This document shows positions 1 through 64,000 of a DNA stretch of 64,000 nt, piece after piece (positions within the stretch are counted from its first letter, which is position 1; each line of letters starts with the position of its first letter). The stretch is from the NCBI RefSeq assembly GCF_022662015.1, contig NZ_JAKMCM010000003.1, positions 434,001 through 498,000 on the forward strand, read 5' to 3'. The notes beneath the pieces were generated by a model. It did not search any database. It worked only from the letters and a program-made list of their open reading frames with translations, and had not been told where the DNA came from. Made by a program: the position numbers and the translations under genes. The DNA is from Aestuariivivens sediminicola. Lineage in GTDB: Bacteria > Bacteroidota > Bacteroidia > Flavobacteriales > Flavobacteriaceae.

Positions 1-1
1 T

Positions 2-1732
2 CTGGCCCTGGCCTTGAACGCCTCCGGAATTCTGGCCACCCAGGAATATGTCAAGGAAAGCTCTCGTGGAACAAGCGAACTCACCATAAACCCGGACGGC
101 ACCACGAAGGAAATCTCCAGTGGCTTGGATAAAGCATATATCACGCAGTACAGTTATGGTTTTTTTGAGTCCTTAAACTTGTTCATTCCCAGATTGACTG
201 GTGGCGGCAACGGGGAAGAAATGGGCAAGGGATCCCATACCTATGAGGCCTTTAGAAAACTAGGTGCTTCACCGAGTCAGGCCTTAGAGGCATCCAGACA
301 TGCACCACTGTATTGGGGCGATCAACCCATAGTGGAGGCACCGGCCTATGTTGGCGCGGTTGTTATTTTCCTGTTTGTTATTGGATTATTTCTTGTTAGA
401 GGCCGATTGAAATGGTGGTTGGTTGGCGGTACACTTTTATCCTTATTACTGTCCTATGGTAAGAATCTGGAATTTTTAACCGACTTCTTCATTTATAATG
501 TGCCACTGTATAATAAGTTTAGGGCCGTAACTTCAATTCAGGTTATTTTGGAGTTATGTTTGCCCGTAATGGCTGTTTTCGCCCTGGCCCGCCTGTTTAA
601 TGGAGAATTAAAGAAGGACGAAAAATTAAAAGCCCTGAAGTATGCGGTTTTCATTACCGGCGGCATTGCAGTTTTATTGCTGTTGTTTAAATCTTCCTTC
701 GACTTTGCCGGTGTGAACGATGCCTTTTATCGTCAAAACTATGGTCAGGATTTTGTGGATGCCCTCAAGGCCGACAGAAGGGCCGTATTTTCATCTGATA
801 CCTTGCGAACCTTACTATTGGTACTGGTTTCGGCTGGGCTTATATTCGCTTATATAACAAACAAATTAAAAGAGCATTGGGTAATAGTGGCCTTTGCTAT
901 ACTTATTGGCATCGATTTAATTGGTGTCGACAGACGTTATGTTAACAATGATGATTTTGTGGCTTCCAAACAGGTAAAGCACCCCTATCAGATGCATGCG
1001 GCCGATAAAGAAATTGCTCGGGACACCACACATTTCAGAGTGCTAGATCTTACCTCGTCCGGTGCCAGAGCCTCCTATTTCCACAATTCTTTAAACGGTT
1101 ATCACGCCGCCAAGCTCAGACGGTATGAAGATGTATACGATTTTTACATTACCAAAAATCACATGGACGTTTTAAACCTGTTGAATACCAAATACATTAT
1201 AGCTCAGGATGAAAATGGAAACCCGGTGCGTTATCTCAATGAGGAGGCGAACGGAAATGCGTGGTTCATCAGGGAATTTAAAACAGTGAATTCGGTCAAT
1301 GAGGAAATTAAAACTTTAGACAGCCTGGACAATAAGAATATTGCGATTTTAAATAGTGAGGAATTCGGGGATCGTTTTGCGAACAATGGATATCCAAAGT
1401 ATGTGGTCGATTCATTGGCGACTATAGAACTGATCGATCATCAGCCGAATTATCTGAAGTACCGATCTCATAATAATCATGACGGATTTGCCGTGTTTTC
1501 AGAAATATTCTATCCAAAAGGTTGGAAAACCTATATTGACGGACAGAAAGCAGATCATATTCGCGTCAATTATACCTTAAGAGGAATGGAAATACCAAAG
1601 GGAAAACATGTCATCGAATTCAAATTCGACCCGGAGGTTGTAAAAACCGGAAGTAAAATTACCTTAGCCAGTTCGGTTTTATTTGTCGTTCTGTTTTTTG
1701 TTGGGGTTTTATATAAATTTAAAAGGCAATAA
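2..1732 (+). CDS. YfhO-family membrane protein, C-terminal part
   Basis: The reading frame is open to the left edge, so the start is missing and the visible 576 or so codons are the C-terminal part. Several hydrophobic segments lie in the first third (for example the stretch starting VGAVVIFLFVIGLF and the one around VGGTLLSLLLSYG). A long soluble part follows, and a last membrane helix sits just before the basic tail KFKRQ. The final region (GFAVFSEIFYPKGWK, then YIDGQ, then LRGMEIPKGKHVIEFKF) is typical of YfhO proteins of Bacteroidota, large membrane proteins thought to act in glycosylation of surface polymers. The exact substrate is unknown. It precedes a glycosyltransferase and a flippase on the same strand, which supports a role in cell-surface glycan assembly. 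Confidence 0.8.
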   Translation: MALALNASGILATQEYVKESSRGTSELTINPDGTTKEISSGLDKAYITQYSYGFFESLNLFIPRLTGGGNGEEMGKGSHTYEAFRKLGASPSQALEASRHAPLYWGDQPIVEAPAYVGAVVIFLFVIGLFLVRGRLKWWLVGGTLLSLLLSYGKNLEFLTDFFIYNVPLYNKFRAVTSIQVILELCLPVMAVFALARLFNGELKKDEKLKALKYAVFITGGIAVLLLLFKSSFDFAGVNDAFYRQNYGQDFVDALKADRRAVFSSDTLRTLLLVLVSAGLIFAYITNKLKEHWVIVAFAILIGIDLIGVDRRYVNNDDFVASKQVKHPYQMHAADKEIARDTTHFRVLDLTSSGARASYFHNSLNGYHAAKLRRYEDVYDFYITKNHMDVLNLLNTKYIIAQDENGNPVRYLNEEANGNAWFIREFKTVNSVNEEIKTLDSLDNKNIAILNSEEFGDRFANNGYPKYVVDSLATIELIDHQPNYLKYRSHNNHDGFAVFSEIFYPKGWKTYIDGQKADHIRVNYTLRGMEIPKGKHVIEFKFDPEVVKTGSKITLASSVLFVVLFFVGVLYKFKRQ

Positions 1733-1862
1733 TTGTTTCATGCGTTGTGCCTGAATGGTATTGCGATTTTAAATAACGTATTATAGAATGACCTGTGAGG
1801 TGGGGTGCAATGTCCTGTTTTGAGTTCTTTATAGAATGCCTCCAGGTAACATTACTGTTGGG

Positions 1863-3143
1863 ATGAGTAAAAAAAAAGTGTTAATTGTTACGTATTACTG
1901 GCCTCCGGCAGGGGGTCCCGGGGTACAACGCTGGCTTAAGTTTGTAAAATACCTTCCTGATTTTAATATAGAACCGATTGTCTATGCGCCGGACAACCCA
2001 AATTACCCCATAGTGGACAATAGTTTACTGCATGGCGTGTCCGAAAACATCACCATTCTGAAGCGGCCGATTCGGGAACCTTATAAATTGGCCGGTTTGA
2101 TTTCCAAAAAAACATCAATGGCAATGCGCAAGGGATTCATACCGGATCCTGAAAACCAGAATTTAATCGAGCGACTAATGCTTTTTATTCGCGGCAATTT
2201 TTTTATCCCTGATGCGAGGGTAGGTTGGGTAGGGCCCTCTGTTCAATATCTCTCCGGTTACATACAGAAAAACAATATTGGAACCCTGATTACCACCGGA
2301 CCTCCCCATAGTTTACATTTAATAGGATTAGAACTGAAAAAAACCTTAGGTTTGAGGTGGATAGCAGATTTTAGAGATCCCTGGACAAGCATAGGATATC
2401 AAAAACATCTGAAATTAACGAAGCGATCGAAGCGAAAGCATAAAGCATTAGAGCGTGAGGTATTGCAGACTGCGGATCAAATCATCGTGACCAGTAATAT
2501 CACCAAATTAGATTTTGAAAACCTTACAAATGTGCCCGTAGAAGTCATTACCAATGGCTATGATTATGAACCTCTGCCCAATATAACTTTAGATGAGAAG
2601 TTTAGCCTATCACATATCGGATCCTTGCTTTCGGAGCGTAATCCCATAATTTTGTGGCAGGTTTTAAGGGAACTCATTGATGAAAACGACGTATTCGCCA
2701 GCAGCTTTCAATTGAATCTCGTTGGCGCAGTGAGTGAAGCGGTGGTGAGGTCAATACATCAGTATGGTTTAGAGCACTACATGAATAGTACTGGCTATAT
2801 CCCACATGCGGATTCCTTGCGGTATCAAAGGCAATCGCAATTATTGCTATTGATTGAAATTGATTCTAAGGAGACCACATGTATTGTGCCTGGAAAACTG
2901 TTTGAATATATGGTTTCAAACAGACCCATAGTGGCATTGGGGCCAGAGGGTTCGGAAGTGGAGCGTATCATTAAGGACACCAATACAGGAAAATACCTGC
3001 TATATTCGGATCGCGACAGGTTAAAAGCCGTCCTGTTGCACTATTTCACGGCCTACAAAAAGGGCGAGCTGGAGTCACATGGTATTGGACTTCAAAAATA
3101 TGCCAGGAAGTCGTTAACCGGTGCATTATCTAAATTAATCTAA
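1863..3143 (+). CDS. glycosyltransferase, GT4-like (GT-B fold)
   Basis: Predicted cytoplasmic glycosyltransferase of about 426 residues. It opens with KKKVLIVTYYWPPAGGPGVQ, the N-terminal strand and glycine-rich loop of GT-B enzymes of the WcaI/GT4 type. A C-terminal nucleotide-sugar region contains a SHIGSLLSERNP strand and an acidic KLFEYMVSNRP motif, in which the E is the usual ribose-contacting glutamate. An in-frame ATG exists at 1836, but I prefer 1863 (MSKKKVLIV) because the family core begins there and the nine extra residues look like leader sequence. The stop overlaps the flippase start (TAATG), so the two are translationally coupled. Sugar donor and acceptor cannot be told from sequence; the neighbours suggest a surface polysaccharide. 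Confidence 0.8.
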   Translation: MSKKKVLIVTYYWPPAGGPGVQRWLKFVKYLPDFNIEPIVYAPDNPNYPIVDNSLLHGVSENITILKRPIREPYKLAGLISKKTSMAMRKGFIPDPENQNLIERLMLFIRGNFFIPDARVGWVGPSVQYLSGYIQKNNIGTLITTGPPHSLHLIGLELKKTLGLRWIADFRDPWTSIGYQKHLKLTKRSKRKHKALEREVLQTADQIIVTSNITKLDFENLTNVPVEVITNGYDYEPLPNITLDEKFSLSHIGSLLSERNPIILWQVLRELIDENDVFASSFQLNLVGAVSEAVVRSIHQYGLEHYMNSTGYIPHADSLRYQRQSQLLLLIEIDSKETTCIVPGKLFEYMVSNRPIVALGPEGSEVERIIKDTNTGKYLLYSDRDRLKAVLLHYFTAYKKGELESHGIGLQKYARKSLTGALSKLI

Positions 3144-4603
3144 TGGGGTTAGTTGTAACACAATCGATAAAAAACACCATCACCACCTATATCGGATTTG
3201 TAATAGGAGGTGTGAATGTATTGTTTTTATTTACTAATTTTCTAAGTGATGCCTATTTTGGGCTCGTCCAATATATCTTTTCAACAGCAGCCATAATGAT
3301 GCCGCTAATGGCTTTTGGTGTGCACAATACTTTAGTAAAGTTTTATTCGTCTTTTAAAACACGGCAGTCTCAGAATAGTTTTTTAACGATAATGCTTGTT
3401 TTACCACTTTGTGTTGCCCTGCCGGTGGGGCTTATTGGTTATCTGTGCTTCGAAGGGATCAGTGTTTGGATGAGCTCAAAAAATGACATTATAAGAGATT
3501 ATATATGGTTGATTTATGTCTCTGCCATTTTTTTGGCCTATTTCGAGGTGTTTTATGCCTGGAGTAAGGTGCAGATGAGAAGTGTTTTCGGGAATTTCAT
3601 GAAAGAGATTTTTCACAGGCTGTGCACCACGGTCTTATTGTTTACTTTATATTTTGATATCATTTCGGTCAACCAATTCATATATGCGTTGGTTATCGTG
3701 CATGCTTTACGTATGCTTACCATGGCTTTGTATGCATTCAGTTTAAGACTGCCTGTAATTTGTTTTTCCCGGTTACTTAATATGAATTCGATTTTGAGCT
3801 ATTCCGCCCTGATCATATTGGCTGGTTCTGTGGCCAATATAATTCTAGAGTTGGATAAGTTTATGATCGGACTTTACATTGAAATTGAAAATGTGGCCTA
3901 TTACGCGGTGGCCATTTATATAGCAAGCGTCATTGCGGTGCCCTCACGGGCCATGCACCAGATTACAAATCCCCTTACCGCGAAATTATTAAATGAAAGA
4001 AATACACGAGAGTTGAGGCTTTTATACCGGAAAAGCTCTTTAACCCTTCTTATAGTGGGTGGATTGATTTTTCTATTGATCGTGCTGAATATTAATGAGC
4101 TCTATTACCTGATTCCTGAGAAATATCAGGGTGGCATCCGTGTGGTCATCCTCATCGGTTTGGCCAAGCTCTTCGATAATTTTATGGGAAACAATAATGC
4201 CATATTATTTAACAGCGATTATTATAGAGTGGTTTTGGCTCTGGGACTCGGGCTGGTGTTACTCACCATAGTATTAAATACCTATTTCATTCCTCATTTC
4301 GGTACCATTGGTGCGGCATATGCCACATTTATTTCAATAGTAACTTATAATTCAGCAAAACTGGTTTTTGTGAAGTTGAGGTTTGAAATTACGCCGTTTT
4401 GCTTGAACACCTTAAAGGTATGTCTCATTTTAGCAGTGTTCTTCGGCCTGTTTTATTATTGGGATTTTCCATTTCATCCGGTACTGAACATCGCATTGAA
4501 ATCGGTAGTCATCATTGTATTGTATCTGGTACTGATATTCCGTTTTAAGTTATCGAATGATATTAACCGGGTACTCATTCGATTTTTCAATAGTTTAAAA
4601 TAA
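3143..4603 (+). CDS. polysaccharide/lipid-linked oligosaccharide flippase (MOP superfamily, Wzx-like)
   Basis: A 486-residue integral membrane protein with about 12-14 hydrophobic segments and little soluble sequence. It begins TQSIKNTITTYIGFVIGG, the usual start of Wzx/PST-type exporters, and carries a mid-protein LDKFMIG motif (LELDKFMIGLY) characteristic of the family. It likely moves lipid-linked sugar repeat units from the inner to the outer leaflet of the cytoplasmic membrane. The ATG overlaps the stop of the upstream glycosyltransferase by one base, so the two genes are co-translated. Substrate is unknown. The gene ends before a hairpin shared with the convergent gene downstream. Confidence 0.82.
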   Translation: MGLVVTQSIKNTITTYIGFVIGGVNVLFLFTNFLSDAYFGLVQYIFSTAAIMMPLMAFGVHNTLVKFYSSFKTRQSQNSFLTIMLVLPLCVALPVGLIGYLCFEGISVWMSSKNDIIRDYIWLIYVSAIFLAYFEVFYAWSKVQMRSVFGNFMKEIFHRLCTTVLLFTLYFDIISVNQFIYALVIVHALRMLTMALYAFSLRLPVICFSRLLNMNSILSYSALIILAGSVANIILELDKFMIGLYIEIENVAYYAVAIYIASVIAVPSRAMHQITNPLTAKLLNERNTRELRLLYRKSSLTLLIVGGLIFLLIVLNINELYYLIPEKYQGGIRVVILIGLAKLFDNFMGNNNAILFNSDYYRVVLALGLGLVLLTIVLNTYFIPHFGTIGAAYATFISIVTYNSAKLVFVKLRFEITPFCLNTLKVCLILAVFFGLFYYWDFPFHPVLNIALKSVVIIVLYLVLIFRFKLSNDINRVLIRFFNSLK

Positions 4604-4610
4604 GAAAAGA

Positions 4611-4656
4611 GAAAACCCCACGATGTTGCTTTGAGGCAAACTTATCGCAGGGCTTT
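4611..4656. terminator. hairpin between convergent genes, likely bidirectional terminator
   Basis: Nested stem: CCC (4617-4619) with GGG (4650-4652), CGAT (4621-4624) with ATCG (4644-4647), TTGC (4626-4629) with GCAA (4636-4639). Read on the minus strand it is followed by ggggttttctctttt, so it most clearly serves the minus-strand gene ending at 4678. It may also stop the plus-strand glycan operon. Confidence 0.6.
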
Positions 4657-4677
4657 CCAACTAACCAACCAAAGAGG

Positions 4678-5910
4678 TTAAGATCTTCTTCTATTCGATC
4701 TTGTATTGTTATTCGAGTTACTTCTGTTCTGAGTCACTCGAGTCTTAGTGTTGCGCTTTGAGCCGGTAAATTCTCTTTTTACTTCTCTCGGCTTGCTTTG
4801 CACCGTCCTTTTTGATGTCATGGATGGCGCAGTTCTGGTGTTATCTCTTTTGTAAGTACGAGAATTTACGCTTTTTGGTTGTCGAACGGTAGCATTATTT
4901 CTAGTGCGATCAACCGAATTCATTCTTGAATTATTTCGCGTCCGATCAACCGAGTTCATTCTTGTATTCCTTGAACCGGATTCATTTGTTCTTCTAACGT
5001 TATTATTAGCCCGTTTAGTATCCACAGCATGCGAATTCGTACTTCTTCTTGGGGCTACATTGTCTCTGGTGTTTGAGTCATAAGCCCTATCATTGGAACG
5101 ACGATTTGAAACAGCAATTCTATCCGTTCCATTGGTCCTTTCTGTATGAGTGGCATACTGTCGTCTTGATGAAGCCACATTTGCACTTCTATTAATCCGC
5201 GTTACATTGTTTCTGCTTCTGTTAACGGTCGCATAACTTCTGTTACGTGTCACGGTATGGCCTCTTCTGCTCGCAACAGAGGTGCGCGGCCTGTAATTGT
5301 TATAGAAGGGTCTGCTGTAAACATATCTTACTGGCATGTAAAAACGTCTGTAAGGTCTGTTGTAAACAACACAATAATCGTATGCAGGGATGCTATAGAA
5401 GCGATGCCAAGGTCTGTAAACATAGTGCCTGTTGTAAATATTTATAAATCCTGTGTAGTGACTGAACCTATTGTACCTGTTATAGTGCACAAATAAGCCA
5501 CCAACACGAGACACATAGCCAAAATTATTGTAAAATATATTCACATTACCCGCCTGAATTATACGGCCATAATGATCGTAATAAATTGGAACATTTTCTA
5601 TTTGAATTACGGCGCCAAATTCATCGTATTGTACATAGGCGTTGTAATTGAAGCCGGAATTAAAACTAAGGTTGAGATGAGGAGAGCCAATGGAGACATG
5701 CAGTTGCGAGTTATTGCGCAACATATTGAAATCGAACTGACCATCGGGAAATACAGAAAATTCTATCCCACCCTCTACAAATATGAAAGAATTACCATAA
5801 CCTCTTGAAAAGATGGAGGACGTTTGACTACTTGTGCCAGTCGTTGCTATGGCATTAAGGGGGAATCCCATTAAGAGTAGACCTGCTAATACTAATGCTA
5901 ATTTTTTCAT
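4678..5910 (-). CDS. secreted protein with Y-x-x-x-G repeats and basic low-complexity tail, function unknown
   Basis: A 410-residue protein with a clear signal peptide (MKKLALVLAGLLLMGFPLNA, cleavage near residue 22). Residues about 40-180 contain an FVEGGIEFSVFPDGQFDFN motif, then several copies of a unit resembling GNVxIxYNxxGxVxxVGG, then a Tyr/Arg-rich stretch. The last 200 residues are a basic Asn/Arg/Ser/Thr-rich low-complexity tail with a nearly exact 12-residue repeat (NSVDRTRNN twice). The N-terminal domain is clearly related to the next gene (6294-6980), so these are paralogues. The protein is probably exported to the periplasm or surface; the basic tail could bind nucleic acid or polyanionic glycan, which is guesswork. 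No enzymatic motif is visible. Transcription likely ends at the hairpin at 4611-4656. Confidence 0.75.
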   Translation of the reverse strand: MKKLALVLAGLLLMGFPLNAIATTGTSSQTSSIFSRGYGNSFIFVEGGIEFSVFPDGQFDFNMLRNNSQLHVSIGSPHLNLSFNSGFNYNAYVQYDEFGAVIQIENVPIYYDHYGRIIQAGNVNIFYNNFGYVSRVGGLFVHYNRYNRFSHYTGFINIYNRHYVYRPWHRFYSIPAYDYCVVYNRPYRRFYMPVRYVYSRPFYNNYRPRTSVASRRGHTVTRNRSYATVNRSRNNVTRINRSANVASSRRQYATHTERTNGTDRIAVSNRRSNDRAYDSNTRDNVAPRRSTNSHAVDTKRANNNVRRTNESGSRNTRMNSVDRTRNNSRMNSVDRTRNNATVRQPKSVNSRTYKRDNTRTAPSMTSKRTVQSKPREVKREFTGSKRNTKTRVTQNRSNSNNNTRSNRRRS

Positions 5911-6293
5911 AATAATAAGGGTTTAAAATAATTACATTTTAAAGAATACAAACAGCGTGCCAAAACGAAAATATTAATTTAACACACTGATAATCAAGGT
6001 TGAAGATTTGTTTTTTAAAAACACCAGTTTATTATGTGGTGGTGATAGGATAGAGGTGTGTTCGGAATATGATGCCATTCCATTTGGTGATTACTTCGGA
6101 ATGACAAGCAAAAAATCGTAGCGCTCTGCTTATCTTTTCGAAAAAACATAAGTACGATGATTCAAAATTGTCCTGTGAATTTTCAAAATTGTCCTGTGAA
6201 TTTGTTTTTCCCTTGCATACAAAATTTAAAAGGCTTAAGCACATACCATAACTATCGTGCTTAAGCCATTTGTAAAAACCGGCAATTCAAGGT
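5911..6293. other. 383-bp gene-free spacer with a 21-bp tandem duplication
   Basis: It separates the two same-strand paralogues and presumably holds the promoter of the 4678-5910 gene, though I could not find a clean TAnnTTTG box. The only structure is a perfect 21-bp direct repeat (unit ttcaaaattgtcctgtgaatt) at 6161-6181 and 6182-6202. A short minus-strand open frame runs through the repeat, but its composition and lack of a family make it an unlikely gene. Confidence 0.6.
6161..6202. repeat. perfect tandem repeat, 2 x 21 bp
   Basis: The unit ttcaaaattgtcctgtgaatt occurs at 6161-6181 and again at 6182-6202 without mismatch. It lies in the spacer between the two paralogous secreted-protein genes. 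Confidence 0.9.
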
Positions 6294-6980
6294 TTAGAAT
6301 GTTCGCTTTTTTTGCTTTTTGATTTTACCATTCCTTTTGTAATAGTAGTACCTATCGTCATGCGGCTCATCGAACCAGGGTGATTCATTCTGATTATGAT
6401 TGCCGAATAAATGAGATCCATGACATGATGTGTCACTGCATAAATTGCACGGGGTATTGTGATTTACCTGTCCGCGAAGGGATACAATTTCGCCCCAGCG
6501 ATTATAATTCACCTGTAGTCCACCAACTTGTCTTAACGTTCCGTTTCTACCTCTGCCATAGGTCATAAAAACCGATCCAATACGGCTTACCTTTCCTTTG
6601 CGATCATAATTGATATATACGTTGCCGATACGTCTAATTTTTCCACTTCGATCTCTTGAAATATATACGCCATAGTTTTTATGAGAGGTGTAGCCCAGGC
6701 TTAAATGGGGACCGCTTTGCCTGGCACTGATCCTGCTCCGTTTTGTATTTGATCTATAATAGGTATCTCTGTAGATATCATTATAGTTATGGGCATCAAA
6801 ATCGAAGCTCCCATCTGGAAAAATCAGGAACTCAATACCGCGTTCCATGAAAATTATGGGTTCCGCATATCTGTTCATGTTTTTTGTCACAGATTGCCCA
6901 TGGTCATGGTTGTCAATTGTTGCCGATACCGTTGTTAATCCCGCTAACAACATTGTAAAAAAAAGTAATACCTGCTTCAT
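6294..6980 (-). CDS. secreted protein, paralogue of the downstream 410-residue protein, function unknown
   Basis: 228 residues with a signal peptide (MKQVLLFFTMLLAGLTTVSA). It shares the motif FMERGIEFLIFPDGSFDFD with its neighbour, followed by a series of related units (YINYDRKGKVSRIGSVFMTY and similar, about 17-21 residues apart) that resemble short beta-strand repeats with a Tyr and a Gly in fixed places. The C-terminus differs from the paralogue: it has a small Cys/His cluster (CNLCSDTSCHGSH), which might bind metal or form disulfides, and a basic end (KKQKKRTF). I do not recognise a function. Tandem arrangement suggests duplication followed by divergence of the tails. Confidence 0.75.
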   Translation of the reverse strand: MKQVLLFFTMLLAGLTTVSATIDNHDHGQSVTKNMNRYAEPIIFMERGIEFLIFPDGSFDFDAHNYNDIYRDTYYRSNTKRSRISARQSGPHLSLGYTSHKNYGVYISRDRSGKIRRIGNVYINYDRKGKVSRIGSVFMTYGRGRNGTLRQVGGLQVNYNRWGEIVSLRGQVNHNTPCNLCSDTSCHGSHLFGNHNQNESPWFDEPHDDRYYYYKRNGKIKKQKKRTF

Positions 6981-7234
6981 AATTCGTCATTTTTAAAGTT
7001 AACCTACTCTTAAAGCTTTTCGGATTCCGCTGTGTTCAAGGATTTTCAATAGGCATGCCAAATAAAAATTGCAGTGTACTGATTAACGAAACATTAACGT
7101 TTAAAAACGATATAACTTGTTGAATATCTTGTAGTTGAAATTTAATGGTGTAATATGTATACCTTGCAGTTTGGTCTTCATTTTTATTCAATGAAGCAAT
7201 AATTTTATTACATTTATCCTTTCTAATACGAAAC

Positions 7235-8308
7235 ATGGAAGAGCAGCAAACGTCTTGCAAAAATTGTGAAAAGGTTTTTGACCCCGCCTATAAATTCTGT
7301 CCGTATTGTGGGCAACAGGCCAGGGAAGATCTGACCGTAGGCGTCTTATTTTATAACACCATCAGTAATTACTTTTCATTTGATGCTCGATTTTTCAAGA
7401 GTTTTTTCCCACTTATTTTTAAGCCCGGATTGGTGCCCAAACTTTTTGTTGAAGGAAAACGACTCAAATATTTGCATCCCGCTCAATATTATTTATTTAT
7501 TTCGGTGGTCTTCTTTTTTATATTTTCATTTAAGGTCCGAGAAATGAACAGTAGCGTTGATAAGGTTTTAAAGTCGAGTTTTGAGTCTGTTGATACCGTG
7601 GTGGACTCATTGGATATAAAACGCATAGATTCTACCGCAGCGGCCATAACTGCTGCACCTATTTTAAATAACCCGGATATAAAAACCGGCTTATCGGAAG
7701 AAGATTTAAAAATAATAGACTCGACCATAAAAACGAGTACCAGCGCTTCAAATACAAAGATCTTTAATTGGAATCTCAACCTTAAAGCACTGGATTCTCT
7801 GAATGCCTCAGGTGCCACGGAAGAAGAGCAGTTGAAATTCATTGGAGTCGATGAAAATACCGGATTTTTTGAGCGTACATTTTTAAAGCAGGGATTAAAG
7901 TTTCACAGACAGAAAGGGGGTGGTATTGTACAGGCCTTTTTTGACAGTATACCGGTAGCCCTATTCTTTTTACTGCCATTGTTTGCCTCTATTCTTAAAC
8001 TGTTCTATTGGAGAAGAGGCCAATTTGCCCACCATCTGGTATTCAGTTTTTATTATTTTTCATTTTTATTCATTGTACTGGGCGTTATAATAACGGTGAA
8101 CCAATGGCTAATAGACATTCCGGATGGCATAGATTGGCTTATCATGCTATCTACTTTTGTATATCTGTGGTTGGGATTGAAACGATTTTATCAGCAAGGG
8201 TATTTTATTTCACTTTTTAAAGCGGGAATGACGACCTTTTTATACCTGTGCTTCATTGTTCCGGCCGCCTTAATCGTCCTTGTACTAACGGCCATTTTGT
8301 TTTACTGA
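7235..8308 (+). CDS. DUF3667-type membrane protein with N-terminal zinc ribbon
   Basis: 357 residues. A zinc ribbon opens the protein: C8-x2-C11 and C22-x2-C25 (CKNC and CPYC). It is followed by the conserved segment FKPGLVPKLFVEGKRLKYLHPAQYY, quoted here in parts as FKPGLVPKLFVEGKR then LKYLHPAQYY, which is the hallmark of DUF3667 proteins of Bacteroidota. A first membrane segment follows at about 85-100, then a hydrophilic loop of about 120 residues, and four more hydrophobic segments to the end. Function is unknown; the fold suggests an inner-membrane protein. It stands alone and converges on uvrA, whose last codons lie in the hairpin behind this gene. Confidence 0.8.
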   Translation: MEEQQTSCKNCEKVFDPAYKFCPYCGQQAREDLTVGVLFYNTISNYFSFDARFFKSFFPLIFKPGLVPKLFVEGKRLKYLHPAQYYLFISVVFFFIFSFKVREMNSSVDKVLKSSFESVDTVVDSLDIKRIDSTAAAITAAPILNNPDIKTGLSEEDLKIIDSTIKTSTSASNTKIFNWNLNLKALDSLNASGATEEEQLKFIGVDENTGFFERTFLKQGLKFHRQKGGGIVQAFFDSIPVALFFLLPLFASILKLFYWRRGQFAHHLVFSFYYFSFLFIVLGVIITVNQWLIDIPDGIDWLIMLSTFVYLWLGLKRFYQQGYFISLFKAGMTTFLYLCFIVPAALIVLVLTAILFY

Positions 8309-8322
8309 TAGAAAGTCAAAGG

Positions 8323-8353
8323 AAGGACAGACTAGGTATTCAGTTTGTCCTTT
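8323..8353. terminator. hairpin at the DUF3667/uvrA convergence
   Basis: Stem AAGGACAGACT (8323-8333) with AGTTTGTCCTT (8342-8352), eleven pairs including one G-U, loop of 8. Only three T follow on the plus strand, so strength is uncertain. The stop codon of uvrA (8332-8334) lies inside the structure. Confidence 0.5.
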
Positions 8354-11121
8354 AAGTAGATTCCGGTTTGTGAAGCCGGTACCTTAATAAGCTCTTCAGG
8401 TGTACCTTGGGCAACAACTTTACCACCCTTTTCACCGCCATAAGGTCCCAGATCGATGATGTAATCCGCACATTTTATCAATTCCAGGTTATGTTCAATA
8501 ACCATAACCGAATGTCCGTTATCGATGAGGGCGTTGATCGATTTCAAAAGTTTTTTAATGTCGTGAAAATGGAGACCCGTAGTGGGTTCATCAAAAATAA
8601 AAAGGGTCTTATCCGATCGATTACCTTTACTTAAAAACGAGGCGAGTTTGATACGCTGTGCCTCACCCCCGGAAAGGGTTGAGGAGCTTTGTCCTAAGGT
8701 CACATAGCCCAGGCCGACGTCTTGCAGGGGTTGAAGTTTGTTTTTGATTTTGGATTGTTCATGGGCATCAAAAAAGGCAATGGCCTCGTCGATGGTGAAA
8801 TTTAAGATGTCATCTATATTTTTACCAGCGAAGGTCACTTCGAGAACGTCTTTCTTAAAGCGTTTCCCGTTACAGGTGTCGCACTCGAGATGCACATCGG
8901 CCATAAATTGCATTTCTATGGTCACTTCGCCTTCGCCGTTGCAGGTTTCACACCGCCCGCCATCGACGTTAAACGAAAAATGTTTTGCCTGATAATTTCT
9001 AATCTTACTCAGCTTTTGACTTGCAAAAAGCGCTCTTATATCATCGTAAGCTTTAATATAGGTTACCGGGTTGGATCTGGACGATCTCCCAATGGGATTT
9101 TGATCTACGAACTCGATCTGTTTAATATTGTCGAAATGGCCCTCCAATCCGGAAAACTGTCCCGGCTTGTCACTAAAATCGGTGAGTTTTTTTTGCAATG
9201 CCGGGTAGAGAATCTTTTTGATCAGGGTACTTTTTCCACTTCCCGAAACCCCGGTAATGACGGTCAGACACCCCAGAGGTAAGCGCACATCTATATTTTT
9301 TAAATTGTGTTCGCGGGCCCCGAGAATATCAACGTAATATTTGGAAACCCTTCTTGTTTTAGGAATTTCAATCTTCAAAGTGGCATTTAAATATTGGGCC
9401 GTCAAGGATTTCGACCCCAAGATACCATCATAATCCCCGTAGGCCACCACATGCCCCCCAAAGGTTCCCGCTTCAGGGCCAATGTCAATAATGGTATCGG
9501 CCGTTTTCATGATATCTTCATCGTGTTCGACCACAATAACGGTATTACCCAGATTGCGCAATGATTTTAAAACTGAAATTAACCTCTCCGTGTCCTTGGG
9601 GTGCAGGCCAATGCTAGGTTCATCTAAAATATACATCGACCCTACCAGACTGCTCCCTAATGATGTGGCTAAATTAATGCGTTGGCTTTCACCTCCAGAA
9701 AGGGTATTCGATTTTCTGTTCAATGTTAAATATTCAAGACCAACATCGATCAGAAATCGCAATCGGTTATGTATTTCTTTTAGTAATCTGCTGGCTATTT
9801 TTTCATCATAATCACTGAGCTCTAGTTGCTTAAAGAAATTAGAGAGCCTATCCAAAGGCATTTCTACTAAATCGGTGATGCAGGCACCCCCAATTTTCAC
9901 ATAGTTGGCCTCCGGCCGTAACCGTTTCCCCCGGCAGGTCTTACATCGTGTTTTGCCACGATAGCGCGAAAGCATGACCCGATTCTGTATTTTATATGCT
10001 TTCGCCTCTAACTCGGCGAAAAAGGAATGCAGACCTTCAAAATAGGCGTTACCGTCCCATATTAATTGTTTTTGAGCATCACTAAGTTCAAAATAGGGCT
10101 TGTGTACTGGGAAATCAAACTTATGAGAATTATTAACCAACTGATCCTTATACCAGCTCATGCTTTCGCCTCGCCACGGAAAAATGGCCTCTTCGTAAAC
10201 AGATAATCCGGTATTGGGTATGACCAGGTCTTCATCAATTCCAATAATATCACCATAGCCTTCACACTTTGGACAGGCTCCGTAGGGATTGTTAAAACTG
10301 AACAAATGGACGTTTGGTTCCAAAAAAGTGAGTCCGTCCAATTCGAATCGGTTACTAAAATGGCGTTCTGAGCCATCGTTCAGGCGTTCGATGATACATT
10401 CGCCTTTACCTTCAAAAAACGCGGATTCTACGGCATCGGCCAATCGGTTGTAGAAGTCTTCCTCGTCTTTGATAATAATGCGATCAACAACCAAACGAAT
10501 GGCATCCTGAGTGTCTGTTTCTGATATTTCATCAATTCGAACAACCTTGTCATTCATCTTAATTCTTGAATATCCTTGCTGTTGCAGTGCTTTAAGTTTG
10601 TCATTCATAGCCCTGCCTTCCTCCAAATGAACAGGTGCGAGCAATAATAACCTTTCACCCTCGGCGCAGGTCTTAATGACATCAAGGACATCTGAAACCG
10701 TGTCCTTTTTTACCTCATGTCCAGAAATTGGCGAGAAGGTTTTACCAATTCTTGCGAATAGCAACTTTAAATAATCATAGATTTCGGTTGTCGTGCCTAC
10801 CGTCGAGCGAGGATTTGTTGAATTTACTTTTTGCTCTATGGCAATGGCAGGAGCAATCCCCTTAATAAAGTCAACCTTTGGTTTATTTAAACGACCCAGA
10901 AATTGTCGCGCGTAACTCGAAAGACTTTCGACATACCGTCTTTGGCCTTCAGCATACAGTGTATCGAACGCTAAACTTGACTTACCGGAGCCAGAAACAC
11001 CAGTAATGACCACCAATTTGTTTCTGGGGATAACGACATCTACATTCTTTAGGTTATGCAGCTTTGCACCCTTAATGATGATATTATGTTTAGGATCAAC
11101 AGCAGAAATATTGGTATTCAT
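8332..11121 (-). CDS. uvrA: excinuclease ABC subunit A
   Basis: UvrA, the damage-recognition ATPase of nucleotide excision repair that loads UvrB. The 929 residues match the family length. Two ABC ATPase modules are present: Walker A GVSGSGKSS at 41-49 and GVSGSGKST near 620-630, and signature motifs LSGGESQRI and LSGGEAQRI. Zinc modules are intact: CPKC with CKTC in the first half, and CETC with CDTC in the second. The UvrB-binding insertion (region around LLLLAPVHLEEGRAMNDKL) is present, which argues for a true UvrA1 rather than a UvrA2 resistance paralogue. It appears monocistronic. The ATG at 11121 gives an N-terminus continuous with the first ATPase module. Confidence 0.97.
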   Translation of the reverse strand: MNTNISAVDPKHNIIIKGAKLHNLKNVDVVIPRNKLVVITGVSGSGKSSLAFDTLYAEGQRRYVESLSSYARQFLGRLNKPKVDFIKGIAPAIAIEQKVNSTNPRSTVGTTTEIYDYLKLLFARIGKTFSPISGHEVKKDTVSDVLDVIKTCAEGERLLLLAPVHLEEGRAMNDKLKALQQQGYSRIKMNDKVVRIDEISETDTQDAIRLVVDRIIIKDEEDFYNRLADAVESAFFEGKGECIIERLNDGSERHFSNRFELDGLTFLEPNVHLFSFNNPYGACPKCEGYGDIIGIDEDLVIPNTGLSVYEEAIFPWRGESMSWYKDQLVNNSHKFDFPVHKPYFELSDAQKQLIWDGNAYFEGLHSFFAELEAKAYKIQNRVMLSRYRGKTRCKTCRGKRLRPEANYVKIGGACITDLVEMPLDRLSNFFKQLELSDYDEKIASRLLKEIHNRLRFLIDVGLEYLTLNRKSNTLSGGESQRINLATSLGSSLVGSMYILDEPSIGLHPKDTERLISVLKSLRNLGNTVIVVEHDEDIMKTADTIIDIGPEAGTFGGHVVAYGDYDGILGSKSLTAQYLNATLKIEIPKTRRVSKYYVDILGAREHNLKNIDVRLPLGCLTVITGVSGSGKSTLIKKILYPALQKKLTDFSDKPGQFSGLEGHFDNIKQIEFVDQNPIGRSSRSNPVTYIKAYDDIRALFASQKLSKIRNYQAKHFSFNVDGGRCETCNGEGEVTIEMQFMADVHLECDTCNGKRFKKDVLEVTFAGKNIDDILNFTIDEAIAFFDAHEQSKIKNKLQPLQDVGLGYVTLGQSSSTLSGGEAQRIKLASFLSKGNRSDKTLFIFDEPTTGLHFHDIKKLLKSINALIDNGHSVMVIEHNLELIKCADYIIDLGPYGGEKGGKVVAQGTPEELIKVPASQTGIYLKDKLNT

Positions 11122-11494
11122 GGGTCACTTCAGAAAATAATCTTGCAAAGATAACATAAGTATTTCATACACTTAAGCTTTAGTTAAAACATAAATAAAT
11201 CATGCTCGACATTTTTGTATACGACACAGTAAGGAATAGGTCAAACCGTATCATTATAAGCATTACATTGTGCCTATTACAGTAAATTGAAATCCTGACG
11301 TTGATCGAAAAAAATGCTGAATTAATCAAAAAAAGTCAAAAAATCGGCTAAATTTTTGTTTTTTAGAATGGAATCTTACTATATTTGAGATATCTATTAA
11401 TCTTTATAAACACGACTTGCCTATCGCATAGCATTACTTTTAAACAGTTAACCCCAAGCTAAGAAGAAGACTTCTTGGATTTAAAGTAATAGTT
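11122..11494. other. divergent intergenic region uvrA / ECF sigma
   Basis: 373 bp without a gene. It contains a good Bacteroidota-type promoter reading to the right (see 11355-11387), followed by an unusually long leader of about 100 bp before the sigma gene. I saw no palindromic SOS-like operator in front of uvrA. Confidence 0.6.
11355..11387 (+). promoter_or_regulatory. promoter of the ECF sigma gene
   Basis: -33 element TTTG at 11355-11358 and -7 element TATATTTG (TAnnTTTG) at 11380-11387 with 21 bp between them, matching the Bacteroidota primary sigma consensus. Predicted start of transcription is near 11394, about 100 bp before the coding start. Confidence 0.7.
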
Positions 11495-12079
11495 ATGCAA
11501 CACGAGATTATTCCAGATGCGACCCTTGTTGTCAATTATATTAACGGTAGTGAAAATGCCTTAGAAACCTTAATTACGCGACACAAGCAAAAGGTGTACA
11601 GTTTTATCTTTTCCAAGGTGTACGACCGCGATGTGGCCGAAGATATTTTTCAAGACACGTTTATAAAAGTTATCCGAACCCTTAAGCGAAATGCCTATAA
11701 TGAGGAAGGTAAATTCCTGCCCTGGGTGATGCGTATTGCCCATAATCTGGTCATCGATTATTTCAGGAAGAATAACAGAATGCCTAAGTTTGATAACAGT
11801 AATGATTTTAGCATTTTTTCTGTGTTGAGTGATGGTGATTTGAATGCGGAAAAGCGCATCATTAAAGAGCAGGTTGAAAATGATGTTCGACGATTGGTCG
11901 ATGAGTTACCAGAGGATCAAAGGGAGGTGCTCTTAATGCGTATTTACAAGGATATGAGCTTTAAGGAAATATCGGAGGTGACAGGTGTTAGCATAAATAC
12001 GGCCTTAGGGCGTATGCGCTATGCGCTCATTAATTTGAGAAAGGTAATAGACAAACATAATATTGTTTTAACAGATTGA
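11495..12079 (+). CDS. RNA polymerase sigma factor, ECF subfamily
   Basis: A 194-residue sigma-70 family factor with only regions 2 and 4. Region 2 is at about 25-95 (YSFIFSKVYDRDVAEDIFQDTF, here shortened to DRDVAEDIFQDTFIKV, then FLPWVMRIAHNLVIDYFRK). Region 4 is at about 130-185 (LPEDQREVLLMRIYKDMSFK, then EISEVTGVSINTALGRMRYA, the helix-turn-helix). No anti-sigma gene is next to it on either side. Instead a 48-codon ORF follows after 56 bp and precedes a strong terminator. Target promoters cannot be read from the window. The protein belongs to the common flavobacterial ECF type lacking a visible FecR partner. Confidence 0.92.
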   Translation: MQHEIIPDATLVVNYINGSENALETLITRHKQKVYSFIFSKVYDRDVAEDIFQDTFIKVIRTLKRNAYNEEGKFLPWVMRIAHNLVIDYFRKNNRMPKFDNSNDFSIFSVLSDGDLNAEKRIIKEQVENDVRRLVDELPEDQREVLLMRIYKDMSFKEISEVTGVSINTALGRMRYALINLRKVIDKHNIVLTD

Positions 12080-12135
12080 TACAATAAAGTAAATGTTGTT
12101 GCGTTAATAGATTTAGTAACCCTAAAATTATATTA

Positions 12136-12282
12136 ATGGCAAAAATTTACTCTAAAGATTTTATTGAAAGTACCAACGATTTGAAACCGAAAGAAGAAAC
12201 GGTTAATTTTCTTCTAAATTATTCCAAGGCTTTAAGTGTTATAAATTGTAATAAGTTAAAGTTTGAGACATTTCTTAATTGA
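12136..12282 (+). CDS. 48-residue protein downstream of the ECF sigma gene, function unknown
   Basis: A short frame with ATG at 12136 and TGA at 12280-12282. It encodes 48 residues, beginning MAKIYSKDFIESTNDLKPKE and containing NFLLNYSKALSV. There is no signal peptide or membrane segment; charge is balanced and the middle could form one helix. It sits between the sigma gene (56 bp upstream) and a strong intrinsic terminator 8 bp after its stop, so it is very likely cotranscribed with the sigma factor. I believe similar small proteins follow this sigma gene in other flavobacteria, but that is memory, not a search. A role as modulator of the sigma factor is possible and unproven. Confidence 0.65.
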   Translation: MAKIYSKDFIESTNDLKPKEETVNFLLNYSKALSVINCNKLKFETFLN

Positions 12283-12290
12283 ACTTTAGG

Positions 12291-12324
12291 AAGTCCTGAT
12301 TTAAAGCATCAGGACTTTTTTTTT
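12291..12324 (+). terminator. strong intrinsic terminator after sigma / small ORF
   Basis: AAGTCCTGAT (12291-12300), loop ttaaagc, ATCAGGACTT (12308-12317), then an uninterrupted T run to 12324. The stem is perfect. The convergent nth gene ends inside the right arm. Confidence 0.9.
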
Positions 12325-12971
12325 GAATTCAGGTAGTCTTTAATTACCGACTTTCTTCCAACAGTTTTTGTGATGATATCTTTGTCCAAATCCCAGCCTC
12401 GTGCCGGAGAATATTCCCTTCCGTACCAAATAATCTGTAAATGAAGTTCGTTCCATAAAGCCTTAGGGAAGAGTCTTTTGGCATCTTTTTCGGTTTGTAC
12501 AACACTTTTCCCATTACTTAAATTCCACCTGTACATTAAGCGATGTATATGGGTGTCTACCGGAAATGCGGGAACACCGAAAGCCTGGGACATGACCACG
12601 CTGGCTGTTTTATGTCCGACAGCCGGCAGTGCCTCCAAGGCCTCAAAACTTTTAGGAACCTGTCCACCATGTTTATCGATTAGAATTTTTGATAAGCCAT
12701 GGATCCCTTTACTCTTCATGGGTGATAGTCCCACCGGTCTAATGATGTCTTTAATTTCATCAACAGATAGCTTAGCCATATCATAAGGATTGTCTGCTTT
12801 TCGGAACAGTATGGGTGTAATCTGATTTACCCGCACATCTGTGCTTTGTGCAGATAGTAGCACTGCAATTAGCAAGGTATAGGGGTCCTTGTGGTCCAGA
12901 GGAATAGGAACGTTCGGATAAAGGTCATTTAAGGTCTTAATAATAAAGTCTACGCTTTCTTGTTTCGTCAT
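12309..12971 (-). CDS. nth: endonuclease III-type DNA glycosylase without Fe-S cluster
   Basis: A 220-residue helix-hairpin-helix DNA glycosylase/AP lyase for oxidised pyrimidines. The HhH motif LPAVGHKTAS carries the catalytic Lys at 121, and Asp139 lies in VDTHIHRL; both match K120 and D138 of the E. coli enzyme. The N-terminal core (LLIAVLLSAQSTDVRVN) is also typical. The normal C-terminal [4Fe-4S] loop with four cysteines is absent: the corresponding part reads YGREYSPARGWDLDKDIITK, and I find no cysteine in the whole protein. It should therefore be a cluster-free Nth, presumably still active. Its stop codon lies inside the terminator of the convergent transcript. Start ATG at 12971. Confidence 0.9.
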   Translation of the reverse strand: MTKQESVDFIIKTLNDLYPNVPIPLDHKDPYTLLIAVLLSAQSTDVRVNQITPILFRKADNPYDMAKLSVDEIKDIIRPVGLSPMKSKGIHGLSKILIDKHGGQVPKSFEALEALPAVGHKTASVVMSQAFGVPAFPVDTHIHRLMYRWNLSNGKSVVQTEKDAKRLFPKALWNELHLQIIWYGREYSPARGWDLDKDIITKTVGRKSVIKDYLNSKKKS

Positions 12972-12978
12972 ACAATTG

Positions 12979-12986
12979 TATTTTTG
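12979..12986 (+). promoter_or_regulatory. candidate -7 element for bcp
   Basis: TATTTTTG (TAnnTTTG) upstream of the nth start on the other strand and about 96 bp before bcp. A TTG at 12960-12962 is only 16 bp away, shorter than ideal, so this is tentative. Confidence 0.4.
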
Positions 12987-13081
12987 TTGTAAGAAGGATA
13001 TACCATGACATCAAAGGCAAAAAATCAGTCAAAAATAGTAAGTTTATCGGGGTATATCATAATGAAAAACATTTTTAAAAT

Positions 13082-13540
13082 ATGAATACATTAAAAGTAG
13101 GAGACAAGGCTCCGGATTTTGAAGTGAATGACGACCAGGGAAATAGCGTAAAACTATCAGATTACAAAGGAAAGAAACTGGTCCTGTTTTTTTATCCAAA
13201 AGCAAATACACCGGGGTGTACCCTCGAAGCATGTAATTTAAGGGATAACTACAGTAAACTGAAGGAGCAGGGATATGAAATTCTTGGTGTAAGTGCCGAT
13301 ACCGAGCAAAAACAATCTAATTTCAAGAAAAAATTCGATTTTCCTTATCCGTTATTAGCCGATACCGACAAAGTGCTTATTAATGCGTTCGGGGTTTGGG
13401 GACCGAAAAAATTTATGGGAAGGGAATACGACGGTATTCACCGCGTGACTTTCCTTATAGATGAAAAGGGGACCATAGAACGAGTTATTGATAAGGTAAA
13501 GACCAAACACCATGCCGATCAAATATTAGAAGGCCTATAA
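13082..13540 (+). CDS. bcp: thioredoxin-dependent thiol peroxidase (Bcp/PrxQ)
   Basis: A 152-residue peroxiredoxin that reduces peroxides and lipid hydroperoxides in the cytoplasm using thioredoxin. The active-site motif YPKANTPGCTLEAC contains the peroxidatic Cys46 and, five residues on, Cys51, the resolving Cys of the PrxQ alpha-helix type. The conserved FGVWGPKKFMGREYDGIHR segment near residue 100-120 is diagnostic of Bcp. There is no signal peptide. The gene is transcribed divergently from nth, a DNA repair enzyme for oxidised bases, which makes functional sense though co-regulation is not shown. Confidence 0.95.
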   Translation: MNTLKVGDKAPDFEVNDDQGNSVKLSDYKGKKLVLFFYPKANTPGCTLEACNLRDNYSKLKEQGYEILGVSADTEQKQSNFKKKFDFPYPLLADTDKVLINAFGVWGPKKFMGREYDGIHRVTFLIDEKGTIERVIDKVKTKHHADQILEGL

Positions 13541-13560
13541 GACATTGGTACGACATAGAT

Positions 13561-13585
13561 GGCGTTCATCGTTGTATTGAACGCC
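13561..13585. terminator. hairpin between convergent bcp and the 13638-15113 gene
   Basis: Perfect 8-bp stem GGCGTTCA (13561-13568) / TGAACGCC (13578-13585), loop of 9. No T run follows on either strand, so it may only be a transcript-end stabilising structure. Confidence 0.4.
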
Positions 13586-13637
13586 TGCATAGGTCAGGAT
13601 AACATCCAAACAGGTTCGGTTCTAAAGGAATACTAAA

Positions 13638-15113
13638 TTAATGTTTTACCCGTTTCTTTATGGAGTGCGGTTTTAATGGCTTTCTGGTATATCCAAACAA
13701 GCGGTAATCCTTGATAAGGTCTGCTGTTCCTTCAGGAAGTTTGTCTTCCCACCCGAGTTCTCCATTGTCAATCATATCGAGAATTTCCCTGGAGAATATA
13801 TTCATAATGCTCTTGTCATAATCTTCTATATCAACAACCTTACCGTTATATTTAAAGAATTTATACAATTCCTTCATTCTTGGATACACCTTTAAATTAT
13901 CACTATTTAAAAGTTCCCCTGTATCCGGATCTAACATGGGGTAGAGGTAGACCTTGAGATCTTTAAAGAATAATTTTCCAAAAGCTTCCAAAATACCACC
14001 ACTAAGATGGCGATAGTATTTTTCATCAAAGATATCCACCAAATTACTCACACCCATTGACAATCCCATTCTGGCTTTGGTGTATTTCGAAAAGTATTCA
14101 ACCACCTTGTAATATTCCTGGAAATTGGAGATCATAACCGATTGGCCCAAGGCACAGAGTAAATCAGCTCTATCCATAAAATCCTGCTCGTCAATTTCGC
14201 CTTCTGATCTGAGGTTTGAGAGTGTGATTTCAAAAACGACTACAGTCTGGTCTTTATTCACCTTATTTTCCTGAATAAACATTTCATATGATTTCTCATA
14301 CATCGCCATGTTCACCTTGGTTACCGGTCTGAAACTACCGCGCAATGCCAATATATTTTTCTTGTAAAACACTTTTGCAGGCAACACATTCGTTCCATCC
14401 GGACCAAACATCACCGCATCTGTCATTCCATTCTTTACCAACTGTAAACTCATTAGCCTATTGTCTACATTTTTAAAGACCGGACCTGAAAAGTTGATGG
14501 TGTCTATTTCTAATTGATCCTTATCTAAATGATCGTATAAATACCGCAGTAATTTTTTTGGTTCATTGTATTTATAAAACGCCCCATAGATGAGATTGGT
14601 GCCCAAAATACCCAGAGTCTCCTGTTGCAGCCTTGCATCGGTCTCTTTAAAGCGTATGTGCAAAATGATCTCATTGTATTCGCTTTTCGCCTCAATCTGA
14701 TATTTTATACCCACCCAACCATGGCCTTTGTACTGCTTCGCAAAATCGATCGTGGCGACAGTATTGGCATAAGTGAAAAATATCTTGTTTGGATTTTTTT
14801 CACGGGTTAACCGTGTTTCAATGAGGTTCATTTCATGCGACAGCATTTTTCGCAATCGCGCCTCTGTTACATAACGTCCATCATCCTCAGCACCATAAAT
14901 GGCGTCACTAAAATCCTTGTCATAGGCCGACATCGCCTTGGCAATGGTCCCGGAGGCGCCACCGGCTCGAAAAAAATGTCGGCAGGTTTCCTGGCCCGCT
15001 CCGATTTCTGCAAAAGTCCCGTAAATATTTTCGTTTAAATTAATGCGAAGTGCTTTGGATTTTAATGAAGGAACATCATCGAATTCCTTATCTCCTTTTA
15101 TGGTTATTTCCAT
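13638..15113 (-). CDS. conserved cytoplasmic protein of unknown function (about 490 residues)
   Basis: 491 residues. There is no signal peptide, no membrane segment and no beta-barrel signature, so it should be soluble. The N-terminal segment (INLNENIYGTFAEIGAGQET, then CRHFFRAGGASGTIAKAMSA) and a middle segment (YGAFYKYNEPKKLLRYLYDH) look strongly conserved in the family as I remember it in Bacteroidota and some other phyla. Database entries are often labelled TonB-dependent receptor or nicotinate-nucleotide adenylyltransferase. Neither label fits: I see no (H/T)IGH nucleotidyltransferase motif and no export signal. The gene is divergent from the MBL hydrolase and convergent with bcp. The function should be treated as unknown. 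Confidence 0.85.
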   Translation of the reverse strand: MEITIKGDKEFDDVPSLKSKALRINLNENIYGTFAEIGAGQETCRHFFRAGGASGTIAKAMSAYDKDFSDAIYGAEDDGRYVTEARLRKMLSHEMNLIETRLTREKNPNKIFFTYANTVATIDFAKQYKGHGWVGIKYQIEAKSEYNEIILHIRFKETDARLQQETLGILGTNLIYGAFYKYNEPKKLLRYLYDHLDKDQLEIDTINFSGPVFKNVDNRLMSLQLVKNGMTDAVMFGPDGTNVLPAKVFYKKNILALRGSFRPVTKVNMAMYEKSYEMFIQENKVNKDQTVVVFEITLSNLRSEGEIDEQDFMDRADLLCALGQSVMISNFQEYYKVVEYFSKYTKARMGLSMGVSNLVDIFDEKYYRHLSGGILEAFGKLFFKDLKVYLYPMLDPDTGELLNSDNLKVYPRMKELYKFFKYNGKVVDIEDYDKSIMNIFSREILDMIDNGELGWEDKLPEGTADLIKDYRLFGYTRKPLKPHSIKKRVKH

Positions 15114-15180
15114 GCTTAAATAGGTTATGAACTAACCATACAAAGGTATTAAATAACTACACCAAACAAAAAAATAAACT

Positions 15181-15188
15181 TATTTTTG
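15181..15188 (+). promoter_or_regulatory. -7 element before the MBL hydrolase gene
   Basis: TATTTTTG (TAnnTTTG) ends 19 bp before the GTG at 15208. Transcription would begin near 15195. This short leader supports the GTG as start codon because no ATG lies between. Confidence 0.5.
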
Positions 15189-15207
15189 TTCGTAAAGCGA
15201 TTGTTCT

Positions 15208-15969
15208 GTGAGAATAACTTTTTTAGGCACCGGTACCTCCCAAGGTATACCTATTATTGGTAGTACCCATCCTGTTTGTTTGAGTGAAGACCCTAAAGAT
15301 CGTCGGCTTAGGGTATCAGTATTAATCGAATGGGACGATTATAAGTACGTCATAGATTGCGGTCCCGATTTCAGAGAACAAATGCTGAGAGAAAATTGCT
15401 CAAAAATTGATGGTATCATTTTTACTCACGAACATTCCGATCACGTTGCGGGTTTAGATGATATCAGACCTTTGTGCTATAGGAATGGTAGCATGCCTAT
15501 TTACGCCCAGCAAAGGGTAGTGGACTCTTTAAAAAGAAGGTTCGATTATATCTTTGATGCGCATAATAAGTACCCCGGTGCACCTGAAATTATTGTGAAC
15601 GTCATAAAAAATAAGCCATTTGCCTTGCCTGAAATGAAGGTCATTCCCATTCGCGCAAACCATTATTTTGTCGACGTATTTGGTTATCGATTTGGGGATT
15701 TTATATATTTGACCGATGTTAAATCTGTCCCGGCGGAGGAAATGCATAAGTTTAAAAACACAAAGGTTCTAGTGGTTAATGCCCTGAGAATTACCCCTCA
15801 TTTATCGCATTTTAATCTGGAGGAAGCCTTAAATTTTATAGAAGAAGTCAACCCTGAAAGGGCATATTTAACGCATATTAGCCATCTTCTGGGTTTTCAT
15901 AATGAGGTGGAAAAAATGTTGCCGAAACATGTATATTTAGCTTATGATGGCCTTAAGATAACCGTTTAA
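15208..15969 (+). CDS. MBL-fold metal-dependent hydrolase (PhnP-like)
   Basis: 253 residues of metallo-beta-lactamase fold. The metal-binding motif HxHxDH is present as H74-E-H76-S-D78-H79 (FTHEHSDHVAG), with later metal ligands likely in the D of YLTDVKS and the H of LTHISHLLG. The N-terminus MRITFLGTGTSQGIPIIG is that of the PhnP/RNase Z-like branch, which often cleaves cyclic phosphodiesters. The start is GTG at 15208; no upstream ATG is in frame and the first residues belong to the family core. It is followed 11 bp later by a small membrane-anchored protein, so they may form one transcript. Substrate is unknown. Confidence 0.88.
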   Translation: MRITFLGTGTSQGIPIIGSTHPVCLSEDPKDRRLRVSVLIEWDDYKYVIDCGPDFREQMLRENCSKIDGIIFTHEHSDHVAGLDDIRPLCYRNGSMPIYAQQRVVDSLKRRFDYIFDAHNKYPGAPEIIVNVIKNKPFALPEMKVIPIRANHYFVDVFGYRFGDFIYLTDVKSVPAEEMHKFKNTKVLVVNALRITPHLSHFNLEEALNFIEEVNPERAYLTHISHLLGFHNEVEKMLPKHVYLAYDGLKITV

Positions 15970-15980
15970 ACAATCCATTT

Positions 15981-16481
15981 ATGAAACAGAGACTATTTAT
16001 GTATTTATTCGTTTTCACTTTACTTTTAGTAGTGTTTCAGTATGTAAATTCGAAACGGATATTTGAGGATTTAAATACGAAACTGGAAAAACATAAAGCG
16101 CTTAACATTACCTATAAGGACTCGATTGCCGACCTGCAGAACGTGTTGGCCAATCGATCTCACTTTGGTATAGAAGGCAATGAAGATGCTTTGACCTATT
16201 TTGAAAACGATGGTCATAATGTCACCGAACTCATCCCTTACATTAAAGATGAACTGTACAGGCTTAATGAAACAGATGGCGAACATCCACTGATACCTTA
16301 CGCCTCATCAGGTGGTAGAAGAATGCTGATGAATACCGTTAAAATATTGAATCACAAATGGATTATCGCTGATTTTTCGGATGGCGATTATTGGGGTGAG
16401 GTTTTCTTAACCTATGAGGTGAGCACCGATGGTACGGTTGTGTTTAATCTGGCTGAATCGTTTCTGTATCCTTTCGATTAA
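15981..16481 (+). CDS. conserved protein with N-terminal membrane anchor, function unknown
   Basis: 166 residues. Residues 5-22 form one hydrophobic anchor (LFMYLFVFTLLLVVFQYV). A short, possibly coiled helical part (about 28-56) follows, then a compact soluble domain probably facing the periplasm. The domain contains PYASSGGRRMLMNTVKILNH and DYWGEVFLTYEV, which I remember as conserved in flavobacterial proteins sometimes loosely labelled hydrolase. No catalytic motif is visible. It lies 11 bp behind the MBL hydrolase gene on the same strand. Its stop overlaps the stop of the convergent lipoprotein gene by four bases. Confidence 0.75.
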   Translation: MKQRLFMYLFVFTLLLVVFQYVNSKRIFEDLNTKLEKHKALNITYKDSIADLQNVLANRSHFGIEGNEDALTYFENDGHNVTELIPYIKDELYRLNETDGEHPLIPYASSGGRRMLMNTVKILNHKWIIADFSDGDYWGEVFLTYEVSTDGTVVFNLAESFLYPFD

Positions 16482-16846
16482 TCCATTGTAAAGGCTATTC
16501 CCTTTTGTTTTTTGGTTTCGCCAACATAGGCGTACTCAAAGGTATAAGAAGTGTCTGTTGTGGCTAAAATCTTTAAGTGAATATCCTTTCGCTCCGCCAT
16601 ATTTTTTGGATTGATGGTTTTAAAGACCACCTCGCAGTCGTTGATCCACCTCAAGCGTGAGGAGTCGATACGATTATTGTACGTTTCTATCTGAAGATCA
16701 TCAAGGCGTTTAAATTCAGATCTATAAATACTGCCATCTATAACTACTTCACTGTAAAAGTGCCCTGTTCTGAACGCTTTGCAATTTCGTTCGACCTGAT
16801 AACATCCCATAAAACAAAACACAGTGAAAAACAATAAGAGTCTCAT
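16478..16846 (-). CDS. small lipoprotein, function unknown
   Basis: 122 residues with a lipoprotein signal: a short hydrophobic start and a candidate lipid-attachment Cys15 (FCFMGC). The mature part contains CYQVERNCKAFRTGHFYSE, a conserved opening, then RWINDCEVVFKTINPKNMAE and a C-terminal strand-rich end with KKQKG. Similar flavobacterial proteins are sometimes annotated DNA topoisomerase IV, which must be wrong for a 120-residue lipoprotein. It is probably anchored in the outer or inner membrane facing the periplasm. It ends tail-to-tail with the preceding gene, overlapping by four bases, and lies 24 bp downstream of the XRE regulator gene, with which it may be cotranscribed. Confidence 0.75.
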   Translation of the reverse strand: MRLLLFFTVFCFMGCYQVERNCKAFRTGHFYSEVVIDGSIYRSEFKRLDDLQIETYNNRIDSSRLRWINDCEVVFKTINPKNMAERKDIHLKILATTDTSYTFEYAYVGETKKQKGIAFTMD

Positions 16847-16870
16847 GAGTTAACAATTTCAACAAAGGTA

Positions 16871-17254
16871 CTAATCATTCGTGTAGTTTTTATAACTGCC
16901 ATCATTATAAAATATTACGATACGCTCGATAGACTTTGGAGATTGCCTGAGTTTTTGATGTGGTGTTTCCTTTTCCGGAACTGTTGGTTCGGGAGATACT
17001 TCAGGAGCATCGGTAACGGAATCCTTCTTTTGGGGAAATTCTCCCTTTCCGTTCAATAGCCAATACAGACCTACCTCGGGGTAGTGGGAAATGATCTTAA
17101 GTACAAACTCTAAACTGGGTTTATTCCGTCCTGAAAGTATATGGGAAATACTAGACCGTTGTACGCCAATTTTTTCAGCAAATGAGGAGGCCGATTCACT
17201 GTAATAATCCATGACACGCTGCAACCTCTTGGCAAATGCCTCGCTGTTTATCAT
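16871..17254 (-). CDS. XRE-family helix-turn-helix transcriptional regulator
   Basis: 127 residues from the ATG at 17254 (MINSEAFAKRLQRVM); three more codons upstream would need a TTG start and overlap the operator, so I reject them. The HTH is at about 6-62, with SASSFAEKIGVQRSSISHIL as helices 2-3 and SGRNKPSLEFVLKIISHYPE after it. The remaining C-terminal half is Pro/Glu-rich and then basic, with a short conserved-looking end (RIVIFYNDGSYKNY). It is divergent from the M14 carboxypeptidase gene. Both promoters carry the same 15-bp sequence over their -7 boxes, so the protein probably represses itself and its neighbour. Confidence 0.88.
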   Translation of the reverse strand: MINSEAFAKRLQRVMDYYSESASSFAEKIGVQRSSISHILSGRNKPSLEFVLKIISHYPEVGLYWLLNGKGEFPQKKDSVTDAPEVSPEPTVPEKETPHQKLRQSPKSIERIVIFYNDGSYKNYTND

Positions 17255-17300
17255 TGTAAACAATTTAAATCACACTATTAAAATACAAATGTAAACATTT
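17253..17300 (-). promoter_or_regulatory. promoter and two operator-like sites of the XRE gene
   Basis: On the minus strand AAATGTTTACATTTG (17286-17300) contains the -7 box TACATTTG (17286-17293). A second related palindrome, ATTGTAAACAAT (17253-17264), overlaps the start codon. Both share the core TGTAAACA/TGTTTACA. A regulator bound here would cover the promoter and the start of the message. Confidence 0.7.
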
Positions 17301-17489
17301 TAAATTATATCAGTTTAATCGATGGATCGCAGGATTACAATAATAAATTGTTACTTTACTTATTGTATTATAAAATACTGATATTAAAGTTTTTATGCTA
17401 TAAAATATAAAATCCCGCTGCCACTCTTAGGATGAGTCGTAACATCGCGTTTTTTTGTTTATGGTTGTAACCAGAAAAGGGTTGAAAAG

Positions 17490-17526
17490 TTGTTTACAAT
17501 TGTAAATATCTAAATGTTTACATTTG
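17490..17526 (+). promoter_or_regulatory. promoter and two operator-like sites of the M14 peptidase gene
   Basis: AAATGTTTACATTTG at 17512-17526 is identical to the sequence over the XRE promoter and contains the -7 box TACATTTG (17519-17526). Upstream lies TTGTTTACAAT (17490-17500), part of the perfect palindrome TTTACAATTGTAAA (17493-17506). The pair mirrors the arrangement on the XRE side. Confidence 0.7.
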
Positions 17527-17545
17527 TGGCTAACCTAAAAGTTAA

Positions 17546-18697
17546 ATGGAATTAAATACAATTGCAGCTTTTTTTGAGTCGTATAAAGAACAGGGCTTAT
17601 CTCATCGCTATGTTACCAATTCACACATATTTCCATTATTGAAAAGATTAGAAAAAGACCTTCAGGTGGAGACTATCGGTCAATCTGTACTTGGCGCTCC
17701 GATATATGCCCTGAAAATTGGAGATGGCAAAAAAAGAATATTGATGTGGTCTCAAATGCACGGTAACGAATCCACCACAACCAAGGCTCTCTTTGATGTA
17801 TTGAATGCCTTATTGTCTGATAATGACCTCCTGTCTTCAATACGTTCTTCCTGTAGCCTATACATCATCCCCATATTAAATCCGGACGGTGCTGAAAGGT
17901 ACACGAGGGTCAATGCCAATGACATCGATCTCAATAGGGATGCTCAGCTACTTACACAGCCTGAGAGTAAAGTGTTAAGAGATGTCTTCGACACCTTTAA
18001 GCCGGATTTTTGTTGTAACCTCCATGGTCAGCGTACCATTTTTAGCGCAGGAGCGTTCAACAAACCCGCTACCATCTCATTTTTGGCGCCTGCTCAGGAT
18101 GCAGCATGCAGTGTTACACCGAACCGCAAGATGGCCATGGAGGTTATTGCTGCGATGAATAGAGTTTTGCAGCAGGTCATACCGGGGCAGATTGGCGTTT
18201 ACGACGATGCATTTAATTTAAATTGCGTCGGAGACACGTTTCAAAGCGAACAGGTACCGACCATGCTTTTTGAAGCGGGTCATTTTCAGGGAGACTATGA
18301 ACGTGAGAACACCCGGAAATATATGTTTATGGCACTTCTAAGCGCATTGCTATATATTTCGCAACATGATGTTACGGGCGATAATCACGAAGGCTATTTT
18401 GAAATTCCCGAAAACCAGAAGTTGTTCTTTGATATTATTATCAGGAATGCCAGAATAAAAGCCGATGGTGATCTGTTGGATATCGGGATCATGTATCAGG
18501 AAAAGTTGATCGATAATGAAGTTAGATTCATTCCGAAAATTGAAAAAATGGAAGGCTTATCTCGGTACTACGCCCACAAGGAATACGATGCCAATAAACA
18601 TGTAGTCTTATCCGAAGACCACAAGACCTTACACCTGGGCGACGAAAACGTTTTCGTAATGATAAAAAATGAGAAAATCGCATTAAAATTAAAATAA
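17546..18697 (+). CDS. M14-family zinc carboxypeptidase
   Basis: 383 residues without a signal peptide, so probably cytoplasmic. Zinc ligands are H72 and E75 (SQMHGNES) and H160 (CNLHGQR). N-P-D-G (112-115) and NLNRD (129-132) correspond to the substrate-carboxylate Arg region, and the catalytic Glu is E243 in LFEAGHF. The C-terminal 100 residues form an additional small domain. It may remove residues from peptides or from peptidoglycan fragments, since intracellular M14 enzymes of both kinds exist; the sequence does not decide. It is divergently arranged with an XRE regulator and followed by an Lrp-type regulator on the same strand, separated by its own probable promoter. Confidence 0.88.
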   Translation: MELNTIAAFFESYKEQGLSHRYVTNSHIFPLLKRLEKDLQVETIGQSVLGAPIYALKIGDGKKRILMWSQMHGNESTTTKALFDVLNALLSDNDLLSSIRSSCSLYIIPILNPDGAERYTRVNANDIDLNRDAQLLTQPESKVLRDVFDTFKPDFCCNLHGQRTIFSAGAFNKPATISFLAPAQDAACSVTPNRKMAMEVIAAMNRVLQQVIPGQIGVYDDAFNLNCVGDTFQSEQVPTMLFEAGHFQGDYERENTRKYMFMALLSALLYISQHDVTGDNHEGYFEIPENQKLFFDIIIRNARIKADGDLLDIGIMYQEKLIDNEVRFIPKIEKMEGLSRYYAHKEYDANKHVVLSEDHKTLHLGDENVFVMIKNEKIALKLK

Positions 18698-18735
18698 ATT
18701 GCAGTAATTATGCATAATTATTAATAAAAATATGT

Positions 18736-18743
18736 TAATTTTG
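18736..18743 (+). promoter_or_regulatory. candidate -7 element for the Lrp-type gene
   Basis: TAATTTTG (TAnnTTTG) lies 23 bp before the ATG at 18767. No -33 TTG is at the right distance. Confidence 0.4.
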
Positions 18744-18766
18744 GTTTTTATTTAACAATAATTGAT

Positions 18767-19246
18767 ATGGGGAAAATTAAATTAGACGAAATCGACCACC
18801 AGATTCTTGATATGCTTATCGATAATACGAGAATTCCATTTACGGATATTGCAAAAAAATTACTGATTTCTGCAGGAACTGTTCATGTAAGGGTGAAGAA
18901 AATGGAAGAGGCTGGTATTATTAGAGGTTCCTCGTTAACTTTAGATTACAAAAAGCTTGGATATTCATTTATCGCCTATGTTGGTGTTTTTTTAAATAAC
19001 ACCTCCCAAACCAAGTTTGTACTTGAACGCATTAATGAAATTCCATTTGTAACGGTTGCGCATATCACCACAGGTAAGTTCAACATCTTTTGCAAGATTA
19101 GGGCGCGTAGCACCGAACATGCCAAAGAGGTTATTTTTAGACTGGATGATATAGAAGGGGTATACAGAACCGAAACTATGATTTCTCTCGAAGAAAGTAT
19201 TAACGATAAGAAGCGTCTAATGCATTCTATATTTAATGATATGTGA
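18767..19246 (+). CDS. Lrp/AsnC-family transcriptional regulator
   Basis: 159 residues with the two-domain layout of the family. An N-terminal winged HTH is at about 5-60 (LDEIDHQILDMLIDNTRIPF, then DIAKKLLISAGTVHVRVKKM), and a C-terminal RAM effector domain at about 70-150 (FIAYVGVFLNN, then VAHITTGKFNIFCKIRARS). Such proteins sense amino acids and act as dimers or octamers. The nearby alanine and proline dehydrogenases a few kb away are possible targets, but nothing in the sequence proves it. It lies 69 bp after the M14 gene and is followed by a strong intrinsic terminator. Confidence 0.93.
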   Translation: MGKIKLDEIDHQILDMLIDNTRIPFTDIAKKLLISAGTVHVRVKKMEEAGIIRGSSLTLDYKKLGYSFIAYVGVFLNNTSQTKFVLERINEIPFVTVAHITTGKFNIFCKIRARSTEHAKEVIFRLDDIEGVYRTETMISLEESINDKKRLMHSIFNDM

Positions 19247-19271
19247 TGCGCACTTTCTTTTAACAATAAAC

Positions 19272-19296
19272 AGGCTCTTTTTTAAGAGCCTTTTTT
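19272..19296 (+). terminator. intrinsic terminator after the Lrp-type gene
   Basis: AGGCTCTT (19272-19279), loop tttt, AAGAGCCT (19284-19291), followed by TTTTT. The perfect stem and T run make it strong. The convergent gene's stop codon lies at 19295-19297. Confidence 0.9.
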
Positions 19297-19594
19297 ATTC
19301 CTCTTCATCCTGTATGATAGGATTATCTGGATCTGGATCTACTACAACATGACCCATGTCGTCCACTTCGAAGTTGTCGTTATCAAAATTGGTCATCGTG
19401 TAATGTAATTTACTATGTACCTTCACCAGAAAGATGGTATCCTCAGTTCTAATCTCAACAGCTTCAATGGTTTGGTTATGATGATCATCAAAAGTAATGA
19501 TATCATCATCTCCATATCCATCGGGAAATTTATCCGTTAAAGCTTTTAAAACCTCGGGTTTCAATTTTTTATAGTCCACAATGATTCGTTTCAT
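19295..19594 (-). CDS. small acidic conserved protein, function unknown
   Basis: 99 residues, with a basic first helix (MKRIIVDYKKLKPEVLKAL) and then a very acidic remainder (DKFPDGYGDDDIITFDD and a C-terminal run of Asp/Glu). There is no signal peptide or membrane segment. I remember homologues in flavobacteria, sometimes annotated DNA primase without any primase motif; I would not use that name. Its stop sits next to the T run of the neighbouring terminator. It is separated from aroB by 116 bp on the same strand, so cotranscription is possible. Confidence 0.72.
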   Translation of the reverse strand: MKRIIVDYKKLKPEVLKALTDKFPDGYGDDDIITFDDHHNQTIEAVEIRTEDTIFLVKVHSKLHYTMTNFDNDNFEVDDMGHVVVDPDPDNPIIQDEEE

Positions 19595-19710
19595 AATGCC
19601 TCCTAAAAACCGCCGTTAATGTGAGTGCCTTTCTCAACAAAGGCCTGCCACCATAAAAATACGCATCTAAACAGCTATAGTTTAAAGTTACAAAAAATCA
19701 TCATGAAATT

Positions 19711-20778
19711 CTAGGCAGCGTAATATTTAAAGGCCTCTAGGATGATCTCATCAGGGACAATACAGTCTATTTTCGGACTTCCAATGGCCTCCAGCAATAC
19801 GAAGTTAATATTGCCATGAACATTTTTCTTGTCGTACTTGAGTAAGTCCATAATGGCCTTGTACTCATTTTCAGCAATAGGGATGTGACCATAGAATGAT
19901 TTTAGGACGGATTTAATTTCATGGGTGTCTTTTTCGGGAAGTCCAGCTAATTGTGTGGAAATATAAGATGCCATTACAGTACCTATTGCAACAGCTTCTC
20001 CGTGTAGCAGTGAGGTCCTGTCTGCATTGCTCAAAAAATAGGATTCAATGGCGTGACCTAAGGTGTGGCCATAATTAAGTGTTTTTCTTAAGTTCTGTTC
20101 GTCAGGATCCTTGTCGACAACACACTTTTTAATCAATACCGATTCGTAAATCAAACCATCCAGATCCTCAATCGTTAAACGACTCAAATCACTCAATTTT
20201 TTCCAATAATTACTATCGCTTATCAAACCATGCTTGAACATTTCCGCCATTCCGGATTTCATCTGATGTTTCGGAAGCGTATTTAAATATGAGGTATCGA
20301 TAATGATGATATCGGGTGAACTAATGACACCAATCTGATTTTTTAAATGTCCCAGATCAACACCGGTTTTACCACCAACGGAGGCATCTACCATTGCCAA
20401 TAAGGTGGTTGGAATATTGATATATTTTATGCCCCGTTTAAATGTGCAGGCAACAAAACCTCCCAGATCCGTAATAACGCCTCCCCCTAAATTAATCAAT
20501 AGACTTTTTCTGTCAGCATCTAACTCAGAAAGACTGTTCCAAACCCCAGAGCACGTTTCGATTGTTTTATGTATTTCACCAGCTTCAATTTCCAGGATTT
20601 CAATGCTGGTATTGGTATTCAAATGTGCGAGAAAGCTGGGTAAACAATGCACATGTGTATTATCGTCGACCAATATAAATATTTTAGAGAATTTCCCTTT
20701 TTCGATATAGTCATTAAGCGACGTATATCCCGCACTGTCGAAATATATAATAGAATTATTTGCTCGAATAGGATCCAT
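19711..20778 (-). CDS. aroB: 3-dehydroquinate synthase
   Basis: 355 residues. This is the second enzyme of the shikimate pathway: it converts DAHP to 3-dehydroquinate using NAD and a divalent metal. The NAD-binding loop GGGVITDLGGF, the substrate region PTTLLAMVDASVGGKTGVDL, MAEMFKHGLI and the metal-binding NYGHTLGHAIE are all intact; the last contains the metal-binding His residues. Length is standard. The ATG at 20778 is followed directly by family-like sequence. The gene stands apart from other aro genes in this window and is divergent from the proline dehydrogenase gene. Confidence 0.96.
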   Translation of the reverse strand: MDPIRANNSIIYFDSAGYTSLNDYIEKGKFSKIFILVDDNTHVHCLPSFLAHLNTNTSIEILEIEAGEIHKTIETCSGVWNSLSELDADRKSLLINLGGGVITDLGGFVACTFKRGIKYINIPTTLLAMVDASVGGKTGVDLGHLKNQIGVISSPDIIIIDTSYLNTLPKHQMKSGMAEMFKHGLISDSNYWKKLSDLSRLTIEDLDGLIYESVLIKKCVVDKDPDEQNLRKTLNYGHTLGHAIESYFLSNADRTSLLHGEAVAIGTVMASYISTQLAGLPEKDTHEIKSVLKSFYGHIPIAENEYKAIMDLLKYDKKNVHGNINFVLLEAIGSPKIDCIVPDEIILEAFKYYAA

Positions 20779-20845
20779 AAAAAATGTTCTTTTTTAGAGG
20801 CAGTGAAATTAAGGAGATTTTGAATAAAATTATAAATAACTCACA

Positions 20846-20853
20846 TATATTTG
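20846..20853 (+). promoter_or_regulatory. -7 element before the proline dehydrogenase gene
   Basis: TATATTTG (TAnnTTTG) lies 14 bp before the ATG at 20868. TTTG at 20819-20822 could be the -33 element at 23 bp, slightly long. The transcript would have almost no leader. Confidence 0.5.
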
Positions 20854-20867
20854 TATAAAATTTCACA

Positions 20868-22046
20868 ATGATTACCGAACCCATTTTTGAAAATACTAAA
20901 ATTGCTTTTGCGCTTAAAAGTGATGTGGAACTTGAACGTGCCTTTTTTCTGTTCAAAATGATATCCATTCAGCCACTGGTAAAAATTGGAACAGCTGCTA
21001 CAAATTTGGCAATTAAGGCAAATTTACCTGTAGAAGGGTTAATTAGAGTTACTGTTTTTAACCATTTTTGTGGTGGTGTGAATGAAGAAGATTGTCTTCC
21101 TGTTATTGACAAGATGTATGAAAAGGGTGTTAGTTCCGTTTTGGATTATTCGGTAGAAGGTAAAGAAAATGAAGCCGAATTTGATTCAGCTTTAACGACA
21201 GTTCTTCGTATTATGGATTTTGCAAAGGAGCGAAAGGCCATGCCTATTGCCGTATTTAAACCAACGGGATTTGGCAGATTCAAATTGTTTGAAAAGTTAG
21301 GCAGGGGAGATGATTTGTCCAAAGAGGAACGTGAGGAGTGGCATCGGGTTGAATCGCGATTTGACACCGTTTGTAAGAAAGCTAAGGACAATGGACTGGC
21401 ACTTTTAATCGATGCGGAGGAAAGCTGGATGCAAGATGCTGCCGATGAACTGGTTACTAAAATGATGCAAAAGTATAATACGGAAAAAGCAGTCGTTTTT
21501 AATACCTTACAACTCTACCGACATGACCGGCTGGATTATTTGAAAAAGCAACATGAACTAGCGCGTCAAAATGGATATTATTTGGGTTATAAAATTGTTC
21601 GAGGCGCCTATATGGAAAAGGAAAATGAACGGGCGGAAGAGTTCAAATACGAATCTCCGATTTGTAAGAATAAATTTGCTACCGACACGAATTTTGACCA
21701 GACAGCGCAATACATATTGGACCATTTGGAGGATATCTGTTTATTCGCCGGCACCCATAATGAGGATAGCACCTATTTGATTATGGAGCAGATGAAGATG
21801 AAAGGCATTCCAAATGACGATCCCAGGATATGGTTTGGACAATTGTATGGAATGAGTGATCATATTAGTTTTAATTTAGCAGATAAAGGGTATAACGTAG
21901 CAAAGTATGTTCCATTTGGTCCGGTTAAGGATGTGATGCCCTATTTAATCAGAAGGGCAGAAGAAAACACCTCGGTTGCGGGTCAGACGGGACGGGAATT
22001 AAGTTTATTGTCAAAGGAAAAGAAGCGCAGGAAGCTCGAAGAATAG
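20868..22046 (+). CDS. proline dehydrogenase (monofunctional)
   Basis: 392 residues of the FAD-dependent (beta-alpha)8 PRODH fold. It oxidises proline to pyrroline-5-carboxylate and feeds electrons to the quinone pool. Diagnostic motifs are LLIDAEESWMQ, GYKIVRGAYMEKE and, near the end, FGQLYGMSDHISFNLADKGY and VPFGPVKDVMPYLIRRAEEN, which line the flavin and proline sites. There is no P5C dehydrogenase domain, so it is the separate-enzyme form. The protein ends in a basic tail. It converges on the small gene at 22053 with only 6 bp between stops. Proline catabolism next to alanine dehydrogenase suggests amino-acid use as a carbon source. Confidence 0.93.
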   Translation: MITEPIFENTKIAFALKSDVELERAFFLFKMISIQPLVKIGTAATNLAIKANLPVEGLIRVTVFNHFCGGVNEEDCLPVIDKMYEKGVSSVLDYSVEGKENEAEFDSALTTVLRIMDFAKERKAMPIAVFKPTGFGRFKLFEKLGRGDDLSKEEREEWHRVESRFDTVCKKAKDNGLALLIDAEESWMQDAADELVTKMMQKYNTEKAVVFNTLQLYRHDRLDYLKKQHELARQNGYYLGYKIVRGAYMEKENERAEEFKYESPICKNKFATDTNFDQTAQYILDHLEDICLFAGTHNEDSTYLIMEQMKMKGIPNDDPRIWFGQLYGMSDHISFNLADKGYNVAKYVPFGPVKDVMPYLIRRAEENTSVAGQTGRELSLLSKEKKRRKLEE

Positions 22047-22052
22047 GCTGAT

Positions 22053-22403
22053 TTATTTTTTCAGAGATTCGATAACCACAATACTATCACAGTTTTTTAA
22101 GGTTACTGACCTGGACTGACCTTCCTGAATCGCCTCTACAACATAGTGCCCACAGGGTTCTTTTCTTGGACTGCTTTTAGAAAAATTTATATGACCATTC
22201 TGCAATACCTGCTGAACTATAGCAGAGTCGCCTAAACGTATTCCTTCACTGTACTTTATGTTTTTGGAATTTATATTTTTTAACACTCTCGCCTGAGGAC
22301 CATAGCTGCAAGATGTTCTTTTGGCATTAAAGAAAAAGGCCAAAATGATCAGCCCAATTGAAAGTCCACCCAAATAGTATCCAATTCTTTGAATTAATCG
22401 CAT
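22053..22403 (-). CDS. small membrane-anchored protein (probably DUF4258-type)
   Basis: 116 residues with one N-terminal membrane helix (GGLSIGLIILAFFF) followed by a soluble part. The segment TSCSYGPQARVLKNI, a later NFSKSSPRKEPCGHYVV and a terminal NCDSIVVI suggest a small strand-rich domain with three cysteines. I recall it as a DUF4258-like flavobacterial protein, with moderate certainty. It probably faces the periplasm. It lies 33 bp downstream of the alanine dehydrogenase gene on the same strand and may share its transcript. Confidence 0.72.
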   Translation of the reverse strand: MRLIQRIGYYLGGLSIGLIILAFFFNAKRTSCSYGPQARVLKNINSKNIKYSEGIRLGDSAIVQQVLQNGHINFSKSSPRKEPCGHYVVEAIQEGQSRSVTLKNCDSIVVIESLKK

Positions 22404-22436
22404 TAAAGTAGTATTGAATTAATAAAGATCTGTTTC

Positions 22437-23636
22437 TTAAAAGATTAACAAATTAATATCACTGTATTTTAAATCAAACCACTCTGCAACGGGTTTGTTT
22501 GTTAAAATTCCGTGATAAAAGTACAATCCATTTTTTAAACCGCGATCAAAACGAAGGGAATTTTCAATTCCACCCTCCTCGGCGATCTTTAATAAATAAG
22601 GCGTGAAGATATTGCTTATGGAAACCGATGAAGTTCTGGGATATCGCGCAGGAATATTGGGAACACAATAGTGGATAACACCATGTTTAATAAAGGTTGG
22701 CTGTTTGTGGGAGGTGACTTCACTTGTTTCAAAACAACCGCCCATATCAATACTCACATCGATGATTACGGCCCTTTTTTTCATGGTTTCAACCATGGCT
22801 TCCGAAACCACCACAGGAGCTCTGTTTGTGCCGCGAAGCGCCCCGATAACCACGTCGCATCTTTTGAGTGCCTTCGTCAGGTTTTTGGGTTGCAATGTTG
22901 AGGTATGCAGGGGTTTACCAAGATGATTCTGTATGCGTCGGAGCTTGGTTATAGAATTGTCAAAAACTTTGACGTTTGCTCCAAGTCCCATACAACTCCG
23001 AGCGGCATACTGTCCAACTGTTCCAGCCCCAAGAATGACAACCTCAATGGGAGGAACCCCACTTATATTGCCAAACATTAAACCATTTCCGTCCTTGCGA
23101 TCAGACAGTAATTCGGCTGCAATTAAGACGGAAGCCGTTCCGGCAATCTCGCTTAACGAGCGTACCGCAGGATAGGTGCCATCATCGTCCCGGATAAATT
23201 CAAAAGCTAAAGCCGTAATGCGCTTGGATGCCAAAGCCTCAAAATATTTCTTGTTTTGTGTTTTTAGCTGTAGGGCAGAAATTAAAATGGTTTGCGGATT
23301 GATAAGTTCAATTTGATCGAGGGTAGGAGGTTCTACCTTCAAGATCATCGGACATGAGAACACTTTTGCTTTGTCTTTTGTTATTTCCGCACCAGCCTCG
23401 CTGTAGTCTTTGTCACTAAAACTCGCATTATCACCCGCACCGGATTCCAAAAGCACTCTATGGCCATTACTCACTAGGGCCGACACCGCATCCGGGGTTA
23501 AACACACCCGACTTTCCTGATAAGCGGTTTCTTTAGGGATTCCGATAAACAACTCTCCCTTTCCTTTTAAAATTTCAAGTTTTTCTTCCTGGGGTAAAAG
23601 CTGCTGCTTTGTAAAGGGAGACAACGATTTTGACAT
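22437..23636 (-). CDS. ald: alanine dehydrogenase
   Basis: 399 residues from ATG 23636 (MSKSLSPF); the two further codons upstream need a TTG start and are not preferred. It catalyses the NAD-dependent oxidative deamination of L-alanine to pyruvate and ammonia. The N-terminal substrate domain (GIPKETAYQESRVCLTPDAV) and the Rossmann motif (VVILGAGTVGQYAARSCMGLG) are those of the Ald / transhydrogenase-alpha family. Length is that of Ald (about 370-400), and no transhydrogenase membrane part follows. Flavobacterial Ald proteins usually carry the N-terminal extension seen here. Confidence 0.88.
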   Translation of the reverse strand: MSKSLSPFTKQQLLPQEEKLEILKGKGELFIGIPKETAYQESRVCLTPDAVSALVSNGHRVLLESGAGDNASFSDKDYSEAGAEITKDKAKVFSCPMILKVEPPTLDQIELINPQTILISALQLKTQNKKYFEALASKRITALAFEFIRDDDGTYPAVRSLSEIAGTASVLIAAELLSDRKDGNGLMFGNISGVPPIEVVILGAGTVGQYAARSCMGLGANVKVFDNSITKLRRIQNHLGKPLHTSTLQPKNLTKALKRCDVVIGALRGTNRAPVVVSEAMVETMKKRAVIIDVSIDMGGCFETSEVTSHKQPTFIKHGVIHYCVPNIPARYPRTSSVSISNIFTPYLLKIAEEGGIENSLRFDRGLKNGLYFYHGILTNKPVAEWFDLKYSDINLLIF

Positions 23637-23795
23637 ATCCAATAAGGTTCAGAAAATGAAATTACAAATAAATTTTTAATGTCAAGCCGGAGGGTGTAAA
23701 GAATTTCACAATTCTCCCTTGCTCAAGGTCATATGTAAGAAATTAATTCTAGAGCACTTGTGGGAATTCCATAAAGGGAATTAAATTAATTATTT

Positions 23796-23803
23796 TATGT
23801 TTG
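23796..23803 (+). promoter_or_regulatory. -7 element before the outer-membrane receptor gene
   Basis: TATGTTTG (TAnnTTTG) covers an in-frame ATG at 23797. Transcription would start near 23810, so the real start codon should be the ATG at 23821. No clear -33 TTG is seen. Confidence 0.45.
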
Positions 23804-23820
23804 TATATACAAAAGAGTTT

Positions 23821-26238
23821 ATGCGCTTAAAGTTAATATTGGTCCTCTTCCTATTAGGTTTCTTTTTTGGCTTTTCACAAGAGTTCTACATAAAGGGCGA
23901 TATTAAGGATGTAAACAATCAACCCATAGCCTTTGCCAATATTATTCTAAAAACACAGGATGGATCACAGCCTACTATAGGTACAACTAGCGATGACCTA
24001 GGGGCGTTCAGCTTTATGGACCTCAGCCCGGACAACTATACTATTGAAATAAGTTTTTTGGGATTTAAAACAAAACGTATCGAATTGGATATCCAATCCA
24101 GTGTTACCTTAGAACCTATAATACTAATAGAGGATGCGCAACAATTGGAAGGTGTTACGGTTATCGCTAAAAGACCAACGATTAAGAGGTTAGTGGACCG
24201 TTTGGTTTTTAATGTGGAAAATTCAACCCTTTCAAATAACAACGTCCTGGATGTATTAAAAAACACACCTGGTGTTTTTGTTAATGACGGTAAAATTACG
24301 GTAAAACAATCTATACCAACGATATATATAAATGATCGCAGGGTGTATCTGTCCATTGAAGAAATACAGCAACTCTTGGAGGGTACAACAGCTACCAATT
24401 TGAAATCCGTAGAAGTGATAACCAATCCGCCGGCCAAATATGAGGCGGAAGGAGGGGCGGTCATAAATATTGTGATGCGAAAAAATCTTATCACCGGATA
24501 TAATGGAAGTGTTTTCGGCAATTACAAGCAGGGGAGTGAGTTTCCTAAATATGCATATGGAACAAGCCATTATTTTAAGACCAAAAAAATAAGTACCTAC
24601 TTAAATTTTAGTGATAGCCCGAAAAGAGAGTTTAGAAACAATAAAGAAAACATTAATTTTTTTGCGAGTGACGAGACCTTAGCCACAAGTTGGCAGACGG
24701 ATTACAGAAGAACACGAAGAACATCAAATAAAAATATTAATGCAAACATCGATTACGACATCGATGACCGTAATAGTTTGGGATTGGCCACAACAATGTT
24801 AATTGCCCCCAGGAAGAGCACAAAAACATTTGTGAATTCGGATACAGAAGTATTTGATCGGGATATGGTTCTGGATTCAACATTCATAACAGATAACAGG
24901 TTGGTCGATGAAACCTTTAATTTAGCATTTACACTAGATTATGTCCATAAGTTAAAAAAGGAAGGTGAGAAGTTATCGGTCAGTGCACATCATACCAATT
25001 ATGATTTCTCAAGTTTTCAAAATGTCGATACCGATTATGTGTTTCCCGATAACACTTTAATACGAAATAACAGGTTTCAGACCTTTTCAAGCCAGGTCAT
25101 AAAATTGAATACAGGGCAGATTGATTACGTATTGCCGGGTTCTTCCTGGCAATTTGAAACGGGTGCCAAGGTGTCCGGTATCAACTCCGAAAGTATTCTT
25201 ACGCAATATATATTTGATAATGGTGAGCGGGCGATCGACGCGGACAATTCCGATACCTTTTTATATGATGAAACCAACTATGCCGCATATATGAGCTACA
25301 GTAAAGATTGGGAAGCCTGGAGTTTGAAAACCGGACTCAGGGCAGAATATACAACCATAAATGGGAATTCTGTTGCTACTGGTCAGAATAATGATACGGA
25401 TTATTTAAAGCTGTTTCCATCCTTGTATCTATTAAATAAAATCGATGAGAACCATCAGATCTATTTAAATTATAACAAGCGCATCTATCGTCCCAGATAC
25501 AGTCAGTTAAATCCCTTTAAATACTTTTTGAATGATAATGCCTATGTAACAGGGGACCCTAACTTAAAACCCCAGATAGACGATGTCTTTACCTTAGGCT
25601 ATACCTTTAAAAATGCCTATACTTTTGAACTTTATTATCGCTATGAAAATGATCCAACTTTAGAAATTGTGTTCCAGGATAATGATGAAAATATATTAAA
25701 ATATAGCGGGACTAATATTGACAGGAGTATTTCTTATGGTTTGGATTTCACCACATTTTCACAATTAACGGACAGATGGAGTTTTTACGTACTGTCGTCT
25801 TTGTTTTTTTATGAAAATCAGTTTTACGCATTAGAAAGCGGGAATCAACTATTTACAAACGAAAAATGGACCTTTTATGGCAATGTGGTTAACTACTTTT
25901 CTTTGTTGAAGGACAGGAGTTTGAATTTGGAGCTTTCCTATTTATACATTTCTCAAATATATGACGGGCCAAAGGAATTATCTGCTGTTTCAGGATTAAA
26001 CTTCAATTTGAGAAAATCACTATGGAATAACCGGGCGTCTTTTAATATTGGTGTTCAAGATGTTTTTAATGGTCAGTTTGTAACATCGACGACACAATAT
26101 TTAAATCAGGATATGATCTACAGGTCGCGTAAAGAAAACAGGTTGTTTACTTTTGGTTTCAATTACAAGTTTGGAAATTATAAGTTAAAGTCCTCTAAAA
26201 GGGTTATTGATTTAGAGGAAAGAGAACGGTTGGATTAA
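23821..26238 (+). CDS. outer-membrane beta-barrel receptor with N-terminal carboxypeptidase-regulatory-like domain
   Basis: 805 residues from ATG 23821. The signal peptide is LKLILVLFLLGFFFGFS, cleaved before QEFYIKG. Residues about 20-105 are a CarboxypepD_reg-like domain (DVNNQPIAFANIILKT, then SDDLGAFSFMDLSPDNYTIE). A plug-like domain follows (NVLDVLKNTPGVFVNDGKIT, then YEAEGGAVINIVMRKN), and then a long beta-barrel rich in alternating aromatic strands, ending FTFGFNYKFGNY. This is the outer membrane beta-barrel (TonB-receptor-like) family of Bacteroidota, in which the ligand is rarely known. No SusD gene follows, so it is not a typical polysaccharide utilisation pair. It stands alone. Confidence 0.88.
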   Translation: MRLKLILVLFLLGFFFGFSQEFYIKGDIKDVNNQPIAFANIILKTQDGSQPTIGTTSDDLGAFSFMDLSPDNYTIEISFLGFKTKRIELDIQSSVTLEPIILIEDAQQLEGVTVIAKRPTIKRLVDRLVFNVENSTLSNNNVLDVLKNTPGVFVNDGKITVKQSIPTIYINDRRVYLSIEEIQQLLEGTTATNLKSVEVITNPPAKYEAEGGAVINIVMRKNLITGYNGSVFGNYKQGSEFPKYAYGTSHYFKTKKISTYLNFSDSPKREFRNNKENINFFASDETLATSWQTDYRRTRRTSNKNINANIDYDIDDRNSLGLATTMLIAPRKSTKTFVNSDTEVFDRDMVLDSTFITDNRLVDETFNLAFTLDYVHKLKKEGEKLSVSAHHTNYDFSSFQNVDTDYVFPDNTLIRNNRFQTFSSQVIKLNTGQIDYVLPGSSWQFETGAKVSGINSESILTQYIFDNGERAIDADNSDTFLYDETNYAAYMSYSKDWEAWSLKTGLRAEYTTINGNSVATGQNNDTDYLKLFPSLYLLNKIDENHQIYLNYNKRIYRPRYSQLNPFKYFLNDNAYVTGDPNLKPQIDDVFTLGYTFKNAYTFELYYRYENDPTLEIVFQDNDENILKYSGTNIDRSISYGLDFTTFSQLTDRWSFYVLSSLFFYENQFYALESGNQLFTNEKWTFYGNVVNYFSLLKDRSLNLELSYLYISQIYDGPKELSAVSGLNFNLRKSLWNNRASFNIGVQDVFNGQFVTSTTQYLNQDMIYRSRKENRLFTFGFNYKFGNYKLKSSKRVIDLEERERLD

Positions 26239-26261
26239 TTCAGATATTCAAAAAAAGAAAA

Positions 26262-26292
26262 TAAAAAAACCCGAAATAAAAAGTATTTCGGG
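26262..26292 (-). terminator. terminator of the small repeat-peptide gene
   Basis: CCCGAAATA (26270-26278), loop aaaag, TATTTCGGG (26284-26292). On the minus strand the stem is followed by a long T run, so it serves the minus-strand gene at 26321-26524. The plus strand has no T run after it. Confidence 0.8.
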
Positions 26293-26320
26293 AATGAACT
26301 TTTAAAAGTTAAACTATCAT

Positions 26321-26524
26321 TTAAGCGATCATCTGTCTTGTAACTCTCGCCTTTTCGATTTTAGCAGCAATCATCTGTTTTGTGACCCTTGCCTTTTCAA
26401 TTTTCGAGGCGATCATTTGTTTTGTGATCCTTGCCTTTTCAATTTTAGCTTCATCTTTAGATTGTGCCATAAACAGGACACCACCTAAAATTGCCGCTAC
26501 AATTAAATACTTTTTAGTTTTCAT
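26321..26524 (-). CDS. 67-residue secreted peptide with three 14-residue repeats
   Basis: The protein begins with a signal peptide (MKTKKYLIVAAILGGVLFMA, cleavage after QS or nearby). A DEA linker is then followed by three tandem copies of KIEKARxTKQMIAx: residues 27-40, 41-54 and 55-67, the last with R for K and ending at the stop. Fourteen residues equal two heptads, so the repeats could make a continuous amphipathic, strongly basic helix. It has its own terminator and no gene partner. I know no family for it. Possible roles (membrane-active or surface peptide, structural rod) are speculation. Codon choice between copies differs, so the repeats are not a very recent duplication. Confidence 0.7.
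   Translation of the reverse strand: MKTKKYLIVAAILGGVLFMAQSKDEAKIEKARITKQMIASKIEKARVTKQMIAAKIEKARVTRQMIA
26324..26446 (-). repeat. three in-frame 42-bp coding repeats
   Basis: Encodes KIEKAR[I/V]T[K/R]QMIA-type units of 14 residues (14, 14 and 13 codons). They are inside the 67-residue secreted peptide gene. Confidence 0.9.
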
Positions 26525-26816
26525 AATAATAGGGATTAATTAATTAATTAACCCAAATGTAACGACAAAGCATGCTTAGGATTTTGCTTAAATGTTAAAA
26601 TAATGTTAAAAACAAAGAATTTGAAAAATACTGCTGTGGTTTTACCGTAAAATGCGATTTATTGCAAGGAAACTAAGTATCCAAAAGCCAAATTATATTA
26701 AAATTTAAGTACTTAATTTATTAAATTCCACAGTGTTTTTATCAACTACTTGGCAAGCCACTCTTGCTGAGAAAACGGGATTCCTTAGCGCCGATTCGGT
26801 GGCGATGGTTATGCGT
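26525..26816. other. 292-bp gene-free spacer
   Basis: AT-rich, with a taattaattaattaa stretch just upstream of the small peptide gene. It presumably holds that gene's promoter; I found no clean TAnnTTTG box and no other structure. Confidence 0.5.
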
Positions 26817-27344
26817 CTAAAAATATTGTGAAATCTTATCCCAGAAGTTTTTAGGAGAAATTTTGAATTCTTCCTCGAGTTCCTCCATAGATTTATTGGC
26901 TTCGTTTATTTTGTTGAAGATTCGTGCCCTTATCAAATATATCGAAGGAATTATGATTGCCATTATTGGGATTAAATAAATGAGCTGATTAGCATCAACA
27001 AAAGCGGCATCCTTATTAATGACATCGAAGGTTTGATAGGCGTACATTGAAATTGGAACTAACAAGGTATGATACCACCAGTGCTTGCAAGTGAAAAACC
27101 AAAGAAACAAAATGTAAAGCGGAATCAATTTACCGGCCAAGAACCACATGGCAACATAGGCGCTTTCATAATGATTCGCACTGTATTCAAATAAAAGGGT
27201 TTTCCAAACCTTAGAATCAGGAACACTTTCGTACAAATAGAACAAATATGGGGTAATGGCCACTAGAGTTGCAATTAAACTCCCTAGAATTAAATTCTTT
27301 CTACTGGTTCCCGGTTTTATTAATTTTCGATAATTTTCTTTCAT
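26817..27344 (-). CDS. membrane protein of unknown function
   Basis: 175 residues with about four hydrophobic segments (SLIATLVAITPYLFYLY, then a second around VAMWFLAGKLIPLYILFLWF, a third around WWYHTLLVPISMYAYQ, and a fourth at YLIPIMAIIIPSIYLI). The tail is charged (NEANKSMEELEEEFK). I do not recognise a named family. It lies 53 bp downstream of tsaE on the same strand and is likely cotranscribed, an arrangement I remember from other flavobacteria. It is probably an inner-membrane protein. Confidence 0.72.
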   Translation of the reverse strand: MKENYRKLIKPGTSRKNLILGSLIATLVAITPYLFYLYESVPDSKVWKTLLFEYSANHYESAYVAMWFLAGKLIPLYILFLWFFTCKHWWYHTLLVPISMYAYQTFDVINKDAAFVDANQLIYLIPIMAIIIPSIYLIRARIFNKINEANKSMEELEEEFKISPKNFWDKISQYF

Positions 27345-27397
27345 CTTAGTTCTGGTGATTCTGAGGCTTGATTGATGTTCAATAAAATGTTACATTT

Positions 27398-27808
27398 TTA
27401 AGTGTAATTAAGTTCTATGGATCTCGAATTATTCACATTGTTCTTAATAATTATTTCATTATAGTTTTCACTTAGCATATCCTTTAACAACTGAGGCCAT
27501 TCGACTAAAATCCAATTGCCTGTATTGAAATAATCTTCAATTCCGAAATTATAGGCCTCTTCCAGGTCTTTGATTCTGTATAAATCAAAATGGTAAATGG
27601 TCCCATGTTTTGATTCATACTCGTTAACGATCGAAAACGTAGGGCTGCTCACTTCATCTTCACTCCCCAGAGCTTTAACTAAGGATTTAATCACCGTAGT
27701 TTTACCGGCACCCATAGCTCCGTGAAAAAGCAAAATTTTCGAATTTACGTGCGCTTTCAGCCATTTTCCGACATCATCCACCTCACTGAGGTCAAAACTA
27801 ATTTTCAA
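27398..27808 (-). CDS. tsaE: tRNA threonylcarbamoyladenosine biosynthesis ATPase TsaE
   Basis: 136 residues. It is the small ATPase that, with TsaB and TsaD, completes the t6A modification at position 37 of ANN-decoding tRNAs. The Walker A motif GAMGAGKTT is at 30-38, and the conserved SSPTFSIVNEY, YHFDLYRI and WPQLL motifs (switch, Walker B-like, and the conserved E-W-P) follow. Length is typical. The start is TTG at 27808; no in-frame ATG lies near and the N-terminal strand is family-like. PorX is 93 bp upstream on the same strand, and the membrane protein at 26817 follows. Confidence 0.93.
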   Translation of the reverse strand: MKISFDLSEVDDVGKWLKAHVNSKILLFHGAMGAGKTTVIKSLVKALGSEDEVSSPTFSIVNEYESKHGTIYHFDLYRIKDLEEAYNFGIEDYFNTGNWILVEWPQLLKDMLSENYNEIIIKNNVNNSRSIELNYT

Positions 27809-27901
27809 TTTTATTCGAAATTTATATGCAATATTAGTAATTAAATTTAGAAAAACCTAGAAAAATGTGTATTTCATCGGTTAAATATGCATTTCATGGA
27901 G

Positions 27902-29449
27902 TTATTTAGGATTGAAAACAATGAAGGGAATAATCATTTCTTCTAATGAAATACCACCATGCTGATAGGTATTTCTGTAATAACTCACATAATGGTTATA
28001 ATTATTAGGATAGGCAAAAAACAGATCCCCTTTGGCAAAAATGTAAGAACTGCTCATGTTTATGGAAGGTAAATGAATCGCTCCGGGATCTTTGGCAACA
28101 AAGACGTCTTTTGACTCATAGGTTAAGCTTCTTCCGGTTTTATAGCGTAAGTTTAAACTTGTGTCCTTATCTCCAATAACTTTCGACGGGTTTTTCACAT
28201 TAATCGTTCCGTGATCTGTTGTCAACAGTAATTTAAAACCCATTTGCTGCGATTTCTGAATGATTTCCAATAATGGGGAGTTCTTAAACCAGCTCAGTGT
28301 CAGAGAGCGATAGGCCTTATCATTTGACGCCAATTCCTTCAGGACTTCCATTTCTGTTTTGGCATGTGAGAGCATATCTACAAAATTGTAAACTACAACG
28401 GTTAAATCGTTATTTTTAAGTGTCTTAAAATTATCAACTAAGCGCTTACCCGATTTTAAATTTGTTATTTTATGATATTCGTAATTTAAATGGGAAAGGC
28501 CAAGTCGCTTCATCTGGGCATCCAAAAACTCTGCTTCATACAAATTCTTACCACCTTCGTCCGTATCGTTTCTCCAAAATTGAGGAAATAATTTTTCCAT
28601 TTCGCTAGGCATTAATCCTGAAAAAATGGCATTGCGGGCATATTGTGTGGCTGTCGGTAAAATACTGTAAAAAGCCAATTCCTTATCTTTTTTGTAATGG
28701 TTACTTATAACCGATTCAAAAGATTTCCATTGATCGTAACGCAAGTTGTCGATAACTATCAATAAGGTCGGTTGCTCCCTGTTAATCTCTGGAACCACAT
28801 GATCTTTAAATAGTGTGTGAGACATGGTCGGGGAATCACTATTTGGCCGGAACCAACTGGCATAGTTTTTATCGATAAACTTTCCAAATTGAATATTGGC
28901 CTCCGTTTTCTGAGACTCAAGAATCTCGAACATCCCGGCATCCTCGATATCTTCTAATTGCATTTCCCAATAAATGAGTTTTTGATAAAGGTTAACCCAT
29001 TCTTCATAGGAGTTGACCATGGACAATTCCATAGCTATTTTTCGAAATTCCTGCTGATAATTGGATGTTGTCTTTTCGGAAACCAATCTCGAGTGGTCCA
29101 GGTTCTTTTTTAAGCTCAGTAAGATTTGGTTTGGGTTAACCGGTTTAATTAAATAATCTGCTATTTTATTACCAATAGCCTCTTCCATGATATACTCTTC
29201 TTCACTCTTCGTTATCATAACCACGGGAAGACTGTCCTGTTTTTCCTTTATTTCGTTTAAGGTCTCAAGTCCCGTAAGCCCTGGCATGTTCTCATCCAGG
29301 AATACGATATCAAAATTTTGTTGATCGATAGTCTCAATGGCTTCGGTTCCGCTGCTGCAGGTGATGACCTCGTAATTTTTTTTCTCAAGAAATAAAATAT
29401 GGGGCTTTAATAAATCTATTTCATCATCAACCCAAAGTATTTTTATCAT
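27902..29449 (-). CDS. porX: PorX, T9SS response regulator with PglZ domain
   Basis: 515 residues. An N-terminal receiver domain (1-120) has the acidic pair D8/D9, the phospho-acceptor D52 (FLDENMPG) and K102 (IKPVNP). A linker follows, then a PglZ/alkaline-phosphatase-superfamily domain from about 215 (LLIVIDNLRYDQWKS, with later LLTTDHGTINVK and HGGISLEEMIIP metal and fold motifs). This is the layout of PorX, which partners the kinase PorY, binds zinc, cleaves signalling oligonucleotides and controls type IX secretion in Porphyromonas and Flavobacterium. The window also encodes a T9SS cargo protein (58919-62251), so the system should be functional here. No PorY gene is in the window. Confidence 0.92.
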   Translation of the reverse strand: MIKILWVDDEIDLLKPHILFLEKKNYEVITCSSGTEAIETIDQQNFDIVFLDENMPGLTGLETLNEIKEKQDSLPVVMITKSEEEYIMEEAIGNKIADYLIKPVNPNQILLSLKKNLDHSRLVSEKTTSNYQQEFRKIAMELSMVNSYEEWVNLYQKLIYWEMQLEDIEDAGMFEILESQKTEANIQFGKFIDKNYASWFRPNSDSPTMSHTLFKDHVVPEINREQPTLLIVIDNLRYDQWKSFESVISNHYKKDKELAFYSILPTATQYARNAIFSGLMPSEMEKLFPQFWRNDTDEGGKNLYEAEFLDAQMKRLGLSHLNYEYHKITNLKSGKRLVDNFKTLKNNDLTVVVYNFVDMLSHAKTEMEVLKELASNDKAYRSLTLSWFKNSPLLEIIQKSQQMGFKLLLTTDHGTINVKNPSKVIGDKDTSLNLRYKTGRSLTYESKDVFVAKDPGAIHLPSINMSSSYIFAKGDLFFAYPNNYNHYVSYYRNTYQHGGISLEEMIIPFIVFNPK

Positions 29450-29544
29450 ATTAATGCAATCTGTTATTAAATGTGTTCAATCGTCGTCCTTAAAATGGGC
29501 AAGGGTTTTATTTTTCAAATGTTCAATATGAGCGTCTTATCGTT

Positions 29545-29552
29545 TATATTTG
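29545..29552 (+). promoter_or_regulatory. -7 element before the HD-hydrolase gene
   Basis: TATATTTG (TAnnTTTG) is 28 bp before the TTG start at 29580. No convincing -33 element; it fits the TTG as first codon. Confidence 0.5.
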
Positions 29553-29579
29553 TAAGGAGTTACTAAAAACGACCACAGT

Positions 29580-30809
29580 TTGAACAAACTTAAAATATTA
29601 AACGACCCAATTTACGGATTTATTACTATTCCGAATTCATTAATTTTCGATTTAATTCAACATAGATATTTTCAACGTTTACGGCGGATCAGCCAAATGG
29701 GTATGTCCTATCTGGTCTATCCGGGTGCGCATCATACGCGTTTTCATCATGCTATTGGATGTTTACATTTAATGCAAAAAGCTGTAACCGTCCTTCGATT
29801 TAAAGGGGTGGGCATTTCAAAACAAGAGGAACAGGCCTTATATGTTGCCATATTGTTGCACGATATTGGTCACGGACCATTTTCACATGCCATGGAACAC
29901 AGCATTGTAAATGGGGTATCACATGAAGAAATTTCCTTGTTATTCATGGAACAGCTCAATTTGGAATTTAACTCCAAATTAAACCTTGCTATTCAAATTT
30001 TCAAAGGAGAATACCCCAGAAAATTTATGTGTCAACTCGTGGCAGGGCAATTAGATATGGATAGATCGGATTACCTGAAGCGCGATAGTTTTTACACGGG
30101 GGTTTCGGAAGGTAATATTAATAGTGAGCGCCTGATTACCATGTTACATGTGGTTAATGATGAACTGGTTGTTGAAGAAAAAGGCATTTACAGTGTCGAA
30201 AAATTCCTTATTGCCAGACGTTTTATGTACTGGCAGGTTTATTTACATAAAACAGGATTGGTGGCCGAGCAATTACTCATAAGGGTGCTGCAAAGAGCAA
30301 AGGAGCTCACCGGAAGAGGGATTCACCTTCCATCGAGTGAAGCCCTTGCCTTTTTTCTGAAACACGATATTAACGACCTTAATTTTAATCATGCTGTACT
30401 GAATGTTTTTGCACAATTGGATGATTATGATATCGTCTCGGCCATGAAAGAATGGCAAAAGGAAGATGATTTTGTATTGAAAAATTTGTGTAACATGATC
30501 ATTAACAGAAACTTGTTAAAAATAAAGATCAAGGATGAACCGGTAAAGCACAAAACACTCCAGATGCATATAGATGATTTTGTAAAGACCTATGGCGTTT
30601 CTGATTATGAAGCAAAATATTTTGTTTTTAATGGTGAGGTTTCGAATCAGGCCTATGAACCAAAACAGAAGGTAATTAACATTTTATATAAATCTGGTAA
30701 GATCGAAAATATTGATAACGTGTCGGTTAAGCTTAATTTACTGCCCTTATCAAAAACGGTAACAAAATATTATATCTGCTATCCTAAGGAAAAAGTAGAA
30801 ATGGTATGA
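29580..30809 (+). CDS. HD-domain phosphohydrolase (dNTPase/SAMHD1-like)
   Basis: 409 residues. An HD metal site is seen as the HHTRFHH cluster (51-57) and H94-D95 in LLHDIGHGPFSHAMEH. A second Asp occurs in QLDMDRSDYLKRD. The opening KILNDPIYGFITIP is the standard N-terminus of the family close to SAMHD1-type dNTP triphosphohydrolases. Such enzymes hydrolyse nucleotides, but for this subgroup the substrate is not established. The start is TTG at 29580; no ATG lies near (the next Met is residue 40). It is divergent from porX and ends 90 bp before the lpxD region on the same strand. Confidence 0.85.
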   Translation: MNKLKILNDPIYGFITIPNSLIFDLIQHRYFQRLRRISQMGMSYLVYPGAHHTRFHHAIGCLHLMQKAVTVLRFKGVGISKQEEQALYVAILLHDIGHGPFSHAMEHSIVNGVSHEEISLLFMEQLNLEFNSKLNLAIQIFKGEYPRKFMCQLVAGQLDMDRSDYLKRDSFYTGVSEGNINSERLITMLHVVNDELVVEEKGIYSVEKFLIARRFMYWQVYLHKTGLVAEQLLIRVLQRAKELTGRGIHLPSSEALAFFLKHDINDLNFNHAVLNVFAQLDDYDIVSAMKEWQKEDDFVLKNLCNMIINRNLLKIKIKDEPVKHKTLQMHIDDFVKTYGVSDYEAKYFVFNGEVSNQAYEPKQKVINILYKSGKIENIDNVSVKLNLLPLSKTVTKYYICYPKEKVEMV

Positions 30810-30895
30810 AATTGATAGTGTTATTTCGGCATGTGGTTATAAATGTATCCTTTAATCCAAATCGTGGAATAGGCAATACTTTGGGACATTTTTCA

Positions 30896-30903
30896 TATTT
30901 TTG
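30896..30903 (+). promoter_or_regulatory. -7 element before the lipid A cluster
   Basis: TATTTTTG (TAnnTTTG) overlaps a possible in-frame TTG at 30901, so transcription would begin near 30910 and the GTG at 30937 is the start codon of lpxD. No good -33 element. Confidence 0.45.
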
Positions 30904-30936
30904 CCAAAATTAAGCCAAACCAACAAACTATATCGT

Positions 30937-31965
30937 GTGAAATTTACGGCACAACAAATAGCAGAAATTTTAGAAGGTGATGTTGTAGGGAATGCTGAAG
31001 TGGAAGTTTCGAGGCTATCAAAAATTGAGGAGGGAACTGAAGGGTCCCTTACATTTCTTGCTAATCCAAAGTATACCCAATACATTTATTCTACAAAGGC
31101 CTCTGTCGCTATTGTGAATAAAACATTTGAACCGGAATATTCCATTGCTGCGACACTGATAAAAGTCGATGATGCCTATTCCGCATTCTCTAAAGTCCTG
31201 GAATATTACAATCTCGTTAAACTCAACAAAACAGGAATAGAGCAGCCATCATTTATTTCGGAATCTTCAAAATATGGTGAAAATGTTTATATAGGCGCCT
31301 TTTCCTATATAGGTGAAAATGTTGTTTTGGGGAATCAGGTAAAAGTATACCCGAATGTTTACATTGGCGATAATGTGGTGATCGGGGACAATACGGTTGT
31401 GTTTTCGGGATCTAAAATTTATTCCGAAACCGTTGTAGGTAAGCACTGCGTCATAAATTCTGGAGCCATAATCGGGGCAGACGGTTTTGGGTTTTCTCCG
31501 AACGAAAATGGAGAGTACATAAAAGTGCCTCAAACGGGCAACGTCATTTTGGAAGATTATGTGGATATAGGCGCTGCAACAACGATAGACAGAGCGACCC
31601 TGGGATCGACGATAATCCGGAGAGGGGTTAAACTTGACAATCAGATTCAGATCGCGCATAATGTTGAAATTGGTAAAAACACAGTGATTGCAGCTCAAAC
31701 AGGTATTGCGGGATCAACTAAAATTGGTGAAAATTGTCAGATTGGTGGTCAGGTAGGTATAGTTGGACATATTTCAATTGGAAACAACGTAAAGATACAA
31801 GCACAGTCGGGCATTATAAGAAATGTTAAGGACAATGAGATACTGCAGGGGTCACCAGCGCTTGGTTATGGCGATTTTAATAAGTCCTACGTGCATTTCA
31901 AAAATCTGCCGAAGATTGTCAAAGATATTAATGCTTTAGAAAAAAAATTGAATGGGAATAGTTAA
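30937..31965 (+). CDS. lpxD: UDP-3-O-(3-hydroxyacyl)glucosamine N-acyltransferase
   Basis: 342 residues from GTG 30937 ([14 protein letters not shown]), the normal LpxD N-terminus; the frame extends upstream only through TTG and overlaps the promoter. LpxD adds the second 3-hydroxyacyl chain from acyl-ACP in lipid A synthesis. An N-terminal uridine-binding domain ([16 protein letters not shown]) is followed by a left-handed beta-helix of hexapeptide repeats. The catalytic His is expected in [10 protein letters not shown], and DGFGFSP is the conserved loop. It overlaps lpxC-fabZ by 14 bp. A second, diverged LpxD lies at 34829. Confidence 0.93.
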
Positions 31966-33358
31966 TACAGATATTAAACAGAAAACCATACAGGAAGAAG
32001 TTTCATTAACCGGTGTTGGATTACATACCGGTAAGAATGTTACTTTAACTTTTAAATCGGCTCCTGCAAATTCGGGTTTATCATTTAAGCGCATAGACCT
32101 TGAGGGCGAGCCTGTTATTGAGGCCAATGCCCATTATGTGACCAATACACAACGCGGTACGTGTCTGGAAAAGAATGGGGTTATTATTCAGACATCGGAG
32201 CATGTTTTGGCAGCTTTAGTAGGTATGGATATCGATAACGCTGTTATTGAACTTAATGCCTCTGAACCGCCCATTATGGACGGTTCCTCCAAGTTTTTTG
32301 TCAAAGCCCTTGAGAAGGCCGGAATAGTTGAATTGGATGCTTTTAGAGAAGAGTTTGTTGTAACAGATATTGTGTCTTACACGGATGAAGAATCGGGCAG
32401 TGAAATTCTGGTGATGCCGGCAAAAGAATACCAAATCACCACTATGGTGGATTTTGGCACCAAAGTTTTAGGTACACAAAATGCGACTTTAAACCATATA
32501 TCCGATTTTAAAAAAGATATTTCAAATTCACGAACGTTCAGCTTTTTGCATGAGATAGAAATGCTGCTTGAAAACGGGCTGATTAAAGGTGGGGATCTGA
32601 ACAATGCAATTGTTTATGTGGATAAACCATTGTCTCCCAAAACGATGGATAAATTAAGGGTGGCTTTTAAAAAGGACAATATAGCGGTAAAGCCTAATGG
32701 AATTCTGGATAATTTAACCTTACACTATCCCAATGAAGCTGCCAGGCATAAATTGTTGGATGTCCTTGGAGATCTCGCATTAGTGGGGACGCGCATTCGA
32801 GGTAAGGTGATTGCCAACAAACCAGGACATTTTGTAAACACGCAGTTCGCCAAAAAACTATCAAAACTGATAAAAAATGAACGGCGGAATAATGTACCGA
32901 ATATCGATTTGAATCAGCCCCCATTAATGGATGTCACTCAAATCATGGCCATGTTACCTCACAGGCAGCCATTTTTATTGATTGACAAAGTTTTTGAACT
33001 TACCGATAACTATGTGACGGCCTCAAAAAATGTTACCATGAACGAGGAGTTCTTTAAAGGACATTTTCCCGGGGCTCCTGTAATGCCTGGTGTTTTAATA
33101 GTTGAGGCCATGGCACAAACCGGAGGGATTTTAGTTTTGAACACGGTACCTGATCCCGAAAATTATTTAACATTTTTCATGAAAATGGACAATGTTAAAT
33201 TTAAACAAAAAGTTATGCCAGGAGATACGTTAATTTTCAAATGTTCCTTAATAACTCCGATACGTCGCGGCATTTGTCATATGCAGGGATATGCCTATGC
33301 AAATGGGAAACTTTGTGCAGAGGCAGAACTTATGGCCCAGATCACGAAGGTAAAATAG
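31952..33358 (+). CDS. lpxC-fabZ: bifunctional LpxC deacetylase / FabZ dehydratase fusion
   Basis: 468 residues joining two enzymes. Residues 1 to about 310 are UDP-3-O-acyl-GlcNAc deacetylase, the first committed step of lipid A: zinc-binding His in SEHVLAAL, and H and D in [10 protein letters not shown]. Residues about 325-468 are 3-hydroxyacyl-ACP dehydratase: [17 protein letters not shown] with the catalytic His and [20 protein letters not shown] with the catalytic Glu. The fusion is a known Bacteroidota feature and couples supply of hydroxyacyl-ACP between fatty-acid and lipid A synthesis. The ATG overlaps lpxD by 14 bp, so translation is coupled. lpxA follows 47 bp later. Confidence 0.96.
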
Positions 33359-33405
33359 CGTTGGTGGACCATTTACACTTTTAAAAAATTTAATTTCTAA
33401 AAAAA

Positions 33406-34191
33406 ATGAATCAACCTTTGGCATATGTGCATCCCGGAGCTAAAATCGCGAAAAATGTCGTTATTGAACCTTTTACTACCATTCATAACAATGTCAAGAT
33501 TGGTGAAGGGACCTGGATAGGCAGTAATGTTACCATCATGGAAGGTGCTCGAATAGGTAAGAATTGTAATATATTTCCTGGTGCGGTTATTTCAGCGGTA
33601 CCCCAGGATTTAAAATACAATGATGAGGAAACTACAGTTGAGATCGGAGACAATGTAACCATTAGAGAATGTGTGACCATTAATAGAGGTACGGCGGATA
33701 GAATGAAAACCGTCATTGGAAATAATTGTCTCATTATGGCCTATTGCCATATTGCCCACGACTGTATTGTGGGTAATAACTGTATATTCTCTAATAATAG
33801 CACATTAGCAGGACACATTACCATAGGCGATTATGTGGTCTTAGCCGGGATGACCGCTGTACATCAATTTTGTTCTATTGGAAACCATGCCTTCGTAACA
33901 GGCGGATCGTTGGTTCGCAAGGATGTGCCTCCCTATGTAAAGGCCGCTCGCGAGCCTTTATCCTATGTGGGGATTAATTCAGTTGGATTACGTAGACGCG
34001 GATTCACATCAGAAAAGATACGTGAAATTCAGAATATTTTCAGAATATTATATCAAAAGAACTATAACAATACCCAGGCGGCGGAAATCATAGAAGCCGA
34101 AATGGAGGCAACACCGGAACGCGATGAGATCCTTCAGTTTATTAAGAATTCGCATCGCGGTATTATGAAAGGCTATTTCAAATCAAATTAA
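33406..34191 (+). CDS. lpxA: acyl-ACP--UDP-GlcNAc O-acyltransferase
   Basis: 261 residues. It catalyses the first acyl transfer of lipid A synthesis in the cytoplasm. A left-handed parallel beta-helix with hexapeptide repeats is visible in the first 190 residues (VVIEPFTTIHNNVKIGEGTW and onward). The catalytic His is expected in CHIAHDCIVGNN. The C-terminal helical part (SEKIREIQNIFRILYQK) is standard. The length of about 260 is exact for the family. It follows lpxC-fabZ closely; efp begins 4 bp after its stop. Confidence 0.95.
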   Translation: MNQPLAYVHPGAKIAKNVVIEPFTTIHNNVKIGEGTWIGSNVTIMEGARIGKNCNIFPGAVISAVPQDLKYNDEETTVEIGDNVTIRECVTINRGTADRMKTVIGNNCLIMAYCHIAHDCIVGNNCIFSNNSTLAGHITIGDYVVLAGMTAVHQFCSIGNHAFVTGGSLVRKDVPPYVKAAREPLSYVGINSVGLRRRGFTSEKIREIQNIFRILYQKNYNNTQAAEIIEAEMEATPERDEILQFIKNSHRGIMKGYFKSN

Positions 34192-34195
34192 ATAT

Positions 34196-34762
34196 ATGGC
34201 AAGTACAAGTGATATTAGAAACGGATTATGCATTAAGTATAATAATGATATTTATAAAATTGTGGAGTTTTTGCATGTCAAGCCAGGTAAGGGACCTGCT
34301 TTTGTAAGAACAAAATTGAAAAGTGTAACGACGGGAAAAGTAATTGATAATACATTTTCTGCAGGTCATAAAATAGAAGATGTTCGGGTTGAAACACATA
34401 AGTTTCAATATTTATATAATGATGGGGAGTTATATCATTTTATGAACACCGAAGATTACACGCAGATACAATTACAAGAAGCTGTTTTGGATAGACCGGA
34501 TTTAATGAAAGAGGGTGAAATTGTTACCGTGTTGATAAATACTGAAGACAATATGCCGCTTTCGGTAGAAATGCCTTCGAGTGTTATCCTGGAAATCACA
34601 CACACTGAACCCGGAGTTCGAGGCAATACGGCCACAAATGCAACAAAACCGGCTACGGTAGAAACTGGAGCGGAAGTTAATGTTCCTTTATTTATCAATG
34701 AAGGCGACAAGATTAGAATAGAAACTGAAAAAGGAACCTATAAGGAACGGATCAAGGAATAG
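34196..34762 (+). CDS. efp: translation elongation factor P
   Basis: 188 residues, standard length. EF-P relieves ribosome stalling at consecutive prolines. All three beta-barrel domains are present: domain I contains HVKPGKGPAFVRTKLKS with a candidate loop Lys (PGKG), domain II TFSAGHKIEDVRVETHKF, and domain III ends in GDKIRIETEKGTYKERI. Whether the Lys is modified cannot be seen. It sits inside the lipid A cluster, 4 bp after lpxA, an order I recall from other flavobacteria. Confidence 0.96.
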   Translation: MASTSDIRNGLCIKYNNDIYKIVEFLHVKPGKGPAFVRTKLKSVTTGKVIDNTFSAGHKIEDVRVETHKFQYLYNDGELYHFMNTEDYTQIQLQEAVLDRPDLMKEGEIVTVLINTEDNMPLSVEMPSSVILEITHTEPGVRGNTATNATKPATVETGAEVNVPLFINEGDKIRIETEKGTYKERIKE

Positions 34763-34828
34763 TGCTTATAAAAGGTCTGTCGAAATGGCTACAGCATGTT
34801 TAACTTCAGTTGATTTTAAAACTAAAAC

Positions 34829-35767
34829 GTGAAATTCCCAAAACAATATACTCTAAAGGAGATAGCGACATTAATTGGATGCAATTATATTGGTGCAGAT
34901 AATTTTCCGGTATTAGGCATGAATGAAATTCATGTTGTGGAACCGGGGGATATCGTATTTGTTGATCATCCAAAATATTACGATAAAGCCCTACAGTCTT
35001 CGGCTACCGTCGTCCTCATAAATAAAGAGGTAGAATGCCCTGAAGGGAAAGCATTGTTGGTGAGTGATGATCCATTTCGCGATTTCAATAAACTAACCCA
35101 ATACTTTAAACCCTTTAAACCTGCCGTACAATCCATTTCAGAATCTGCGGTAATCGGTGAACATACGATTATCCAGCCAAATTGTGTTATAGGACACAAT
35201 GTGGTCATAGGAAAGCATTGCGTTATTCATCCGAACGTTTGTATTTACGATGACACTATTATAGGAGATCATGTTACCATTCATGCAGGCACTGTCCTGG
35301 GAGCAAGTGCATTTTATTACAAAAAGCGCCCGGAAGGATTTGATCAATTGTTATCGGGTGGTAGGGTAGTTATTAAAAACGATGTTCATATCGGTGCATT
35401 ATGCACCATAGATCGCGGTGTTACGGGAGATACCATTATTGGAGAGGGATCAAAATTGGATAATCAAATTCAAATTGGACATGATACGGTGATCGGAAAA
35501 AAATGCTTGATTGCATCACAAGTGGGTATTGCAGGTTGTGTAATTATTGAAGACGAAGTTACGATATGGGGTCAGGTAGGCAGTACGAGTGCCATCACTA
35601 TTGGTGAAAAAGCTGTCATTTTAGCCCAGTCAGGAATCAGCAAATCTCTGGAGGGGCATAAAACATATTTTGGTTATCCGGCTGAAGAATCGAGACTGAA
35701 ATTAAAGGAATTGGCACTAATTAAAAAAATCCCGGAAATATTAGAGCAATTAAAAAACAGAAAGTAG
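34829..35767 (+). CDS. second LpxD-like N-acyltransferase
   Basis: 312 residues, 30 shorter than the first LpxD. The N-terminal domain ([20 protein letters not shown], then [19 protein letters not shown]) and hexapeptide beta-helix ([19 protein letters not shown]) are those of LpxD, with the catalytic-site equivalent [12 protein letters not shown]. There, GH replaces the AH of the first copy. The [20 protein letters not shown] segment is LpxD-like. Start GTG at 34829. It may be a real second acyltransferase with different chain or sugar specificity, or act on another sugar nucleotide; sequence alone does not decide. Position after efp and before sucD. Confidence 0.8.
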
Positions 35768-35792
35768 ACTTTATTAAACCATTTCTAAATAC

Positions 35793-35800
35793 TACTTTTG
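35793..35800 (+). promoter_or_regulatory. -7 element before sucD
   Basis: TACTTTTG (TAnnTTTG) lies 37 bp before the sucD ATG. It suggests sucD has its own promoter rather than depending on the lipid A cluster. Confidence 0.45.
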
Positions 35801-35837
35801 TGACGCCTTTTAAAATGATTAAATAAATAAGAAAAAC

Positions 35838-36710
35838 ATGAGTGTTTTAGTAAATAAGAATTCCAAAATAATTGTACAGGGTTTTACTGGTAGTGAAGGA
35901 ACGTTCCATGCCGGACAGATGATTGAATACGGTACAAATGTAGTTGGCGGTGTAACACCCGGAAAGGGTGGTCAAACCCATTTAGGTAAACCCGTCTTTA
36001 ATACCGTCAAGGAAGCGGTAGAACAGGTTGGTGCGGATACGACCATTATTTTTGTGCCTCCGGCCTTTGCCGCTGATGCCATTATGGAAGCCGCTGATGC
36101 CGGTATTAAGGTGATTATTACTATTACGGAAGGCATTCCTGTTGCGGATATGATCATCGCTTCAAACTATTTAAAGAATAAGGATTGTCGCTTAGTTGGT
36201 CCAAATTGTCCGGGTGTTATTACTCCTGAAGAGGCAAAAGTTGGTATTATGCCGGGGTTTGTATTTAAAAAAGGCAAGGTTGGTATAGTCTCTAAATCTG
36301 GAACATTGACATATGAAGCTGCAGATCAGGTTGTTAAACAGGGCTTGGGGATCACTACAGCCATTGGTATTGGCGGTGATCCTATTATCGGTACGACTAC
36401 CAAAGAAGCCGTCGAACTGCTTGTAAACGATCCGGAGACCGAAGCTGTGGTGATGATTGGCGAAATAGGTGGGCAATTGGAAGCCGATGCCGCGAATTGG
36501 TATAAAGACAGTGGAAGTAAGAAGCCAATCGTAGGGTTCATAGCAGGAGAAACTGCTCCGGCCGGCCGCACTATGGGACATGCCGGCGCTATTGTCGGTG
36601 GTAGTGATGATACCGCCCAGGCAAAAAAGAAAATTATGAGAGCCTGTGGAATTCATGTTGTAGATTCCCCGGCGGAAATAGGAAAAAAGGTCGCTGAAGT
36701 ATTATCTTAG
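35838..36710 (+). CDS. sucD: succinyl-CoA ligase, alpha subunit
   Basis: 290 residues. With SucC it converts succinyl-CoA to succinate while forming ATP or GTP in the TCA cycle. CoA-binding Rossmann part (VQGFTGSEGTFHAGQMIEYG), the central GPNCPGVITPEEAKVGIMPG, and the phosphorylated His in GHAGAIVGG near residue 250 are all present. Length is standard. The beta subunit gene is not in this window. It is followed by an intrinsic terminator and then fabG. Confidence 0.97.
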   Translation: MSVLVNKNSKIIVQGFTGSEGTFHAGQMIEYGTNVVGGVTPGKGGQTHLGKPVFNTVKEAVEQVGADTTIIFVPPAFAADAIMEAADAGIKVIITITEGIPVADMIIASNYLKNKDCRLVGPNCPGVITPEEAKVGIMPGFVFKKGKVGIVSKSGTLTYEAADQVVKQGLGITTAIGIGGDPIIGTTTKEAVELLVNDPETEAVVMIGEIGGQLEADAANWYKDSGSKKPIVGFIAGETAPAGRTMGHAGAIVGGSDDTAQAKKKIMRACGIHVVDSPAEIGKKVAEVLS

Positions 36711-36734
36711 AAAACCCTTTTTAAAAGATATGAA

Positions 36735-36759
36735 CCTCACATTTTTTGTGGGGTTTTTT
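36735..36759 (+). terminator. intrinsic terminator after sucD
   Basis: CCTCACA (36735-36741) pairs with TGTGGGG (36747-36753, one G-U), followed by TTTTTT. Confidence 0.85.
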
Positions 36760-36782
36760 AATATATACAATTTTGTTATTAG

Positions 36783-36790
36783 TATATTTG
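36783..36790 (+). promoter_or_regulatory. -7 element before fabG
   Basis: TATATTTG (TAnnTTTG) lies 35 bp before the ATG at 36826 and just downstream of the sucD terminator. No -33 element at proper spacing. Confidence 0.45.
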
Positions 36791-36825
36791 ATTTTTAATC
36801 ATTTCATTAAAAACAATTACCGAAC

Positions 36826-37572
36826 ATGAAAATCTTAGAAGGAAAAACAGCTATTGTTACTGGGGCCAGCAGAGGCATAGGCAAAGGTATCGCGCAGGTC
36901 TTTGCAGATCATGGAGCGAATGTCGCGTTTACTTACAGTTCTTCAGTTGATGCTGCTAAAGCATTGGAGGATGAATTGATAGCCAAAGGGGTTAAGGCAA
37001 AGGGATATCAAAGTAATGCCGCGAGTTTTGATGAAGCTCAAAAATTGGCGGAAGATGTGGTTGCAGAATTTGGAAGTATAGATATTTTAGTAAACAATGC
37101 TGGTATTACAAAAGATAATCTTCTTATGCGCATTACAGAAGAAGATTTTGACAAGGTTATTGAGGTCAACCTTAAATCGGTATTCAACATGACCAAGGCT
37201 GTTCAGCGGACCATGTTGAAACAACGTAAAGGATCGATCATCAATATGAGTTCGGTTGTTGGTGTTAAAGGTAATGCAGGACAAACCAATTATGCTGCAT
37301 CCAAGGCTGGAATTATTGGGTTCTCAAAATCCGTAGCCTTAGAACTGGGATCAAGAAATATAAGGAGTAATGTGGTTGCTCCCGGATTTATAGAGACCGA
37401 GATGACTGCGAAACTTGATGAAAATGTTGTGAAAGGATGGCGCGATGCTATTCCATTGAAACGTGGTGGAACTCCGGAAGATATCGCCAATGTTTGTGTC
37501 TTTCTGGCCAGCGACATGAGTGCCTATGTTACAGGGCAAACACTTAATGTGGATGGCGGAATGTTGACGTAG
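36826..37572 (+). CDS. fabG: 3-oxoacyl-[acyl-carrier-protein] reductase
   Basis: 248 residues of the short-chain dehydrogenase fold. The NADP motif TGASRGIGKGIA is near 14-25, NNAGIT near 90, catalytic Ser in MSSVVGVKGNAGQ, and Tyr-x3-Lys in YAASKAG. The C-terminal end (YVTGQTLNVDGGM) is typical of FabG. It performs the first reduction of each fatty-acid elongation cycle. Neighbouring lipid A genes share the acyl-ACP pool, but fabG is separated by a terminator and its own promoter. Confidence 0.95.
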   Translation: MKILEGKTAIVTGASRGIGKGIAQVFADHGANVAFTYSSSVDAAKALEDELIAKGVKAKGYQSNAASFDEAQKLAEDVVAEFGSIDILVNNAGITKDNLLMRITEEDFDKVIEVNLKSVFNMTKAVQRTMLKQRKGSIINMSSVVGVKGNAGQTNYAASKAGIIGFSKSVALELGSRNIRSNVVAPGFIETEMTAKLDENVVKGWRDAIPLKRGGTPEDIANVCVFLASDMSAYVTGQTLNVDGGMLT

Positions 37573-37663
37573 AACGTCATTTTTGAATTGCCATATGAAA
37601 TGTCATAAAGTATCGTGTCCATCCTCGCAGAAATAGAATGGAAGCGTCCTAATCCGTAGATTA

Positions 37664-39697
37664 ATGAATTCGGAAACCCTCTTGTTGATTATATTAGCCG
37701 GAATTACTGCCATTTTGTTAGCGGGGTTTCAATATTTTAGAAAATCAAAAAGCATGTCTAAACAGAACATGCTTTTTATGTTTTTAAGATTTATATCTTT
37801 TTTTTCAATTGGCTTATTGCTTATTAATCCGAAATTTGAACAGATTTCTAAGTCTATAGAGAAACCGAATTTAATTGTAGCTGTCGATAATTCTAACTCC
37901 GTTAATTATTTAGATCAGGAAGAAAATGTCGAAAATTTAGTTCAACTGATTGCTAATAACAAGGTGTTAGCAGATAAGTTCAATATAGATTTTTATGCCT
38001 TTGGAAATGAGCTTAAAAACTTAGATTCTCTTGCATTTTTAGACAAACAAACGAATATAGATAAGGTATTCAATCAACTGAATCAGGTATATAAAAACAG
38101 CAGCTCACCAACACTTATAATCACTGATGGGAATCAGACCTATGGCAATGATTATGAATTTTCATTTTCGAAATACAAGCAACCGATTTATCCGGTAATT
38201 TTAGGCGATACGATTACCTATACCGATTTAAAAATTCAACAGCTTAACGTCAACAAGTATGCCTTTTTAAAAAATCAATTTCCTGTTGAAGCTATATTAA
38301 TGTATAACGGCAATGAAAATATCGATTCCAGGTTTGTCGTTTACAGAGGGAATAATGTCCTTTATTCTCAAAACCTCAGTTTTACGAAATCCGATAATTC
38401 AAGAGTCATTAATTTCACTTTGCCGGCTTCGAATGTTGGAGTGACTTCATATAGGGCATCATTAATACCATTGGAGATTGAAAAAAATAAGTTAAATAAT
38501 ACAAGGGAATTTGCGGTAGATATTATTGACCAGAAAACAAAAATAGCCATAGTCAGTAGTTTTTTACATCCCGATTTAGGCGTATTTAAAAAAACGATAG
38601 AACGTAATGAACAACGCTCGGTATCCTTTTTAGAGCCACAACAGTTAATAGATGAAATAGATGATTTTCAGTTAGTTATATTATATCAACCTAACTATGA
38701 GTTTAAAGCACTGATGGAGGAGTTGAATACTTCCAATAAGAATAAATGGATTGTTGTAGGGACTAAAACCGACTTGGAATTTTTAAATAGTGTCACTACC
38801 TACTTTCAACATGAAATTACCGGACAGTTGGAGGAGTACCAGGCCGAACTGAATATGAATTATACACCGTTTATGGTTGATGATATTAATTTTGAATCAT
38901 TACCACCCTTGAGGTCAAGTTACGGCACCCTGAATTTTAATATTCCTTTCGAAACCATACTGACCAAAACCATTAATGGTATAAATACTTTTGAGCCTTT
39001 GCTCGCCACTTTTGATACCAATTCTAGAAGAGAGGCCATCCTTTTGGGAGAGAATCTATGGCAATGGAGGGCACAGAGTTTTGTTATGTCTAAATCCTTC
39101 AATCCCTTTGATGATTTTATTAGCAAAATTATTCAATATTTATCCACAAATACACAGAGAACACGCCTAAACCTGGATTATGAAACATTTTATAATGGCA
39201 GTACAAGTGTCATTGTAAAAGCCCAATATTTTGATAAGAACTATCAGTTTGATCCGAGAGAATCCTTGACGATCACGATAAAAGACGAGGTGTCTGAAGA
39301 CATGCAAACCATACCCCTGGTACTCAAAAAAAACAGTTATGAAGTCGATTTGAGTAACTTACCACCATCGAAATATGCATTTTCAGTTAGCGCCGCCGGT
39401 GACAACATATCTAAATCAGGAACCTTTCAAATTCTGGAATATAATGTGGAGCAACAATTTTTAAATGCCAATGTTATGAAGTTGCAACGGCTGGCTGCAG
39501 AAAGTTCAGGGAAAAGTTATTTTATCGAAGATGCAGCAGATGTCATACAGGATTTAATCGTTGACAATCGGTATTTACCTATTCAGAAAAGACATAAAAA
39601 TAGCTTACCTTTGATAGATTGGAAATACCTACTTTTGATTATTGTTTTAAGCTTATCGATAGAGTGGTTTATAAGAAAATATAACGGATTAATTTAA
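37664..39697 (+). CDS. membrane-anchored VWA-like protein, function unknown
   Basis: 677 residues. Two membrane helices near the N-terminus (about 5-22 and 37-55), a long periplasmic-looking part, and one helix near 650-668 followed by a basic end. The region after the second helix starts LIVAVDNSNSVNYLDQEENV, a von Willebrand A-like strand with a degenerate MIDAS (DNSNS in place of D-x-S-x-S, which it fits at D, S, S). ITDGNQTYG is the later conserved motif of VWA domains. The layout is like BatA-like or glutamine-amidotransferase-like membrane proteins of Bacteroidota, without their usual neighbours. The SPFH gene follows after 11 bp and is likely cotranscribed. Confidence 0.75.
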   Translation: MNSETLLLIILAGITAILLAGFQYFRKSKSMSKQNMLFMFLRFISFFSIGLLLINPKFEQISKSIEKPNLIVAVDNSNSVNYLDQEENVENLVQLIANNKVLADKFNIDFYAFGNELKNLDSLAFLDKQTNIDKVFNQLNQVYKNSSSPTLIITDGNQTYGNDYEFSFSKYKQPIYPVILGDTITYTDLKIQQLNVNKYAFLKNQFPVEAILMYNGNENIDSRFVVYRGNNVLYSQNLSFTKSDNSRVINFTLPASNVGVTSYRASLIPLEIEKNKLNNTREFAVDIIDQKTKIAIVSSFLHPDLGVFKKTIERNEQRSVSFLEPQQLIDEIDDFQLVILYQPNYEFKALMEELNTSNKNKWIVVGTKTDLEFLNSVTTYFQHEITGQLEEYQAELNMNYTPFMVDDINFESLPPLRSSYGTLNFNIPFETILTKTINGINTFEPLLATFDTNSRREAILLGENLWQWRAQSFVMSKSFNPFDDFISKIIQYLSTNTQRTRLNLDYETFYNGSTSVIVKAQYFDKNYQFDPRESLTITIKDEVSEDMQTIPLVLKKNSYEVDLSNLPPSKYAFSVSAAGDNISKSGTFQILEYNVEQQFLNANVMKLQRLAAESSGKSYFIEDAADVIQDLIVDNRYLPIQKRHKNSLPLIDWKYLLLIIVLSLSIEWFIRKYNGLI

Positions 39698-39708
39698 ATA
39701 GATATAGA

Positions 39709-40524
39709 ATGGAAAAATTACCAAAAATCGCATTACCTTTTGTTATTTCAGCAATCGTGTTGCTCATATTACTTGCAAAATCTGCAGTTACTATTGGCTC
39801 TGGTCAGGCAGGTGTATTGTATAAGACTTTTGGAGGTGGTGTCGTAACGGATGAAGCACCTTTAGGAGAAGGATTTCATATTGTAGCCCCATGGAATAAA
39901 GTTTATATTTATGAAGTAAGACGTCAAGAAATATTTGAAAAAATGAAAGTACTGTCGTCTAACGGATTGGATATACAATTGGATGCTTCGGCATGGTATA
40001 AACCGGATTATGCCAAGCTGGGCAAATTGCATCAGGAAATAGGTGAGAGTTATTTACAACGTATAATTTTACCAACCATTAGATCGGCTGCACGTAGTGT
40101 GGTGGGGCGCTATACTCCCGAACAGTTATACTCGAGTAAACGTGATGCCATACAACGTGAAATTTTTGAAGAAACAAAAAAGATTGTGGATGACCAATAC
40201 ATTGTACTTGATGAAATATTGGTTAGAGACGTTACCTTACCGCCCACTATAAAAGAAGCTATTGAACGAAAATTAAAACAAGAACAAGAGTCGTTGGAAT
40301 ATGAGTTCAGACTGGTTACAGCTCAAAAAGAAGCAGAGCGTCAGCGTATTGAAGCTCAGGGAAAGGCTGATGCCAATAAAATTTTAAGTGCCTCTCTAAC
40401 CGATAAAATATTGCAAGACAAAGGTATTGAAGCGACTATAAAATTAGCTGAATCGCCTAATAGTAAGGTGGTAGTTATTGGGTCCGGGGATACCGGTATG
40501 CCTATAATTTTGGGAAATCAGTAA
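39709..40524 (+). CDS. SPFH/prohibitin-family membrane protein
   Basis: 271 residues with one N-terminal membrane helix (ALPFVISAIVLLILLA, about 8-24). An SPFH (band 7) domain follows (GQAGVLYKTFGGGVV, then GFHIVAPWNKVYIYEVRRQE) and then a coiled region at about 190-225 (KEAIERKLKQEQESLEYEF, then QKEAERQRIEAQGKADANK). Such proteins form ring-like membrane scaffolds that often regulate FtsH-type proteolysis. It follows the VWA-like gene by 11 bp. The prohibitin-like branch is indicated by RSAARSVVGRYTPEQLYSSK. Confidence 0.9.
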   Translation: MEKLPKIALPFVISAIVLLILLAKSAVTIGSGQAGVLYKTFGGGVVTDEAPLGEGFHIVAPWNKVYIYEVRRQEIFEKMKVLSSNGLDIQLDASAWYKPDYAKLGKLHQEIGESYLQRIILPTIRSAARSVVGRYTPEQLYSSKRDAIQREIFEETKKIVDDQYIVLDEILVRDVTLPPTIKEAIERKLKQEQESLEYEFRLVTAQKEAERQRIEAQGKADANKILSASLTDKILQDKGIEATIKLAESPNSKVVVIGSGDTGMPIILGNQ

Positions 40525-40623
40525 TTAATATATCAGTTATTTAATTATTCTATTACGTTTTAACTAAAATAGAATTGAAAATTATGTTGATTTTTAAAAA
40601 CTGATAAAATTGACCTTTAAATT

Positions 40624-40656
40624 TTTGGATATTTAAGTATTATTTACAGATATTTG
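40624..40656 (+). promoter_or_regulatory. promoter of the his operon
   Basis: -33 TTTG at 40624-40627 and a near-consensus -7 box GATATTTG (40649-40656; consensus TAnnTTTG, one mismatch) separated by 21 bp. Predicted +1 near 40663, ten bases before the leader peptide. Confidence 0.65.
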
Positions 40657-40672
40657 TAGCTCAAAAGAAAAC

Positions 40673-40726
40673 ATGAACTTTATTCACACACATCATCATT
40701 CTCTAATTTGCACTCAAGCGAAGTGA
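40673..40726 (+). CDS. his operon leader peptide (attenuator), 17 residues
   Basis: ATG at 40673, TGA at 40724-40726, encoding MNFIHTHHHSLICTQAK. Four of residues 5-9 are His (cac aca cat cat cat), a dense run expected of a leader peptide that senses charged tRNA-His. It lies 107 bp before hisG and about 10 bases after the predicted transcription start. The last codons overlap the sequence CTCAAGCG (40713-40720), which can pair with the left arm of the downstream terminator. A ribosome that reaches the stop codon would cover this segment. The peptide itself probably has no other role. Confidence 0.85.
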   Translation: MNFIHTHHHSLICTQAK

Positions 40727-40786
40727 AGATGTATTGAATAAAATCAAGATATTTTAAACCCGTTTGAGACAATCAAGCGGGTTTTT
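40713..40786 (+). promoter_or_regulatory. his attenuator: antiterminator segment and terminator
   Basis: CTCAAGCG (40713-40720) can pair with CGTTTGAG (40761-40768; eight pairs, one G-U). That same sequence forms part of the left arm of the terminator: AAACCCGTTTGA (40756-40767) with TCAAGCGGGTTT (40773-40784; twelve pairs, one G-U). The two pairings are mutually exclusive. Stalling at the His codons leaves CTCAAGCG free and favours the antiterminator; reading through to the TGA would mask it and favour termination. Confidence 0.85.
40756..40786 (+). terminator. attenuator terminator upstream of hisG
   Basis: Twelve-pair stem, loop gacaa, then TTTTT starting within the right arm (40782-40786). 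It lies 48 bp before hisG. Confidence 0.88.
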
Positions 40787-40833
40787 CATTTAAAAACTTT
40801 AGAGGATTGTTTCAGACTCACAAATAATATAAA

Positions 40834-41691
40834 ATGAGTAAGTTAAGAATAGCAGTTCAAAAATCTGGACGATTAAACGAGGACTCCATGAGGATTTTAA
40901 AGGATATTGGTATAGCCATTGACAATGGTAAGGACCAATTGAAAGCGTCAGCGAGGGATTTCCCCGTTGAGGTGTTTTATTTGAGAAATGGCGATATCCC
41001 GCAATACCTAAAAGATGGAGTCGTTGATGCGGCCATAATAGGTGAGAATGTATTGATAGAAAAAGGAGAAGGCATTGCTATAGCTGAGCGGCTCGGCTTT
41101 TCAAAATGTCGCGTTTGTATCGCGGTGCCTAAATCTGTGAACTATTCGAATATCAAAGACCTGCAAGGAAAGCGTATCGCAACGTCCTATCCGGTTACTG
41201 TTCAAAAGTTTCTGGACAAGCATGACGTTTTAGCCAACCTGCACATCATCAATGGTTCTGTAGAAATTGCGCCCAATATTGGATTGGCTGATGCTATTTG
41301 TGATATTGTTTCCAGTGGAAGCACCTTATTTAAAAATAATTTAAAGGAAGTTGAAACAATATTGAAATCTGAAGCCGTATTGGCAGTTTCACCTGTTTTA
41401 ACCGAAGATAAAAAATCCATATTAAGCACCATACAATTTCGAATACGATCGGTATTAAAAGGAAGAAATTCAAGATATATCCTTTTGAACGCGCCCAATG
41501 ATAAGTTAAATGATATTATTAGTGTATTGCCGGGCATGAAAAGCCCGACAGTATTGCCTTTAGCGGAAGAGGGTTGGAGTTCTGTTCACTCTGTAATAAG
41601 TAAAAATGAATTCTGGGATGTTATAGATGACCTCAAAGCAAAGGGTGCGCAAGGTATATTAGTTTGTCCAATTGAGAAAATGGTATTATAA
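40834..41691 (+). CDS. hisG: ATP phosphoribosyltransferase
   Basis: 285 residues. It catalyses the first step of histidine synthesis, condensing ATP and PRPP, and is normally inhibited by histidine. The long-form HisG is indicated by length and by a C-terminal regulatory domain after about residue 215 (NDKLNDIISVLPGMKSPTVL). The catalytic part contains LRIAVQKSGRLNEDSM, and the PRPP loop is in DIVSSGSTLFKNNLKEVE. It is the first gene of the operon, behind an attenuator. hisD starts 1 bp after its stop. Confidence 0.96.
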   Translation: MSKLRIAVQKSGRLNEDSMRILKDIGIAIDNGKDQLKASARDFPVEVFYLRNGDIPQYLKDGVVDAAIIGENVLIEKGEGIAIAERLGFSKCRVCIAVPKSVNYSNIKDLQGKRIATSYPVTVQKFLDKHDVLANLHIINGSVEIAPNIGLADAICDIVSSGSTLFKNNLKEVETILKSEAVLAVSPVLTEDKKSILSTIQFRIRSVLKGRNSRYILLNAPNDKLNDIISVLPGMKSPTVLPLAEEGWSSVHSVISKNEFWDVIDDLKAKGAQGILVCPIEKMVL

Positions 41692-41692
41692 A

Positions 41693-42979
41693 ATGCAAAT
41701 AATAGATAACCCAAATAAGGACCTGTGGTCCGATATCCTGCGCAGACCGACACAGACCGTAAAAGATATCGAAGGGATTGTAAATACGGTTTTTCAAGAC
41801 GTACAGCAAAACGGAGATCGATCTGTAAGGAATTATACAAAGGAATTTGACGGTGTTTTGTTGCAAAATAATTTAGTGTCTTCAGAGGAAACTGAAGAAG
41901 CGACCGAAAAGGTATCGAAGGCATTAAAGACAGCCATCAAAACTGCAAAGCAGCATATTGAATTATTCCATGCTGCTCAAAAAACCTCGAGAATCGAAAT
42001 TGAAACATCTCATGGGGTCCGTTGCTGGCAGGAAAAAAGACCTATTGAACGTGTGGGATTGTATATCCCTGGGGGAACAGCACCCTTATTTTCAACTGTT
42101 TTGATGTTGGCCATTCCGGCCAAACTTGCAGGTTGTAAAGAGGTGATATTGTGTTCACCCCCGAATAAGGACGGGAAAATGGCCCCAGAAATTGTGTATG
42201 CAGCAGCACTTTGCGGTGTAAATCAGATTTTTAAAGTTGGAGGAATTCAGGCTATAGCCGCATTAACCTTTGGAACCGAAACGATACCTCAGGTATATAA
42301 GATTTTCGGACCTGGAAATCAATTTGTAACCGTCGCCAAACAATTGGCTACAACCTATGGTGTAGCTATAGATATGCCGGCAGGACCCAGTGAATTGTTG
42401 ATTGTCGCAGATGCATCTGCCAATGCAGCTTATATAGCTTCGGATTTATTGAGTCAAGCAGAGCACGGTACAGATAGCCAGGTAATTTTAGTGTCAACCA
42501 GTAAAAAATTATTAGATCAGGTATCTGAAGAAATAGATGTACAACTCCAAGCGCTACCGAGAAAGGTGATTGCTGAAAAATCGATTGCTAACTCTAAGTT
42601 GCTATTTCTTGAAAATGATGAAGTTGCGCTGGATTTGATAAACACATATGGTCCGGAACATTTTATCATCTGTGTTGAAAATGAAGATTTTTATGTACGA
42701 GGAATTAATAACGCAGGTTCTGTATTTATTGGTCAGTTTACTCCGGAAAGTGCCGGTGATTATGCTTCGGGTACGAATCATACACTACCCACCAACGGCT
42801 ATTGTAAAGCCTATTCCGGTGTGAACTTGGATAGCTTTTTTAAGAGCATGACCTTCCAGAAAATTACAAGTGAAGGACTTTTAAATATAGGAGAAACTAT
42901 TGAGCTAATGGCCGAGGCGGAAGGGCTTCAGGCCCATAAAAATGCGGTGAGTATACGTTTAAAGGATTTACAAAAGTAG
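41693..42979 (+). CDS. hisD: histidinol dehydrogenase
   Basis: 428 residues from ATG 41693 (MQIIDNPNKDLWSDIL); an upstream in-frame ATG at 41672 lies within hisG and is rejected. It oxidises histidinol to histidine in two NAD-dependent steps, zinc-dependent. Signature regions are ERVGLYIPGGTAPLFSTVLM, KVGGIQAIAALTFGTETIPQ, DMPAGPSELLIVAD and TPESAGDYASGTNHTLPT. The catalytic Glu and His are in TYGPEHFIICVEN. The start lies 1 bp after the hisG stop, so translation is coupled. Confidence 0.96.
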   Translation: MQIIDNPNKDLWSDILRRPTQTVKDIEGIVNTVFQDVQQNGDRSVRNYTKEFDGVLLQNNLVSSEETEEATEKVSKALKTAIKTAKQHIELFHAAQKTSRIEIETSHGVRCWQEKRPIERVGLYIPGGTAPLFSTVLMLAIPAKLAGCKEVILCSPPNKDGKMAPEIVYAAALCGVNQIFKVGGIQAIAALTFGTETIPQVYKIFGPGNQFVTVAKQLATTYGVAIDMPAGPSELLIVADASANAAYIASDLLSQAEHGTDSQVILVSTSKKLLDQVSEEIDVQLQALPRKVIAEKSIANSKLLFLENDEVALDLINTYGPEHFIICVENEDFYVRGINNAGSVFIGQFTPESAGDYASGTNHTLPTNGYCKAYSGVNLDSFFKSMTFQKITSEGLLNIGETIELMAEAEGLQAHKNAVSIRLKDLQK

Positions 42980-43044
42980 TCTGTTGTTAATAGTGATAAA
43001 ATAAAATTATAAAGTTGCCGGTTCTATAGCCTAAGTATAAAGAA

Positions 43045-44091
43045 ATGAATGTTTTAGAATTAATAAGACCGAATATATTGACACTTAAACCATATGCATC
43101 TGCGAGAGATGAGTTTCAAGGTACAAGTGACCCTATGGTATTTTTAGATGCTAACGAGAATCCATTTGACAATGGTGTGAATCGATACCCGGATCCCTTA
43201 CAGAAAAACCTGAAATCTGTATTATCTAAAATAAAGGGACTTTCGGAAGATCATATTTTGTTGGGTAATGGTAGTGATGAGGTCTTGGATTTAATTCTTC
43301 GTGTGTTTTGTGAGCCATATCAAGATAATATTATTACACTGCCACCTACCTATGGTATGTATAGTGTACTGGCCAATATAAATGCTGTGAACATTAAAGA
43401 GGTGCAGTTATCAGAGGACTTTCAACCAGAAGTTGAGGAAATTTTGAATCGCGCTGATGCTAAGAGCAAATTATTATTTTTATGTTCACCTAATAATCCA
43501 AGTGGGAATAGTTTTTCACAGGAATCGATTGAGGCATTATTAAAAAAATTCCCGGGTATAATAGTGATAGATGAGGCTTATATTGACTTTACCGAACATA
43601 CAAGTTGGATTGACAGATTACAGGAGTACCCTAATTTAATTGTAACGCAAACGCTTTCTAAAGCTTATGGAATGGCAGGTATTCGTTTAGGAATCTGTTA
43701 TGCTTCCCCAACCATTATTTCTGTTTTAACTCGGATTAAACCACCATATAATGTGAATGAGCTCACCCAGAAGCGTGCGATCGAGCAATTACAAAATATA
43801 AGGGTAATGCAAGGTCAGGTTCAATATATCCTGAAGGAAAGGGATGCATTGATTAAAGGATTGAAGAAAATTTCATTTGTATCAAAGGTTTACCCGACCG
43901 ATGCTAATTTTGTGCTGGTAAAAGTAGATGATGCCACAAAGCGTTACAATCAGTTGATAGAGAAAGGAATTGTGGTTCGAAACAGAACAACCCAGCCGGG
44001 TTGCAAAAACTGTCTTAGATTTACGGTGGGCATATCAGCAGAAAATAAAGCATTATTGGAAGCCTTGAATGATTTAAATGATGTTTTATAA
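43045..44091 (+). CDS. hisC: histidinol-phosphate aminotransferase
   Basis: 348 residues, a class I/II PLP aminotransferase. It transfers the amino group from glutamate to imidazole-acetol phosphate. The N-terminal LIRPNILTLKPYASAR and FLDANENPF are standard. LLGNGSDEVLDLILRVF is the PLP-phosphate region, LCSPNNPSGN and IVIDEAYIDF carry Asn and Asp contacts, and the PLP Lys is in TLSKAYGMAGIRLG. It is the third gene of the operon, 65 bp after hisD. Confidence 0.95.
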   Translation: MNVLELIRPNILTLKPYASARDEFQGTSDPMVFLDANENPFDNGVNRYPDPLQKNLKSVLSKIKGLSEDHILLGNGSDEVLDLILRVFCEPYQDNIITLPPTYGMYSVLANINAVNIKEVQLSEDFQPEVEEILNRADAKSKLLFLCSPNNPSGNSFSQESIEALLKKFPGIIVIDEAYIDFTEHTSWIDRLQEYPNLIVTQTLSKAYGMAGIRLGICYASPTIISVLTRIKPPYNVNELTQKRAIEQLQNIRVMQGQVQYILKERDALIKGLKKISFVSKVYPTDANFVLVKVDDATKRYNQLIEKGIVVRNRTTQPGCKNCLRFTVGISAENKALLEALNDLNDVL

Positions 44092-44201
44092 GAATAAACA
44101 TGGGATTGCACGAGTAGTATTGGAGTTAATAAACAGAATAATTAAAACAGTAAGCAATCATTGTTGATCTCAATGGAAAGTGAAATGTTAGAAATAAAGC
44201 C

Positions 44202-45347
44202 ATGAAAAAGAAGATATTATTCATCGATAGAGATGGTACATTGGTCATAGAACCTCCTGTAGACTATCAGCTAGACAGTCTGGAAAAACTGGAATATTAC
44301 CCTAAAGTATTTCAATATATGGCAAAAATTGCTCATGAATTGGACTTCGAGCTGGTTATGGTCACCAATCAGGATGGTCTTGGTACAGCATCATTTCCTG
44401 AAGATGCATTTTGGCCGATACAAAATAAAATTATTAATGCTTTTGCCAATGAAGGCGTTGAATTTTCTGCTGTTCACATCGATAGAACCTTTCCACATGA
44501 GAATGCCCCAACGCGTAAACCAAAAACGGGTTTATTGAAACAGTATTTCTCTGATGATTACGATTTAGAGAATTCATTCGTCCTGGGAGATCGAATTACC
44601 GATATGGAATTAGCTAAAAACTTAGGTGCAAAGGGAATTTATCTATCCGAAATTCAAGACATGGGCTTGGGGAGTGACGAAATTGAGTCGTCCAAACAAG
44701 AAATTTTAGATTGTATTGTATTGAACACAACCCAATGGAGCGAAATATATGAGTTTTTGAAATTGCAGGATCGTGTGGCTGAAATTACACGTAATACCAA
44801 TGAAACAAAAATTTATATAAAGTTGAACTTAGACGGATCGGGTCGCAATGAAATCCATACCGGGCTGTCTTTCTTTGACCATATGCTGGATCAGATAGGA
44901 CGCCATGGCGCTATGGACCTCACCATAAGGGTAGACGGCGATCTGGAAGTTGATGAGCATCATACCATTGAGGATACTATGATCGCCCTGGGTGAGGTTT
45001 TTCATAAGGCCTTAGGAAATAAACTTGGCATAGAACGTTATGGCTTTTGTCTTCCTATGGATGATTGTCTTGCTCAAGTGGCAGTCGACTTCGGAGGAAG
45101 AAACTGGCTGGAATGGGAGGCCGAATTCAAACGGGAGAAAATAGGAGATATGCCTACCGAAATGTTTTTTCATTTGTTCAAGTCCTTTACTGACGGGGCT
45201 AAGTGTAATTTAAATATTAAAGCTGAAGGTACCAACGAGCACCATAAAATTGAAGGTATATTTAAAGCCTTTGCAAAAGCCATGAAGATGGCGGTAAAAC
45301 GTGATGCCAATAAGATGTTTTTACCGAGTACAAAAGGGATGCTTTAA
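44202..45347 (+). CDS. hisB: bifunctional histidinol-phosphatase / imidazoleglycerol-phosphate dehydratase
   Basis: 381 residues. The N-terminal HAD phosphatase (about 1-165) has D9-x-D11 in [10 protein letters not shown], and VTNQDGLGT. The C-terminal dehydratase (about 195-381) has [27 protein letters not shown] and [11 protein letters not shown], which bind manganese. In the HAD domain the loop that in E. coli HisB holds structural zinc (C93, H95, C101, C103) reads [16 protein letters not shown] here, with none of these ligands. The phosphatase core is otherwise intact. It performs steps seven and nine of the pathway. Confidence 0.95.
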
Positions 45348-45422
45348 GATGAATTATGAAAATATAATTAAGGAATAGGCTAATTTTTTAAGCTGAATAT
45401 CAAAATCTTAATAAATCGAAAG

Positions 45423-46004
45423 TTGAAATTAGTTATAATAGATTATGGTGCCGGGAATATTAAAAGCATACAATTTGCTTTTAAACGATTAGGATGTGAG
45501 GCTGTATTGTCTAAAATCCCAGTTGAGATCAGAAGTGCAGATAAGATAATATTTCCAGGAGTTGGAGAAGCCAGTTCAGCCATGAAAATGTTAAAGGAAA
45601 ACCATTTGGACAGATTAATACCCACCCTCAAACAGCCGGTCCTGGGCATTTGCTTAGGTATGCAGTTGATGTGCCAACATACGGAAGAGGGTAATACAAA
45701 GGGTTTGGACATTTTTAAAACCGATGTAAAGCGATTTTCGAATTCTGTTAAAGTACCGCAAATGGGATGGAATATTATTAAAGATTTAAAATCAGATTTA
45801 TTTAAGGGTATTAAGGAAAAGGAATATATGTACCTGGTGCATAGTTATTACGCGGAACACTGTGCGGAAACTATTGCTACCACCGATTACGAAATAAATT
45901 ATGCCACGGCGTTGAAGCATGAAAATTTTTATGGTGTCCAATTTCATCCTGAAAAGAGCAGTGTTGCAGGCGAACAGATATTAAAGAATTTTTTAGAGTT
46001 ATAA
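45423..46004 (+). CDS. hisH: imidazole glycerol phosphate synthase, glutaminase subunit
   Basis: 193 residues of class I glutamine amidotransferase. The nucleophile Cys is in LGICLGMQLM, and the catalytic His and Glu in GVQFHPEKSS near the end. The N-terminal LVIIDYGAGNIKSI is typical of HisH. Start is TTG at 45423, as no ATG is near and the first strand is complete. It supplies ammonia to HisF, encoded two genes later. Confidence 0.95.
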   Translation: MKLVIIDYGAGNIKSIQFAFKRLGCEAVLSKIPVEIRSADKIIFPGVGEASSAMKMLKENHLDRLIPTLKQPVLGICLGMQLMCQHTEEGNTKGLDIFKTDVKRFSNSVKVPQMGWNIIKDLKSDLFKGIKEKEYMYLVHSYYAEHCAETIATTDYEINYATALKHENFYGVQFHPEKSSVAGEQILKNFLEL

Positions 46005-46056
46005 AAGTTTGGATTTTATAAGATTAATACCATAACTGTCTAAAAAGAAAAAGAAC

Positions 46057-46791
46057 ATGAGGATCATACCCGCCATAGATATTATTGAAGGAAAGTGCGT
46101 TCGTTTGACCAAAGGGGATTATGGCACAAAAAAAATATACAGTGAAAGCCCATTGGAAATTGCCAAGACTTTTGAAGGGTCAGGTATACAAAATTTGCAC
46201 TTGGTAGATTTAGATGGTGCAAAAGCACAGCATATTGTAAACTATAAAGTTTTGGAACAAATAGCTTCAAAAACCGCTTTAAAAATAGATTTTGGTGGGG
46301 GATTAAAAACCAATGAGGACTTACATATTGCTTTTAATTCGGGAGCAAGACAGGTTACCGGAGGAAGTATTGCCGTTAAGGATCCTGTAACATTTGAAGG
46401 ATGGATTTCAAAATATGGGTCAGCAAAAATAATATTGGGCGCAGATTCCGACAATGGTAAGGTAGCGATCAGCGGATGGACTGAGCAAAGTGAAAAGGAT
46501 CTTATGCCTTTTATTAAAGGGTATCAGAAAAAAGGCATACGATATGTAATTTGCACCGATATATCAAAAGATGGTATGTTGCAAGGTCCTTCAACAGATC
46601 TTTACAAAACTATTATTGCTGAATGTACCAATAGTAGCAGCGATCAATCCATTAAGCTCATTGCTTCAGGAGGGATTTCTTCAATAGATGAGATACCGCT
46701 TTTAAAGGAAATCGGCTGTGAGGGTGTTATTATTGGTAAGGCACTCTATGAGAATAAAATTAGTTTAAAGCAATTGGAAAAATTCATTTAA
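46057..46791 (+). CDS. hisA: phosphoribosylformimino-AICAR phosphate isomerase
   Basis: 244 residues of (beta-alpha)8 fold. It isomerises ProFAR to PRFAR. The catalytic Asp at position 8 lies in [20 protein letters not shown]; a second acid is expected in [23 protein letters not shown] and [10 protein letters not shown] are also typical, as is [11 protein letters not shown] near the C-terminus for phosphate binding. It lies 52 bp after hisH. Confidence 0.95.
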
Positions 46792-46881
46792 TAGAGCAAG
46801 GATTCCATGTCGAGGGAAGTAGAAAGCGAATTACTATATGCATTAAATTGAATTTCATCATCTTAATTTTATGTTGAAACA

Positions 46882-47637
46882 ATGTTAACAAAACGAATCA
46901 TTCCATGCTTGGATATAAAAAACGGACGCACTGTAAAGGGTGTTAATTTCGTGGATTTACGTGATGCAGGCGACCCTGTAGTATTGGCAAAACAATATGC
47001 GGAACGTGGAGCAGACGAACTTGTTTTTTTGGATATATCGGCTACGTTGGAGGAGCGTGCAACTGTTTTGGATATGGTATTGCACGTAGCAGAACAGGTG
47101 AATATACCGTTTACTGTTGGAGGCGGTATTTCAAGTGTTGAGCATGTAGATGCCTTGTTGAAATGCGGGGCTGATAAGGTTTCCATCAACTCATCTGCAG
47201 TAAAACGACCCGAATTAATAAATGAATTGGCCGATAAATTTGGCAGTCAATGTGTTGTTGTTGCTATTGACGCAAAGCAAATTGCTGGTGAATGGAAAGT
47301 GCATTTAGCAGGTGGAAGCGTTCCTACCAATATTGATTTATATGAATGGGCGCATGAAGTGGAACAACGAGGAGCAGGGGAAATTTTATTTACTTCTATG
47401 GACCACGATGGAACGAAAAACGGTTTTGCCAACGTGGCCCTTGCCAAATTATCTAAAGCGCTGAATATTCCCATCATTGCCTCAGGAGGAGCGGGAAATG
47501 TTCAACATTTTATTGATACGTTCAAAGAAGGACTGGCTGATGCGGCATTGGCTGCGAGTGTATTTCATTTTGATGAAATACCTATTATTGAATTAAAAGA
47601 GGCCTTAAGACGGCATAATATAGAAGTAAGACTATAG
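46882..47637 (+). CDS. hisF: imidazole glycerol phosphate synthase, cyclase subunit
   Basis: 251 residues, (beta-alpha)8 fold. The catalytic Asp11 is in [19 protein letters not shown] and the second Asp in [11 protein letters not shown] near residue 130. The phosphate-binding loop [13 protein letters not shown] is intact, as are [13 protein letters not shown] and [15 protein letters not shown]. With HisH it produces imidazole glycerol phosphate and AICAR. Confidence 0.96.
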
Positions 47638-47704
47638 TGGTTTAACCTGATTGCTAAAGAACAATCCTATTGAATTGGTGTTTCAGTTTTTAAATTAAGA
47701 TATT

Positions 47705-48298
47705 ATGACAATTAAATATGATGATAATGGATTAGTCCCGGCGATTATTCAGGATGCCGTGACCAAAAATGTGTTAATGTTGGGCTATATGAATGAAGCC
47801 GCTTATCAAAAAACAATAGAGACCAAAAAAGTGACATTTTTTAGTAGGAGTAAGCAACGCCTTTGGACCAAAGGGGAGGAGAGTGGGCATTTTTTAAACT
47901 TGGTCAATATAAAGAACGACTGTGATAATGACACCTTATTAGTTCAGGTAAACCCTGTGGGACCCACTTGTCACAAAGGGACAGATAATTGTTGGGGAGA
48001 GGAAAACACTTCATCATTTGGTTTTATTTCCACTTTAGAAACCATAATTTCGGAACGCATTGCTAATGAAAATACCGACACATCTTATGTCGCTAGTCTG
48101 TTTGCAAAGGGGATTAATAAAGTGGCTCAAAAAGTTGGAGAGGAAGCCGTTGAAACAGTAATAGAGGCCTTGGACAACAATGATGAGCAGTTTATTTATG
48201 AATCAGCCGATTTGTTGTTCCACTATCTTTTGCTATTGCAGGCCAAGGGTTTTTCTTTTAAGGACATTGAAGCAGAATTAAAGAGCAGACATAAATAA
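47705..48298 (+). CDS. hisIE: bifunctional phosphoribosyl-AMP cyclohydrolase / phosphoribosyl-ATP pyrophosphatase
   Basis: 197 residues. The N-terminal HisI part (about 1-105) contains VLMLGYMNEAAYQKTIET, FFSRSKQRLWTKGEESGH and the zinc and metal residues in NDCDNDTLLVQV and GPTCHKGTDNCW. The C-terminal HisE part (about 115-197) has the metal-binding E-rich helix QKVGEEAVETVIEA. The fusion provides steps two and three. It is the last gene of the operon. I found no terminator in the 100 bp behind it. Confidence 0.95.
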   Translation: MTIKYDDNGLVPAIIQDAVTKNVLMLGYMNEAAYQKTIETKKVTFFSRSKQRLWTKGEESGHFLNLVNIKNDCDNDTLLVQVNPVGPTCHKGTDNCWGEENTSSFGFISTLETIISERIANENTDTSYVASLFAKGINKVAQKVGEEAVETVIEALDNNDEQFIYESADLLFHYLLLLQAKGFSFKDIEAELKSRHK

Positions 48299-48399
48299 TT
48301 TTAAAAGCTGCAGAATCCTTATTTCTATTGGTTCAAAATGTAAGAATTAGAATTACAGTTGGTAAACGAAAGGACATTTGATAATTTAAAAATCTGATA

Positions 48400-49176
48400 T
48401 TGAAAAAATATTTTTACGTTATTTCTATCCAGTATTTGGGGTATCGTTTCCATGGTTGGCAGAAACAAGCGAATCTAAAGACGCTTCACTTAATGGTAGA
48501 CAGAACGCTGAATTATATTTTAGACGGAAAATCATTTAAAACATTATGTGCTGGGAGAACAGATGCCATGGTGTCTGCCGAACAAGCCGCTTTCGAATTG
48601 TTTCTTCAAGAACCAATTGAAGATCCCAACTCCTTTTTAGAACTTTTCAATTATAATTTACCGCAGGATATTCGCGCACTGGACATTCAAGAGGTGGATG
48701 AAAAGTTTAACATCATTCAGCATTCGAAAATTAAGGAATACCATTATTTATTTACCTATGGTGAAAAATGCCATCCCTTTTGTGCACCTATTATGACCAC
48801 CATTTTAGATGATCTGGACATCGATCTGATGAAACAGGGAGCAAAACGGTTTGAAGGCGAACATTACTTTAAATCCTATTGTTATAAACCTACAGATCAT
48901 GGCCTCTATACACGGGAGATTATGCTTTCTGAACTAAATGAAAATACGATTTACAAAGCGAATTATTTTCCCAAGAAAACGTTTTTATATCGCGTAAAAG
49001 GTAAAGGCTTTATGCGAAATCAAATACGGCTAATGATGGGTGCTTTGATAGATTTGGGTAAAGGTAAATTAACATTAGAAGATCTTGAAAAAAGTTTAAT
49101 GCCAGGAAATGACTTGAGAAGAGAGTACATCGCTCCTGCCTCAGGGCTCATCCTAAAACACATTGAATTCCTATAA
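48400..49176 (+). CDS. divergent TruA-family tRNA pseudouridine synthase
   Basis: 258 residues with the TruA fold. The catalytic Asp is retained in CAGRTDAMVSAEQA, but the usual GRTDAGVHA motif is altered to GRTDAMVSA. FHGWQKQ, the conserved KEYHYLF and the later GFMRNQIRLMMGALIDLGKG with the conserved Arg are also family signatures. Start is TTG at 48400. The altered active-site motif and the shortened N-terminal region suggest a paralogue with another target than TruA sites 38-40, or a subgroup of flavobacteria. It is about 100 bp behind hisIE, possibly in the same transcript. Confidence 0.82.
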   Translation: MKKYFYVISIQYLGYRFHGWQKQANLKTLHLMVDRTLNYILDGKSFKTLCAGRTDAMVSAEQAAFELFLQEPIEDPNSFLELFNYNLPQDIRALDIQEVDEKFNIIQHSKIKEYHYLFTYGEKCHPFCAPIMTTILDDLDIDLMKQGAKRFEGEHYFKSYCYKPTDHGLYTREIMLSELNENTIYKANYFPKKTFLYRVKGKGFMRNQIRLMMGALIDLGKGKLTLEDLEKSLMPGNDLRREYIAPASGLILKHIEFL

Positions 49177-49272
49177 AACACATTTTCTTTACATCGAAAT
49201 GCTAGGAAATACTAAAAGTCACGACTAAGTGTGTACTTTTTTTTAATTTAGAAACAACAAAGATTAAATCTC

Positions 49273-49950
49273 ATGAATATCACAGTTCCTAAAGCAGCTT
49301 TTGACTTTCTAAAAAGATTAGAAAATAACAATAATCGTGAATGGTTTAATGAAAATAAAAAGGAGTTTAAGACCATTGAGAAAGAAATAAAGGCAGTCTA
49401 CAATGCGGTAATGAATAACTTAAATAAACATGACAACATAGATAGACTTAAAATGTTTCGTATTTACAGGGATGTTCGTTTTTCAAAAAATAAAATGCCT
49501 TATAAAACCCATTTTGGTGGGTCTTTTCATAGAATAAAACCACAACTTAGAGGGGGATATTACCTCCATATTAAACCTCAAGATGAAAGTTTTATAGCTA
49601 CTGGATTTTGGGAGCCCGCTCCTGCTGATTTATTCCGCATTCGTAAGGAATTTGAAATGGATGATGGAGAAATCAGAAATATAATGCATCAGGAATCCTT
49701 TAAACGTATTTGGGGAGAACTAGTAGGCGATGAGGTCAAAACAGCTCCGAAAGGATTTAGCAGGGACCACAAGGCCATAGATTTAATTAAAAAGAAACAG
49801 TACATTTTTATTAAAAGATTTACCGACAAACAGGTTTTAAGTCCAAACTTTATTGATGAAGTAGATCAGGCATTTAAAGGAATTCGTCCCTATTTTGATT
49901 ATATGAGTGATGTACTAACAACAGATTTAAACGGTGTATCCGTAATCTAA
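49273..49950 (+). CDS. DUF2461-family protein
   Basis: 225 residues, soluble, without signal peptide. The opening AFDFLKRLENNNNREWFNEN, the middle MFRIYRDVRFSKNKMPYKTH and GYYLHIKPQDESFIATGFWE are those of the DUF2461 (TIGR02453) family, which occurs in many bacteria and fungi. No biochemical function is established that I know of. It sits alone between the TruA-like gene and a small minus-strand gene. Confidence 0.88.
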   Translation: MNITVPKAAFDFLKRLENNNNREWFNENKKEFKTIEKEIKAVYNAVMNNLNKHDNIDRLKMFRIYRDVRFSKNKMPYKTHFGGSFHRIKPQLRGGYYLHIKPQDESFIATGFWEPAPADLFRIRKEFEMDDGEIRNIMHQESFKRIWGELVGDEVKTAPKGFSRDHKAIDLIKKKQYIFIKRFTDKQVLSPNFIDEVDQAFKGIRPYFDYMSDVLTTDLNGVSVI

Positions 49951-50066
49951 TCGCGCCAAGGAACAGAACTATTTCAGGACTTCCAGTTTATTTTTAGATA
50001 ATCGATGATAGGCCTCTAGGACTATGAATGCATATTTAACGCCATTGCAAAAGGCAGCGCAATAGT

Positions 50067-50483
50067 TTAAACAGCGGTCAATAATTCCGGTTTTTCAAAG
50101 AGCTGTATGTTAGATAGTAATCGTTCCTTGACCAAATTCATCATCCTTTTGTTTAATGCACAAGAGTTTTCTATGTATAGGCTATATTCTTCCAAGGTAA
50201 ACTGTCCGATAACCATTCCCTTTAAAGAGTTTCTAAATTTCATATCCTTATGAATGGCATTTTCAATATAGTCCATCCTTTTTTGTAGTGTTAAACCATA
50301 AAATACAGATTTATGTTTTAAGATGTAATTTCTGAAAGCTGCAATTAACAAACCGTTTTGTAACTTTATTACCGGTCGCAATACCAGATTCTGAAAACGC
50401 TCCTCAATACTCATATTATCATTAATAGTGGCAGTTAAAATTTCGGGCCTCATTTGTTTTAAACTAAGGTCTCTTGTGTTCAT
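50067..50483 (-). CDS. conserved small cytoplasmic protein, function unknown
   Basis: 138 residues, mostly helical, without signal or membrane segment. Conserved-looking parts are EERFQNLVLRPVIKLQNGLL and FRNSLKGMVIGQFTLEEYSL. Flavobacterial homologues are sometimes labelled glyoxalase, but no vicinal-oxygen-chelate metal motif is visible, so I do not use the name. It stands alone on the minus strand with about 210 bp before the divergent DUF72 gene. Confidence 0.78.
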   Translation of the reverse strand: MNTRDLSLKQMRPEILTATINDNMSIEERFQNLVLRPVIKLQNGLLIAAFRNYILKHKSVFYGLTLQKRMDYIENAIHKDMKFRNSLKGMVIGQFTLEEYSLYIENSCALNKRMMNLVKERLLSNIQLFEKPELLTAV

Positions 50484-50692
50484 GATTCGGTGTTTTGATT
50501 AAAAATAGAGATTATTAAATCCGATAAACCTATTTAAAATTCTAATTATTAACCGGGTTATTAACAGGAACATTTTCTTTATTTTTCGACTAGAAAAGAT
50601 GACCTTTTATAGTGTTGGTTTGACGAATGTTACAGACATAGCATTCAAGTGAATCATTGTAATAAAAAAATAAAATTTTAATTAAAATTGAA

Positions 50693-51565
50693 ATGAAATT
50701 CGGCAAAGTAGATCATCCCGAACAGATTAGCCATACTTTACCTGAGGATCACCCCGGAACAGAAAGTGTGCTTCAAAGGTCAAATAAAAATGATGTACTT
50801 AAAATCTATGTAGGTCTTCCCAATTGGAACAGGACAAAGCTGAAGGGATTCTACCCGAGAGGAACAAAGGATGAACTGTCGTATTATGCTACTCAATTTA
50901 ATGCTATTGAGCTTAATGCTACATTTTATCGGATTTTCCCAGCGGAACAATTTTCGGATTGGTATGATAAAACGCCTGAAGACTTTAAGTTTTTTCCAAA
51001 GCTTTATCAAGAAGTTAGTCATTGGAAGCGATTAAAAGGTACAGGAGCTATTGTTGAACATTTCATCAATAATGCAGCAAATCTAAAGGAAAAGTTGGGA
51101 ACTGTATTTTTGCAGATGCCAGGTAATTTTACGCCCAGGGATTTTAATAGGGTTGTTAATTTTGTTGAAGAATGGCCCATAGACATACCATTGGCCATAG
51201 AATTCAGGCATTCAGATTGGTACAATAACAAGGAAATAGCGGAAGCATTATATCAATTGTTTGAACTTAATAGTGTTTCCAATGTGATTGTCGATACTGC
51301 TGGCAGACGCGATCTTCTGCATATGCGATTAACGAATACAACCACTTTTGTGAGATTTGTTGCTGCAAATCATGAAATAGATTACAAACGACTTGACGAA
51401 TGGGTCATCCGTTTAAATCAATGGAAATCGAAAGGAATAAAGGAAATAGATTTTTTTATCCATCAAAATATCAAAAAAGATGTTCCGTTGCTATCAGCTT
51501 ACCTTATTAAAAAAATGAATCACTATTTAGGGTGTAAATTAGAGGTGCCCGGCAATGATCAGTAA
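50693..51565 (+). CDS. DUF72-family protein (YecE-like)
   Basis: 290 residues, TIM-barrel-like, no signal peptide. Family signatures are IYVGLPNWN, FNAIELNATFYRIFPAEQFS and YDKTPEDFKFFPKL; further LGTVFLQMPGNFTPRDF, IDIPLAIEFRHSDWY, and NVIVDTAG. The strand-loop layout is that of DUF72/YecE, whose biochemical function is unknown. The N-terminal 35 residues are an extension before the domain. It stands in front of a secreted-protein pair, 82 bp away. Confidence 0.87.
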   Translation: MKFGKVDHPEQISHTLPEDHPGTESVLQRSNKNDVLKIYVGLPNWNRTKLKGFYPRGTKDELSYYATQFNAIELNATFYRIFPAEQFSDWYDKTPEDFKFFPKLYQEVSHWKRLKGTGAIVEHFINNAANLKEKLGTVFLQMPGNFTPRDFNRVVNFVEEWPIDIPLAIEFRHSDWYNNKEIAEALYQLFELNSVSNVIVDTAGRRDLLHMRLTNTTTFVRFVAANHEIDYKRLDEWVIRLNQWKSKGIKEIDFFIHQNIKKDVPLLSAYLIKKMNHYLGCKLEVPGNDQ

Positions 51566-51647
51566 GGTTTGATTGACGTTAAAGTATCGTTAATATGACA
51601 TGAACTGATGCAGTAAATAAATATATTTAGTTTCAAATCAATTTATT

Positions 51648-52760
51648 ATGAAAAAACTAGTTACAATTACTGTCATCTGCGCAATTGCTCTTTTTACACT
51701 TTCCCTAACAGATAAAAAATCAGGTTTAACCAAAAATTTTAGTTTTGGGGATGCACAAATTGCTTCTATAAATCAGCTTGCTTTTGGCCCTGAAGGAATA
51801 CTTTTTATTGGTGATTCCAAAAATGCTGCAATATATGCGATTGACACCAAAGATCGTGTTGAAAAGGAAAAATCAGAAGATATAAATGTAGATGATTTTG
51901 ATATCAAAATTGCGGAAGCATTGGGACATAAGGTAGAAAATATTGCCATTACGGATATGGCCGTTAATCCTATATCCAAATCGGTTTATTTTTCAGTAAA
52001 TGTGACCGATGGCACGCCAGTAGTATTAAAATTAGTGGGAGATGGTTTTGAAAATATATCCTTAAAAAGTACCTCCTTTTCCAAAATGCCCTTGGAAAAT
52101 CCCGTTGGTTTAGACGAAAAAGATAGAAGGGGACGCTCTATAAGAAACTGGGCCATAGCTGATATGAAATATCACAAAGGTAATGTCATGGTTTCGGGAT
52201 TATCAAATAAAGAATTTAAATCAACATTTAGAAGCATTCCTTTTCCCTTTAACGAAGAACAGGATTATGCATCATTAGAAATCTGGCATGCTGCACATGG
52301 TCGGTTCGAGACGTATGCACCAATAAAAGCGTTTGACATTATTTCGATCGAAAATAAGGACTATTTAATGGCTGGTTATACCTGTACACCATTAGTGCTC
52401 TTTCCTTTGAACGACCTTAAAAATGGGACACATCTTAAGGGAAGGACCATTGCAGAACTCGGAGCAGGAAATTCTCCAATCGATATGATTCAGTATGAAA
52501 AAAACGGTGAATTATTGGTTTACATCTCAAATTCAAATAGACCTGTTATGCGTCTTAAATATGATGACATCATAAACTTTAAGGACAGTATTACTCATGA
52601 AGTCTCGGAATTCGGTGCCAGTGATGGATTAGATTACGATAATTTACCCTTTGTTAATGTCTTGCAGATGGATAATCTCGACCAAGACAACGCACTATTA
52701 TTGAGAAGAACGAGTTCCGGAAATCTGGTATTAACCAGTAGATCAAAAAAATGGATGTAA
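51648..52760 (+). CDS. secreted beta-propeller-like protein, function unknown
   Basis: 370 residues with a signal peptide (MKKLVTITVICAIALFTLSL). The mature part has repeated blade-like units (INQLAFGPEGILFIGDSKNA, AITDMAVNPISKSVYFSVNV, and WAIADMKYHKGNVMVSGLSN) that resemble a beta-propeller of the NHL/SMP-30 type. A single Cys near residue 250 lies in GYTCTPLVLFPL. No enzymatic motif is recognised. Its stop is five bases before the next gene, a lipoprotein with Ig-like features, so the two form a pair and may act together in the periplasm or at the surface. Confidence 0.7.
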   Translation: MKKLVTITVICAIALFTLSLTDKKSGLTKNFSFGDAQIASINQLAFGPEGILFIGDSKNAAIYAIDTKDRVEKEKSEDINVDDFDIKIAEALGHKVENIAITDMAVNPISKSVYFSVNVTDGTPVVLKLVGDGFENISLKSTSFSKMPLENPVGLDEKDRRGRSIRNWAIADMKYHKGNVMVSGLSNKEFKSTFRSIPFPFNEEQDYASLEIWHAAHGRFETYAPIKAFDIISIENKDYLMAGYTCTPLVLFPLNDLKNGTHLKGRTIAELGAGNSPIDMIQYEKNGELLVYISNSNRPVMRLKYDDIINFKDSITHEVSEFGASDGLDYDNLPFVNVLQMDNLDQDNALLLRRTSSGNLVLTSRSKKWM

Positions 52761-52765
52761 TTCAA

Positions 52766-53818
52766 ATGAAGTATACATTTAAGACCAGGGCTATCTTGGT
52801 CTTTTTTTGTTTTATGATTTTTATAAATTGTAAAGATGAACCGGCGATCAGAAATATTACAGTTAATTATGAAAACGCCAAAGCCGTTAGCGTATCTTTT
52901 GATTTTGCGTCAACTAAAGCGTTCTCCGTCCATTTAAAAGACAGAGCCACTCCAATCTTAGGGGAATATCAGACAGAAGGTGTCACACGGATCTTTACAC
53001 CTGTTGTCCCTTTTTCTGATGGATTAACCTATGCTGTTGTAATGGATGAAAAGGTTGTTTCCATATTTTCAATTAAAAACGATACCGTTGAATCACCTGA
53101 ATTAGTTGGAATTTACCCTTCTACAAATGAGCTTCCCGAGAATCTTTTAAAGATGTATTTTCAATTCTCTCAGCCTATGGAAGAATTGGGGGAATCTTTA
53201 GAACATATCACGGTTTTTAATAGAACTCTAAATAAAGAAGAGGCTGTTTTTCTTGAATTGGAATCCGAGTTATGGAATAAAGACCATTCCCTGCTCACGC
53301 TTTGGTTAGATCCCGGAAGAATAAAGACCGATTTGATTCCGAATCGGAAATATGGTTTACCCTTGTTAGAAGAACATGAATATGAAATTAGGATTGATGC
53401 GAATTTCAGAGGGGCCAATGGAAGACCTCTCAAAAACGAATATACCAAATCGTTTAAAGTTGGTAAAAGCGATAAAATGAAGCCCTCCCCTGAAGATTGG
53501 GAAATCAGTGTATCCGGAGATAAGGTTTCCATTGAATTTAACGAGCCCCTGGATGCAATTCTGCTAAAGGAGTGCTTTAGAATAGTGAATACAGAAAATA
53601 AAGAAATTCCTTGTTTTTCTAAAATAGAAGCCAAAGAACAGGTGCTCCATTTAGTTTGTCCTCAACAGCTAAATAAAGGAGAATACAAGCTGCTGGTAGA
53701 TACACGTTTGGAGGATTTGGCGGGGAATAACTTAAATAGGCTTTTTGATGTAGATTTGTCGTCGAAGAACAACATGGACACAAGTTTGCAAAAAGAAATT
53801 AGATTTAAAATAAACTGA
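52766..53818 (+). CDS. probable lipoprotein with SbsA Ig-like region
   Basis: 350 residues from ATG 52766 (MKYTFKTRAILVFFCFMIFI). An in-frame ATG at 52751 overlaps the preceding gene, but the signal peptide fits 52766 better. The hydrophobic signal ends at NCKDE, so a lipoprotein Cys is likely although the N before it is unusual. The later part contains VGIYPSTNELPENLLKMYFQ and FSQPMEELGESL, typical of SbsA Ig-like (Big_5) domains, repeated at WEISVSGDKVSIEFNEPLDA. The C-terminus DLAGNNLNRLF is again typical. It is cotranscribed with the propeller-like protein. Confidence 0.72.
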   Translation: MKYTFKTRAILVFFCFMIFINCKDEPAIRNITVNYENAKAVSVSFDFASTKAFSVHLKDRATPILGEYQTEGVTRIFTPVVPFSDGLTYAVVMDEKVVSIFSIKNDTVESPELVGIYPSTNELPENLLKMYFQFSQPMEELGESLEHITVFNRTLNKEEAVFLELESELWNKDHSLLTLWLDPGRIKTDLIPNRKYGLPLLEEHEYEIRIDANFRGANGRPLKNEYTKSFKVGKSDKMKPSPEDWEISVSGDKVSIEFNEPLDAILLKECFRIVNTENKEIPCFSKIEAKEQVLHLVCPQQLNKGEYKLLVDTRLEDLAGNNLNRLFDVDLSSKNNMDTSLQKEIRFKIN

Positions 53819-53982
53819 TTTTTATTGACTTTCGTAAATTTCAGGTGTTAATATATTTTCAGTAAACGCTTTATTTCATTAAAGTTATGCCCGATTTATG
53901 CATAATGATTAAGAATTATTTAAAAATGTTGGGCATCGTATCATAGATTAGAATATTTCTCCTTTAAACAGGCTGTATTTTA

Positions 53983-53990
53983 TAAATTTG
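53983..53990 (+). promoter_or_regulatory. -7 element before the leu operon
   Basis: TAAATTTG (TAnnTTTG), 25 bp before the leuC ATG. Transcription would start near 53997, leaving a leader of about 19 bp. That leaves no room for an attenuator, unlike the his operon. Confidence 0.5.
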
Positions 53991-54015
53991 CACACTGAAC
54001 CAATTACATCTATTT

Positions 54016-55410
54016 ATGAGTAAGACATTGTTTGATAAGGTTTGGGACGCTCATGTCGTAAGAAAAATTGAAAATGGTCCTGACGTCTTTTTTATAGATC
54101 GCCATTTTATACATGAAGTAACGAGTCCCGTAGCATTTCTAGGGTTAAAAAACAGAGGCCTTAAAGTATTGTATCCGGAGCGCACATTTGCCACAGCTGA
54201 TCATAATACGCCTACGATCAACCAACATTTGCCAGTTGAAGATCCGCTGTCTGCGAATCAATTGAAAGCACTTGAAGAAAACTCCAAGGAACACGGTATC
54301 AGTCATTGGGGCCTGGGTCATGAAAAAAATGGTATTGTTCATGTCGTGGGACCGGAGAATGGTATTACGTTCCCGGGGGCAACCATTGTATGCGGGGATT
54401 CACATACATCAACACATGGTGCTTTTGGAGCCATTGCATTTGGTATTGGAACTTCGGAGGTAGAAATGGTACTGTCAACTCAGTGCATAATGCAGCCTAA
54501 GCCGAAAAAAATGCGCATTAATATAAACGGTGAGTTGAGTAAAGGAGTAACACCTAAGGACGTGGCCCTATATATTATCTCACAACTAACGACTTCGGGT
54601 GCCACTGGGTATTTTGTGGAGTATGCCGGTGATGTATTTGAGAATATGTCTATGGAAGGTAGGATGACTGTTTGTAATCTCTCAATAGAAATGGGAGCTA
54701 GAGGTGGTATGATTGCCCCGGATGAAACAACCTTTGCCTATTTAAAAGATAAACCAATGTCCTTAAAGGGAGAAGCTTGGGATAAAGCAGTAGCCCATTG
54801 GAGGACGCTTAAGACAGATGAAGATGCCGTGTTTGATAAAGAGTTTACCTTTAATGCTCAGGATATTGAGCCTATGATTACTTACGGCACTAATCCGGGG
54901 ATGGGAATAGGTATCTCAAAAAGCATTCCCGCTGCACATGAGATTGAAGGGGGTGAGGCGACCTATAGAAAATCCCTTGAATATATGGGGTATAATGAAA
55001 ATGATGTCATGATTGGTAAAAAAGTAGACTATGTGTTTCTCGGAAGTTGTACCAATGGAAGAATTGAAGATTTTAGGGCATTTGCCTCAATTGTAAAAGG
55101 ACGTAAAAAGGCAGATCATATTACGGCATGGTTGGTGCCAGGGTCACACGAAGTGGAGGAAAAAATTAAAAAGGAAGGTATCCTGGATGTTATTACTGAG
55201 GCAGGTTTTACGCTTAGACAACCCGGGTGTTCTGCTTGTTTAGCTATGAACGATGATAAAATTCCAGCTGGGAAATATGCTGTAAGTACTTCCAATAGAA
55301 ATTTTGAAGGACGTCAAGGTCCTGGTGCCAGGACAATGTTAGCGAGTCCTTTGGTTGCTGCTGCTGCCGCGGTAAAGGGTGTTGTAACAGATCCCAGAGA
55401 CCTGTTATGA
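54016..55410 (+). CDS. leuC: 3-isopropylmalate dehydratase, large subunit
   Basis: 464 residues of the aconitase superfamily. With LeuD it isomerises 2-isopropylmalate to 3-isopropylmalate. The [4Fe-4S] ligands are Cys in [10 protein letters not shown] and the pair in [31 protein letters not shown] and [12 protein letters not shown] match the family. Length is standard. First gene of the leu operon; leuD follows 112 bp later. Confidence 0.96.
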
Positions 55411-55522
55411 TAGCTTATTTTAGAATGTATTGCTTTTTAAAATAAATAGTGACCTCGAAAATAACTTAATAAAAGAAAATAGTAACGGCCAAACCTATAT
55501 TGGCGCTGATTTATATTAAAAT

Positions 55523-56119
55523 ATGGCTTACGATAAATTTAAAGTTTTAACCAGCACTGCAGTTCCATTACCATTGGAAAATGTAGATACAGATCAAATT
55601 ATTCCCGCTCGTTTTTTAAAGGCAACAGAGCGTAAAGGATTTGGAGACAATCTATTCAGAGATTGGAGGTATAATTCTGATGATACACCGAAGGAATCAT
55701 TTGTGTTAAATAATCCGATGTACTCAGGAAAACTATTGGTTGGAGGAAAAAATTTTGGTTCTGGTTCATCTAGAGAACATGCCGCTTGGGCTGTTTATGA
55801 TTATGGTTTTCGTTGTGTTGTATCAAGTTTTTTTGCAGATATATTTAAAAACAATTGCTTAAATGTTGGTGTTCTGCCGGTTCAGGTAAGCCCTGAGTTC
55901 TTAAAGCAAATTTTTGACGCGATTTACGAAGATCCTAAAACTGAAATTGAAGTAAATCTTCCAAATCAAACCATTACGATCCTTTCAACGGGAGCAAAGG
56001 AAACATTTGAAATCAATAGCTACAAAAAAGAAAATTTGCTCAATGGGTTTGACGATATTGATTATCTTCAAAATATGAAAGACGAAATTGAATCTTTTGC
56101 TAACGATTTGATGTTATAA
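55523..56119 (+). CDS. leuD: 3-isopropylmalate dehydratase, small subunit
   Basis: 198 residues, the swivelling domain partner of LeuC. It shows [26 protein letters not shown] and the later [17 protein letters not shown], all diagnostic. The next gene's ATG follows immediately after its stop (TAAATG), so translation is tightly coupled. Length is typical. Confidence 0.96.
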
Positions 56120-57643
56120 ATGGCCAACCCAAAGCGAATTGAAATAATGGACACGACTTTACGCGATGGTGAACAAACCTCGGGTGTGTCCTTCTCGTCC
56201 TCTGAAAAACTGACTATTGCAAAGCTCCTTTTGGAGGAATTAAAGGTTGATCGCATAGAAATTGCGTCAGCAAGAGTTTCGGAAGGAGAGTTTCAAGCCG
56301 TAAAGGCCATTACAAAATGGGCTGAGGATGAAGGTTTTATTGATGTTGTTGAAGTACTTACTTTTGTAGATAATGGTGTATCCATAGATTGGATGATTGA
56401 AGCAGGCGCAAAGGTGCAAAATTTACTAACTAAGGGTTCATTGAACCATTTAACTTACCAGTTAAAAAAGACACCTAATCAGCACTTTAAAGAAATATCA
56501 GATACAATAGAGCTCGCGAAACAAAAAGGCATTGAAACCAATGTTTATTTAGAAGATTGGAGCAATGGAATGCGTAACTCCAAGTCCTACGTTTTAGAGT
56601 TTATGTCCTTTTTGGCAACCCAACCTGTAAAACGTATCATGTTGCCGGATACCCTGGGAGTATTAACACCTAGAGAATCTTTTGAATTTGTAAAGGAAAT
56701 TCGCGATGCTTATCCGGAATTACATTTGGATTTTCATGCGCACAACGATTATGACTTGAGTGTTTCCAACGTTATGGAGGCCTTAAAAGCTGGCGTAGAT
56801 GGTCTGCATCTTACAATTAATGGTATGGGAGAACGCGCTGGTAATGCACCGATGGCGAGCACCATAGCCGTTATAAATGATTTTTTACCACAGATTACCA
56901 TTGGGGTCAACGAAAAAGTATTATACACGGTTAGCAAACTGGTTGAAAACTTCACAGGCGTAATGATTCCCTCCAATAAGCCGATAATAGGAGCCAATGT
57001 GTTTACTCAAACCGCCGGTATTCATGCTGATGGAGATAATAAAAAGAACCTTTATTTTAGTGATTTAATGCCTGAACGCTTTGGTAGAAAGCGTCAATAT
57101 GCACTTGGTAAATCGTCTGGAAAGGCTAATATTCAAAAGAACTTACAGGAATTAGGTCTTCAGTTAAATGATAGCGACCTTAAAAAAGTAACCCAGCGAA
57201 TCATTGAATTGGGTGATAAAAAACAGGTAGTCACAAAAGAAGATTTACCTTATATCATCTCAGATGTATTGGATAACAGTTACGAAGAAAAGGTGAAGGT
57301 GAATTCTTATGTATTAACACATTCCAAAGGGCTGAAACCATCTACAACGGTGTCTATCACCATTGAAAGTGACACGTACGAGGAAAATGCACAAGGGGAT
57401 GGTCAATTTGATGCCTTCATGAATGCGATTAGACATATTTTTAAAAGAAAAAAAATGACATTGCCGGATCTTATCGACTATGCCGTTAGGATACCGCCCG
57501 GTAGCCGATCAGACGCCCTTTGTGAGACTATTATAACCTGGAAGCATCCAGATAAGGAATTTAAAACACGCGGTTTGGATTCGGATCAAACAGTTTCAGC
57601 GATAAAAGCTACCGAAAAAATGCTGAACATTATTATTAATTAA
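56120..57643 (+). CDS. 2-isopropylmalate synthase / citramalate synthase-like enzyme
   Basis: 507 residues of the DRE-TIM metallolyase family. IMDTTLRDGEQTSGVSFSSS carries the catalytic Arg-Asp pair; the metal-binding HxH is HLDFHAHNDYDLSVSN; GMGERAGNAPMASTIAV follows. A C-terminal regulatory LeuA-dimer domain (about 380-507) is present (SYVLTHSKGLKPSTTVSITI). Its place between leuD and leuB argues for condensing acetyl-CoA with 2-oxoisovalerate for leucine; a citramalate synthase (pyruvate as acceptor) cannot be excluded from sequence. The gene begins directly at the leuD stop. Confidence 0.85.
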   Translation: MANPKRIEIMDTTLRDGEQTSGVSFSSSEKLTIAKLLLEELKVDRIEIASARVSEGEFQAVKAITKWAEDEGFIDVVEVLTFVDNGVSIDWMIEAGAKVQNLLTKGSLNHLTYQLKKTPNQHFKEISDTIELAKQKGIETNVYLEDWSNGMRNSKSYVLEFMSFLATQPVKRIMLPDTLGVLTPRESFEFVKEIRDAYPELHLDFHAHNDYDLSVSNVMEALKAGVDGLHLTINGMGERAGNAPMASTIAVINDFLPQITIGVNEKVLYTVSKLVENFTGVMIPSNKPIIGANVFTQTAGIHADGDNKKNLYFSDLMPERFGRKRQYALGKSSGKANIQKNLQELGLQLNDSDLKKVTQRIIELGDKKQVVTKEDLPYIISDVLDNSYEEKVKVNSYVLTHSKGLKPSTTVSITIESDTYEENAQGDGQFDAFMNAIRHIFKRKKMTLPDLIDYAVRIPPGSRSDALCETIITWKHPDKEFKTRGLDSDQTVSAIKATEKMLNIIIN

Positions 57644-57671
57644 AGTAACAAACCAAAAAAAATCACACTAA

Positions 57672-58730
57672 ATGAAATTTAATATAGCCTTGTTAGCCGG
57701 AGATGGCATTGGCCCTGAAGTCATCGATCAAGCGGTGAAAGTATGCAATGCTGTTGCCGAAAAATTTGGACATGATATTACATGGAAACCAGCCTTGACA
57801 GGTGCAGCCGCAATCGATGCGGTTGGAGAACCTTATCCGGATGAAACACATGAGGTTTGTACAAATGCCGATGCGGTATTGTTTGGTGCTATAGGCCACC
57901 CAAAATTCGATAATGATCCATCCGCCGCGGTAAGACCGGAACAAGGGCTGCTTAAAATGCGTAAAAAATTGGGCTTGTTTGCAAATGTCCGACCCACCTT
58001 TACTTTTCCTTCCTTAATTGATAAATCACCTTTAAAGAAAGATCGTATTGAGGGGACGGATTTAGTTTTTTTACGGGAACTTACTGGAGGTATCTATTTT
58101 GGTGAAAAGGGAAGAAGAGATGAAGGAGAAACAGCCTTTGACAATTGTGTTTATACCCGTGAGGAAGTTAAACGATTGGCGAAAAAGGGATTTGAAATGG
58201 CCATGATGCGTCGTAAAAAGTTATGTTGTGTAGATAAAGCAAATGTTTTGGAAACATCACGACTCTGGAGAGAGACAGTTCAGGCCATGGAGAAGGATTA
58301 TCCTGAAGTAGAGGTGAGTTATGAATTTGTAGACGCTGTCGCTATGCGCCTGGTACAATGGCCAAATAGCTACGATGTCCTTATTACTGAAAACTTATTT
58401 GGAGACATTTTAACGGATGAGGCTTCGGTTATTTCAGGTTCTATGGGATTAATGCCTTCCGCCTCAATTGGTTCCGATATTGGATTGTTTGAGCCTATTC
58501 ATGGATCCTATCCGCAGGCTGCAGGTAAAAATATTGCTAATCCATTGGCAACCGTATTATCGGCAGCCATGATGTTCGAAACAGCATTTGAATTACCTGA
58601 AGAAGGGAAGGCCATAAGAGCCGTCGTAAATAAATCCCTTGCACAGGGTATTGTAACCGAAGACCTGGCAAATGGAGGTAAAGCTTACGGAACTGCTGAA
58701 GTAGGGGATTGGCTTGCAGCCAACCTCTAA
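57672..58730 (+). CDS. leuB: 3-isopropylmalate dehydrogenase
   Basis: 352 residues, standard length. It oxidises and decarboxylates 3-isopropylmalate with NAD. The opening [20 protein letters not shown], then [35 protein letters not shown], the metal-binding Asp in [20 protein letters not shown], and [20 protein letters not shown] are all standard. It is the last gene of the operon; a weak hairpin follows. Confidence 0.96.
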
Positions 58731-58755
58731 ATCAAAGTAATTTTTTAGAGAATAG

Positions 58756-58774
58756 GGTCGCCCATTGGGAGACC
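58756..58774 (+). terminator. possible terminator of the leu operon
   Basis: GGTC (58756-58759) / GACC (58771-58774), G-A mismatch, then CCC / GGG around ATT. Only a short T-rich tail (tgtttat) follows, so it is weak. Confidence 0.35.
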
Positions 58775-58945
58775 TGTTTATAGGCCTTATCATTTCAAAA
58801 TAGTGATTATTATAGGATTATATATTAATCGATGAACTGACATAACGCGCATATAAAAGAGTTTTGCGGGTGTTATATCGATTATTTTTTTTAGTCTTTT
58901 CGTATTGGGATAATTTCAATGACACAAATTAAACCCCAATTTACG

Positions 58946-61900
58946 ATGAAACCACACTACTTATCTAAAGCAGTGAGAATCCTTTCCTGCTTGTCATTCT
59001 TAGCTTTAATCTTTTCGACTCAGCCTGTTGCTTCCCAAAACAAGCTAAAAAATCACAAACAGGTATTAGAAAAAAAACAGGAACTTGAAAATGCCCCGGT
59101 ATTGAATCCGTTTTCAAGAGTAGACCTTTTATCCAGTGCCAAGCAAAGTAAATTAAAGAAGGGAGTGGAGCTGGACAACGCCACTATTTTAAGCTTAGAT
59201 AACCAGAAGGTCGCTGAAATAAGAAATCAAAAACCTGAGAATTTAACCCTTAATTTACCATTTCAATCCAACGAAACATTGGTCTTACAATTAACAAAAG
59301 CACCCATATTTACAGAATCATTTAATCTGTATAAGGCCAGCGATCGCAAAAATCCAATTACATATAAACCAGGTGCTTACTATTGGGGCATGGTTAAAGG
59401 TGATCCTAATTCTATGGTTACCATAAGCATATTTGACGATCAAATTACAGGGGCAATTCATGTCAATGGAAAAAATCTAGACCTGGGACGTATTGAGAAC
59501 GATAGCCAAAACGAACATATTCTTTATGAAAACAAAGACATCAAAGAACAATTTGATTTTGCATGTGAAGCTCCGGATCCCGATGGACAGGGCAGAAAAA
59601 ATATTCAAAATAAGTCAATAATAGAGGCAAGCGCATCAACACCTGTGGATAACTGTGTTCAAATGTATTTAGAAGTAGGCTACTCATTATTTCAAAAAAA
59701 GGGATCTTCTGTAAGTGCCACATCAGATTATGTTACTGCCGCCTTTAATCAAGTTATTTTATTGTATGCCAATGAGGGGATAACTGTTAACATAAATGAA
59801 CTAGTGGTTTGGGATACCCAGGATCCCTATAATAACAGTCTTTATGACTTTAGAGATGCGCTTGGTGGTAATTACAATGGAGACCTCGCTCATTTTATTC
59901 ATTCAGGCGGGGGTGGAGGCATCGCCTACGTTGATGTTCTCTGTAATTCCTTTTATGGCGTAGGTCTGAGTGGTATAAGTACCAGCTATCAGGACATACC
60001 GACATATAGCTGGACGGTTGAAGTCATAACTCACGAAATCGGCCATAACCTTGGGTCCCCGCATACACATTCTTGTAGGTGGAACGGAAATAATACAGTG
60101 ATTGACGATTGTGGTAATGTCTATTATATGTCAAACAATAAGGATGATGATGGCGACGGAATTGTGGATAATTTATCTGATGCCCAATATTACTCGCCGT
60201 GTTTTGATAATGTTGATAATATGATACCGAGTGGCGGGGGTACCATTATGAGCTATTGCCACTTAAATAGTGTCGGTATTGATTTTTCCCTTGGTTTTGG
60301 TCCGCAACCGGGAGATTTAATTCGGTCGCGTGTAGCCAATGCTTCCTGTCTCTCATCTTGCGGGCCAGTTCCATTGGATGTTGCAGTAATTAACAGTTCT
60401 GACGTGTCGTGTGGTGGTGTGGACGACGGCTATGCTACCGTGGAGGCATCGGGTGGATCCGGAAACTATACGTATAATTGGAATAATGGAGCTGTGGGCC
60501 CAAGTATTTCAGGGCTGTCTGCTGGTGATTATACCGTTACCGTGGATGATGGATCTTCTACAGCTTCTACGATCGTTACAATTAGTGATAATAATAACAC
60601 CTATTATGCCGATACCGATGGGGATGGCTATGGAAATGCCGATGTTACGCTCTTAGATTGTACCACACCCGAAAATTACGTGTTGGATAACTCCGATTGC
60701 GATGATACGAATGCAACAGTTTATCCCGGAGCACCTGAATTATGTGATGACTTGGACAACAATTGCGACGGACAAATTGATAATGGGATTACTTACACGA
60801 ATTATTATGCCGATACGGATGGTGATGGCTTTGGCGATCCGAACAATGTGATTTCTGCCTGTACCGAGCTAACCGGTTATGTGCTCGACAATACAGATTG
60901 CAACGATAACGACAGTACCATTTATGTTGGGGCTATTTGTGATGATGGCAATGCCTGTACAATTAATGATCTCATAGATGAAAACTGTGGATGCACGGGT
61001 ACTTTAACCTTCGATACAGATAATGATGGCGTTTGTGATGCATTGGATATTTGCCCGGGTGGCGATGACACGATCGATACAGATGGGGATGGTATACCTG
61101 ATTATTGTGATTGCAATCTGGCAACCACCAATTTCCCAGGGGATTCAGTGAATCATTCAGGGCCAGAAAGTACATCTGTAACAGTAACTCTACCCTCAGG
61201 AAGTAGAAATGCTACGTTTACGATATCCAATCTTAACCAGGTTATTGATAAAAAACCAACGAATCGATTTATTGATGTCGTTGAGGTGAGTTATGTTGAT
61301 GCTAATGACGTTCTACATAATTTTGGGTCTTATTCTGCATCCAGTTTTTCGTCTGTAGACATAGACATTATGGATGATGTGGAATCTGTAACCATAACCT
61401 TATATGATGGTTACGATGGTGATGTCAATCGAAATATTTCTGTTTCAACGTCTATCGTGAACTATTGCAGTACGCTGATAAGTTGTCCTGATGCCGATGG
61501 AGATGGTGTATGCGATGCTGATGATGTGTGTCCTAATGGAGACGATACCGTAGATTCAGATGGCGATGGCATTCCTGATGATTGTGATACGCCTGACGTT
61601 CCATGCGAAAATATAGGATACACTCTCTTTAATCCTACTTCATTGAACGGTGTAAGCGAAGTAACTAAAATCTTTGATACTGTAATTACCGATGTTTCAT
61701 TTACCATATCGGATATGGATCAGCGAATCAATGGAAAACCATCATCGCGGTATTCTGAAAAAGTAACGGTATCGTACAACGATGGAACGGGTTCACAAAT
61801 CTTTGGTATATATGAAGGCCTAAGTAATGCTTTGGTAGAAATACAAGGTGTTGTGGCCTCCGTCACCGTTTCATTGTCCAATGGTTATAATGGAGGCATT

Positions 61901-62251
61901 GACGGCCCATTAAGTATTTCCTTAAGTGAGGTATCTTATTGTAATGCTATTTCTGCGACAACAATACCGGAACATTCAATTGAGGACGGTTTGACTAACC
62001 TCCCTGTACCCAACTTAAAAATGTTTCCTAATCCAGCCAGTGATCAACTTTTTGCACGGATTGCTGATAGGGCGAATGTCAAAGTTGTCATTTCAGATGT
62101 TCTGGGTAAAAGGCTTAGCGAGCAACATATTGTGAATTCCAATCAATTCAAAATTGATATTCATAATTTAGCCGGGGGGCATCTGTATTTTGTCGCTTTT
62201 AAAATAGAAGGTAAGCCTCTGCAAGTGCGAAAGCTCATTATAAAGAATTAA
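58946..62251 (+). CDS. secreted M12-type metalloprotease with SprB-like and TSP3-like repeats and T9SS sorting domain
   Basis: 1101 residues from ATG 58946 (MKPHYLSKAVRILSC); an upstream ATG at 58919 is possible but adds nothing to the signal peptide. After the signal (about 1-30) comes a propeptide-like part, then a reprolysin-like protease domain with HEIGHNLGSPH (His near residue 363 from this start), the zinc motif HExxHxxGxxH, followed by an S-Y-C-H segment (IMSYCHLN). Next is a SprB-like repeat (GGSGNYTYNWNNGA), calcium-type DTDGDG repeats, two copies of a beta-sandwich module separated by another DADGDGVCDADD block, and a C-terminal sorting domain (NLKMFPNPASDQLFARI to KLIIKN). It should be exported and attached by the T9SS that PorX controls. 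Confidence 0.9.
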   Translation: MKPHYLSKAVRILSCLSFLALIFSTQPVASQNKLKNHKQVLEKKQELENAPVLNPFSRVDLLSSAKQSKLKKGVELDNATILSLDNQKVAEIRNQKPENLTLNLPFQSNETLVLQLTKAPIFTESFNLYKASDRKNPITYKPGAYYWGMVKGDPNSMVTISIFDDQITGAIHVNGKNLDLGRIENDSQNEHILYENKDIKEQFDFACEAPDPDGQGRKNIQNKSIIEASASTPVDNCVQMYLEVGYSLFQKKGSSVSATSDYVTAAFNQVILLYANEGITVNINELVVWDTQDPYNNSLYDFRDALGGNYNGDLAHFIHSGGGGGIAYVDVLCNSFYGVGLSGISTSYQDIPTYSWTVEVITHEIGHNLGSPHTHSCRWNGNNTVIDDCGNVYYMSNNKDDDGDGIVDNLSDAQYYSPCFDNVDNMIPSGGGTIMSYCHLNSVGIDFSLGFGPQPGDLIRSRVANASCLSSCGPVPLDVAVINSSDVSCGGVDDGYATVEASGGSGNYTYNWNNGAVGPSISGLSAGDYTVTVDDGSSTASTIVTISDNNNTYYADTDGDGYGNADVTLLDCTTPENYVLDNSDCDDTNATVYPGAPELCDDLDNNCDGQIDNGITYTNYYADTDGDGFGDPNNVISACTELTGYVLDNTDCNDNDSTIYVGAICDDGNACTINDLIDENCGCTGTLTFDTDNDGVCDALDICPGGDDTIDTDGDGIPDYCDCNLATTNFPGDSVNHSGPESTSVTVTLPSGSRNATFTISNLNQVIDKKPTNRFIDVVEVSYVDANDVLHNFGSYSASSFSSVDIDIMDDVESVTITLYDGYDGDVNRNISVSTSIVNYCSTLISCPDADGDGVCDADDVCPNGDDTVDSDGDGIPDDCDTPDVPCENIGYTLFNPTSLNGVSEVTKIFDTVITDVSFTISDMDQRINGKPSSRYSEKVTVSYNDGTGSQIFGIYEGLSNALVEIQGVVASVTVSLSNGYNGGIDGPLSISLSEVSYCNAISATTIPEHSIEDGLTNLPVPNLKMFPNPASDQLFARIADRANVKVVISDVLGKRLSEQHIVNSNQFKIDIHNLAGGHLYFVAFKIEGKPLQVRKLIIKN

Positions 62252-62271
62252 AATTTAAATTATGCTGTAAT

Positions 62272-62300
62272 ACAAAAGCCATCAAATAGATGGCTTTTGT
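62272..62300 (+). terminator. intrinsic-type hairpin after the metalloprotease
   Basis: Perfect 12-pair stem ACAAAAGCCATC (62272-62283) / GATGGCTTTTGT (62289-62300), loop aaata. The T run lies inside the right arm. It separates the protease gene from the convergent channel gene. Confidence 0.82.
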
Positions 62301-62383
62301 TATACTAGCTGTTCAATTCGGCACGAAATTGTAGTACCTTATTTTAAAACTTGGAAACAATATTTTCCAACAAACACCCCTTA

Positions 62384-63634
62384 TTATTTGATTAATGAAA
62401 AATTCGTGCCGCTTGGTAATTCGAAAATCTCTAAGTCAAAATAGGGGAGAGCAGCAATCAAATGATCAAAAATATCTGACATGATATATTCGTAATTTTC
62501 CCATCGCTTGTCACGGCTAAATGCATAAATCTCCATAGGTATACCTTGTGTGGTCGGTGCTAACTGCCTGGCCATAATCATCATGTCCTTGTTTATGGCA
62601 GAGTGATGCTTCAAGTAGGAATCGATATACTTTCTAAATACCCCGATATTGGTCAGGTTTCTTCCATTCAACAGTATCTCTTTATCAATGGCATTGTCTT
62701 TATTATAGTCATCAATATCCTGTTGTCTCGATTCCAAATAGGAGGTCAGTAGTTGTATTTTTTTAAGACGATCTACATCTTGTTTGGTTAAATATTTAAC
62801 CTTACTTTGATTAATGTAGAGTGCTCTCTTAATACGTCTTCCTCCAGAGGTGGTCATACCGCGCCAATTTTTAAAGGAATCAGAAATAAGAGCATATGTT
62901 GGAATGGTAGTGATGGTCTTATCGAAATTCTGAACCTTCACAGTGGCTAAATTGATCTCAATAACATCGCCATCGGCACCGTATTTTTCGAAAGTGATCC
63001 AATCACCAATACGCACCATGTCGTTAATGGAGACTTGAATACTGGCCACAAAACCTAATATGGTATCTCGGAAGACGAGAATAATAATCGCGGAAGCCGT
63101 TCCTATTCCTGCTAAGAATTCAATAAATTTTATGCCGCTTACTATGGCAAACGCAGAAAATATGCCCAATATCCAGGCAAAAATCATAAAGACCTGAATA
63201 TAACTGTCGATAGGTTTATCGTTATATCGTGGAAGTTTTTTTAAATAATCTTTAATACTATTTAAGACACTTCGAATAATCCAAAGGGTCAAAACAATTG
63301 CAAAGACCTTCAAACCTTTTTCAACGACGTTTTCAAATTGCTCAAAATCATAGAAGACTATAGGAATAAATTTTATGGCAATGAGCAGGGGTATAATATG
63401 CGCAATGTTTCTCGGGACCTTATTAGTTACTAACAAATCATCGAAATTCGTTTTAGTTCTTACAGCCAGTTTGGTGAAGGTGATCCGAATAATTTTTCGA
63501 ACAATAAAATCTGTCAGAGAAACGACAATGAGTAACCCTATGAGCAGGGCAATCATATTTAAATAGGTAGCTACTGTCTCAGACAGACCTTGACCTGTAA
63601 GGTAATCGTAAACAAGATGCGTCAATCTATTCAT
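62384..63634 (-). CDS. mechanosensitive ion channel, MscS family (YbdG-like)
   Basis: 416 residues with about five membrane segments. The pore and beta-domain region (GIGTASAIIILVFRDTILGF, then SIQVSINDMVRIGDWITFEK, then GDVIEINLATVKVQNFDKTI, then TIPTYALISDSFKNWRGM) is that of MscS channels. The length and long insert after the beta domain (about 280-370) fit the E. coli YbdG/MscM subgroup, which opens under mild osmotic downshock. The start codon overlaps the DUF3817 gene by 8 bp, so they are co-translated. Confidence 0.92.
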   Translation of the reverse strand: MNRLTHLVYDYLTGQGLSETVATYLNMIALLIGLLIVVSLTDFIVRKIIRITFTKLAVRTKTNFDDLLVTNKVPRNIAHIIPLLIAIKFIPIVFYDFEQFENVVEKGLKVFAIVLTLWIIRSVLNSIKDYLKKLPRYNDKPIDSYIQVFMIFAWILGIFSAFAIVSGIKFIEFLAGIGTASAIIILVFRDTILGFVASIQVSINDMVRIGDWITFEKYGADGDVIEINLATVKVQNFDKTITTIPTYALISDSFKNWRGMTTSGGRRIKRALYINQSKVKYLTKQDVDRLKKIQLLTSYLESRQQDIDDYNKDNAIDKEILLNGRNLTNIGVFRKYIDSYLKHHSAINKDMMIMARQLAPTTQGIPMEIYAFSRDKRWENYEYIMSDIFDHLIAALPYFDLEIFELPSGTNFSLIK

Positions 63635-63917
63635 TGTTGAAACTTAAAAATTTTTTATCAATATAAAAGGTGCCAAATGGAATCACAGAAGCCAATAGTA
63701 CAAGATTAAATTGTCTGCTGTTCCATTTTAATTCAGGTTTTAGGATTATCGACAGAACGATATAGGTAATAAATAATAAACCGTGAGGCATACCGAGAAA
63801 TCTCACATATTGCGGATCGCCCATGGTGTATTTTATAGGAGTCGCAATAAATAACAACAGCACATACGACAAGCCTTCCAAGAAGCCAACTATCCTAAAA
63901 AGTTTAACTTTCGACAT
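63627..63917 (-). CDS. DUF3817-family small membrane protein
   Basis: 96 residues from ATG 63917 (MSKVKLFRIVGFLEGLSYVL). An upstream ATG at 63944 is rejected because a -7 box overlaps it. Three hydrophobic segments are visible: residues about 5-25, 40-58 and 72-90. The opening FRIVGFLEGLSYVLLLFIA, then GMPHGLLFITYIV is the DUF3817 hallmark. Function is unknown. Its stop overlaps the start of the MscS gene by 8 bp, which couples the two. Confidence 0.82.
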   Translation of the reverse strand: MSKVKLFRIVGFLEGLSYVLLLFIATPIKYTMGDPQYVRFLGMPHGLLFITYIVLSIILKPELKWNSRQFNLVLLASVIPFGTFYIDKKFLSFNNE

Positions 63918-63933
63918 TTCAATTTTTTTTTTG

Positions 63934-63941
63934 CAAAAATA
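63934..63941 (-). promoter_or_regulatory. -7 element of the DUF3817/MscS operon
   Basis: On the minus strand TATTTTTG (TAnnTTTG) follows directly after the upstream ATG (63942-63944), so this ATG cannot be in the message. It supports ATG 63917 as the start. No -33 element seen in the short remaining upstream sequence. Confidence 0.5.
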
Positions 63942-64000
63942 CATCTCAATTTAAAAATATCATCTTAATATTATATTAATTTAAGCTTTATCTTAGAATG

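Follow-up and report, generated by a model that had tools for sequence, protein, structure and literature searches.

A run of consecutive histidine genes lies on the plus strand of the analysed window, a stretch of 64,000 bases from a contig of Aestuariivivens sediminicola. Its first gene, hisG, is separated from the preceding ORF by 309 bases, and these hold a promoter, a leader ORF and a terminator. The features of the region are given below, where letters denote RNA segments; the segments and their pairings were established from the sequence itself and by comparison with relatives.

40624-40656, plus strand: promoter motif, with a -33 element TTTG (40624-40627) and a -7 element GATATTTG (40649-40656), 21 bp apart
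40673-40726, plus strand: leader ORF of 17 codons encoding MNFIHTHHHSLICTQAK, with ATG at 40673, TGA at 40724-40726 and His at positions 5, 7, 8 and 9 (40685-40699)
40679-40694, plus strand: segment A, made of TTTATTCA (40679-40686) and ACATC (40690-40694); pairs with C and would lie under a His-stalled ribosome
40713-40720, plus strand: segment B, the antiterminator CTCAAGCG, within the last leader codons
40728-40753, plus strand: segments C and C', where C is GATGT (40728-40732) plus TGAATAAA (40735-40742) and pairs either with A or with C' (local hairpin 40728-40753)
40756-40774, plus strand: segment D, of which 40756-40767 is the terminator arm, 40761-40768 pairs with B and 40762-40774 pairs with F
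40773-40786, plus strand: segment E, the 3' arm of the terminator (40773-40784), with a T run at 40782-40786
40805-40817, plus strand: segment F, GATTGTTTCAGAC, which pairs with D as its second downstream partner and lies 16 bases ahead of the hisG ATG
40834-48298, plus strand: his operon, the consecutive genes hisG hisD hisC hisB hisH hisA hisF hisIE, putatively regulated by the leader

The element before hisG is very probably a ribosome-mediated transcription attenuator of hisGDCBHAFIE that also carries a real, selected pairing between D and F. It combines a short leader ORF with His codons, an intrinsic terminator before hisG and an antiterminator that shares an arm with this terminator. 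The leader RNA folds with a z-score of -5.34, and 0/200 shuffles were equally good. Between 39000 and 43000, Rfam models gave no attenuator match (His_leader RF00514 included) and the T-box riboswitch model gave none upstream of hisG, in both cases with E-values up to 5; two sub-threshold hits, to a CRISPR repeat model and to whalefall-1, both fall outside the leader.

The promoter elements match a consensus that we take to be that of Bacteroidota promoters. The initial annotation had read this promoter with its 21-bp spacing, and both are indeed present. A promoter-like motif occurs in 63 of 108 family leaders (window included), 61 of which have a spacing of exactly 21 bp, and any such motif is found in 2.1% of shuffles; the other 45 leaders fall outside the motif as defined. 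Its position would place the transcription start close to the leader ORF. The 17-residue leader peptide with its four His residues, also proposed at the outset, was found again as described, and a leader stands before hisG in all 79 named relatives. Among dinucleotide shuffles of the 250 bases that end at the hisG start, an ORF with at least four His in ten residues arose in 7/5000. The enterobacterial his leader has more His codons than this flavobacterial one.

The terminator (AAACCCGTTTGA/TCAAGCGGGTTT, 40756-40784) has 12 pairs, one of them G-U, and a T run that extends to 40786, as the initial annotation had it. The same holds for the antiterminator said to be hidden in the last leader codons (B): the stretch CGTTTGAG (40761-40768) is complementary to it at 8/8 positions, and the proposed competition for one arm is borne out, with B and E both pairing with D. 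Pairs were counted over 40 leaders in a plain MAFFT alignment. For D:E, 98.5% were paired and four pairs had changed on both sides, against a shuffled mean of 0.5. For B:D, 96.6% were paired, with two both-side-changed pairs (reached by 15/500 shuffles) and a covariation score of 0.097 against 0.074 in shuffles. A covariation check across Flavobacteriaceae, suggested with the initial reading, thus comes out clearly for D:E and weakly for B:D. Together with the conserved leader, the covariation of the two helices argues for ribosome-mediated attenuation of the his operon. In Formosa maritima (L050) a stop codon has appeared within B, and by eye B still pairs with D; B is therefore retained for its RNA pairing.

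Three further elements were absent from the earlier description: the A:C helix, the C:C' helix and segment F. Their conservation overturns the view that the design has a single competitor segment rather than a four-segment layout. The A:C helix connects the beginning of the leader ORF with the sequence that follows its stop codon, and encloses B in untranslated RNA. Across the 40 leaders it is 78.4% paired and scores 0.227, against 0.097 when shuffled and at most 0.157 when slid; six of its pairs have changed on both sides, compared with a shuffled mean of 5.7 (288/500 reach six). A:C is conserved, its covariation is mixed and its changes look clade-level. The C:C' hairpin, which sits within the antiterminator, is 88.0% paired and has five both-side-changed pairs, a number reached by 2/500 shuffles. 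In the enterobacterial his attenuator, a protector hairpin favours termination when there is no translation, and A:C resembles it.

Predicted state energies of the window RNA agree with the logic of a switch. Untranslated, it folds as A:C plus D:E at -33.7 kcal/mol, compared with -18.9 kcal/mol when B:D is forced. When the free RNA starts at 40712 and stops short of E, it forms B:D and C:C' (-16.4 kcal/mol); RNA free from 40737 forms D:E alone. The positions would allow a ribosome that has reached the stop codon to cover B, and one stalled at the His codons to leave it free, as judged with a ribosome footprint whose size we assume, and the folding of the freed RNA is consistent with this. As modelled, the layout is that of classic attenuation logic with a protector hairpin. 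We infer the stalling of the ribosome and the order of events as follows. In untranslated RNA, A:C would close over B, the terminator D:E would form and the operon would be off. With ample charged tRNA-His, the ribosome would get to the stop codon and mask B; D:E would again form and keep the operon off. When His is short, the ribosome would stall on codons 5-9 and cover A, C:C' would fold, B would pair with D, and read-through would turn the operon on.

The comparative basis for his-operon attenuation in Bacteroidota is now at hand. A HisG scan yielded 80 named loci, nearly all from Flavobacteriaceae genera, of which 79 have upstream DNA (L027, whose contig begins inside hisG, was dropped). 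A His leader precedes hisG in 77/79 by a first script and in the other two (L031, L066) by eye and a second script. The window, these 79 loci and 28 further genomes of the same family form the family set of 108 loci, and a short ORF with at least two His in six residues was parsed in 108/108. Loss of the His codons in relatives that keep the terminator, which would have spoken against the initial reading, was therefore not seen in this set. More widely, HisG was found in 252 of the 296 Bacteroidota genomes searched, and 100 upstream regions were chosen by hand (non-randomly) from the HisG places listed. Taking at least three His in ten residues within about 250 bases upstream of hisG as the mark of a leader, we found one in 77/79 named and 28/28 further family loci, against about 3% of shuffles. 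Across the 100 chosen regions, the counts were 28/28 in the family, 5/5 in the order, 30/33 in the class and 19/34 elsewhere in the phylum (shuffles 3-7%). A His-rich leader therefore lies close before hisG in 82 of the 100 regions, and such leaders are common across the Bacteroidota sampled. Terminators and layouts vary between groups. In six other genomes of the class (L122, L124, L126, L128, L138, L143), five to seven His in ten residues precede hisG and, by eye, no convincing intrinsic terminator follows the leader; these leaders may act through translation or another kind of termination. Three reduced genomes of 600 kb, all from a single family of the order (L205, L217, L222), have kept hisG, and no ORF of three His in ten residues was found in the 420 bases upstream of the HisG domain; a strong hairpin precedes hisG in L217 and L222.

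Segment F is a conserved RNA partner past the terminator, a component absent from textbook attenuation. In the window, GTTTGAGACAATC (40762-40774) pairs with F (40805-40817) at 13/13 positions, two of them G-U, and the stretch of D that faces F runs from the top of the arm through the loop into the first two bases of E. Over the 40 aligned leaders, 84.5% of D:F cells are paired and 40 cells have changed on both sides, against a shuffled mean of 16.3 (0/500), in an alignment that shifts F in several Muricauda-type rows. The score is 0.246, compared with 0.130 when shuffled and at most 0.089 when slid. Both-side-changed pairs number six (24/500 shuffles reach this), a moderate signal; the strength lies in cells and score. 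An alignment-free comparison over 26 loop classes gave a mean duplex energy of -10.95 with the own spacer and -7.86 (SD 0.39) with permuted ones, and 0/20,000 permutations did as well; the own spacer beats the median of other loop classes in 85/108 loci and beats 95% of them in only 65/108. Over 42 classes of the 13-mer, drawn from the family set and further loci, the result was again 0/20,000. Against shuffled spacers at the 5% level, D:F was detected in 87/108 family-set loci and in 31/31 further parsed loci with this type of terminator (one of these, L248, belongs to the window's family). With 21/108 family-set loci in which D:F was undetected, 14 of them with a spacer of at least 66 bases, the pairing is not essential.

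Individual loci show how F follows D. In L103 and L106 the core of D is GTCTGA in place of GTTTGA, and F changes to match; L244 has an unrelated terminator (D) sequence to which F is still complementary (1/200 shuffles equally good). Some loop changes are unmatched in F, for example in L025, L009 and L068. Covariation of the loop disfavours F as a promoter, a duplicated arm or a chance match. In L247 (G316, a single genome of 83% completeness), a His leader is followed by a D:E hairpin without a T run and D:F is kept, a hint that D:F can persist where the terminator has decayed. Small palindromes such as CCCGCTTTCTCGGG stand directly before the hisG start, between F and the ATG, in L042, L048, L057, L060, L062 and L070; other palindromic stretches occur between the terminator and F.

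The pairing belongs to this leader type. In his leaders elsewhere in Bacteroidota, D:F at the 5% level was seen in only 2/21 regions of the class and 0/12 of the phylum, a control that covers those with a terminator and a long enough spacer (21/33 and 12/34) in genomes that carry other terminator types. A covariance model of the leader matched 22/295 genomes of the class, and the own genome once, at this site. Thirteen regions were fetched after this search; L258 and L261, without a His leader or hisG, were set aside as chance matches. The other 11 are hisG regions outside the order: F is present in 8/8 of those parsed and, by eye, in L254, and in L259 and L260, which precede hisG with other terminator sequences, F was not parsed. 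F thus tracks leader type rather than order, since leader-bearing genomes outside the order also have it. Outside the family set, 30/61 candidates were unparsed, with no GTYTGA terminator by the script's pattern; among them L113, L233 and L244 still show D:F (0-1/200 shuffles equally good), as does L254 by eye. Five loci (L213, L219, L223, L225, L228) were excluded from the further loci because they come from the same genomes as family-set loci. Within the own genome, a search for F-like 16-mers with at most two mismatches found 13 places, compared with five for a reversed control pattern. The sole perfect match is at hisG and the one-mismatch match lies inside a coding gene; on these two places, the other 11 having two mismatches, F as a general module of the genome was rejected.

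What might D:F do? F is transcribed after the T run, and the idea that it alters termination by that same polymerase was rejected on these grounds; being made after the termination decision, F should act on read-through mRNA. There, as a third partner, it could take D together with the terminator loop. We tentatively favour a hand-over in which F would take D from B and stop the terminator hairpin from re-forming, while D:F would keep F off the hisG start region, such that antiterminated mRNA would also be better translated. Antitermination may in this way be coupled to hisG translation. Put more generally, and just as tentatively, the D arm may be passed along three partners, to B for the transcriptional decision and then, with the loop, to F, with the decision stored in the mRNA and relayed to hisG translation. 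If D:F acts after read-through, two steps would be controlled by one strand; if the hand-over is true, an entire leader type of flavobacteria-like Bacteroidota would share an attenuator that locks in its decision once it is made.

Energy predictions bear on this hand-over. For the window RNA extended by 50 bases of hisG, D:E, D:F and B:D lie within 2 kcal/mol of one another when B is free (-34.7, -33.6 and -32.9 kcal/mol), and D:E is ahead of D:F by 2.5 kcal/mol when B is masked. Comparisons across loci were made for the 86/108 whose D:F duplex is at least as stable as -9 kcal/mol. When the RNAs stop at the start codon, D:F is the minimum in 57/86 loci, and this is reversed when they extend into hisG: with 50 bases of the gene, D:F is better than D:E in only 14/86 and D:E leads by 3.8 kcal/mol on average. 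With D:E ahead in the extended RNAs, D:F would need kinetics or help. In 82/86 loci the hisG start region is predicted to be more open when D pairs with F than when it pairs with E, an effect that is partly trivial because D:F occupies F. When native F is free, the openness of the hisG start is 0.586, compared with 0.627 for shuffled F, and the start is less open in 55/86 loci and 16/21 classes. To a modest extent, these predictions fit the idea that in antiterminated RNA D passes from B to F and the hisG start is freed at the same time.

Another reading, which we consider rather unlikely, is repression in cis: a helix 16 bases upstream of the start would hinder 30S loading on leaky read-through mRNA at high His and so superimpose a translational lock on the attenuation of transcription. 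The distance is suggestive, with the end of F 12-20 bases before the ATG in 64/87 and 30/31 D:F loci. In the Bacillus trp leader, structures of the read-through RNA add translational control. Dual control by a single leader is also known from vmlR, according to the available text of PMC9226507. Against repression, the start region lies outside the helix and, in the 82/86 loci given above, is predicted to be more open with D:F than with the terminator, and seven loci keep D:F with F 34-47 bases from the ATG. Where a palindromic stretch separates F from the ATG, six loci keep the pairing at this distance, which speaks against a role tightly tied to the start codon. The same two points, distance in some loci and the more open start region, disfavour outright occlusion of the start codon by D:F.

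No better placed is the proposal that D:F has no part in His sensing and only affects the stability of the mRNA, the processing of RNA or the pausing of RNA polymerase close to the hisG start; we regard it as doubtful. F does lie downstream of the termination point, D:F and an inner hairpin of the T run would form a long imperfect helix, and 12 family-set loci whose spacer has at least 66 bases retain D:F. On the other hand, the pairing uses exactly the arm of the switch. Since leader and terminator can still be parsed in the 21 loci that lack F, F is an accessory to the switch, a point compatible with this explanation.

Action in trans is unlikely. Here, D in the terminated leader RNA (hairpin top plus loop) would pair with F on full-length his mRNA and repress or destabilise it, in the manner of the attenuator RNA rnTrpL of Sinorhizobium meliloti, which acts in trans. 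The complementarity is centred on the terminator loop, like loop-first pairing of antisense RNAs, the perfect F-like 16-mer is unique to hisG in the own genome, and there are papers on trans-acting attenuator RNAs. However, covariation cannot separate trans from cis, and D would be locked in D:E in the released RNA. Finally, a functionless chance match or inherited duplicate of the terminator arm is most improbable: since D has complements in B, E and F, duplications could easily arise, 21/108 loci are without F and the loop changes of L025, L009 and L068 are unmatched, yet the loop bases covary with F over 42 sequence classes (0/20,000), the unrelated D of L244 has its matching F (1/200) and his leaders elsewhere in the phylum reach only 2/21 and 0/12 at 5%.

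The gene directly downstream of hisIE (48400-49176, plus strand) is a second, divergent TruA (hisT) paralogue, which scores 125.8 bits against TIGR00071 (cut-off 142.85); a better-scoring truA is found elsewhere in the own genome (G000:C20). Such a paralogue is present in 10/25 genomes examined. In five (G000, G053, G103, G118, G130) it shares the strand of hisG at a distance of about 7-11 kb; in G198 it is 10 kb away on the opposite strand; in G088, G107, G134 and G182 it lies on a different contig or no closer than 45 kb. In Salmonella, loss of hisT derepresses his. By analogy, it is conceivable that the paralogue is a dedicated tRNA-modifying partner of the attenuator. The own genome also has attenuator-like leaders before terminators upstream of trpE (MTILNTIWWWCFRN, L198, by eye) and of pheA (MTMTAYYTYFNNWFYFFFR, L189). 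Neither shows an F-like downstream pairing (225/500 and 188/500 shuffles equally good for trp and phe, respectively).

Attenuation of this type had been described at the outset as much less documented here than in Proteobacteria. This is fair. Leader-peptide systems were in 2010 known only from Proteobacteria and Actinobacteria, plus a bacilli case of the authors' own and ermC, according to the available text of PMC2965389. A paper on his genes in Bacteroidota has a single main-text match for 'attenuat', which concerns enterobacteria (PMC8305728, as excerpted). The phylum is not untouched, however: the consulted portions of a 2021 transcriptome study of Flavobacterium psychrophilum (PMC9723704) report clues to leader-peptide attenuation of amino-acid operons and a structured 5' element of hisG, present in other Flavobacteriaceae genera and without Rfam hits. 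It is probably the same element as ours. The main text of that study, in its searchable form, mentions hisG and leader peptide once each, neither time with segments, covariation or F. Among the matches listed from titles and abstracts, supplements aside, none dealt with the segments of this leader or with a downstream partner of the terminator arm.

Among known systems, a close counterpart is the enterobacterial his attenuator (RF00514), which likewise has a His-rich leader before hisG and an alternative antiterminator and terminator (PMC9413887, in the sections available); the present element differs in its segments, in F as a downstream partner of the terminator arm and in having no Rfam match. 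The same sections describe his attenuators in Proteobacteria and candidates in three lineages of Firmicutes (the Bacillus cereus group, Peptostreptococcaceae with Lutispora, and Erysipelotrichales). These candidates have leaders with three to five consecutive His codons and, like the element here, antiterminator and terminator hairpins predicted by comparison only; they belong to another lineage, and the sections mention no F-like segment. The Bacteroid-trp RNA motif (RF01692), in the accessible part of PMC2864571, is a candidate structured RNA of Bacteroidetes, linked to trp by name; it concerns a different operon and has no hit here. In relation to leaders with dual transcriptional and translational control (B. 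subtilis trp, vmlR type), what is conserved in our case is the pairing, while the effect on the start region is predicted and weak. Altogether, the element reads, from sequence comparison, as a well-supported new case of a known mechanism in a poorly covered phylum, and its conserved segment F makes it a variant of that mechanism.
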